Shown piece by piece: positions 1 through 32,202 of a DNA stretch of 32,202 bases. The translations under genes and the position numbers were made by a program. How positions within the stretch are numbered: the stretch's first letter is position 1; each line of letters begins with the position of its first letter. Below the pieces are notes generated by a model. That model saw nothing but the letters and a program-made list of their open reading frames with translations, had not been told where the DNA came from and searched no databases. The stretch lies in contig JZEL01000022.1 of assembly GCA_001567365.1 (NCBI GenBank), positions 1 to 32,202 on the forward strand, read 5' to 3'. This stretch comes from Parcubacteria bacterium OLB19. GTDB lineage: Bacteria > Patescibacteriota > Minisyncoccia > Phycocordibacterales > UBA918.

Positions 1-123
1 TATGCAAATACGGTTGGTAACGCTAACATGTCTATTATTATTAACTACGTTAAAAACCAAGGTATACCAAACTATCAACAACTACATTCCGCACCAGTAC
101 AAACTACCTTATTTACCACCTAA
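1..123 (+). CDS. 3' end of an unidentified gene (partial)
   Basis: The frame is open from base 1 and ends at TAA 121-123, giving the last 40 residues of a protein whose start lies outside the window. The visible tail includes NANMSIIINYVKNQGIPNY and ends in TTLFTT; I do not recognise the family. Codon use looks natural, and a GC-rich hairpin (135-160) follows the stop at once, which supports a real gene end. The final ~31 bases, with the stop and hairpin, occur again in inverted orientation at the right end of the window, so there are two genes with identical 3' ends pointing into this segment. Confidence 0.6.
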   Translation, partial: YANTVGNANMSIIINYVKNQGIPNYQQLHSAPVQTTLFTT

Positions 124-167
124 TCCAACGCCGATACCCCGTATGCTCTGCATCGGGGTAGTTCATT
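92..167. repeat. Left copy of 76-bp terminal inverted repeat
   Basis: Bases 92-167 are the exact reverse complement of 32127-32202. The match ends at 168 (c here against t at 32126). On the right it runs to the last base of the window and probably continues beyond. It includes the 3' end of the partial gene and its hairpin. Confidence 0.95.
135..160. terminator. Hairpin after the partial gene, probable bidirectional terminator
   Basis: Stem TACCCCG (135-141) pairs with CGGGGTA (154-160), extended inside by ATGC/GCAT around a TCT loop with one bulged T. There is no long T-run, so it may be a weak terminator. It lies between the stop of the + strand partial gene and the stop of the - strand gene at 163-429. 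Confidence 0.6.
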
Positions 168-429
168 CATTAGTATAGAAGGCTCTGTAGTCAGCACCTT
201 TTTCTGTATTAGGGCTGTCAGATTCATTCGTATAAATATCGCTTATAAGAAATTCATTTAGTCCAGGAATGATTTGACTTACAACCTTGTATCCATATTC
301 CTCGTTTGTATAGACGGCGCTGTCTGTGGTTGTAATCAGGATGTTGTTATCAATCATTTTTTGGTTTAGTAGATAAGTCACGGCTACGGTGATGATTATC
401 ATTAATCCAATAATATATACATATTTCAT
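163..429 (-). CDS. Small single-TM hypothetical protein
   Basis: An 88-residue protein starting at ATG (427-429 on the minus strand). Residues ~4-21 are a strongly hydrophobic helix (VYIIGLMIIITVAVTYLL), then a polar, probably extracytoplasmic domain. The segment AVYTNEEYGYKV resembles the YTNExYGY pattern often seen after the N-terminal anchor in CPR membrane-anchored proteins; this is family impression, not proof. Its stop abuts the terminal repeat hairpin, and it is divergent from the M23 peptidase gene. No Shine-Dalgarno sequence is obvious. Function unknown. Confidence 0.6.
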   Translation of the reverse strand: MKYVYIIGLMIIITVAVTYLLNQKMIDNNILITTTDSAVYTNEEYGYKVVSQIIPGLNEFLISDIYTNESDSPNTEKGADYRAFYTNE

Positions 430-530
430 AAAGACATGATAATAATTTACAAAAAAAAGTAAAGGAAGTACACTTGTGAACGCTTGCTAATTTTGGCAGG
501 AAATCGTTCTTTCTACTGTAGGAAGTTTTA

Positions 531-1328
531 ATGAAAAATTCGTTCATTGTTTTGTTCTTTGCATTAAGTTCTATTCTTGCACCCAACGCTTCGGCAGGTT
601 CGTTCTGGTTTCCGCTTGATGGACATTATCCATATAGTAATTACAACAACATTCAAGCTGTTCCTGATCTGGATCAACGAAAACTCCACATAAGAAGTCG
701 AATGAATGAGACTGGTAAGTATTCAAATGGATGTCTCAATGGTCTGACTGGTGGTTCTTGTGGATCTTCAAGTACATTTTCAAACTCCTCTGTCTGGGGG
801 TATAAAAAAGATGGTGGAGGTAATTGGCAACTTGATGGTGTTCCATATGTTGGTAGTGTCGCATATCTTTATTACGATAATCATCGAGGATATGATTTTG
901 CTGTTCCTTCAGGTACAGGAGTTCATGCTGTTGAAGACGGGACTTTTTGTGGATATGATTCAACTTTAGGACAGATATGTATACAACATTCTATTGAGAG
1001 TAATACGTATAGAACTTATTATTCCCATATGAAAAATATCCCCACTTGGCTTAAAAATGCCAGTATAGGCACATTTATATCTCAGTGGACTAAAATCGGT
1101 ACTGTTTCTAATGTTGGTACTGGTGGGGTACATCTTCATTTTGTTACTTATAAATATGATCCTTATCATCCAAATTATTCCATAAGAAAAACACCTATTG
1201 GTAGTGGTTGGATTGTTGTTGATCCTTTATGGTTTAAAAAATGGTCCAGGAGGAACAGATTTAGAGCCATATCTTTGGAATTAGTCTTAAAGTTCTTTAA
1301 TCACCATATGTTTATTTACATGTGGTGA
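531..1328 (+). CDS. Secreted M23 (LytM-type) peptidase, frame broken near the 3' end
   Basis: Probable zinc endopeptidase cutting peptidoglycan or surface peptides. Residues 1-22 are a signal peptide (hydrophobic core, cut near ASA-GS). The M23 domain covers ~110-235: zinc ligands H118 and D122 (NHRGYDF) and the HxH pair H201/H203 (GGVHLHF), with a further His in YYSH (~166). AGGAAG lies a few bases before the ATG. As read, the last residues are basic and run into the terminator at 1299-1333, which is abnormal. Removing one A from the A6 run at 1236-1241 gives the tail NGPGGTDLEPYLWN, stopping at TAG 1282-1284 just before the hairpin (250 aa). The as-read C-terminus is therefore probably not the real one. 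Confidence 0.85.
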   Translation: MKNSFIVLFFALSSILAPNASAGSFWFPLDGHYPYSNYNNIQAVPDLDQRKLHIRSRMNETGKYSNGCLNGLTGGSCGSSSTFSNSSVWGYKKDGGGNWQLDGVPYVGSVAYLYYDNHRGYDFAVPSGTGVHAVEDGTFCGYDSTLGQICIQHSIESNTYRTYYSHMKNIPTWLKNASIGTFISQWTKIGTVSNVGTGGVHLHFVTYKYDPYHPNYSIRKTPIGSGWIVVDPLWFKKWSRRNRFRAISLELVLKFFNHHMFIYMW

Positions 1329-1333
1329 TTTTT
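1299..1333 (+). terminator. Intrinsic terminator of the M23 gene
   Basis: AATCACCA (1299-1306) pairs with TGGTGATT (1323-1330), followed by a T-run. It overlaps the as-read end of the M23 ORF but lies 15 bases after the frame-corrected stop. Confidence 0.8.
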
Positions 1334-1512
1334 AATTAAATCTTTTTCCATTTTAGGATTTAGGGGAAAAGAGATAGTAGTCATAAAATAATTTCTATTA
1401 AAAATAAGTATGAATAAATAATGCTTTATTCTAGTTCAGTTTCAAGTTTTTGCGTAAGGGTTAATATAAACAGAAGTTAAATAAAAATTTGGGAAAGTGT
1501 AAATGACAAAAG

Positions 1513-1525
1513 TATACTGTACGAA
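1513..1525 (+). promoter_or_regulatory. -10 element for a leaderless start of the ComEC-like gene
   Basis: TATACT (1513-1518) lies six bases before the ATG at 1525, so transcription should begin at or within a base or two of the start codon. A weak -35 (TTGGGA, 1489-1494) sits 18 bases upstream. The rest of the 1334-1512 gap shows no gene. Confidence 0.5.
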
Positions 1526-2400
1526 TGATCAACAAAATCTTTCTCATCCGCACATTTATACTTGGAATTTTTGTTTTGCTAATTATATGGTTTGGGTTTT
1601 TATCTTGGCAAAATCAGACCTCAGCAAATTATGGTGACGGATTATTGACGGTGGCTTTCCTCGATGTAGAGCAAGGGGATGCGATTTTTGTGGAGACTCC
1701 CGATGGTGTGCAAATGCTGATTGATGGCGGACCAGATAGTGCAGTTTTGCGCGAGCTCGGTAAACAAATGGCGGTTTCTGATCGTGATTTGGATGTTGTT
1801 TTGGCTACACATTCTGATAAAGATCATATCGGAGGTTTGGTAGATGTACTTGAAAGATATGATATAGAAAATATTATAACTACCAACAATCAAAACGATA
1901 CTACTGTCGTAAAAGTTTTTTCCGAGAGAGTGGTGAACGAGAAAGCAAATACTTATTTAGCTAATTATGGTCAACAATTAGCCCTAGGTGCTTCTACTTC
2001 TGTACTTATATTGTCACCGGCAGGTGATGTATCAAGTTGGGAAAGTAATACGGCTTCAATTGTCACACAACTCCGATATGGTGAAGTTGAGTTTATGCTG
2101 ACAGGGGATGCTCCTACAAGTATTGAAGAGTATTTAGTGAAAACCCAAGGTGAAATTTTGGAAAGTGAAGTTTTAAAATTGGGACATCATGGTTCTCGAA
2201 CATCTTCAGCTGACGGTTTTTTAAATATGGTTAAGCCCAATTATGCGGTGGTTTCAGCTGGAAAAGATAATACTTATGGTCATCCACATAGTGAAGTGGT
2301 AGACAGTCTGCAAAAGCGAGATGTAAATATGCTTAATACAGCAGACAGTGGGACGATTGTTTTTAAAAGTGACGGGAAGAGGGTGTGGGTGGTGGAGTAA
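1525..2400 (+). CDS. Membrane-anchored ComEC/Rec2-type metallo-beta-lactamase hydrolase
   Basis: Resembles the C-terminal hydrolase domain of the DNA-uptake channel ComEC, here a separate 291-residue protein with one N-terminal membrane helix (~7-28). Metal-binding motifs are visible in order: FLDVEQGDA (45-53), LIDGG (65-69), THSDKDH with H96/D98/D100/H101, LTGDA (192-196), LGHHGS (219-224) and YGHPH (251-255). In ComEC this domain is proposed to degrade the non-transforming strand or process wall-associated nucleic acid; the natural substrate here is unknown. The ComEC pore domain is absent, so the protein may partner with one encoded elsewhere or act independently. The start appears leaderless. 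A bidirectional terminator separates it from convergent rpmB. Confidence 0.85.
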   Translation: MINKIFLIRTFILGIFVLLIIWFGFLSWQNQTSANYGDGLLTVAFLDVEQGDAIFVETPDGVQMLIDGGPDSAVLRELGKQMAVSDRDLDVVLATHSDKDHIGGLVDVLERYDIENIITTNNQNDTTVVKVFSERVVNEKANTYLANYGQQLALGASTSVLILSPAGDVSSWESNTASIVTQLRYGEVEFMLTGDAPTSIEEYLVKTQGEILESEVLKLGHHGSRTSSADGFLNMVKPNYAVVSAGKDNTYGHPHSEVVDSLQKRDVNMLNTADSGTIVFKSDGKRVWVVE

Positions 2401-2425
2401 GAAAAAGAAGGTTAAGTAAAGAAGG

Positions 2426-2472
2426 AAATAATAAAATAGGCGGGACCGAAGGTCCCGCCTATTTTATTATTT
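2426..2472. terminator. Bidirectional terminator between the ComEC-like gene and rpmB
   Basis: A perfect 22-bp stem around a GAA loop: the AT-rich arm 2426-2440 continues into GGCGGGACC and pairs with 2451-2472. A-rich and T-rich flanks allow termination in both directions. Confidence 0.9.
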
Positions 2473-2480
2473 CTCTAGAC

Positions 2481-2723
2481 TTACACTAGATTTGCTTCCT
2501 TCAATGTTTTGTAGGCTCCATTTTTTGCAATAGTACGCAATGCCTTGGTAGAAACAGTAATACTTACTGTTTTGCCAATCTCTGGTACGTAAATACGCTT
2601 CTTTTGCAGGTTTGGTGCTCGTTTGGTTTTTCCGGATGGGTTAAACTGAGTCGCACGAGTACGATTGCTGTACTTTCCGCCAACTTGTGTCTTCTTACCG
2701 GTAATATCGCATTTCTTTGCCAT
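2481..2723 (-). CDS. rpmB: Ribosomal protein bL28
   Basis: Component of the large ribosomal subunit. The 80-residue protein starts MAKKCDITGKK, with the typical N-terminal C-x-[IL]-T-G-K segment, followed by the basic NRTRATQFNPSGKTKRAPNLQKKR region and a C-terminal KALRTIAKNGAYKTL helix. I chose the ATG at 2721-2723: a longer reading to 2759 would add 12 residues absent from the family and would run through the -10 element. It is monocistronic. Promoter TTGCAA/N16/TAGTAT lies upstream, giving a leader of about 16 nt with no Shine-Dalgarno. It is separated from its usual partner rpmG. Confidence 0.95.
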   Translation of the reverse strand: MAKKCDITGKKTQVGGKYSNRTRATQFNPSGKTKRAPNLQKKRIYVPEIGKTVSITVSTKALRTIAKNGAYKTLKEANLV

Positions 2724-2745
2724 AATCGATGTTTTTAGTTCCGCT

Positions 2746-2773
2746 ATACTAGCACGCATAGTATATATTGCAA
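2746..2773 (-). promoter_or_regulatory. Promoter of rpmB (TTGCAA class)
   Basis: Read on the minus strand: TTGCAA (2773-2768), 16-nt spacer, TAGTAT (2751-2746). The arrangement matches the promoters before rpsL, tuf and rplC in -35 and spacer length. Confidence 0.7.
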
Positions 2774-2818
2774 GTCTTCGCTTTACTCATTAGCCATGTA
2801 TACTTAATTTCAATTTTG

Positions 2819-2852
2819 AAAAACCTTCTCTTTCCCGTATGATAGTGCCATA
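2819..2852 (+). promoter_or_regulatory. Promoter giving a leaderless M50 protease mRNA
   Basis: TTGAAA, a 16-nt spacer and TATGAT (2838-2843) are followed after eight bases by the ATG at 2852. The predicted transcription start falls on or next to the start codon. Confidence 0.6.
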
Positions 2853-3487
2853 TGGATCCAATACAAATCGCTCTTATTATTGCTTTAGTTTTTTCAGTAG
2901 TTTTACACGAAATGGCACATGGTTATGCCGCTAATTGGCTCGGTGACCCTACCGCCCGTCTGCAAGGACGATTATCTGCTAATCCGATTGTACATATAGA
3001 TCCTTTAATGTCAGTCATTATTCCTGGATTATTGGTTTTGACACATTCACCGATTCTTTTTGGAGCGGCCAAACCTGTGCCGTACAACCCTTACAATTTC
3101 ACGAATCAGAAGTGGGGAGAGGCAATAGTGGCGGCGGCTGGTCCAGCAATGAATGTGGCAATTGCTATTATTTTTGCGGTTTTGGTGCAAAATGCTGAGA
3201 TATTAAACTTGTCAGCTACCTTTGTAACTTTAGCTGTACAAATCATAATGCTCAATATTTTCCTTGCAATTTTCAACCTCATGCCTATACCACCCCTTGA
3301 TGGTTCAAAAATTTTACCGAAATTCCTTCCTTATCGTTTAGCTATAGGATATGAGCGTTTCCGTCAGGTTTTTGAGCGAAATCTAGTAATTTCCTTCGCT
3401 GCTATCATTTTTATATTCGTTTTTGTATTGGCTACCCCTATTTATTTATTTACAAAGGCTGTTACTTACTTCTTAATCGGTTACTAA
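2852..3487 (+). CDS. Site-2-protease-like membrane zinc peptidase (M50)
   Basis: An intramembrane metalloprotease of the compact 4-6 helix type (211 aa). The first helix holds HEMAH (19-23), the HExxH zinc and catalytic motif. The third zinc ligand is in NLMPIPPLDG (142-151), the family's NxxPxPxLDG motif. AAAGPAMN (95-101) is also typical. Further hydrophobic helices lie at ~52-64, 92-112, 124-141 and 178-200. Such proteases release membrane-tethered regulators or remove signal-peptide remnants; the substrate cannot be told. No PDZ domain is present. The short type is common in CPR and Firmicutes genomes. It sits alone between rpmB (divergent) and rpsL. Confidence 0.92.
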   Translation: MDPIQIALIIALVFSVVLHEMAHGYAANWLGDPTARLQGRLSANPIVHIDPLMSVIIPGLLVLTHSPILFGAAKPVPYNPYNFTNQKWGEAIVAAAGPAMNVAIAIIFAVLVQNAEILNLSATFVTLAVQIIMLNIFLAIFNLMPIPPLDGSKILPKFLPYRLAIGYERFRQVFERNLVISFAAIIFIFVFVLATPIYLFTKAVTYFLIGY

Positions 3488-3512
3488 ATTGCCAATTTAT
3501 AGTTTAAAATAG

Positions 3513-3540
3513 TTGCAAAAATAACTAGTTATAGTATTGT
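3513..3540 (+). promoter_or_regulatory. Promoter of rpsL (TTGCAA class)
   Basis: TTGCAA (3513-3518), 16-nt spacer, TATTGT (3535-3540). The predicted start lies only about five bases before the ATG at 3552, so the mRNA is near-leaderless. Confidence 0.6.
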
Positions 3541-3551
3541 ATGCGAGCTTT

Positions 3552-3965
3552 ATGGCAACAATACAACAATTAACAAAAACAAAGCGACGTGACCCTGTAA
3601 ACAAGAGTAAAACTGGAGCTTTACATACTGGATTTAACAAAATCAAGAATAAGCCCAATTCATACAACTCACCATTTAAACGTGGTGTTTGTACTCGTGT
3701 TACTACAAAGACTCCACGCAAGCCTAACTCTGCGATTCGTAAAATTGCACGTGTACGCTTGAGTAATGGTCAAGAAATCACTGCGTACATTCCTGGTATC
3801 AAGCATAACTTGCAGGAACACTCGGTAGTCTTGGTTCGTGGTGGTCGTGTAAAGGATATTGGTGTTCAATACACTATTGTCCGTGGTAAATACGATGCTA
3901 CAGGTGTAAACGATCGTAAGAATGGACGTTCACGCTACGGTGCTAAACGTCCAAAAGCAAAATAA
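3552..3965 (+). CDS. rpsL: Ribosomal protein uS12
   Basis: Decoding-centre protein of the small subunit, 137 residues from ATG 3552 ([12 protein letters not shown]). A TTG start at 3537 would add five residues and overlap the -10 region, so I reject it. Conserved blocks: RGVCTRV (44-50), [11 protein letters not shown] (54-64) with the lysine linked to streptomycin response, [18 protein letters not shown] (85-102) and the [10 protein letters not shown] tail. Oddity: the near-universal KDLPGVRYH loop reads KDIGVQYT, one residue shorter and lacking the proline. It is the first gene of the str cluster and is followed by rpsG after a 146-base spacer. Confidence 0.96.
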
Positions 3966-4111
3966 TTACAAATAAATAGTTTATATTCGCTACAGATAAC
4001 AGACGCGATTCAAGCTATAAAATAGCTTCGGAATCAAACTATGCGAAGAATGAAGAATGTCAAAACTCCTCATTCTTAATGGTGTAGCAACCAACTTTAA
4101 GAATTAATAAT
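3966..4111 (+). other. rpsL-rpsG spacer with hairpins, possible leader or processing region
   Basis: A long spacer for two genes normally nearly adjacent. It contains AGCTAT/ATAGCT (4013-4018 with 4022-4027) and AAGAATG/CATTCTT (4053-4059 with 4071-4077). Neither has a T-run. It could be a translational-control leader for S7, which is autoregulatory in many bacteria, or an mRNA processing site. Confidence 0.35.
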
Positions 4112-4582
4112 ATGCGCCGACCAATCAAAAATCGTCCTGTTGTAAGCCCAGATGTGGTATACAAATCAGTCGACGTAGAGCGTCTAATAAACTACATCAT
4201 GCTACGTGGTCAAAAGGAGACTGCGCGCAAGATTGTTTATGCCGCTTTTGAAGAAATCAAAAATGCAAAAGATGGAGGTGAGCCTTTAGAGATATTTAAC
4301 ACAGCAGTAAGAAACGCTGGTCCACTTATGGAAGTTCGTTCTCGCCGTGTAGGTGGAGCCAACTACCAAGTACCACGTGAAGTTCGTCCAGAACGTCGTA
4401 TGGCTTTGGCACTTCGCTGGATTATCGCTGGAGCTCGCAAGCAAAAAGGTGTACCAATGCACAAAGCTTTGGCTACTGAATTAAAGCTTGCTGCTAAAGA
4501 AGAAGGAAGCGCAGTAAAGAAGAAGGAAGATACACACAAAATGGCAGAAGCCAACCGCGCTTTCGCACACTTTGCTTGGTAA
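4112..4582 (+). CDS. rpsG: Ribosomal protein uS7
   Basis: Small-subunit head protein that nucleates 16S 3' domain assembly and touches the E-site tRNA. The 156 residues match the usual bacterial length. Recognisable parts: MRRPIKNRPVV, the LINYIMLRGQKETARKIVY helix, AVRNAGPLMEVRSRRVGGANYQ with the RRVGG beta-hairpin, and VPREVRPERRMALALRW. The tail HKMAEANRAFAHFAW is the standard C-terminus. No Shine-Dalgarno precedes the ATG. A strong terminator follows directly, so fusA and tuf, normally next in the str operon, are separated; fusA lies 11 kb downstream. Confidence 0.97.
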   Translation: MRRPIKNRPVVSPDVVYKSVDVERLINYIMLRGQKETARKIVYAAFEEIKNAKDGGEPLEIFNTAVRNAGPLMEVRSRRVGGANYQVPREVRPERRMALALRWIIAGARKQKGVPMHKALATELKLAAKEEGSAVKKKEDTHKMAEANRAFAHFAW

Positions 4583-4599
4583 TTCATTTCGAAATTTAC

Positions 4600-4632
4600 A
4601 AAAGCCCGACACACTTCGTGTGTCGGGCTTTT
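4600..4632. terminator. Terminator after rpsG
   Basis: AAAAGCCCGACACAC pairs perfectly with GTGTGTCGGGCTTTT around a TTC loop. The A and T flanks make it potentially bidirectional. Confidence 0.9.
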
Positions 4633-4722
4633 GCTATTAAGTTATTACACTGCGTATTACAAATTAGAAAATAAAAAGTGCTAGAATTGAATACATATAA
4701 CATTATTAAATTTTAATAGCTT

Positions 4723-5091
4723 ATGAATATTTTTAAATCAATTTTATTAGTCGCTACCTTAATTTTCTTTTCTGGTACAAATAGTGTATTTGCACAAACA
4801 GATATGGCTACGTCTACTGTATCTGAAGATTCTTCGGAGTTTGTAATTCTCTCCTCTCTCAATATTCAAGATGTAAAAATTTTGTCTAAAGAAAATAATA
4901 ATTTTAAGATTTATTTCAATTTATCCAACGCTGAAATAATCCAGTCAGGGGTTAAGTATGGAGTAAAATTAGTGGAGGAGTCCACAAATGGCCCTGTCGT
5001 TATTGATGAAAAAATATACCCAGAAACATTAAGTTTGTCTGAAAATAGTGTTTCGAGTGAGATTATTGATTACTCTGCACCAAAAATTTAA
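4723..5091 (+). CDS. N-terminal fragment of a giant secreted Ig-repeat protein
   Basis: First of three frame pieces of one gene spanning 4723-8431. A signal peptide is clear (MNIFKSILLVATLIFF, cut near VFA-QT), followed by a Ser/Thr-rich segment and a beta-rich region. The frame breaks at the A5 run 5082-5086, where the as-read stop TAA follows PKI. Adding one A continues as PKNLSGLYSIFVEASN and joins the next piece without another stop. With both breaks repaired the whole gene is 1236 codons. A weak -10 (TAGAAT, ~4682) lies upstream; the leader is ~35 nt. Confidence 0.75.
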   Translation: MNIFKSILLVATLIFFSGTNSVFAQTDMATSTVSEDSSEFVILSSLNIQDVKILSKENNNFKIYFNLSNAEIIQSGVKYGVKLVEESTNGPVVIDEKIYPETLSLSENSVSSEIIDYSAPKI

Positions 5092-5165
5092 GTGGCCTAT
5101 ATTCTATATTTGTTGAAGCTTCAAATGAAAAAGGTTTTTCTTACGGCTTAGCTTATGTCGGCGAA

Positions 5166-6953
5166 GTGACTCTTGTAGCTGGTGAGGAACAAACCAAAAT
5201 AATACCTAATTCATGTTTTGTTCAGATCTTAGAAGAAGATAATAATCCATCTCATAGTATTAATGAAAACGTTAATATAAAACCTAATGAAAACCTACAA
5301 CTAACTTGCTTGGTAATAAATCCTAGTCAACAGACGTTAAATGTTAATCCGGTGTTTGAAACTTATAAGTACAGTTCTTATGGACAAGTGGTTGCCCAGA
5401 GCGATGTCCCTACTCCTGTAACTACTTTAGTTGGTCATGAGGAAAAAATGCTTTCTATAATTTTACCAAAAGCTAATACATCACAGGCTTATAAAGTAAA
5501 AGTTGCTTTGTCATCAGAGACGGGTATCTCTAATCCTGTAATAGTTGGTTATACTCTTGGTGAAGATTTTGCCAATATATCTAACGCTTGGCTTGATAAG
5601 GAGCAATATAAAGCTGGAGAAACAGCTAAATTGTCTTTTATTTGGTCTCCTTTTATAAAGGAATTTTCTACTAGTTCAGATATGATTTCATCAGAAATCA
5701 ATTTTGAAGCAATCATTAAAAGCGCTGATGGTAAAAAATGTACAGAAAGTGTTAGTCAAAAAGTATCTGGTAAATCAGATTCTCCAAAAGTCGAAGCAGA
5801 AATTCCGGTGACTGCAGATTGTGTCAATCCAATAGCGGTAGTTACTCTAAAAGATAGTAACGGGAAAATTTTGGACACCTTACCTTCAAATATAGCGATT
5901 GAGTCTGTGATTGAAACACCTGAACCTAATGATGTGTATCAAAGTCCAAAAAATGAAATTTTGAAACTTATTGTCATAATTGTCGCCTTTACCGGTATTT
6001 TAATTTTTCTAATTTCTTATTTAAGAAAGAGACAAGAAGAAAATGGTGGCGATGATTCAAATTCAAACATAACTAAGACATTTATATTTGCTTTCTTGTT
6101 TATAATGGCAGGCAGTATGATGCCAGCAGAAGTAGGAGCGGTAACGTATTGTAGTAACCATTCTCCTAAAGACCCACATACATGTATTTCTGTCTCTTTT
6201 AATTTAGATAAGAGTAGTTATATTCCCTCAGAGAATATAAAAGTGACGGCTGGTCTGACTGCAAATTCTACTTATATTAATTCTTTTCTTGAAGTTCAAG
6301 GTAAGGGCGAGAAAAGTACTGGAGAAGTATTTCTTCCTTATCGATGGTTCCATAAAGGAACTTACACTGGCCCAGCTTCTACTGTAACAAATATAACTGC
6401 GCCATTTACCAATGGAAGTTATTGTTTTATGCCTAGATCTGGAATTAATTGGGGGGCTTTACCTTTTACTGCTTGGGGATACGGACCTTGTGTTAGTTTT
6501 ACTGTAGCACCTGCTACTCTTGCTCCGACCTCAGCTACAATAAATTTAAGTAAAAGTTCTGTTACAGAAACTGAAGGTCTAACTGTATCTTGGTCTGGTA
6601 ATAATTCACCTACATATTATAGAGTCAAGGTTAATTCTACGGAATATGATATGGGGTCGGCTGTTTCAATTTTTGGAGCCCCTTCCGATTTGAGTCTTGG
6701 TGCTGGTAATCATAACTTCTACGCTATGGCGTGTAATACTGCTGGTTGTAGTCCATGGAGTCTAGTCAAAGTTCTAACTGTTACTGCCGTCGCCCCTGCC
6801 CCCACCCTAACCTTCACTGCTTCACCAGCCACCGTTACCTCAGGTGGGGCTTCAACTCTGACTTGGTCTACCACCAATGCTACCGCTTGTACCGCTTCTG
6901 GTGCTTGGTCAGGTTCTAAGTCTACCAACTCTTCACAATCACTGGTGCTTTAA
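5166..6953 (+). CDS. Middle fragment of the giant surface protein: beta domains, internal TM, second signal-like segment
   Basis: The GTG at 5166 is only the first start-like codon after the break; the true frame enters from ~5087. The content is extracellular-type beta domains, then a membrane helix (KLIVIIVAFTGILIFLISYL, about residues 265-285) followed by charged KRQEENGG. A second hydrophobic stretch (TFIFAFLFIMAGSMMPAEVGA) looks like another signal peptide with a signal-peptidase-like site. A Cys-containing domain and the first Ig-like repeat follow. The internal anchor plus signal may mean two fused secreted proteins. The frame breaks again near 6941: SSQSLVL and stop replace the expected SSQSTGAL. 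Confidence 0.75.
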   Translation: MTLVAGEEQTKIIPNSCFVQILEEDNNPSHSINENVNIKPNENLQLTCLVINPSQQTLNVNPVFETYKYSSYGQVVAQSDVPTPVTTLVGHEEKMLSIILPKANTSQAYKVKVALSSETGISNPVIVGYTLGEDFANISNAWLDKEQYKAGETAKLSFIWSPFIKEFSTSSDMISSEINFEAIIKSADGKKCTESVSQKVSGKSDSPKVEAEIPVTADCVNPIAVVTLKDSNGKILDTLPSNIAIESVIETPEPNDVYQSPKNEILKLIVIIVAFTGILIFLISYLRKRQEENGGDDSNSNITKTFIFAFLFIMAGSMMPAEVGAVTYCSNHSPKDPHTCISVSFNLDKSSYIPSENIKVTAGLTANSTYINSFLEVQGKGEKSTGEVFLPYRWFHKGTYTGPASTVTNITAPFTNGSYCFMPRSGINWGALPFTAWGYGPCVSFTVAPATLAPTSATINLSKSSVTETEGLTVSWSGNNSPTYYRVKVNSTEYDMGSAVSIFGAPSDLSLGAGNHNFYAMACNTAGCSPWSLVKVLTVTAVAPAPTLTFTASPATVTSGGASTLTWSTTNATACTASGAWSGSKSTNSSQSLVL

Positions 6954-7783
6954 GCTCAACTCAAACCTACACCCTAAAGTGTGATGGTGCGGGTGGTTCA
7001 GTTACTAAGAGTGTGACCGTAACGGTGAGTGCCGTCGCCCCCGCTCCCACTCTAACCTTCACCGCCTCACCAACCACAGTCACTCCAGGTAGCGCCTCCA
7101 CTCTTACTTGGTCAGCTACTAACGTCACAACTTGTATTGCTTCTGGTGACTGGTCAGGATCTAAAGCAACAGGCGGATCTCAATCAACCGGTGCTTTAAG
7201 TACTGTTAAGACTTATACATACACCTTGCGTTGTATTGCTCCTGGGGGAGATATTACAAGAAGTGTGACCGTGAGTGTGAGTTCTGTCGCACTTGCCCCA
7301 ACTCTAACTTTCACCGCTTCACCAACCACAGTCACTCCAGGTGGCGCTTCCACTCTCACTTGGTCTAGTACCAACGTCACAACCTGTATTGCTTCTGGTG
7401 ATTGGTCAGGATCTAAAGCAACAGGCGGATCTCAATCAACTGGTGCTCTATTTTCATCCAAAACCTATAGTCTTACCTGTACTGGCGCAGGAGGTAGCGT
7501 AAACAGAAGTGTAACTATAAATGTTGGTACTGTTACACCAGCCCCAACTCTCATTTTTACGGCTTCTCCAACAACTGTCTCTTCGGGCGGATCTTCTATG
7601 TTAAATTGGTCGGCTACTAATGTCACTACTTGTATTGCTTCTGGTGATTGGACTGGATCAAAAGCACTTAGTGGTTCACAGTCAACAGGAGTCCTTACAA
7701 CTGTTAAAACCTATACTTATACTTTGCGTTGTATTGCTGCTGGCGGTGACATAATTAGAAGTGTAATAGTAAATGTTACTCCT
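6789..7783 (+). repeat. Four tandem Ig-like repeats (82-84 residues each)
   Basis: Units start at 6789, 7034, 7286 and 7532 with V-x-x-A-P-T-L-x-F-T-A-S-P-x-T-V and contain TLTWS, C(T/I)ASG-x-W(S/T)GSK and a second Cys. Unit lengths are 245, 252, 246 and ~252 bp. Units 1 and 3 (TY-x-L-x-C) and 2 and 4 (TYTYTLRC) pair up, suggesting duplication of a two-domain block. Unit 1 is one base short of 246, which marks the second frame break. Confidence 0.9.
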
Positions 7784-8431
7784 GTTGTACCCGTTGCTCC
7801 ATCAATCGGTACTATTACAGCAGATGACTGTACCATTATGGTGGCTGGAGAGTCAGAGTGTGACACTAAAGTTAGATGGAATGCCCCAGGTTATATTAAC
7901 CCTAAAGTTTATCAAGGAGGTAAACCATTGGTATTTGATCTAGCGGTATCACCTCCAGGTGGTTATCCAACAAAGATGAAGTTTAATACTAGAACTTTCC
8001 GCTTGTACGATAACAGTATCTTTGGTGTAGTTCCTGGGACAGATACATCATATACAGCTAATATTTATTGTGGACCAGGATTGGAAATGAATACTAGTGG
8101 TGTGTGTGTGATGAGTACTGTAGGGGTCACACCTTTACCAGCAAATATAGATATAATTGTAGAACCATCTATTATTCGTTCAGGTGATACGACTAGGGTT
8201 AGAGTAAAAGTTGAAACATCATCACCAGCAACCTGTACTCATTATGGTATACAAAACAGTCCTGGAATTCTGACTCATGATGGATCACCTTCTTCTCAGG
8301 ATTGGAATTTAACCACTAGACCATTAATGAGTACACAAATTATAAAAGTTAAATGTGTACTTGATGGTCTTGGTATAGAGTCAGAGAAAGAGGAAAGAAT
8401 AAATGTAATTCCGAATTTCGAAGAAACATAA
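7013..8431 (+). CDS. C-terminal fragment of the giant Ig-repeat surface protein
   Basis: As read it starts at a GTG inside the end of the first Ig repeat; the true frame comes from upstream after the one-base loss near 6941. It contains three more Ig-like repeats, then a distinct domain with paired cysteines (DDCTIMVAGESECDTKVRW, later CGPGLEMNTSGVCV) and a final beta domain (VEPSIIRSGDTTRVRVKV) with two more Cys. There is no C-terminal anchor or sortase motif. The ending IPNFEET is followed by a strong terminator. It is probably a filamentous or adhesin-like surface protein; Ig-like modules of this kind are generic binding or spacer domains, so no ligand can be named. Confidence 0.75.
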   Translation: MTVTVSAVAPAPTLTFTASPTTVTPGSASTLTWSATNVTTCIASGDWSGSKATGGSQSTGALSTVKTYTYTLRCIAPGGDITRSVTVSVSSVALAPTLTFTASPTTVTPGGASTLTWSSTNVTTCIASGDWSGSKATGGSQSTGALFSSKTYSLTCTGAGGSVNRSVTINVGTVTPAPTLIFTASPTTVSSGGSSMLNWSATNVTTCIASGDWTGSKALSGSQSTGVLTTVKTYTYTLRCIAAGGDIIRSVIVNVTPVVPVAPSIGTITADDCTIMVAGESECDTKVRWNAPGYINPKVYQGGKPLVFDLAVSPPGGYPTKMKFNTRTFRLYDNSIFGVVPGTDTSYTANIYCGPGLEMNTSGVCVMSTVGVTPLPANIDIIVEPSIIRSGDTTRVRVKVETSSPATCTHYGIQNSPGILTHDGSPSSQDWNLTTRPLMSTQIIKVKCVLDGLGIESEKEERINVIPNFEET

Positions 8432-8449
8432 TTTATAAACCATTATGCG

Positions 8450-8488
8450 AAAAACAAACTCCGAGGTCTTGCCTCGGAGTTTGTTTTT
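8450..8488. terminator. Terminator after the Ig-repeat gene
   Basis: The AAAAACAAACTCCGAGG arm pairs with CCTCGGAGTTTGTTTTT around a short loop, ending in a T-run. Confidence 0.9.
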
Positions 8489-8555
8489 TAGGTTATGAGT
8501 TTTACACACAATATGTTTAATAGGTAATTATGCTAAAATTGTCTATAAATCACCT

Positions 8556-8975
8556 ATGGAAAAAATCAAACAATCAGAAAAAATATCTCTGGTCGAGAAG
8601 CAAAAGCAAGAAGCTTTGGAAAATATTATTGATATCTTGGAGGAGCGTTTTCCAGACAAACTAAAAAAGACTTTCGAATCCCATGGCCGAGAATATATTT
8701 TAACTTCAGCCGAAGATTGTATGGTGGCGTTTGCTGAGCAAAATCGGGAGGTGGTAGAAATCTTATACGAAGAGATAAAACAAAAAGACGATTATCGTAG
8801 CGAACAAGCAATCGCTAAACTCTTTGCTTTATTTATGGCTTACGAAAAACTAGTGGTGCTTTATGCTGAACTGAGGAGTTATTATCCAAAAGTAGCGGGA
8901 CGAGTGGAGGATAAGCTACCACCATTATCTTATGTGGCCGAACACGGTTCTAAGCAGTGGGAAAAAATCAAATAA
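8556..8975 (+). CDS. Hypothetical helical protein in operon with the GH15-type enzyme
   Basis: A 139-residue soluble, highly charged, all-helical protein, rich in Glu and Lys at the N-terminus (EKQKQEALENIIDILEERF). It has no signal peptide or membrane helix, and I do not recognise the family. TAAAAT/TATAAA elements directly upstream (8533-8549) imply a very short leader. Its TAA at 8973-8975 is separated by one base from the ATG of the next gene, so the two are almost certainly co-transcribed and translationally coupled. It may be an accessory or regulatory subunit for the glycoside hydrolase-like partner, but this is inferred from position only. Confidence 0.75.
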   Translation: MEKIKQSEKISLVEKQKQEALENIIDILEERFPDKLKKTFESHGREYILTSAEDCMVAFAEQNREVVEILYEEIKQKDDYRSEQAIAKLFALFMAYEKLVVLYAELRSYYPKVAGRVEDKLPPLSYVAEHGSKQWEKIK

Positions 8976-8976
8976 T

Positions 8977-10032
8977 ATGTCTTCTTTTAATTTTGATAAT
9001 GAGATTGAAAAACACCTAGAGGTAGTACGTAAGTTACAGAAACCATCAGGAGTTTTTACAGCTTCTTCTCATAGTGTGCAAACTGGTTATGATAAAGCTT
9101 GGCTTCGGGATATTTATTTTATGACTTTAGGCTTTTTGGAAACCGGTGAATTTGATGTGGTGCAAAAGGCGGGAAAGGCTTTGTTGTCTATTTTTGTTAA
9201 ACATAAAGATAAGATTAATTGGGCGATTCAAAACAAGCCACATGCTACTTGGCAATACATTCATGCCCGCTTCAATCCTGAAACTTTTGAAGAGTATTGG
9301 GAAGAATGGGGTAATAGTCAAAATGATGCAGTTGGAGAAGTGCTTAATCTTTTGGTTGAGTTGGAACTTCAAGGTAAAAGTGTAATTGAAACTGACGAAG
9401 AAAAGGAAATGATGCAGATGATTGTTGATTATTTGGTTAGGTTGGAATATTGGCATGATCCAGATAATGGTATTTGGGAGGAAGCTATGGAGATACACGC
9501 GTCTTCTATTGGTTCGTGTGTGGCAGCTTTGCGTAAGGCTAAGCAGTTACCATGGCTTAATGTACCGAATGAGGCGGTGGAGAATGGTGAGAAAGCTTTA
9601 CGTTCACTTCTTCCTCGTGAGTCAAGAACAAAATTTGCTGATCTGGCGTTACTTACACTCATTTATCCGTTCGCGGTAACCACCGAGATGGAGACGGTGG
9701 AAATTTTGCGAAATGTTGAATACCATCTCACACGTGATAAGGGGGTAATTCGCTATAAGCTGGATCGTTACTACAACAATAACGAAGATGGTTATAGTGA
9801 AGAGGCGGAATGGTGTTTTGGTTTGTCGTGGCTCGCTATTATTTATGCCGAGAGAGGTGAGCGAGAAAAGGCTTATTATTACTTACGCAAAGCCGAAAAG
9901 ACGGTGACGGCAGATGGTTTGGTTCCAGAATTATATTATTCACACACAGACAGGCCAAACGCTAATACACCATTGGGTTGGGCAGAAAGTATGTATGTAG
10001 TGGCGCTGAAGAAGGTGAGGGATATGGCGTGA
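8977..10032 (+). CDS. GH15-type (alpha/alpha)6-barrel enzyme, glucoamylase-like
   Basis: A 351-residue protein from ATG 8977; a longer reading from 8932 would overlap the preceding gene by 44 bases. It matches the catalytic barrel of the glucoamylase / phosphorylase-kinase-alpha group: AWLRD (~41-45) near the sugar-binding site, DNGIWEE (~163-169) matching the family's xLWEE block with its general-acid Glu, and the C-terminal NTPLGWAESMYVVAL, matching the second active-site block. The usual N-terminal beta-sandwich of bacterial GH15 enzymes is missing, and there is no signal peptide. It therefore acts in the cytoplasm, presumably on alpha-glucans or an intracellular oligosaccharide. A ROK sugar kinase lies nearby. 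The TGA stop is inside the downstream palindrome. Confidence 0.8.
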   Translation: MSSFNFDNEIEKHLEVVRKLQKPSGVFTASSHSVQTGYDKAWLRDIYFMTLGFLETGEFDVVQKAGKALLSIFVKHKDKINWAIQNKPHATWQYIHARFNPETFEEYWEEWGNSQNDAVGEVLNLLVELELQGKSVIETDEEKEMMQMIVDYLVRLEYWHDPDNGIWEEAMEIHASSIGSCVAALRKAKQLPWLNVPNEAVENGEKALRSLLPRESRTKFADLALLTLIYPFAVTTEMETVEILRNVEYHLTRDKGVIRYKLDRYYNNNEDGYSEEAEWCFGLSWLAIIYAERGEREKAYYYLRKAEKTVTADGLVPELYYSHTDRPNANTPLGWAESMYVVALKKVRDMA

Positions 10033-10084
10033 AAGTAATAAGCGGGCGGGACCTTCGGTCCCGCCCGCTTATTACTTTCACGCC
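10026..10084. terminator. 59-base perfect palindromic terminator
   Basis: A 28-bp perfect stem around TTC with a GC-rich core (GCGGGCGGGACC) and mixed outer arms. It begins inside the last codons of the GH15-type gene. It is the longest perfect hairpin in the window. Confidence 0.85.
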
Positions 10085-10100
10085 AACATAAAAAATCATG

Positions 10101-10115
10101 TATACTTTATATGTA
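10101..10115 (+). promoter_or_regulatory. -10 element for leaderless Gmad2 gene
   Basis: TATACT (10101-10106) is followed after eight bases by the ATG at 10115. No clear -35 is seen; the preceding bases belong to the terminator. Confidence 0.5.
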
Positions 10116-10696
10116 TGATCAAAGCCATATACATATTTGTCGCTATAGCGATTTTAGCTGGTATTGTTAGTTTTATTACTTCTAATAACAAGAGTGAAGA
10201 AGTGGTCGAGAATGAGGGTGTAATGTGTGCTATGGATGCCATGATGTGCCCTGACGGTACTTATGTGGGTAGAACTGGACCAAATTGTGAATTTATTTGC
10301 CCAGACTCTGGTGAGGTAGAAAAAGATATTCCTGTAGTTGGTGAAGATAAAACTAATCTAATAAGAGTTAATCAGCCAGTAATAGGATCAGTTATCACTA
10401 GTCCGCTACAGATTGCAGGAGAAGCAAGAGGTGGTTGGTTTTTTGAGGCCAGCTTTCCTATATCCTTAGTAAATTGGGATGGTGTGATTATTGCTGAGGG
10501 TATAGCTGAAGCTCAAGATGAATGGATGACAGAGGACTTTGTTCCATTTTTAGCTAATATAAAATTCACAAACCCCTACAATATTGGTGATCCAGATTTT
10601 ATGAAAAGTGGTACTTTAATCTTACGTAAGGATAACCCATCAGGCTTACCCGAACATGACGATGCTATAGAAATACCAATTCGCTTTACAGAGTAG
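10115..10696 (+). CDS. Membrane-anchored Gmad2 (Ig-like) domain protein
   Basis: 193 residues. The N-terminal helix (IYIFVAIAILAGIVSFI, ~5-21) anchors the protein or acts as a signal. A short Cys-rich segment follows with C38, C45, C58 and C62 (CPDGTYVGRTGPNCEFICP), resembling small Kazal-like motifs. Residues ~85-190 match the Gmad2 domain: IRVNQPVIGSVITSPLQIAG, then EARGGWFFEASFP and a WMTEDFVPFLANIKF block. Gmad2 is an extracytoplasmic Ig-like module first noted with GerM germination proteins, common in CPR cell-surface proteins and of unknown function. The mRNA appears leaderless. Confidence 0.85.
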   Translation: MIKAIYIFVAIAILAGIVSFITSNNKSEEVVENEGVMCAMDAMMCPDGTYVGRTGPNCEFICPDSGEVEKDIPVVGEDKTNLIRVNQPVIGSVITSPLQIAGEARGGWFFEASFPISLVNWDGVIIAEGIAEAQDEWMTEDFVPFLANIKFTNPYNIGDPDFMKSGTLILRKDNPSGLPEHDDAIEIPIRFTE

Positions 10697-10746
10697 TTTT
10701 TTCTTTTGTTATAATTTAAGTAGTTATTAGTTTAAGTAGACAATAT

Positions 10747-10815
10747 ATGGCCAAAGGTACAGACATGAGGAAGGAGAAGAAGAAGCCAAAGAAGGATAAG
10801 GGAGATAAAAAATAA
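10747..10815 (+). CDS. 22-residue lysine-rich conserved-type microprotein
   Basis: ATG 10747 to TAA 10813-10815 encodes MAKGTDMRKEKKKPKKDKG plus DKK. It resembles the short MAKG-x(n)-RKE-KKP-KK proteins found in many bacteria (recalled pattern, not searched). It is strongly basic and presumably binds nucleic acid or the ribosome. A TATAAT (10710-10715) lies ~30 bases upstream, and the leader carries two copies of TTTAAGTAG (10715-10723 and 10731-10739). The stop lies inside the arm of the following terminator, as for several genes here. Confidence 0.6.
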   Translation: MAKGTDMRKEKKKPKKDKGDKK

Positions 10816-10861
10816 TTAAAGTGGGCGGTCCCTTTGGGACCGCCCACTTTAATTATTTTTT
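10807..10861. terminator. Bidirectional terminator between the microprotein and the MazG-like gene
   Basis: A perfect 26-bp stem around TTT with core GGGCGGTCCC and AT-rich arms ending in A6 and T6. It overlaps the ends of both convergent genes. Confidence 0.9.
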
Positions 10862-11224
10862 ATCTAAAATCTTACTCAAATCTGCTTTAGAAAAATCAGG
10901 ACCTTTCTGTACTTTATAAGGGTGATATTCTTTGGTCATATTAGAACGGTGAACTTCAGCAAAAATTTCTTCCATCTTATCTTGTAGTCCGTGTTCGAGG
11001 ATGGTACCGTAAGTAGCGTATAGTAGATCAGTTAGTTCTTTAGCAATATTTTCTAAATCTTTTTTTTCGACACCCGTTTTATATTCCTCTACTTCCTCTT
11101 TTGCCATGTTGTACCGTAGGAAAGAGCGATCTTCAGGAATTAAACTAGGAGCGTTGGCTATGGGTACTCTGAATTTACTATGAAACTCAGCTACCATCTC
11201 TAATTCTTTTTTCATAGAGTACAT
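10853..11224 (-). CDS. MazG-like / HisE-type nucleoside triphosphate pyrophosphohydrolase
   Basis: All-alpha NTP pyrophosphatase of 123 residues. Metal-binding acidic motifs are present: KEEVEEY (E43/E44 and E46/E47) on one helix and ELTDLLY (E63, D66) on the next, the ExxE...ExxD signature. The C-terminal EIFAEVHRSNMTKE matches the phosphoribosyl-ATP-pyrophosphatase-like MazG subgroup that often houses house-cleaning enzymes. No histidine-biosynthesis genes are nearby, so nucleotide-pool sanitation is more likely than HisE. TTGCAA (11261-11256), a 17-nt spacer and TATCCT (11238-11233) on this strand place the transcription start on the ATG at 11224. A second ATG at 11215 is also possible. 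Confidence 0.85.
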   Translation of the reverse strand: MYSMKKELEMVAEFHSKFRVPIANAPSLIPEDRSFLRYNMAKEEVEEYKTGVEKKDLENIAKELTDLLYATYGTILEHGLQDKMEEIFAEVHRSNMTKEYHPYKVQKGPDFSKADLSKILDKK

Positions 11225-11246
11225 TATATACGAGGATAAAAAATAC

Positions 11247-11284
11247 TTACATATTTTGCAAAAATAGTGTATGGTACTGTCTTA
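11247..11284 (+). promoter_or_regulatory. Promoter giving a leaderless ABC-F mRNA
   Basis: TTACAT (11247-11252), 17-nt spacer, TATGGT (11270-11275), then eight bases to the ATG. It overlaps the divergent MazG-gene promoter, so the two may interfere. Confidence 0.55.
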
Positions 11285-12765
11285 TGTCAAGAAGTGATGG
11301 AATTATTGTTTTCAAGGATGTTTCCTATGAATATGATGCGACTCGTCCAATTCTAAAAGAGGCGAATTTTGTAGTGCGTCGTGGTGCCAAATTAACTTTA
11401 ATGGGTCAAAATGGTGCCGGTAAAAGTACTATTTTTTCACTAATCACCCGCGAACGTCAGCCTGATGAAGGTGATATTAATATCGAACCTCGTACCAGTA
11501 TTGCGGTTGCAAGACAAATTATTCCTCGAAGCGAACTAGCTCTCACTGTTCGTGAATTTTTTGAAAAGTGTTTTTCTGAAAAAGTTTATGACATTGACCC
11601 AAAAATTGATGAAGTATTGGAAGTGGTAAATCTAACTCCAACCGAAAAGATGAAAGAAACTTTTAAGGAAAGAGTGGTGGGTAGTTTTTCTGGTGGACAG
11701 CAAGCTCGTCTTTTGTTGGCACAAGCTTTGATACAGAATCCCGATGTGCTTTTACTAGATGAACCAACCAACAATCTAGATGTGGCTGGTATTGAACATC
11801 TCACTACTTTTCTTAAAGAATACAAAAAAACTGTTTTGGTAATTTCCCACGATGCTGATTTCTTGAATGCTTTCACGCACGGAGTTTTGTATCTTAATAC
11901 TCAAAGGCGACAAGTTGAGCAGTACAACGGTAATTATCATGCGGTAGTGAAGGAGATTGCTGCGCAAGTAGAGAAGGAGCAACGTGAAAATGCCCGTTTG
12001 GCTAAAGAGATTCAGGCTAATAAAGATAAGGTGAACTATTTTGCAAGTAAAGGAGGAAAAATGCGTCTGGTTGCTAAACGTATGCGTGAGGATATTGAGG
12101 AAGCGGAAGAAAATAAAGTAGATGTACGTCGAGAGGATAAAACTATTCGTCCATTTACAATTGAACCGCACGAGGACGTGCCACTTGAGGTGGTAAAACT
12201 GACTTCTTATCAAGTAATTAAAAATCACGAACCAAAGGAAATCGAATGTGATTTGGTATTAAAACGAGGACAACATTGGCAAATCATAGGTCCTAACGGT
12301 ATTGGTAAAACTACTTTGCTCGAGAGATTAGCTTCTGGTCATGCGAAAGGTGAGTTTGTGGCTGAAGGTGTACAGATAGGTTACTATCGACAAGATTTTT
12401 CTAATCTTGATTTTGATAAGACGGTTTTTGAAACTTTAATGGATTCAATGCAGAGAAAATTAGAAGAGGAGATGCGTTCTATCGCTGCTGGGTTTTTGCT
12501 TTTTGGTGATGTAATGAAAACCAAAGTCGGTAATCTGTCTGAAGGTCAAAAAGGTTTGGTGGCTTTTGCTAAATTGACTATGGAAAGACCCGGACTTCTA
12601 ATTCTTGACGAACCAACCAACCATATAAATTTCCGCCATATTCCAGTTATTGCTAAAGCTTTGCATGATTATAAGGGGACAATGATTTTAGTTTCTCACG
12701 TTCCTGACTTTGTAGAACAAATTAGAATTGATGAAGTGTTGGATTTGGCTAAAGGAAAGAAATAA
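11284..12765 (+). CDS. ABC-F family ATPase (translation factor type)
   Basis: A soluble protein of 493 residues with two ABC domains and no membrane domain. Domain 1: Walker A GQNGAGKST (41-49), signature SFSGGQQ (134-140), Walker B LLLDEPTNNLD (156-166). A charged helical linker (~222-285, KEQRENARLAKEIQANK) corresponds to the ribosome-contacting P-site-tRNA motif. Domain 2: GPNGIGKTT (336-344), a degenerate signature LSEGQKG (418-424), and LILDEPTNHINF (439-450). ABC-F proteins bind the ribosomal E site and resolve stalled or drug-bound complexes; the subgroup (Uup, EttA or resistance type) cannot be fixed by eye. It is monocistronic and apparently leaderless. Confidence 0.92.
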   Translation: MSRSDGIIVFKDVSYEYDATRPILKEANFVVRRGAKLTLMGQNGAGKSTIFSLITRERQPDEGDINIEPRTSIAVARQIIPRSELALTVREFFEKCFSEKVYDIDPKIDEVLEVVNLTPTEKMKETFKERVVGSFSGGQQARLLLAQALIQNPDVLLLDEPTNNLDVAGIEHLTTFLKEYKKTVLVISHDADFLNAFTHGVLYLNTQRRQVEQYNGNYHAVVKEIAAQVEKEQRENARLAKEIQANKDKVNYFASKGGKMRLVAKRMREDIEEAEENKVDVRREDKTIRPFTIEPHEDVPLEVVKLTSYQVIKNHEPKEIECDLVLKRGQHWQIIGPNGIGKTTLLERLASGHAKGEFVAEGVQIGYYRQDFSNLDFDKTVFETLMDSMQRKLEEEMRSIAAGFLLFGDVMKTKVGNLSEGQKGLVAFAKLTMERPGLLILDEPTNHINFRHIPVIAKALHDYKGTMILVSHVPDFVEQIRIDEVLDLAKGKK

Positions 12766-12790
12766 AGACAGGTTAAATTAACCACAGCTA

Positions 12791-12819
12791 TTGACATATA
12801 TCATATAATATGATATTAT
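12791..12819 (+). promoter_or_regulatory. Strong sigma-70-type promoter of the RTX-like gene
   Basis: Consensus TTGACA (12791-12796), 17-nt spacer and TATTAT (12814-12819). The leader is ~45 nt and includes a Shine-Dalgarno (AAAGGAG, just before the TTG start), unlike the housekeeping genes. Confidence 0.8.
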
Positions 12820-12872
12820 AGGAAGGCTTAAAAAGCGTTGTACCTTAAAACTAAAACTAAAGGAGAAAAAAA

Positions 12873-13577
12873 TTGTATAATCAATATCATTTTAATGGCG
12901 GATCACTTCTGGTGTTATTGCAAGAGCAAGAACCGTTTGTATTGTCAGGGATGTCTGGTACGGTGATTGGTAGTCGAAACGACGACTCAATTACTCTTCT
13001 GGGGCCAGAGTCAAAAATTGCTTTGGCTGGTGCTGGCGACGACATAATCGTTTCGTCTTTTGAAACAGACGGAATGACTGGTCCAGCGGAAAATTATATA
13101 TATGGCGGATCTGGTGACGATGTCATTGTTAGTACTGGCTTTACTGCCGATGAGATTTTTGGCGGTGCTGGTGATGACGAAATCATTATAGGTAGCTTCG
13201 TTACTAATATTAGTGGGGGCGAAGGTTCTGATACTTTCACTTTTATGGAAATATCAGAGTCGTACTCAGCGTCTTCCATAAATGACTTGTCATTTATGGA
13301 AGGTGATGTTATCAACCTTTCATGGCTCACATCCTCTGGTTATGTATTGGAGTGGGATTCAACCGATCCAGACTTTATTGCTGTGGAATCTGTCAGTAAT
13401 CCTGATTATTCTGAATATAAGGATTATGATGATGAAGGTGACGATGGTGAAGGTTACTGGACTGATAATTATGGATCTGAGTTTCAGTTGGACCTGTATG
13501 TTTTCGGTCTCGGTGAGCAGATTGAATTAATCGGCGGACTGGAAACGGCTTTGGCAGAGGGTTATGTCGTAATATAA
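12873..13577 (+). CDS. RTX-like calcium-binding repeat protein
   Basis: 234 residues from TTG 12873, chosen because AAAGGAG lies at the right distance and no in-frame ATG precedes it. Glycine/aspartate nonapeptide-like repeats are visible: GAGDDIIV (53-60), GGSGDDVIV (78-86), GGAGDDEII (97-105) and GGEGSDTFTF (115-124), followed by the capping FMEGDVINLSWL. The C-terminal half is very acidic (DYDDEGDDGEGYW). RTX repeats fold as a calcium-loaded beta-roll outside the cell, usually after type I secretion; no such exporter or signal peptide is seen here. It has its own strong promoter and terminator. RTX proteins are not a typical CPR feature, so transfer is possible. Function unknown. Confidence 0.75.
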   Translation: MYNQYHFNGGSLLVLLQEQEPFVLSGMSGTVIGSRNDDSITLLGPESKIALAGAGDDIIVSSFETDGMTGPAENYIYGGSGDDVIVSTGFTADEIFGGAGDDEIIIGSFVTNISGGEGSDTFTFMEISESYSASSINDLSFMEGDVINLSWLTSSGYVLEWDSTDPDFIAVESVSNPDYSEYKDYDDEGDDGEGYWTDNYGSEFQLDLYVFGLGEQIELIGGLETALAEGYVVI

Positions 13578-13595
13578 TCCTGAATTTTTATCTCT

Positions 13596-13629
13596 CAACC
13601 CCTGGGTTTATTACTCAGGGGTTGTTTTT
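13596..13629 (+). terminator. Terminator of the RTX-like gene
   Basis: CAACCCCTG (13596-13604) pairs with CAGGGGTTG (13616-13624), followed by T5. Confidence 0.9.
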
Positions 13630-13670
13630 GTTTAACTAGTTCTAGTTTAGAATATTATTTTTGGATTTTG

Positions 13671-13718
13671 TATAGAACATAAAAGGCGCGGCTTCGCCCG
13701 CGCCTTTTATGTTCTATA
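13671..13718. terminator. Bidirectional terminator before the ROK kinase 3' end
   Basis: A 21-bp stem, TATAGAACATAAAAGGCGCGG paired with its complement around a CTTCGC loop. It sits four bases after the convergent ROK gene stop. Confidence 0.85.
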
Positions 13719-13722
13719 TTAA

Positions 13723-14562
13723 CTATATATTTTGCTTCAAAAGTGCCATGGCTCCATACAAGCCACCTTCATCTTTGAGAGTAGCATCAAGAATAACTGG
13801 ACATGGTACAAAACCAGCTAGTACTTCTTCGGTGTGTCTAATAATATCTTCGCGATAAATTCTCGGATCACCAACTACCATCGAACCACCAAGCACAATA
13901 GCATCAGGTGACCAATACAATATCGTGTTTCTTAGACCGTTAGCTAAATAATAAGCTAATTCATCCCAGACAGGGTCTGTTTGGGGTATTTCGTATGGTT
14001 TACAACCCCTTCTTCTTTCCAAAGATTTACCAGAAACAAGATTTTCCAAAGTATGATTTATATCTTTACCAAAGATACTTCTATCAATATCAAGAATTTG
14101 GTGACCTGGCTCAAAACCAATACTGGTTACATCTAATTGTCCTTTTACATATCTGGCGCCACCAACGCCTGTACTGATTGTGTGATAGGCGACTATGTCA
14201 TAATCTTTTCCTGCACCATAAACTGCTTCTCCTAAACCGACAATGGCTGAATCGTTTTCCAAATAGGCTGGAGCAGAAAAACGAGCAGTCAAATCTTTGG
14301 TAATTTCGTGATTTATCCAATCAGTTAATATCACCTCATTGGTGATGCCTGTCTTGTTTTTATTTAAAGGTCCACGAATTCCTCCTGCTATACCTTCAAT
14401 ATTTTCACCGCCACTAATTTTTTCTATTGCCTCGCAGAGATTTTTAAAACCTTCTTCGTATGATAGAGGGGTTTTAAACTTTATTGGTGTACCGTAAGTT
14501 TTAAGATCGTTACTACCTGCTACTCTTGTGTTTGTTCCGCCAATATCGAAGATTATGTACAT
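13723..14562 (-). CDS. ROK-family sugar kinase
   Basis: 279 residues. ATP-binding phosphate-1 motif DIGGTNTR (6-13), acidic catalytic block ENDSAIVGLGEA, phosphate-2 region STGVGGARYVKG, and GFEPGHQILD with the ROK histidine. ROK proteins phosphorylate glucose, fructose, N-acetylglucosamine or N-acetylmannosamine, or act as repressors. There is no helix-turn-helix, so it is a kinase. The usual C-x-C-G-x-x-G-C zinc cluster is absent, as in some glucokinase-like members. The GH15-type enzyme upstream could supply free glucose, which would make a small glucan-use module; this is inference. Sugar specificity is unresolved. Confidence 0.88.
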   Translation of the reverse strand: MYIIFDIGGTNTRVAGSNDLKTYGTPIKFKTPLSYEEGFKNLCEAIEKISGGENIEGIAGGIRGPLNKNKTGITNEVILTDWINHEITKDLTARFSAPAYLENDSAIVGLGEAVYGAGKDYDIVAYHTISTGVGGARYVKGQLDVTSIGFEPGHQILDIDRSIFGKDINHTLENLVSGKSLERRRGCKPYEIPQTDPVWDELAYYLANGLRNTILYWSPDAIVLGGSMVVGDPRIYREDIIRHTEEVLAGFVPCPVILDATLKDEGGLYGAMALLKQNI

Positions 14563-14730
14563 AATGAATTCAAATTTATAAATTAAATCAATCTATTGAT
14601 TATAGCAATACATTATGTTGTCTAACATAATGTCTGCACGGTTGATTTTATCTAAATAATGGTGTTAGAATTTAACCGGAAAGAGTGTAGTTCTTCTTTC
14701 TTTTTCTTAACTTTGATTGGAGAAAGAATC

Positions 14731-14874
14731 ATGAAATTTAAACTTGTAAAAATGGTAGGTGGAGGTGGTGGAGCTTTTATTAATGGCGATGGTGGCTCTG
14801 CTTTTATTATCCCTGACGGCGACGCAGTTTGTGATTGTGGTAATTGTGAAGTTTGCAGGAATCTTAAAGTTTAG
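14731..14874 (+). CDS. 47-residue Gly-rich, Cys-cluster microprotein
   Basis: ATG 14731 follows a clear Shine-Dalgarno (GGAGAAAG). An in-frame start at 14659 would add 24 residues upstream of that site and is rejected. The N-terminal KFKLVKMV is followed by GGGGGAFINGDGGSAF and a C-terminal CDCGNCEVC cluster (C-x-C-x2-C-x2-C). The layout could be a small metal-binding protein or a ribosomally made, modified peptide precursor; neither is shown. No modification enzyme is recognised nearby. The next gene downstream, after a terminator, is a membrane protein. I do not recognise the family. Confidence 0.6.
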   Translation: MKFKLVKMVGGGGGAFINGDGGSAFIIPDGDAVCDCGNCEVCRNLKV

Positions 14875-14888
14875 TTTTTTTAATCTTC

Positions 14889-14917
14889 AAGACCTGGCTG
14901 TTTCAGTCAGGTCTTTC
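14889..14917 (+). terminator. Terminator after the Cys-cluster microprotein
   Basis: AAGACCTG (14889-14896) pairs with CAGGTCTT (14908-14915). The T-run is weak. Confidence 0.75.
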
Positions 14918-14998
14918 TATTGACTAATAAGAAAAAGGTGATTTAATTCTCAAAGGTAGGTAGTTTTTGTGCTATTTAACAAATCATAAGGGGGTTAA

Positions 14999-15547
14999 GT
15001 GAAAAGATATTCATTTTTAGGATTATTCTTTTGTTTTATTGCGAGTACTGACTTGGTTTATGCTAATAGTAATTTTATAGGGTTTCTTTCCGTGGAAGAA
15101 GTGCATTCATTACACCAATTTTTATGGATAGTAACGTTACTGTTGATATTAGTAACAATCTTTCCACTAAGATTTACATCAATACCCTTTAGATCAATTT
15201 GGTTTTTTGTTACTGGTCTACTAATGTTAGTAATGTCTGGTGTAGACGGAGATGATTTGATTTTAGGGGCGTCCTTTATTCATATATTTATAATGTGCGG
15301 ATTTATTATTGCTGTTATGTTGATTACAAATTCAAATAATCTAAGTCAAATCATAACTTTGCGCGATTCATTCTCTGCCATAACAATACCTGTCTGTAGT
15401 GCGCTAGCATTAGTTTTAATGTCTCGTGCAGAGAAGGTGAGTGGTTACGTTTCACCTTCATTTATGATTGGATTCACAATCCTCAGTCTGATTCTCTTTA
15501 TGGTTGAATTTATTGTTTCTCAAAGAAATAATAAATTAAACAAATAG
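14999..15547 (+). CDS. Polytopic membrane protein of unknown function
   Basis: 182 residues from GTG 14999, preceded by a Shine-Dalgarno-like AAGGGGG. The N-terminus is signal-like (YSFLGLFFCFIASTDLVYA), then come about five hydrophobic segments (~40-60, 68-82, 90-112, 125-143, 151-171) with short loops, one carrying SGVDGDD. No enzymatic motif is visible, and I do not recognise the family. It ends in a short basic tail, QRNNKLNK. It lies between the Cys-cluster microprotein and fusA and has its own terminator. A role linked to the microprotein, such as export or immunity, would be guesswork. Confidence 0.7.
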   Translation: MKRYSFLGLFFCFIASTDLVYANSNFIGFLSVEEVHSLHQFLWIVTLLLILVTIFPLRFTSIPFRSIWFFVTGLLMLVMSGVDGDDLILGASFIHIFIMCGFIIAVMLITNSNNLSQIITLRDSFSAITIPVCSALALVLMSRAEKVSGYVSPSFMIGFTILSLILFMVEFIVSQRNNKLNK

Positions 15548-15565
15548 GGTTTGGTTAAATCAACT

Positions 15566-15605
15566 AAAGACCACCAAAGAAATTTCTTCGGTGGTCTTTA
15601 TTTTT
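15566..15605. terminator. Terminator after the membrane protein gene
   Basis: AAAGACCACC pairs with GGTGGTCTTT (15590-15599) with an inner AAGAAATTTCTT helix, then a T-run. Confidence 0.85.
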
Positions 15606-15634
15606 ATCCCAGATTGTTAATTCTTTTTCTCTGG

Positions 15635-15663
15635 TTGCCGATTGTTCATAAATACCGTATAGT
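15635..15663 (+). promoter_or_regulatory. Promoter of fusA
   Basis: TTGCCG (15635-15640), 17-nt spacer and TATAGT (15658-15663). The predicted leader is ~118 nt. Early in it, AAGCC/GGCTT (15673-15677 with 15684-15688) plus a T-run forms a small attenuator-like hairpin. TTTAAGTAG (15768-15776) lies near the start codon. Confidence 0.6.
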
Positions 15664-15787
15664 ATCGGCGTTAAGCCAATTTCGGCTTTTTCTTTTCTCC
15701 GAGGTCACATTTGTGTCCATTTGGTATGAAAGGGAGTATCACATTATTCAATACATATATTAAGTAATTTAAGTAGAAGATAAATTT

Positions 15788-17956
15788 ATGGCTAGAAAAT
15801 TTCCAGTAGACCGCATGCGTAACTTCGGTATTGTTGCGCACGTAGACGCGGGTAAGACCACGACCTCAGAGCGTGTGCTTTTCTATACCGGTATGACTCA
15901 CAAACTTGGTGAGGTGCACGATGGTGCGACTGTTACTGACTGGATGGAGCAGGAAAGAGAGCGAGGTATTACCATTACCGCAGCGGCGATTTCTTGTAAT
16001 TGGTCTAAGACTGAAGTGGCTGACCGCAAGGATGAATCACAAATGTACACTTTCAACGTTATTGATACTCCAGGACACATTGACTTTACGGCTGAGGTAA
16101 AGCGTTCAATGCGTGTACTTGATGGTGCGGTGGTAGTGTTCGACTCTGTAGCTGGTGTGGAACCACAATCAGAAACCAACTGGGGTTATGCTGATGAAGC
16201 GAAGGTTCCACGTATTTGTTATATCAACAAGATGGACCGAATGGGTGCTAGTTTTGAAAAGTCATACAAGTCGATTCAAGACCGTCTTTCAAAGAAGGCT
16301 GTTCGTTTGCAACTGCCATGGGGGTTTGAGAGTGATTTCAAAGGGGTGGTTGATTTGATGAAGATGAAGGCTTTTACCTTTGAAGGTGAAATGGGTACTA
16401 AGGTAGTAGAGCACGAAATTCCTGAGGAATTAAAGGCTGATGCCGAGATGTATCGAGCTGAATTGGTAGAAAGAATTGTTGAACATGATGATACTCTCAT
16501 GGAAGCTTTCTTGGCCGGTGAAGAGCCATCATTCGCTGATCTACAGAAGACTCTTCGCAAGGCAGTGATTGCCAATGAAATCTTCCCAGTTTTCACTGGT
16601 TCTTCTCTAAAGAACGTAGGTGTACAGTTGGTACTTGATGGTGTGGTTGATTATTTGCCTTCACCACTAGATTTGCCACCAGTTAAGGGTATTAATCCTA
16701 AGGATGATAGTGAAATAGAAAGAAAGCCTGAGGACGCTGAACCATTCTGTGCTCTAGCTTTCAAATTGCAAACTGATCCATTCGTAGGACAACTTACTTT
16801 CTTCCGTGTTTATTCTGGTACGGTAAAGGCTGGTAGTTATATCTACAATGCTACAACCGGAGAAAAGGAACGCCTTGGCCGTATTGTCCGTCTCCAGGCT
16901 GATAAGCGAACAGAAATTGAAGAAGTTTATGCTGGTGAAATTGCTGCTGGGGTAGGTTTGAAAGAAGTAAAGACCTCACACACTCTTTGTGACGAAGCTA
17001 ATCCGATTATTCTTGAACAGATTACTTTCCCAGAGCCAGTGGTAGCGATGCGCGTAGAACCAAAAACTAAGAACGATCAAGAGAAGATGGGAACAGCTCT
17101 TAAGAAATTGTCTGATGAAGACCCAACTTTCAAGATTTCAACTGACGAAGAGACTATGGAAACTATTATCGGTGGTATGGGTGAACTTCATCTTGAAATC
17201 ATGATTGACCGTATGAAGCGTGAATTCAACGTAGAAGCTAATGTAGGAGCTCCACAAGTGGCTTATCGTGAAACTATTCAAGGTGAAGCTGAGGCTGAAT
17301 ACAAATACGTTAAGCAGTCAGGTGGTCGTGGTCAATACGGACATGTAAAGATCCGTATTCGACCAATGAAGGCACTGGCTGAAGGTGAGACTGTACCAAA
17401 GAACGTGACTCGTGAAGATCATTATGAATTCATTAACAGTATTAAGGGAGGTGTAATTCCAAATGAGTACATTCCAGCAGTTATGAAGGGATGTAAAGAG
17501 GCGATGGCGAGAGGATTTGTGGCTGGATACAAGATGGAAGACATCTCAGTAGAATTGTTTGATGGTAGCTATCACGATGTTGACTCGTCTGAAATCGCTT
17601 TCAAATTAGCAGCTATTCACGCCTTTAAGGCAGCAGCTTCTAAGGCGGGTGCTGTGCTTCTTGAACCGATTATGAAGGTGGAAGTACGTACTCCAGAACA
17701 GTTCATGGGTGACGTAAACGGAAATATTTCAAGTAAGCGTGGTCAAGTAGAAGGAATGAGTGAAATTGGTGATAAGAAAGTTATTACGGCTAAGGTTCCA
17801 CTATCTGAAATGTTTGGTTATACCAATACTTTGCGCTCAATGACACAAGGTCGCGCTTCAATGATGATGGAATTTGATCATTACGAAGTTGTGCCAGCTA
17901 ATGTGGCTAATGAAATCAAGAAGACTCGTGGTGTAAAGGATATTGATGAGGAGTAG
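15788..17956 (+). CDS. fusA: Elongation factor G
   Basis: Ribosomal translocase GTPase of 722 residues, slightly longer than the usual ~700. G1 AHVDAGKTT (17-25), switch [10 protein letters not shown] (59-67), G3 DTPGH (93-97), G4 NKMD (147-150). Domain II follows ([26 protein letters not shown]), domain IV carries the [11 protein letters not shown] block, and domain V ends with the HYEVVP region. Full length and in frame. No Shine-Dalgarno. It stands alone here instead of following rpsG; a membrane-protein island precedes it and a pilin pair separates it from tuf. Confidence 0.98.
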
Positions 17957-17974
17957 AAATTTCTCAGAGATTAA

Positions 17975-18012
17975 AAACAAAAGCGCGACCCCGTAGGGTC
18001 GCGCTTTTGTTT
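17975..18012. terminator. Terminator after fusA
   Basis: The 17-bp stem AAACAAAAGCGCGACCC with its complement around CGTA, ending in TTTTGTTT. It also serves the convergent pilin gene. Confidence 0.9.
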
Positions 18013-18036
18013 AAAATTCTTGTATATTTTAAAAAA

Positions 18037-18542
18037 TTATTCAGGACAATTTACGCAATAACCTGGATGATTAATTGGTTTGCTAAGGTGTGATCTACAA
18101 GCTCCTTCAATACAGTAGTAAACTGCACTATTTATATCAAAATCTGAAGCCCACTCTTTTTCTGGGAATCTACATTGACTAGGTGCTCCAATGGGGCAAA
18201 AACGAGCACTAATTTGCAAAATTCTTTTGTTTGGATCATCTGGATCAGTCCAATAGTCCCAATCATAAACACTACCTGGCCAGCTAGAATCTGGCCATAT
18301 GCCTGGACCTAGGAATTCCTCTAATCCGGGTGGTATATCTCTATTTGTGTCTGCCGGAAAATCACCATAACGTTCCTTATATAATATCAAGGCTTGGTGT
18401 ATTGAATTAAATTCTTGTTGTGCCCTCACTAAATAAGCATCTTCACGGACAGTTTGAAAAACTGGAAAAATAAGCTTTGCTAGTATGGCAATAATACTTA
18501 TACTTATGAGTAATTCTATCAAGGTAAAGCCTTTTTGTTCAT
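18037..18542 (-). CDS. Type IV pilin-like (pseudopilin) protein with broken start region
   Basis: Prepilin of a type IV pilus or competence-pilus system. As read, the open frame starts at an internal TTG (18522) within the hydrophobic helix. The true start is likely the ATG at 18542-18540: adding one A to the A5 run (18532-18536 on the plus strand) gives MNKKGFTLIELLISISII, the canonical prepilin N-terminus with cleavage after G and conserved E5. The restored length is 168 aa. The C-terminal domain holds several Cys (CPIGAPSQC, CIEGAC, CVNCPE), probably disulfide pairs. It sits six bases after a small membrane-protein gene, so the two likely form an operon. Confidence 0.85.
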
Positions 18543-18548
18543 TCGGTA

Positions 18549-18764
18549 TTATTGGTTTAGCAAAAAATTTTTACCTTTTTTAAATCTAGCAAATAAAAGT
18601 ATTAACAATAGTAAGCTATAACTTATATGCAAATTATTTAAGAGAAAAAAACCAAACGAACCAGTTTCAAAAGTAATTATACCTCTAATAAATAAAGCTG
18701 TTACAATAGCGTAAGTGGTTGTTATTAGCCAACCAAACAAGGTAATATAATACCAACCGTTCAT
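18549..18764 (-). CDS. Small two-helix membrane protein upstream of the pilin
   Basis: 71 residues with two hydrophobic segments (~5-30 and ~36-60) and a basic C-terminus (RFKKGKNFLLNQ). The family is not recognised. The first gene of a likely two-gene minus-strand operon with the pilin; the spacing of six bases supports coupling. It might be a minor pilus-assembly component or just a neighbour. The intergenic sequence towards tuf holds the tuf promoter and leader in the opposite direction. Confidence 0.6.
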   Translation of the reverse strand: MNGWYYITLFGWLITTTYAIVTALFIRGIITFETGSFGFFLLNNLHISYSLLLLILLFARFKKGKNFLLNQ

Positions 18765-18808
18765 GGATGGATTATAACATTATAATCAAAGCATTGTCTT
18801 AAGTAGTG

Positions 18809-18836
18809 TTGCAAAACTCTAACAATCTGGTACTAT
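18809..18836 (+). promoter_or_regulatory. Promoter of the tuf leader (TTGCAA class)
   Basis: TTGCAA (18809-18814), 16-nt spacer and TACTAT (18831-18836). The predicted start is near 18842, just before the structured leader. Confidence 0.7.
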
Positions 18837-18841
18837 TGCCG

Positions 18842-19013
18842 GACCGCACACAGCTTTAGTCTGTGGGTGGAGCGAACATAGTATTGCTCTTTCACACGCT
18901 TCCTGTGTCCATTCTAAGCGCGATTGTTCTCGCGCCGCCTAGAATGAACGCCGGAGCACAGCTTTTTAAGCGTCTGTGTGCGGATTTATAACAATAATTT
19001 ATCTTTCATTTAT
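18842..19013 (+). ncRNA. Structured 5' leader of tuf, candidate cis-regulatory RNA
   Basis: The closing stem CCGCACACAG (18844-18853) pairs exactly with CTGTGTGCGG (18974-18983). Inside are a 7-bp stem CATTCTA/TAGAATG (18910-18916 with 18940-18946) enclosing GCGCGA/TCGCGC (18918-18923 with 18930-18935), and a GAGC/GCTC helix near 18870-18890. GCACAG (18956-18961) can compete for the same 3' strand as the closing stem, giving a possible switch. The known family is not identified. Confidence 0.65.
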
Positions 19014-20207
19014 ATGGCAGGTTCATTTGATCGTTCAAAGCCGCACATCAACGTAGGTACTATTGGTCACGTAGACCATGGTAAAACTACTTTGACAGCT
19101 GCAATTCTTAATACTTTGCACCAAAGAGGTAATGGCTACAGTGCCGCTACTAAAGGTGTAGACGAAATTGACAAGGCTCCAGAAGAAAAAGCTCGAGGTA
19201 TTACTATTTCTCTCTCACACTCTGAGTACGAAACTCCAAATCGTCACTACGCTCACATTGATGCGCCAGGACACGCTGACTACATTAAAAACATGATTAC
19301 TGGTGCTGCCCAGATGGACGGTGCTGTGCTTGTAGTAGCTGCTACTGATGGTGCTATGCCACAAACTCGTGAACACGTTCTTCTTGCAAAGCAAGTGGGT
19401 GTGCCACGTATCATTGTTTTCCTAAACAAGTGTGACATGGTAGATGATGAAGAAATGATCATGCTTGTAGAAGAGGAATTGCGTGAACTTCTAACCAAGA
19501 ATGGTTTTGATGGCGCTAACGCTCCAATTATCAAGGGTTCAGGCCTACAAGCTCTTAATGATCCTATGGGAACATGGGGAGACAAGATTATCGAATTGGC
19601 TGATGCTATGGACTCTTACTTCCCAACACCAGTTCGTGATCTAGACAAGCCATTCCTAATGCCAATTGAAGACATTTTCTCAATTGAAGGTCGTGGTACT
19701 GTAGTAACTGGTCGTGTAGAACGTGGTGCTGTAAAGGTAGGTGAAGAAGTAGAAATTGTTGGTATCAAGGATACAGCTGTAACAACTGTTACTGGTGTTG
19801 AAATGTTCAACAAGTCACTTGATGCTGCACAGGCTGGTGACAATGCTGGTATTCTTCTACGTGGTACTAAGAAGGAAGATGTACACCGTGGTCAAGTATT
19901 GGCTAAGAAGGGTTCTGTTACTCCACACACTGAATTTGAAGCTGAAGTATACGTACTTTCAAAGGATGAAGGTGGTCGTCACACTCCTTTCTTCTCAGGT
20001 TACAAGCCACAATTCTATATCCGTACAACAGACGTTACTGGTGAAGTAACTCTAGCTGATGGTGTAGAAATGGTTATGCCAGGAGATACTGCAAAGTTCA
20101 AAGTTAAGCTAGTAGCTCCAGTTGCACTTGAGGATCAACAAAACTTCGCGATTCGTGAAGGTGGTAGAACTGTAGGTGCGGGTGTGGTAACTAAGATCGT
20201 TGCTTAA
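19014..20207 (+). CDS. tuf: Elongation factor Tu
   Basis: Delivers aminoacyl-tRNA to the ribosome. 397 residues from ATG 19014 ([16 protein letters not shown]); an upstream reading to 18978 would enter the structured leader and add 12 non-family residues. G1 GHVDHGKTT (18-26), switch [16 protein letters not shown]3 DAPGH (83-87), G4 NKCD (138-141), and the C-terminal [13 protein letters not shown]. The common DCPGH cysteine is alanine here, and GPMPQT reads GAMPQT. Full length and in frame. It is followed 35 bases later by rpsJ, keeping the ancestral tuf-rpsJ order. Confidence 0.98.
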
Positions 20208-20242
20208 TCCAATTTTAGAGTTAAATTTAAAGTAAAAGCACT

Positions 20243-20597
20243 ATGGCAACAGATACTACAAAGAAAGACGTAAAACCTACTGCTGGTGAAATCAATAAAC
20301 TACGCATTAGGATCCGCGCTTACGAAAACAAGATCCTTGATGCAAGCACTAAGCAGATAATCGATACTGCTCTAAGGTTTGACGCAAAGGTGGTCGGCCC
20401 AATTCCATTACCAACTGAGATTAAGAAATATACAGTCAATCGTTCTACTTTCGTGTATAAAGACGCGCGAGAACAATTTGAGATGCGCATGCATAAGCGA
20501 GTGATTGATATTCTAAATCCTAGTCCAAAAAGTGGTAGAGGCTCTAACTAACCTTTCTCTACCTTCAGGAGTGAATATTGATGTGAAGATGATGTAG
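20243..20597 (+). CDS. rpsJ: Ribosomal protein uS10, frame broken near the 3' end
   Basis: S10 of the 30S head, also a NusB partner in antitermination in other bacteria. Matches: NKLRIRIRAYENKILDAS, KVVGPIPLPTEIKKYTV, and the YKDAREQFEMRMHKRVIDI block. As read, the frame ends at 20551 with KSGRGSN, losing the last conserved strand. Removing one A from A5 (20527-20531) gives PKVVEALTNLSLPSGVNID and then VKMM, stopping at TAG 20595-20597 (117 aa), a standard S10 C-terminus. The terminator begins just after the restored stop. Because S10 is essential, this break is either a sequence error or is bypassed during expression. It begins a disrupted S10 operon. Confidence 0.93.
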
Positions 20598-20609
20598 TAG
20601 TGTTTGCCA

Positions 20610-20651
20610 AAATAAAGACAAAAACAATCGCCCGTACGGGCGATTGTTTTT
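20610..20651. terminator. Terminator after rpsJ, first copy of a 42-bp direct repeat
   Basis: The palindrome AAAAACAATCGCCCGTAC and its complement (20620-20651) is preceded by AAATAAAGAC. Bases 20610-20651 recur exactly at 22726-22767. It also lies at the stop of the convergent TrmB-like gene. Confidence 0.9.
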
Positions 20652-21208
20652 TAATATTTTTCCCAAAGTAACTCAAATAAGATTTGTTGCATTTTAACAA
20701 TACTTTTATTTTCAATCACCAAGGTAATATGAGGTTCAATAATCTGGTTAACAATGAGTTTTTTGTCAGTGACAATGAAATTTATATCAAGCTTTACTTC
20801 CGATGGAAGAATATGTATTTTTTCACCAAAATTTAGCTCGTACTTTTTATACTCTAAAGCCAAAGGAGAATAGGTTAATAGCATTTTAGCATTAAGATTT
20901 ATACGAATTCTCTTCCTAATGAAATCTTTAAAGAATTCAATGTCTGATGTGTTGTATCGTTCCGGGTCTCCAATTACATAGTAATTATCGCCATTTTTTA
21001 GCTCAGATAGCAATTCACGATATACATTACGTAATCCGTCAATTGTATCGTGATACTTAATCATGGACTGATTACCTTCTAGGTTATAGAGTGCTTTAAA
21101 TTCAGGAAACAGTTCTTTAAACTCCCTGTTTCTTTCCTCTAGTATGTTTTCCAAACGATCTGGATTTTCTGCTACAAAAAATTTTTTTAAGTCCAACCTC
21201 TTTTTCAA
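20651..21208 (-). CDS. C-terminal effector part of a TrmB-like regulator (frame-broken)
   Basis: Continuation of the regulator whose DNA-binding part is at 21117-21395; the ATG at 21208 is not the natural start. After the break the family-like sequence runs LKKFFVAENPDRLENILEER, then helices and a mixed domain with NGDNYYVIGDPERYNTSD and FKDFIRKRIRINLNAK, matching the phospholipase-D-like sensor domain common in TrmB-family proteins. Its ligand cannot be read. With one A removed from the coding-strand A7 run (21182-21188 on the plus strand) the two parts form a single 247-residue protein. It is divergent from the codB-like gene, which it may regulate. Confidence 0.75.
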   Translation of the reverse strand: MKKRLDLKKFFVAENPDRLENILEERNREFKELFPEFKALYNLEGNQSMIKYHDTIDGLRNVYRELLSELKNGDNYYVIGDPERYNTSDIEFFKDFIRKRIRINLNAKMLLTYSPLALEYKKYELNFGEKIHILPSEVKLDINFIVTDKKLIVNQIIEPHITLVIENKSIVKMQQILFELLWEKY

Positions 21209-21395
21209 AAATTAATCCTTTTCGGTGTAAGGATTCTACTATTGGATAAATAGTAGTACGTTTAACATTAGATATTCTAGATAATTGCGCCACTTTGGCT
21301 GGTCCGAGTTGTAGGGAAGCAAGATATACACGAGACTCATTATCTGTGAGTCCAATTTTATTTAAAATAACCAATAATTTTTCAAAATTTTTCAT
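21117..21395 (-). CDS. N-terminal HTH part of a TrmB-like transcriptional regulator (frame-broken)
   Basis: Winged helix-turn-helix domain typical of TrmB regulators: GLTDNESRVYLASLQLGPAK, then VAQLSRISNVKRTTIYPIVE and SLHRKGLIFEKEVGLKK. The last ~20 residues as read (FCSRKSRSFGKH and on) are a frame-shifted tail. Correct reading resumes in the neighbouring frame at the A7 run. It starts at ATG 21395 on the minus strand, facing the codB-like gene across a ~125-base AT-rich gap that should hold the operator and both promoters. TrmB-type proteins often sense sugars or metabolites and control an adjacent transporter gene. Confidence 0.8.
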   Translation of the reverse strand: MKNFEKLLVILNKIGLTDNESRVYLASLQLGPAKVAQLSRISNVKRTTIYPIVESLHRKGLIFEKEVGLKKIFCSRKSRSFGKHTRGKKQGV

Positions 21396-21519
21396 CTTTT
21401 ATAAGAATGTCATTTTATTTGACAAAAATATACATTATTAAACATGGTATAAATACGTATTTATACCAAAATGCTAACATAAATGACAAAATAAACAATC
21501 TTGTTTATGTTTGTGTCAT

Positions 21520-22727
21520 ATGAGATATACAGATTTAGATTTTCCTTATTCTCCAGTCCCTGTCGCATACAAAAAAGTTTTATAGAAGTATTTTTTGTTT
21601 GGGTTGGTTATGTAATGGTGGTTGGTGTTATGGTGGTTGGCGGTGGGCTGGCTACTCAGGCTACTCTTGAGGATATTTTATTCGGGATTATGTTAGGAAA
21701 CTGTTTACTTGGTGTATTTGCTTTATTTTCTGGTTATATAGGAGCACATTCTAATAGAACATTTTACCAATTAATCGAGGGTGTTTTTTCAGGCTGGTCA
21801 GCACGAATTATTGGACTTTATGTACCAATCATTTTGATTTGTTGGTATGCAATTGAATCTTCTATTCTCGGTGGTTTTATTGGTAAATTATTTGGTTTTC
21901 AGGAATTGGGTCAAAGTTTAACTATGGTTGCGGTTGCTTTGTTGATTGGAGGTTCTGTGTATGTTGGTTTTCGTGCTTTGAAAAATCTAAGTTTGTTTTT
22001 TGTGCCCATTATCTTTGTTTTGGCTGTCTATGCTACTTTTAGTATAGGAGTATCTTCAGTTGATTTACAGATATCAAATGTTAGTCATGATGGTGTTAGT
22101 TATGTGGCTAGTATAGTACTTGGTACTTGGATTATGGGTGTGTTGACAAATTTACCGGATGTAACTCGTTTCAGTAGAAGTACAACTTCGGGGGCGATGG
22201 CTGGGTTTGTGGGTATTTTGATTGGAAATTCATTTAATTTACTAATAGGCGTTTTTACATGGTATTTTACTAGACAATCTGATCCGTCTGAGATCCTAAT
22301 GTCATTAGGTTTTTTATCCCTCGCTTTACTTTTTGCTGTCTCCAATATTTGGACTACTAATGATAGTAATATGTATTCGGCAACTCTTAACTTGGCTCGT
22401 GTACTTTCAATTAGTAGAAGACAAGCGGTCGTGCTAGGTGTTTTGGTTGGAGCTATTGGTTCTTTCTTTAATCCAGCACAACTTAGTTTTATTTTTGATT
22501 TTGTGCTTGCTATGGGAATAACTGCTCCTGCACTTGGTGGGGTAGTTCTTGGAGGATATGTAATGAAAGAAATGTTTGGTCATAATTATATAAATGTTGT
22601 AGGTGCGTGGTCAGGATTGCTTATTGGCTGTAGTGTGGCTTATGTGTATGTTGGTATAGTGGGTGTTGTGTTCAGTTTTCTTATTGCTTGGTTAATGATG
22701 GCTGTGGTATCTAGGATTACTTCTTAA
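21520..22727 (+). CDS. CodB-like NCS1-family permease, frame broken near the 5' end
   Basis: Polytopic permease of the cytosine/purine/allantoin family (about 11-12 helices; 402 aa when repaired). As read, the long frame begins at a TTG (21501) with an atypical N-terminus. A second frame starts at ATG 21520 with MRYTDLDFPYSPVPVAYKK, a typical CodB-type start. Adding one A to the A6 run at 21571-21576 joins it to SFIEVFFVWVGYVMVVG. Conserved parts include GGGLATQATLEDI, the NLPDVTRFSR block and IWTTNDSNMYSATLNLAR. It probably imports a nucleobase, fitting a CPR salvage lifestyle. Likely controlled by the divergent TrmB-like regulator. Confidence 0.82.
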
Positions 22728-22777
22728 ATAAAGACAAAAACAATCGCCCGTACGGGCGATTGTTTTTGTCTTTGTTT
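22726..22777. terminator. Terminator after the codB-like gene, second copy of the 42-bp repeat
   Basis: A nearly perfect 26-bp stem centred on CGCCCGTACGGGCG. Its first 42 bases (22726-22767) equal 20610-20651; the 3' arm then differs (GTCTTTGTTT), which makes this copy the longer hairpin. Confidence 0.9.
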
Positions 22778-22816
22778 AAGATATATTATCTCGAAAGGTT
22801 CTTTTTGAGGAATAGT

Positions 22817-22996
22817 ATGAAATATACAACTTGTAATGCTTGTGTTATTTGTGGTCAGTTTACGGATTTAACTTTTCAAAGCGCTAATTGTTTAGGGTTT
22901 GTTTTGTTTGTCAGAGCTTGTACCATTGAATGCGCGATTTTGGCTTTTGCTGAACAAGAATGTATCTATGTTTTGGATGAGCTAGGTTTTGCTTGA
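22817..22996 (+). CDS. 59-residue Cys-rich microprotein
   Basis: ATG 22817 is preceded by GAGGAA at Shine-Dalgarno distance. An earlier in-frame start (22760) lies within the terminator arm and is rejected. The sequence starts MKYTTCNACVICG (C6, C9, C12), and further Cys occur in SANCLGF, RACTIEC and EQECIY. This suggests a small zinc- or iron-binding fold. The middle is fairly hydrophobic. The family is not recognised. The -35 box of the downstream ncRNA promoter overlaps the TGA stop. The leader between the terminator and the start is short, so its own promoter is unclear. Confidence 0.6.
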   Translation: MKYTTCNACVICGQFTDLTFQSANCLGFVLFVRACTIECAILAFAEQECIYVLDELGFA

Positions 22997-23021
22997 TTTG
23001 ATTTTGTTAAAATGCTATAAT
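22993..23021 (+). promoter_or_regulatory. Promoter of the ncRNA
   Basis: TTGATT (22993-22998), 17-nt spacer and consensus TATAAT (23016-23021) preceded by TGC. The predicted start is near 23029. Confidence 0.75.
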
Positions 23022-23028
23022 CGCCAGC

Positions 23029-23212
23029 GGAACGGAAGAAAGCAATCGCGATTCTTCAGCGTACATCCTGAAGAGGGGGCACGGTAAAAGCTATGTGTTT
23101 TGTAGCGTTCTAGAGCCGAATATGGGTGTTTAAGTTATTTTCGAGTAAGATGTACAACATCTTGCCTAAACCGTTCTATAGGCCAAACACGAATCTGTGT
23201 TTGGCCTTTTTT
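23029..23212 (+). ncRNA. Structured ~185-nt ncRNA of unknown family
   Basis: Bounded by its own promoter and an intrinsic terminator, with no credible ORF. Terminal pairing GAACGG (23030-23035) with CCGTTC (23171-23176). Local hairpins include CTTCAG/CTGAAG (~23055-23075), GCTAT/GTAGC (~23090-23106) and AAGATGT/ACATCTT (~23149-23166). It does not show the SRP, tmRNA, RNase P or 5S signatures that I know. 6S RNA size is similar, but the fold does not look like one long bulged hairpin. Confidence 0.7.
23180..23212 (+). terminator. Terminator of the ncRNA
   Basis: AGGCCAAACAC (23180-23190) pairs perfectly with GTGTTTGGCCT (23197-23207), followed by T6. Confidence 0.95.
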
Positions 23213-23213
23213 C

Positions 23214-23241
23214 TTGCAAAAGCCTTAAAAATCAGTATAAT
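23214..23241 (+). promoter_or_regulatory. Promoter of rplC-rplD-rplW-rplB (TTGCAA class)
   Basis: TTGCAA (23214-23219), 16-nt spacer and TATAAT (23236-23241), directly after the ncRNA terminator. Confidence 0.75.
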
Positions 23242-23247
23242 GCAGGG

Positions 23248-23413
23248 AGCTTTTAAAGACCTACGTACAGGCGATAAGTAATTATCCCTAGACCAATGGG
23301 CACGAACCGCGCTTTTTGCGTGCGGATTTGTACCCGAGTAGGGTGCAAATTTGCGCAAAAAGCGCGGTTTTTGTATCGGTCTTGCAAGCTGATTTATTAG
23401 TTTAGTTCACAAA
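23248..23413 (+). ncRNA. Structured leader of the rplC operon with a terminator-like hairpin
   Basis: AGCTT and AAGACC (23248-23261) pair with GGTCTT and AAGCT (23378-23390), closing a multi-branch fold. One branch is GATAA/TTATC near 23273-23285. Another is the long hairpin AACCGCGCTTTTTGCG (~23305-23320) with CGCAAAAAGCGCGGTT (~23354-23369), capped by TACCC/GGGTG and followed by T5, so it also resembles an intrinsic terminator. It is probably an attenuation or ribosomal-protein-binding leader. Confidence 0.7.
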
Positions 23414-24034
23414 ATGAAATTCATTCTTGGAACAAAGGCGGGGATGACCCAAATCTTTGATGAAAATGGTGTATGCAAGGCTGCTACCATTCTCAAGGTT
23501 ACGCCGGCTCGTGTGTCACAGGTAAAAAGAGTTGACACCGATGGGTATGATGCGGTGCAAATCGCGATTGGTGAACAAAAGGATCATCGAGTAGCTAAAG
23601 CGCAAAAGGGTCACTTTGGAACTGGTGTGTTACATGCAAAAGAATACCGACCAAAGTTTAATGAGGAAAATAAGGTGGCAGAAATTGCAAAAGATGCAGT
23701 TATCGACGCTTCAATTTTCAATCCTGGAGATGTAATCGCAGTACGCGCTGTGTCAAAAGGAAAAGGTTTTCAAGGTGTGGTAAAGCGTCATGGATTCGGC
23801 GGTGGACGTCGTTCTCATGGTCAGAAGCACTCTGAACGTGAACCAGGAGCAATCGGTTCTACTGGTTTTATGCGTGTTATTAAAGGTACAAGGATGGCTG
23901 GTCGTATGGGTAGTGATACCATTACAATCAAAAATCTTCGCGTACTCCAAGTTAATACAGCAGAAAACATTCTGTTAGTATCAGGAGCTGTACCAGGTCG
24001 AAAAGGAACATTAGTAGAGGTGCGTGGCGCCTAA
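23414..24034 (+). CDS. rplC: Ribosomal protein uL3
   Basis: Large-subunit assembly initiator near the peptidyl-transferase centre. 206 residues, starting MKFILGTKAGMTQIFDENG as in the family. The central KGKGFQGVVKRHGFGGGRRSHGQ motif, HSEREPGAIG, and MAGRMGSDTITIKNLRV are recognisable. It ends VPGRKGTLVEVRGA. No Shine-Dalgarno. First gene of a four-gene ribosomal operon, 17 bases from rplD. In the ancestral order it follows rpsJ directly, but here 2.8 kb with a regulator, permease, microprotein and ncRNA intervene. Confidence 0.97.
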   Translation: MKFILGTKAGMTQIFDENGVCKAATILKVTPARVSQVKRVDTDGYDAVQIAIGEQKDHRVAKAQKGHFGTGVLHAKEYRPKFNEENKVAEIAKDAVIDASIFNPGDVIAVRAVSKGKGFQGVVKRHGFGGGRRSHGQKHSEREPGAIGSTGFMRVIKGTRMAGRMGSDTITIKNLRVLQVNTAENILLVSGAVPGRKGTLVEVRGA

Positions 24035-24050
24035 GTTTAAGCATTGAAAT

Positions 24051-24734
24051 ATGGATGCAAAAGTATATTCAAGTGAAGGTAGTGAGGTAGGGAAGGTTTC
24101 TCTACCAGAGACCGTCTTTGGTGTAAAGTGGAATGCTGACTTGGTACACGAAGTAGTGGTAGGTATGCAAGCCAATGCGCGTGTATCGACTGCTCACACT
24201 AAGGGACGTGGTGAAGTAAGAGGTGGTGGTAAAAAGCCATGGAAGCAAAAAGGTACTGGTCGTGCTCGTCATGGTTCTAGTCGTTCACCGATTTGGGCTG
24301 GTGGTGGAGTAGCTCATGGTCCAACTAAGGATAAAGATTACTCTGTTAAGATTAACAAAAAAGTGCGTGCAAAGGCTTTGGCGACAGTATTGTCTAAGAA
24401 GTTGAGTGATGCCGAAATTATTTTTGTTGATTCACTAGCTTTAACCGAACCAAAGACAGCTAAAGGTAAGTCAATTCTTAATGCTTTAGCTAAAGGTTCT
24501 GGTCAATCATCTTTGGCTACCAAGCGCAAAAATACGGCTTTGGTGGTTTTGCCAGGACGTAATGAGGTAGCTGAATTGAGCTTTAGAAATTTTGGCAACA
24601 TTGAAGTTGTACAAGCTAAAGATATCAATCCAGTTGATCTTCTAACTTACAAGTATGTGGTAATGGCAGAGCCAAATAACACTATAGAAGTAATTTCTAA
24701 GCGTGTATCTGGTTCAGCTGTTGTTAATAAATAA
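24051..24734 (+). CDS. rplD: Ribosomal protein uL4
   Basis: Lines the polypeptide exit tunnel; in E. coli it also represses the S10 operon by binding its leader. 227 residues. Recognised by HTKGRGEVRGGGKKPWKQKG, GTGRARHGSSRSPIWAGGG, VAHGPTKDKDYSVKINKK and KVRAKALATVLSKK. The C-terminal half is divergent but has the usual Rossmann-like spacing. Given its known autoregulatory role, it is the first candidate protein to bind the structured rplC leader, though this is inference. It ends five bases before rplW. No Shine-Dalgarno. Confidence 0.96.
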   Translation: MDAKVYSSEGSEVGKVSLPETVFGVKWNADLVHEVVVGMQANARVSTAHTKGRGEVRGGGKKPWKQKGTGRARHGSSRSPIWAGGGVAHGPTKDKDYSVKINKKVRAKALATVLSKKLSDAEIIFVDSLALTEPKTAKGKSILNALAKGSGQSSLATKRKNTALVVLPGRNEVAELSFRNFGNIEVVQAKDINPVDLLTYKYVVMAEPNNTIEVISKRVSGSAVVNK

Positions 24735-24739
24735 ATTTT

Positions 24740-25117
24740 ATGGCTCTCTTTAGTCGAAAGCAAAAAGCTGAAAATAAAGAAGCTGGTACTGCGGTAGCTA
24801 CCGTTAAGACGGTAACAAAAGCTATGTCTATTGATCGTAATCTTAGTGATGTGATCAGTGGACTACGAATTACTGAAAAAGCTGTTAATCAAGGTGAGCA
24901 AAATGTTTATACATTCAATGTTCGTCGTGATGCAACTAAGTTTCAAATTCGTGATGCAGTTAAGGCTCTTTACAACGTGACGCCGGTGAAGGTAAACATC
25001 GTAAACAAAAAACCAGCTCATCGTCTATCTGGATCAAAAAACCGTATGGTTAAAGTGTCTGGAGCGAAAAAAGCTTACGTTTATCTTAAAAAGGGTGACA
25101 CCATTAATCTCGTCTAA
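24740..25117 (+). CDS. rplW: Ribosomal protein uL23
   Basis: Exit-tunnel rim protein, docking site for trigger factor and SRP. 125 residues, including an N-terminal extension (ALFSRKQKAENKEAG) before the core. The core has ITEKAVNQGEQNVYTFNV, RRDATKFQIRDAVKALYNV, TPVKVNIVN and the GAKKAYVYLKKGDTI end. It contains several intact A6 runs, which contrast with the frame-breaking A-runs elsewhere. Three bases separate it from rplB. Translation is probably coupled, because no Shine-Dalgarno is present. Confidence 0.96.
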   Translation: MALFSRKQKAENKEAGTAVATVKTVTKAMSIDRNLSDVISGLRITEKAVNQGEQNVYTFNVRRDATKFQIRDAVKALYNVTPVKVNIVNKKPAHRLSGSKNRMVKVSGAKKAYVYLKKGDTINLV

Positions 25118-25120
25118 ACT

Positions 25121-25981
25121 ATGAAAAAGTATAAACCTACTTCTGCTGGTCGACGTGATGGGTCGGTCATCGAATACAAGAAGAAACTTACATCAACAAA
25201 AAGTAACCCATTAAAGTCTTTGACTAAGGGTAAGAAGAGTACTGGTGGACGTAACAGTCAGGGTCGTACCACAAATCTATACCGTGGTAATGGTAATAAA
25301 AGAACTTATCGTCAAGTAGACTTTAAGTATGAAAAGAGAGATGTGCCAGCTCGTGTGGAAACTATCGAGTATGATCCATATCGTTCTGGTTTTATTGCTT
25401 TGGTCTTATATAAGGACGGTGAACGTCGTTATATCTTGGCACCACAAAATCTAGCACCTCACGATGAAATCATTACTTCAGAAACAGCTAAGGTAAAAGT
25501 TGGTAATCGTTTACCACTTAGAGCTATTTCGGTTGGTACTTTCGTCTACAACGTAGAAATCAAGCCGGGTGCAGGCGCTAAGCTTGCTCGTTCGGCTGGT
25601 AATTACGCTGAGGTGGTAGCACAAGACGGTGCTTACACTCTACTGCGTATGCCATCAACTGAAATCCGTAAAGTACTATCAAGTGCTTGGGCTTCAGTCG
25701 GTGCGGTGTCAAACGAAGAATATCGTCTTGTCGATATTGGTAAAGCTGGTCGCGCTCGTCATATGGGACTTCGTCCTAAGACTCGTGGTTCAGCTAAAAA
25801 CGCGGTTGATCACCCTCATGGAGGTGGTGAAGGTCGCGCTCCGAGAGGACATCGCCGTGCTCGCACGAAGCAAGGTCGTCCAGTTGGAAAGGGACAGAAG
25901 ACTCGTTCTCCAAGAAAGTACTCCAATGTATTTATTGTCGAACGCAGGAAACCTGGTCGCTTAATGGGCGGGAAGCGGTAA
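25121..25981 (+). CDS. rplB: Ribosomal protein uL2
   Basis: Large-subunit protein needed for subunit joining and peptidyl transfer. 286 residues, the normal length. GGRNSQGRTT (42-51) and the SH3-like RVETIEYDPYRSGFIALVLY block match; the KNAVDHPHGGGEGR loop carries the conserved active-site-proximal His; then KTRSPRKYSNVFIVERRK. Last gene of the operon here: a strong terminator follows instead of rpsS-rplV-rpsC, so the remaining S10/spc genes must lie elsewhere. Full length and in frame. Confidence 0.98.
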   Translation: MKKYKPTSAGRRDGSVIEYKKKLTSTKSNPLKSLTKGKKSTGGRNSQGRTTNLYRGNGNKRTYRQVDFKYEKRDVPARVETIEYDPYRSGFIALVLYKDGERRYILAPQNLAPHDEIITSETAKVKVGNRLPLRAISVGTFVYNVEIKPGAGAKLARSAGNYAEVVAQDGAYTLLRMPSTEIRKVLSSAWASVGAVSNEEYRLVDIGKAGRARHMGLRPKTRGSAKNAVDHPHGGGEGRAPRGHRRARTKQGRPVGKGQKTRSPRKYSNVFIVERRKPGRLMGGKR

Positions 25982-25982
25982 A

Positions 25983-26030
25983 CTTAATAAACAAAACCCT
26001 CGGTATATTCCGAGGGTTTTGTTTATTAAG
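25983..26030. terminator. Terminator after rplB
   Basis: A 21-bp perfect stem (CTTAATAAACAAAACCCTCGG) around TATATT. Confidence 0.9.
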
Positions 26031-26048
26031 TAGCGAATAATTATAGTT

Positions 26049-26128
26049 AGTAACTCGTGACGAAAGAGATAAACAAAAAAGTTACTACTTTTAGTGACTT
26101 TTTTGTTTAACAAGCAACTTGAGTTACT
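26049..26128. terminator. Nested hairpin upstream of the sigma-factor promoter
   Basis: The inner stem TAAACAAAAAAGTTACTA (26070-26087) pairs with TAGTGACTTTTTTGTTTA (26092-26109). It is flanked by AGTAACTC (26049-26056) and GAGTTACT (26121-26128), which can also pair. It is a second terminator after rplB or a regulatory structure just before the sigma promoter. Confidence 0.6.
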
Positions 26129-26140
26129 TATGAGTAAATT

Positions 26141-26168
26141 TTGACATTTTGTTATTATATTATATAGT
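26141..26168 (+). promoter_or_regulatory. Promoter of the sigma-factor gene
   Basis: Consensus TTGACA (26141-26146), 16-nt spacer and TATAGT (26163-26168). The gene also has a good Shine-Dalgarno. Confidence 0.7.
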
Positions 26169-26215
26169 ACAAGCTGTTTTTGTTATTTCTTGTTCAATTA
26201 CATGAAAGGAAGATT

Positions 26216-27031
26216 ATGACATCTCAATCTGCTACAGTCGTTTTAGATAGTTCTTCAAATTCAGAACCCGATGCCTTTCTTAAAAAGCTAGCTCTTGCAC
26301 AAAAAGGTAATGCTAAAGCCATGAATGATTTATTTAATGAATTCTTATTTTTAGTAAAGATAGAAGCTGGATTGTTTTTTAAAAAGGGTACAGGTCTATA
26401 TTATTCGTATGAAGATTTGTTTCAAGAAGGAGTTATCGGTTTGTTTGATGCGGTAAGACGTTACAAATTTTATGGTAACTTTAAAGCCTACGCTCCTTTT
26501 CGTATCAGGGGTCAAATCATAGATTCTTTACGAGGTAACTCACATTTTTCTCGTAAGATGTTAGTTGATAACAGTGTGATGGACGAAGCTATTCATAAGT
26601 TATCACAAACACTGTTTCGTGAACCGACTGTCGATGAATTAGCAGAATCTTTGTTAAAATCAAAACTCAGCAGAAACGCCGAGATTATATTTGAGGCCCG
26701 GCAGATATTTTTGGAGCAGAATGATTTCGATAGATTTTCCTCAAATCTTATTACTCCTGAAGTTATTTTATCGGGTAATGAGTATGAGAGTAAAATTCTG
26801 GAACTCATCAATATTATCAGAAATAACTCTTTTCTCAACGAAAGAGAAAAGTTTGTGCTGGATGAAAATATTCTTCCTGTGTCTGGTGAGGTTAAAACAC
26901 TGAAAGAGATAGGTGTGGAAATCGATGTTTCGGAATCAAGAGTTTGCCAAATTAGGCAAGAAATATTGAAAAAAATTCGTAAGTATTTAAGAAGAAATAA
27001 TCCAGAATTATTGAATTACTTTTCAGATTAA
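26216..27031 (+). CDS. Alternative sigma factor of the sigma-70 family (FliA/WhiG/SigB-like)
   Basis: 271 residues from ATG 26216, preceded by AAAGGAAG; an upstream frame to 26180 adds 12 unlikely residues. Region 2 is clear: YEDLFQEGVIGLFDAVRRY followed by FKAYAPFRIRGQIIDSLRG, the pattern of the SigB/FliA/WhiG group. Region 3 is weak (TVDELAESL). Region 4 has LNEREKFVLDENI and the helix-turn-helix LKEIGVEIDVSESRVCQI with RQEILKKIRKYLRR. Region 1.1 is missing, as expected for an alternative factor. No anti-sigma gene is adjacent. It may direct the following envelope operon or the surface-protein genes, but those promoters look like ordinary sigma-70 boxes. Confidence 0.88.
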   Translation: MTSQSATVVLDSSSNSEPDAFLKKLALAQKGNAKAMNDLFNEFLFLVKIEAGLFFKKGTGLYYSYEDLFQEGVIGLFDAVRRYKFYGNFKAYAPFRIRGQIIDSLRGNSHFSRKMLVDNSVMDEAIHKLSQTLFREPTVDELAESLLKSKLSRNAEIIFEARQIFLEQNDFDRFSSNLITPEVILSGNEYESKILELINIIRNNSFLNEREKFVLDENILPVSGEVKTLKEIGVEIDVSESRVCQIRQEILKKIRKYLRRNNPELLNYFSD

Positions 27032-27049
27032 TGTGATAAGTATTTATTG

Positions 27050-27078
27050 TCACTCCACTTTGGTGGGGTGATTTTTTT
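27050..27078 (+). terminator. Terminator of the sigma-factor gene
   Basis: TCACTCCAC (27050-27058) pairs with GTGGGGTGA (27063-27071), followed by T7. Confidence 0.9.
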
Positions 27079-27135
27079 ATTTATATACTTTCTCCATTTG
27101 GTTTTGAATTACATTAGGATTATTTTTTATTATGC

Positions 27136-27149
27136 TATAATCCCGTTTG
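27136..27149 (+). promoter_or_regulatory. Extended -10 promoter giving a leaderless envelope operon
   Basis: TATGCTATAAT, an extended -10 with TATAAT at 27136-27141, lies seven bases before GTG 27149. Transcription should start at the GTG. Confidence 0.6.
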
Positions 27150-28612
27150 TGAAAGAGAAAATTATTAATTTTATCCAACTTTACTCCAAACAGATTGTTT
27201 TAATAATGTTTGTTTTGTTAAGTTTGTTAGTTGTCACAGCTTATTTTGTAGACAAAAAATCAATCAATGAAGCAAATGAAAGCGAAACTAGGCAGGTTCC
27301 AAATGCTGATGATCCTAGTACTTGGGCACTATTTCCATGGTCTCCTTCGTCGGAAGAAAATGAAGCTCCTGATAAGCTTTCTTTTGTGAGTTCTACTACA
27401 ACCTATCCTTTAAATTATGAAAATTTAGCTAGTGGTAAAATTGCTATTTCTGGAATTAATTTAAATGAAGATTACTATAATGATAATCAAACTGGTTTCG
27501 GTTATCTTTTGTTTAATAAGGGCCTATCATATAATTGTGTACCTTACCCAAATGACACTATCTACAATTGTGATGGTTTTAAGGAGGGGGTAATTAGACT
27601 GCTTGATGTCGTCAGTATTCCTGTAAATAAAAATTGGCCAGATTACTTAACTGAGTATCCTAATGGTCTTATTATTTTTGAATATTCTACTAGTTCTACC
27701 AAGAAAATATTTTTAGCTTCATTAGTAAATACATATAATAAAAATATTGTTATCTTTGATCGGTTTAAAGTTTTGGATTTGCCTCTAGGTCAGGATTATT
27801 CTTTGGTTTATGAAGAGGGTAAAAATGTGCTTTCAGATTTCGGTTACCATAATGTTAAGGTTGTAGGAGGAGGTTTAGAAAAAAGTTTCACTTTAGAGAC
27901 GATATCTCTTAGAGGTTATGTTGGTAGGATTTCTGAAAGAGAGGGAAATAAAATAATTAATAAATTTATTAACTATAAAGGTTATTTTGATAATGAGGCA
28001 GGTTACACAAAATATACAAAAGAGGGAGTATTAACCATCTCTCATAGTCCAGATAAGTTTTGGCTTCATGAATTTTATGCCCGTACGCAGCTTTTCTCAC
28101 CCTGGAACACAACTATTAAGGAAGATATGTATCATAAAAATGATTGTGGTTTACCATACAGTTTTTCTGATATGGCTCTAAATATTAGAAGTGGTGAAGA
28201 TTTTCACGCTAGTTTAGAAGTATCAATACCAAACAATAAGTCTTATTATAATTTGACTACTGCAATGTATGGTTATGAGCCAGAAGAATGGGGAACCATA
28301 ATAGATACGGTAAATGTGCAAGCCTATCGTGAGGCTATTAAAAAGGGTTTGCCATTTAATGGTTATAGAACAGAATTATTGACCATAGCTGGTGTTCCTG
28401 TCAGACATACATTGCCCTTTGATTCATCTCGTCCATGCGATGGTTCTGTGTATGAATCCTATCAATGGGTGAAGGAAGGAAATATTTACACTTTGGAATT
28501 AGTTACAGAAAAAGAGACAGAAACAGCACCAGTCGAACAGTCTTTTATTAGAAGTGTATTGGAGGAGATAATTAATGGTGCAAGTTATGTACCTTCAGAA
28601 ACTATTCAATAG
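27149..28612 (+). CDS. Membrane-anchored extracytoplasmic protein of unknown function
   Basis: 487 residues from GTG 27149. A longer frame from 27047 would start inside the sigma-gene terminator and is rejected. A basic N-terminus (KEKIINFIQLYSK) is followed by one membrane helix (IVLIMFVLLSLLVVTAYF, ~15-32) and a large polar domain with NYENLASGKIAISGINL, YNCVPYPNDTIYNCDG (paired Cys) and NDCGLPYSF. There are no recognised catalytic motifs. Its 3' end overlaps the next gene by up to 38 bases, so it is the first gene of a four-gene operon with a GT-C-like protein and two Mur-type ligases. That context suggests an envelope assembly or modification role. Confidence 0.75.
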   Translation: MKEKIINFIQLYSKQIVLIMFVLLSLLVVTAYFVDKKSINEANESETRQVPNADDPSTWALFPWSPSSEENEAPDKLSFVSSTTTYPLNYENLASGKIAISGINLNEDYYNDNQTGFGYLLFNKGLSYNCVPYPNDTIYNCDGFKEGVIRLLDVVSIPVNKNWPDYLTEYPNGLIIFEYSTSSTKKIFLASLVNTYNKNIVIFDRFKVLDLPLGQDYSLVYEEGKNVLSDFGYHNVKVVGGGLEKSFTLETISLRGYVGRISEREGNKIINKFINYKGYFDNEAGYTKYTKEGVLTISHSPDKFWLHEFYARTQLFSPWNTTIKEDMYHKNDCGLPYSFSDMALNIRSGEDFHASLEVSIPNNKSYYNLTTAMYGYEPEEWGTIIDTVNVQAYREAIKKGLPFNGYRTELLTIAGVPVRHTLPFDSSRPCDGSVYESYQWVKEGNIYTLELVTEKETETAPVEQSFIRSVLEEIINGASYVPSETIQ

Positions 28613-29924
28613 TCACACTCTAAGTTTTTTTAGTCTAGCTATATTATTTGTCGTGGTGCATGGCTGGTTATTTTTTAAATACCAGTCTTGGTTAGTTTTA
28701 GGTTTTGATACTGGATTTTATAGACGATATTTACTTGAACCTCTAACTTCAATACCGCACGCTTCGGTTCCTGGGCTTGATCATACAGTTATAATACCGA
28801 GGGTATTTATAGATGTTTTTAGATTGACTGGTTTGTCGACTGATGTTGTTTTGTATGGTTCATACATATTGGCAATAATAATATTATTGATCTCTTTTTA
28901 TTTTTTTGTAAAAGAAATTTTTACAAAAAAGATAGCTTATCTAGCAACAATATTACTGATATTGTCACCAGTTTATTTTCATGCTTTTTGGTTTTTCCTA
29001 TTTAAAAATTTTTTGGCATTGTCTTTATTTTTCTGGTTACTTATATCAATAAGACGAAAAAGTTGGTGGTTGATAATTTTTCTTTCCCTAGCTATACCCG
29101 TTACTCATCAAAGTACTACAGTAATTGCTGGAGTAATTGTCTTTGTGTATGCGGTAATATTATTTTGGCGTAAAGAAAATTTTTGGTTACCGCTTGGTTC
29201 TTGGTTTATATTGACTTCAATATACTTAATTTATCATCCAACAGTTTCTGCTAAATTATCTGCTCCACCCGTCGCAGTATTTATTGACTGGTCAAATTTT
29301 ATACAGATGATCTGGCCTTTATTGGTTTTGGTTCTGGCAGGCTTTTGGGCTACTAAAGATAGATTTTTTGATAAAAATGATCTAATTTCTTGGTCGTTAG
29401 TTGTGATATTATTTCTAGCTTTTTCTTTGCCTTATCATGAGAGAGTATTTTTGTTTGCGATTTTTCCTTTAGCTATTTTGGGTGCGGTGATTTTGTCTCG
29501 GTTGAATCTAGTAAAAATTTTAATAGTATTATTCCTTTTCCTTTTCTTCTGGATTTATTCTATTCAAACTTACTCACCATATTTTTCTTCGGCTGAAGTA
29601 AGGAGTTTGCAAACTTTGGAATCCTTAAATAAAAATGACAATGTTATTACTCCTAATTTTATGGCGCCTTGGGTACATGGTTATACTGTAGCAAAAGTGT
29701 TTGCTCCAGGAGTGTTTAAAGATCCTTATTCACCAATAGATTGGGAATTGTATTGGTCGCATAATGAACCTTCATATGACAGAGCTTTCTTAAACGCTTT
29801 TCCTCAGCCTCTTTATTTTTATATTCCAAAAGGACAGGAATATTTTCTTCCTGAACAAGTATGTGTAAATAAGATAAATGATGCACTCTATTTATACATT
29901 TGTAATAAAAATGATTATGAATAA
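28575..29924 (+). CDS. Polytopic membrane protein, GT-C-glycosyltransferase-like
   Basis: 449 residues with about ten hydrophobic helices and a soluble C-terminal part. The first loop holds GFDTGFYRRYLLEPL, whose Asp and FYxR pattern resembles the first-loop acidic motif of GT-C enzymes using polyprenyl-linked sugars. A later loop has IPVTHQSTT. The C-terminal region (NVITPNFMAPWVHGYTVAKV) resembles the periplasmic end of such transferases. Assignment rests on layout, not on a firm signature. The start could be 28575 or the ATG at 28587; both overlap the previous gene. The end overlaps the MurE-like gene. Coding T7 runs at 28625-28631 and 28901-28907 are in frame. Confidence 0.65.
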   Translation: MVQVMYLQKLFNSHTLSFFSLAILFVVVHGWLFFKYQSWLVLGFDTGFYRRYLLEPLTSIPHASVPGLDHTVIIPRVFIDVFRLTGLSTDVVLYGSYILAIIILLISFYFFVKEIFTKKIAYLATILLILSPVYFHAFWFFLFKNFLALSLFFWLLISIRRKSWWLIIFLSLAIPVTHQSTTVIAGVIVFVYAVILFWRKENFWLPLGSWFILTSIYLIYHPTVSAKLSAPPVAVFIDWSNFIQMIWPLLVLVLAGFWATKDRFFDKNDLISWSLVVILFLAFSLPYHERVFLFAIFPLAILGAVILSRLNLVKILIVLFLFLFFWIYSIQTYSPYFSSAEVRSLQTLESLNKNDNVITPNFMAPWVHGYTVAKVFAPGVFKDPYSPIDWELYWSHNEPSYDRAFLNAFPQPLYFYIPKGQEYFLPEQVCVNKINDALYLYICNKNDYE

Positions 29925-31071
29925 ATTGTGGTTAAAATTAATTGATAGGCTACACATATTATATTCTTTGTGGGGAATATTGTTTTATAAACGACGGTAT
30001 AAAAATATTTTTATAATAGGTGTGACTGGGACTGATGGAAAAAGTTCCACTGTAGTTTTGACAGCACGATTATTAAGAAAGTCAGGAATAAAAACCGCTC
30101 ATTATTCTTCTATTAGTATTAATGATGGTGAGGATGAGGTTATGAATGTATATAAAATGACTACTCCTGGACGAGCTGGTCTTCATAAATTTTTAGCAAA
30201 ATCTGCAAAAAATAATGTAACTCATGCCGTGGTTGAGATAACTTCAGAGGGTATAAAGCAATGGAGACATTTGGGTATAAAGTTTAATACTTTAGTTTAT
30301 ACTAATATCACACCTGAGCATATTGAAAGACATGGTTCTTTTGTAAATTATAAACAAACAAAATTATCGCTATTAAAATCTCTGAAGAACACCTCAAGTG
30401 ATTTTGTGGTTTGGAACGGTTTGGATAAAGAATTGATTTCTGAATTTGAATTATTTAATAAATACAAAAATTATAAATTACAGACATCAGCTAATAGTAT
30501 TAATTCCGAAAATCCTTTTATAGATATTAACTATCAGTTAGCCAAGCTTGTAACTGATAAGTTGGGTGTTGTTGTAAACTTGACTGAAGCAGAAAAACAG
30601 TTGCCTGGAAGGTTTGAATATTACAAAGGTAGTCCTTCAGTTTTGATTGATTATGCTCATACGCCAAATGCTTTGAGTATTTGTTTGCAATCAGCTAGGA
30701 AACTTTGTTCAGGCAGATTGATACATGTTTTTGGTGCCGCTGGTGGCGGTAGAGATACTTGGAAAAGACCACTCTTGGCAAAAATTTCTGAACAATATGC
30801 TGATGTGCATATTTTGACTGAAGAGAATTCTTTTGATGAACCAGTTATTAAAATCTTAAATGATATAAAAGCTGGTTTTAGTGCTGATGCAGAAGTGTAT
30901 ATGGATTTACTCAGAGAAGAAGCTATTAAGCGAGCTTTTAAAATGGCAAAACCTAAAGATTTAATTGTTTGTACAGCCAAGGGTTCGGAAACTGTTATTG
31001 CTGGGCCAAGGAGAAGTAAAAGACTTTATAACGAACGTGAATTTATTAAATTATGTTTAAATCAAAAATAA
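29917..31071 (+). CDS. MurE-like Mur ligase lacking the N-terminal domain
   Basis: ATP-dependent amide ligase of the Mur superfamily, 384 residues from ATG 29917 (alternatives 29911 or 29878), overlapping the preceding stop. P-loop GVTGTDGKSST (35-45). MurE-style blocks: VVEITSEGIKQWR, TNITPEHIERHG, LPGRFEYYK (arginine of the VxGRxE motif), VLIDYAHTPNAL, and GAAGGGRDTWKRPLL. The N-terminal UDP-MurNAc-binding domain of standard MurE (~100 residues) is absent. The DNPR amino-acid-specificity motif reads ENSFDEP. So the acceptor may not be UDP-MurNAc-dipeptide, nor the added residue diaminopimelate. It overlaps the MurF-like gene by 19 bases, implying coupled production. Confidence 0.85.
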   Translation: MNKLWLKLIDRLHILYSLWGILFYKRRYKNIFIIGVTGTDGKSSTVVLTARLLRKSGIKTAHYSSISINDGEDEVMNVYKMTTPGRAGLHKFLAKSAKNNVTHAVVEITSEGIKQWRHLGIKFNTLVYTNITPEHIERHGSFVNYKQTKLSLLKSLKNTSSDFVVWNGLDKELISEFELFNKYKNYKLQTSANSINSENPFIDINYQLAKLVTDKLGVVVNLTEAEKQLPGRFEYYKGSPSVLIDYAHTPNALSICLQSARKLCSGRLIHVFGAAGGGRDTWKRPLLAKISEQYADVHILTEENSFDEPVIKILNDIKAGFSADAEVYMDLLREEAIKRAFKMAKPKDLIVCTAKGSETVIAGPRRSKRLYNEREFIKLCLNQK

Positions 31072-32036
31072 TTAAGTTATTGGCTAGTTTTATATTTTTA
31101 CTTCGTAAAAAAACCTTAACAAATTCTAAGGTGAAGTGGGTGGTTTGTAGCGGTAGTGTTGGTAAAACCATTATGAGGCGATCTTTATTTCTGTCTTTAT
31201 CTAAAATTAAAACGGAAAAATTTTTAACTCCGAATACAGATTATTGTAATGAAATCGGTGTACTTTGTGCGTTTCTAGATATTAAAAATTTTTTCGTTTT
31301 TTCCATTAAAAGTCTAGTGGAGATTTTTACTAAAAAACCGATTAGTGATAGTTATGTTTTGATTGAACTCGGTGCTGACTTTAGACTTGATATTGATTGG
31401 TTTTTAAAACGCTGGTCTCCATCGATTGTAATTTTAACAATGGGTACTAGTTATCATTGGACAAAAGAAATTGAAGCGGTTTTAAGGTCGCGTCTTAGAT
31501 TGTGTCAGTCTATTTTACCAAACGGAAAAATTTATGTATCTGAGGATGACTTTGTACATTTATCTTTACTAAAAAAAGAAAACATTATTTTTAATAAAAT
31601 AGACAATAATCTAGAAGATATATATTTTTACCCAAGAGAGGTTTTGATAGCTTGGAGTGTCTTAGAAGGGTGGGGGGAAATTGAATTTATTTCGTTTAAC
31701 AAGAATCGTTTCGAGGTAATTAAGTCTGAAGGAAAGACTATCATAAAAGATACTTATAAAGTAACTCCTGTGTGTTTTGCTTATTTTTTGAAAAGTGTTT
31801 TACATGCAAGAGGTGATAAAAAGATTTTGTTAATAACAGAGATTCGTCCTTTGAAAGTTGATGTTGCTGGTTTATATAAAATATATTTAGCTGATTTGAA
31901 AAAAATTAATAAAATTTATTTTTATGGAGACGTAAAAGTCTATAATTTCCTCTCTCAAAATTTAAATAATGTATATTGGTTGAACAAGAAAAAACTTTCT
32001 CTTGAAATTTTGGATCTAAAAAAACGAGTTAAATAA
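31053..32036 (+). CDS. MurF-like Mur ligase lacking the N-terminal domain, frame broken at the 3' end
   Basis: A second Mur-type ligase. Degenerate P-loop CSGSVGKTIMRRSL (~32-45); NTDYCNEIGV, in the place of the MurF N-x-N-x-x-x-G-[LV]P block; LIELGADFRLDID, matching MurF EMG-A; and LLITEIRPLK, where MurF has LGDMxELG. The UDP-sugar-binding domain is absent. As read it stops at 32036 after KKRVK. Removing one A from the A7 run (32018-32024) extends it to TAA 32110-32112 with IGIKTSAFYKELNKELA, a plausible MurF-like end (352 aa). Several core residues are changed, so the substrate is probably different from MurF's. It is the last gene of the operon. Confidence 0.78.
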   Translation: MFKSKIIKLLASFIFLLRKKTLTNSKVKWVVCSGSVGKTIMRRSLFLSLSKIKTEKFLTPNTDYCNEIGVLCAFLDIKNFFVFSIKSLVEIFTKKPISDSYVLIELGADFRLDIDWFLKRWSPSIVILTMGTSYHWTKEIEAVLRSRLRLCQSILPNGKIYVSEDDFVHLSLLKKENIIFNKIDNNLEDIYFYPREVLIAWSVLEGWGEIEFISFNKNRFEVIKSEGKTIIKDTYKVTPVCFAYFLKSVLHARGDKKILLITEIRPLKVDVAGLYKIYLADLKKINKIYFYGDVKVYNFLSQNLNNVYWLNKKKLSLEILDLKKRVK

Positions 32037-32126
32037 TAATTCTTTAATCGGTATAAAAACCTCTGCTTTTTACAAAGAGTTAAATAAGGAATTAGCGATA
32101 TTTGAAAAATAAAAATTTTTTGAACT

Positions 32127-32202
32127 AATGAACTACCCCGATGCAGAGCATACGGGGTATCGGCGTTGGATTAGGTGGTAAATAAGGTAGTTTGTACTGG
32201 TG
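32127..32202. repeat. Right copy of the 76-bp terminal inverted repeat
   Basis: Exact reverse complement of 92-167. It contains the same hairpin (ACCCCG...CGGGGT) and the 3' end of a second copy of the partial gene, and it is cut by the window end. Confidence 0.95.
32171..32202 (-). CDS. 3' end of a second copy of the unidentified gene (partial)
   Basis: On the minus strand, the last ten codons (PVQTTLFTT and stop at 32173-32171) equal the end of the gene at 1-123. It points into the segment from the right. Too short to say whether the whole gene is duplicated. Confidence 0.45.
   Translation of the reverse strand, partial: PVQTTLFTT

Follow-up and report, generated by a model that had tools for sequence, protein, structure and literature searches.

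The window analysed here is the whole of contig C22, 32,202 bp long, from a 91%-complete assembly of 905 kb in 31 contigs. It carries the ribosomal protein genes rplC-rplD-rplW-rplB followed by a FliA/WhiG-like sigma-factor gene at 26180-27031, and a hairpin with a run of T, read in the sequence at about 25993-26022, ends the rplB unit. A strong intrinsic terminator on the forward strand (27049-27072, 10-bp stem, T7) lies between the sigma-factor gene and an operon of four ORFs, which are encoded on the same strand, overlap end to end and run up to the contig end at 32202. The overlap, which the initial annotation had noticed, is borne out by the ORF coordinates (27149-28612, 28575-29924, 29878 or 29911-31071, and 31053-32036). 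The operon end had been placed at 32112, but the last ORF has an in-frame stop at 32036 and reaching 32112 requires a change of frame. In-frame coding signal, as judged by codons, is present in all four genes. The operon is known from one genome, where it stands at a contig end. The GC content drops from about 0.42 to 0.31 past rplB, and that of the operon is 0.28-0.33, below the upstream genes.

The first gene (27149-28612, forward strand) encodes a membrane-anchored or secreted protein of 487 residues from a GTG at 27149, which has an N-terminal transmembrane helix and is unassigned to any family. A search of 397 genomes returned only two weak N-terminal matches to it, so this protein is apparently a near-orphan, and its structure prediction gave no usable model (mean pLDDT 36.6). 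The second gene (28575-29924, forward strand) encodes a polytopic membrane protein of 449 residues with about ten transmembrane segments by hydropathy. Its only family match, to PMT_2, is weak (E=0.0012; 19.5 bits, below the family cut-off of 26.1), and on this match it is a putative GT-C protein; the sequence has a GFDTGFY loop, a candidate for the first outer loop in which GT-C enzymes carry their catalytic Asp. Homologs of these two proteins were found in none of the retrieved loci, and the four-gene order was seen nowhere else among them.

The third gene encodes MurE2, a MurE-type Mur ligase of 386 residues at 29911-31071 on the forward strand. The longest ORF opens at 29878, and an ATG at 29911 or 29917 is the more likely start. 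Both Mur_ligase_M and Mur_ligase_C score above their Pfam cut-offs in MurE2, which begins near the P-loop and lacks the UDP-binding domain 1. Against the MurE model TIGR01085 it reaches 254.1 bits, slightly below the cut-off of 257.3, and every other family is far behind: the curated models give 254 bits for MurE versus 45 for FolC, 65 for CphA and 33 for pMurE, while the MurT model gives 22 bits where its cut-off asks for 800. For both window ligases the FolC, cyanophycin synthetase and pseudomurein ligase models stay far under their own cut-offs. MurE2 retains 47 of 62 conserved MurE columns, among them G40, K44, S112, H137, H141, K151, R234, R281 and D282, and is altered at the EDP loop and at W373. 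Because the P-loop, the position of the carbamylated lysine, and the histidine and arginine residues are retained, MurE2 is probably an active ATP-dependent amino-acid ligase. The initial annotation was right that DNPR is missing from this protein; the loop reads TEENSFDEP, with ENSF at the DNPR position. The closest PDB profile match is 4bub. In the tree MurE2 falls outside the clade of its class; its branch is 2.64 changes per column long, and its exact placement is unsure. Orthologs were found neither in 79 relatives and 380 genomes of the phylum nor in GTDB contigs, where MurE2 as a single query gave none and the best identity was 37%; a MurE2 profile run against viral contigs recovered three distant MurE matches.

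The fourth gene (31053-32036, forward strand) encodes MurF2, a strongly diverged MurF-fold protein of 327 residues, also without domain 1, in which the P-loop is intact and the other catalytic motifs are lost. A degenerate P-loop had been proposed for this ligase and is rejected here, since the motif is GSVGKT, the exact consensus of its relatives; the degeneracy sits instead in the EK, DDxYN and GDMxELG motifs. EK, whose lysine is at the expected carbamylation site of MurF, is changed to SR, DDxYN is changed to KDTYK, and GDMxELG and a histidine are lost. Across 54 related MurFs 60 columns are conserved, of which MurF2 retains only 25, and E266, G268, N236 and H275, which are conserved in all sampled MurFs, are absent. 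The score against TIGR01143 is 29 bits (cut-off 288.6), and the best PDB profile match is 3zl8. Structure prediction, which the initial annotation had suggested as a check, returned a MurF fold: the AlphaFold model (pLDDT 70.7, pTM 0.71) consists of an N-terminal helix, a P-loop domain and a C-terminal domain, and MurF structures match it best (Foldseek E 2e-11 to 3zl8; Z 23.5 to 4qf5, the next 22.7). The alignment behind the model is itself composed of MurFs and makes the model lean toward MurF, so the fold supports MurF ancestry but is not independent proof of it; the sequence matches agree with this ancestry. No stop interrupts the 327 codons of the frame, and the codon signal is in frame and normal in each half. 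A segment in another frame at 32020-32112 of the forward strand (NNNSLIGIKTSAFYKELNKELA) resembles the usual MurF C-terminus on comparison with MurF C-termini; hence either a frameshift or an assembly error lies here, roughly 200 bases short of the contig end. Orthologs of MurF2 were found neither in the 79 relatives and 380 phylum genomes nor in GTDB contigs.

Whether standard murE and murF genes exist elsewhere in the assembly has two different answers. A second MurE of 427 residues is encoded on contig 26 (6800-8083) next to ruvA, the usual position in the class, and groups with the same genus with support of 100/100; this murE is vertically inherited. The window MurE as the only MurE of the genome is thereby rejected. 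The 91%-complete assembly yielded no normal murF, and a protein search did not recover FtsI. In a sister genome the normal murF follows ftsI in a lysS-mraZ-mraW-ftsL-ftsI-murF block, and the 20-kb segment of the sister that holds it matches the assembly only in one surface-protein gene, which lies elsewhere on contig 14, and in short scattered stretches. Because almost none of this neighbourhood, ftsI included, matches the assembly, an assembly gap is likelier than a replacement of the normal murF. Both the paralogy and the architecture of the window pair, a second, divergent pair of MurE/MurF type, are nearly certain.

The initial annotation had taken the lack of the UDP-sugar-binding domain in both ligases, which start near the P-loop, as a special trait and as a sign of a non-murein acceptor. 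The absence itself is real: both ligases hold only Mur_ligase_M and Mur_ligase_C, or less. As a special trait it does not stand, since the loss is found across the group. Nearly all of the 79 relatives carry a single MurE of about 420-450 residues and, if a match was obtained, a single MurF of about 430 residues, both of which start near the P-loop. A survey of 380 phylum genomes with TIGR01085 found MurE in 321; among the best 150 matches, 147 begin no earlier than model position 48, and three (G783, G591, G774) begin at position 1-3. In named Patescibacteria genomes the MurE P-loop lies at residue 34-68 in 14 of 17, the remaining three being one with it at 91, one with it at 122 that is longer by a domain 1, and one partial. 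The named MurEs from other phyla have the domain, with the P-loop at 87-191 in 58 of 60 (the two exceptions are a P-loop at 54 near a contig end and a fused ORF of 1158 residues). The MurF P-loop lies at residue 29-77 in Patescibacteria versus 104-199 in other phyla, with six sampled MurFs that lack the exact P-loop pattern left unplaced. In solved structures of MurE and MurF, the alignment with the Patescibacteria proteins begins only at about chain residue 75-134. DNPR occurs in none of 60 sampled Patescibacteria MurEs, of which 41 have EDPY and 8 EDPR, whereas 54 DNPR motifs were found in loci of other phyla. Both main clues to an unusual pair, the absence of domain 1 and of DNPR, are thus traits of the group.

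In other classes the ligases without domain 1 sit inside dcw clusters, such as mraZ-ftsL-ftsI-murF-mraY-murD-ftsW-murG-murC-murB (L096) and mraZ-ftsI-murE-murB-murF-mraY-ftsW-murG (L145). Since their neighbours there are mraZ, ftsL, ftsI, mraY, murD, ftsW, murG, murC and murB, they serve Patescibacteria as housekeeping enzymes of peptidoglycan synthesis. Domain loss as a sign of a non-murein acceptor is rejected on the same near-universal occurrence; the conclusion that this is not the ordinary murein pair still has support on other grounds, the genome having its own murE and the pair being strongly diverged. MurC and MurD of this genome retain their N-terminal domains, and an exception to the pattern is a MurC-MurD-MurE fusion in two genomes, whose MurE part has domain 1.

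MurE2 resembles the housekeeping MurE of contig 26 in its two-domain architecture, its start near the P-loop and its catalytic residues, with 35% identity over 391 positions. It differs in being shorter (386 versus 427 residues), in having ENSFDEP in place of EDPYDEN, in lacking the GxFN segment and W373, and in belonging to another operon. MurF2 shares with Patescibacteria MurFs, which have 362-450 residues and follow ftsI in dcw, the MurF fold, the GSVGKT near residue 33 and the lack of domain 1, but it has lost the DDxYN, GDMxELG, EK and H275 positions and a C-terminal portion, and the identity is about 20%. Canonical MurE and MurF, as those of E. coli and T. maritima, share the middle and C-terminal domains with the window pair and carry in addition about 90 residues of the UDP-binding domain 1. 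MurT of the GatD/MurT complex also has a Mur ligase fold and, like the window ligases, an N-terminus of about 35 residues instead of domain 1; unlike MurE2, which has no adjoining GatD, it has a C-terminal domain of its own, a Cys4 zinc ribbon and the GatD partner. No MurT model scored above its cut-off, and no GatD gene is found among the operon neighbours. The N-terminus of MurT is short and flexible, and the enzyme amidates lipid I and lipid II, not UDP-linked precursors; the authors of this work argue that a UDP-binding domain would be superfluous in such an enzyme and would collide with the membrane (PMC6113224, PMC6085368).

We tentatively prefer to read the four genes as an accessory envelope operon restricted to its lineage; here MurE2 would add an amino acid to an acceptor that is linked to the membrane or to a glycan. 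As a working hypothesis for its biochemical role, MurE2 would ligate the amino acid to a carboxylate of a peptide or glycan that is held at the membrane. Since no enzyme is closer to it in sequence than the housekeeping MurE, a lipid-linked muropeptide variant is a likelier acceptor than a free polymer. The changed EDP loop and conserved tryptophan suggest that its amino-acid specificity differs from that of normal MurE. MurF2 would be a degenerate partner, non-catalytic or almost so, and the GT-C-like protein may act outside the membrane by glycosylating either the product or the anchored protein.

MurF2 may simply be decaying, and a rather unlikely extension of this is that a murE-murF pair, duplicated or acquired laterally, is being lost as a whole, with MurF2 as a pseudoenzyme or pseudogene and no stable function of the operon. 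The loss of 35 of 60 conserved positions in MurF2, its frame change near the C-terminus, the very long MurE2 branch (2.64), the low GC of the operon (0.28-0.33) relative to upstream genes and the lack of orthologs in any sampled genome are consistent with such a fate. Against them stand the 327 open codons of MurF2 with normal codon signal in both halves and the full set of catalytic residues kept in MurE2, while the frameshift, with only about 200 bases between it and the contig end, is possibly an assembly error. The idea of the initial annotation, that the pair makes a poly-amino acid or a non-murein surface polymer by chemistry like that of polyglutamate or folate polyglutamate synthesis, would suit the neighbouring GT-like membrane protein and anchored surface protein and the changed amino-acid loop of MurE2. 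It is nevertheless unlikely, as the pair is closest to MurE and MurF and not to FolC, CphA or pseudomurein ligases, and the loss of domain 1 is non-diagnostic in Patescibacteria.

The missing normal murF may leave room for a housekeeping role of the window pair, with MurF2 as the only MurF, having replaced the normal one, and MurE2 as a spare MurE in ordinary murein synthesis. The lack of another MurF in a 91%-complete assembly speaks for this arrangement, which is quite improbable for an enzyme without four residues conserved in all sampled MurFs; the sister's mraZ-ftsI-murF-lysS segment is almost wholly unmatched in the assembly, and a gap explains this better. A chimeric contig, whose last 6 kb would come from another organism and be joined after rplB, is very improbable. 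The GC shift after rplB and the lack of close relatives of the operon proteins in the genus would fit such a join, but the rplB unit is closed by its own terminator, the codon signal of the operon matches that of the housekeeping genes of the window, and MurE2 is of Patescibacteria type.

Taken alone, the operon of the window is a rare accessory gene set, and the group-wide loss of domain 1 is a more interesting lead than the operon. No description of this loss was met in the limited selection of literature searched. In most of a bacterial radiation the MurE and MurF used for wall synthesis are missing the substrate-handle domain, which MurC and MurD keep at least in this genome, and this raises the question of whether Patescibacteria MurE and MurF take a soluble or a lipid-linked substrate, and which diamino acid they add. 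By analogy with MurT, they may act on lipid-linked muropeptides. MurC and MurD, with their UDP-binding domain, would act on UDP-MurNAc, MraY would move the short peptide to lipid, and MurE and MurF, with a short positive helix as in MurT, would work on lipid I or lipid II at the membrane. That most Patescibacteria finish the stem peptide on lipid-linked intermediates, the window pair being a specialised second copy of these membrane-side ligases, is a speculative and doubtful proposition; simple loss of the domain, with the remaining domains holding the substrate, is equally open. The amphipathicity of the N-terminal helix is slightly above that of shuffled sequences and its net charge is positive in every member, and these positive N-termini may lend weak support to the lipid-linked reading.

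The diamino-acid motif of MurE, DNPR, is replaced by EDPY in 41 of 60 Patescibacteria MurE sequences and by EDPR in 8 of the 60, while the remaining ones have other replacements. In genome G787, a tandem pair of MurE-like genes (443 and 439 aa) follows ruvA (locus L149, 4763-7420) and is a further duplication of a MurE that lacks domain 1, the N-terminal UDP-binding domain of Mur ligases.

Domain 1 is kept in the MurE portion of two MurC-MurD-MurE fusions, each encoded by a single ORF. These are a protein of 1341 aa in genome G655 (locus L160, 3463-7488), which has a Pfam Mur_ligase match at 909-978, and one of 1338 aa in G505 (L161, 3448-7464). At 2483-3598 of L174, a Chloroflexota contig, a MurE P-loop is found at residue 758 of an ORF of 1158 aa, which is apparently another Mur fusion protein. 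The OLB19 genome itself has, on contig 13, a NUDIX domain followed by MurC in one ORF of 595 aa (L004, 859-2643); the two are either fused or overlap in frame.

In the window, rplB, which is usually followed by rpsS in the ribosomal operon, has directly 3' of it a gene for a FliA/WhiG-like sigma factor (26180-27031) with its own -10/-35-like site (26141-26168). Two large neighbouring ORFs of 595 and 472 aa (5166-8431) look like repetitive surface proteins, and a 234-aa protein (12873-13577) has GGSGDD-type repeats similar to calcium-binding RTX motifs.
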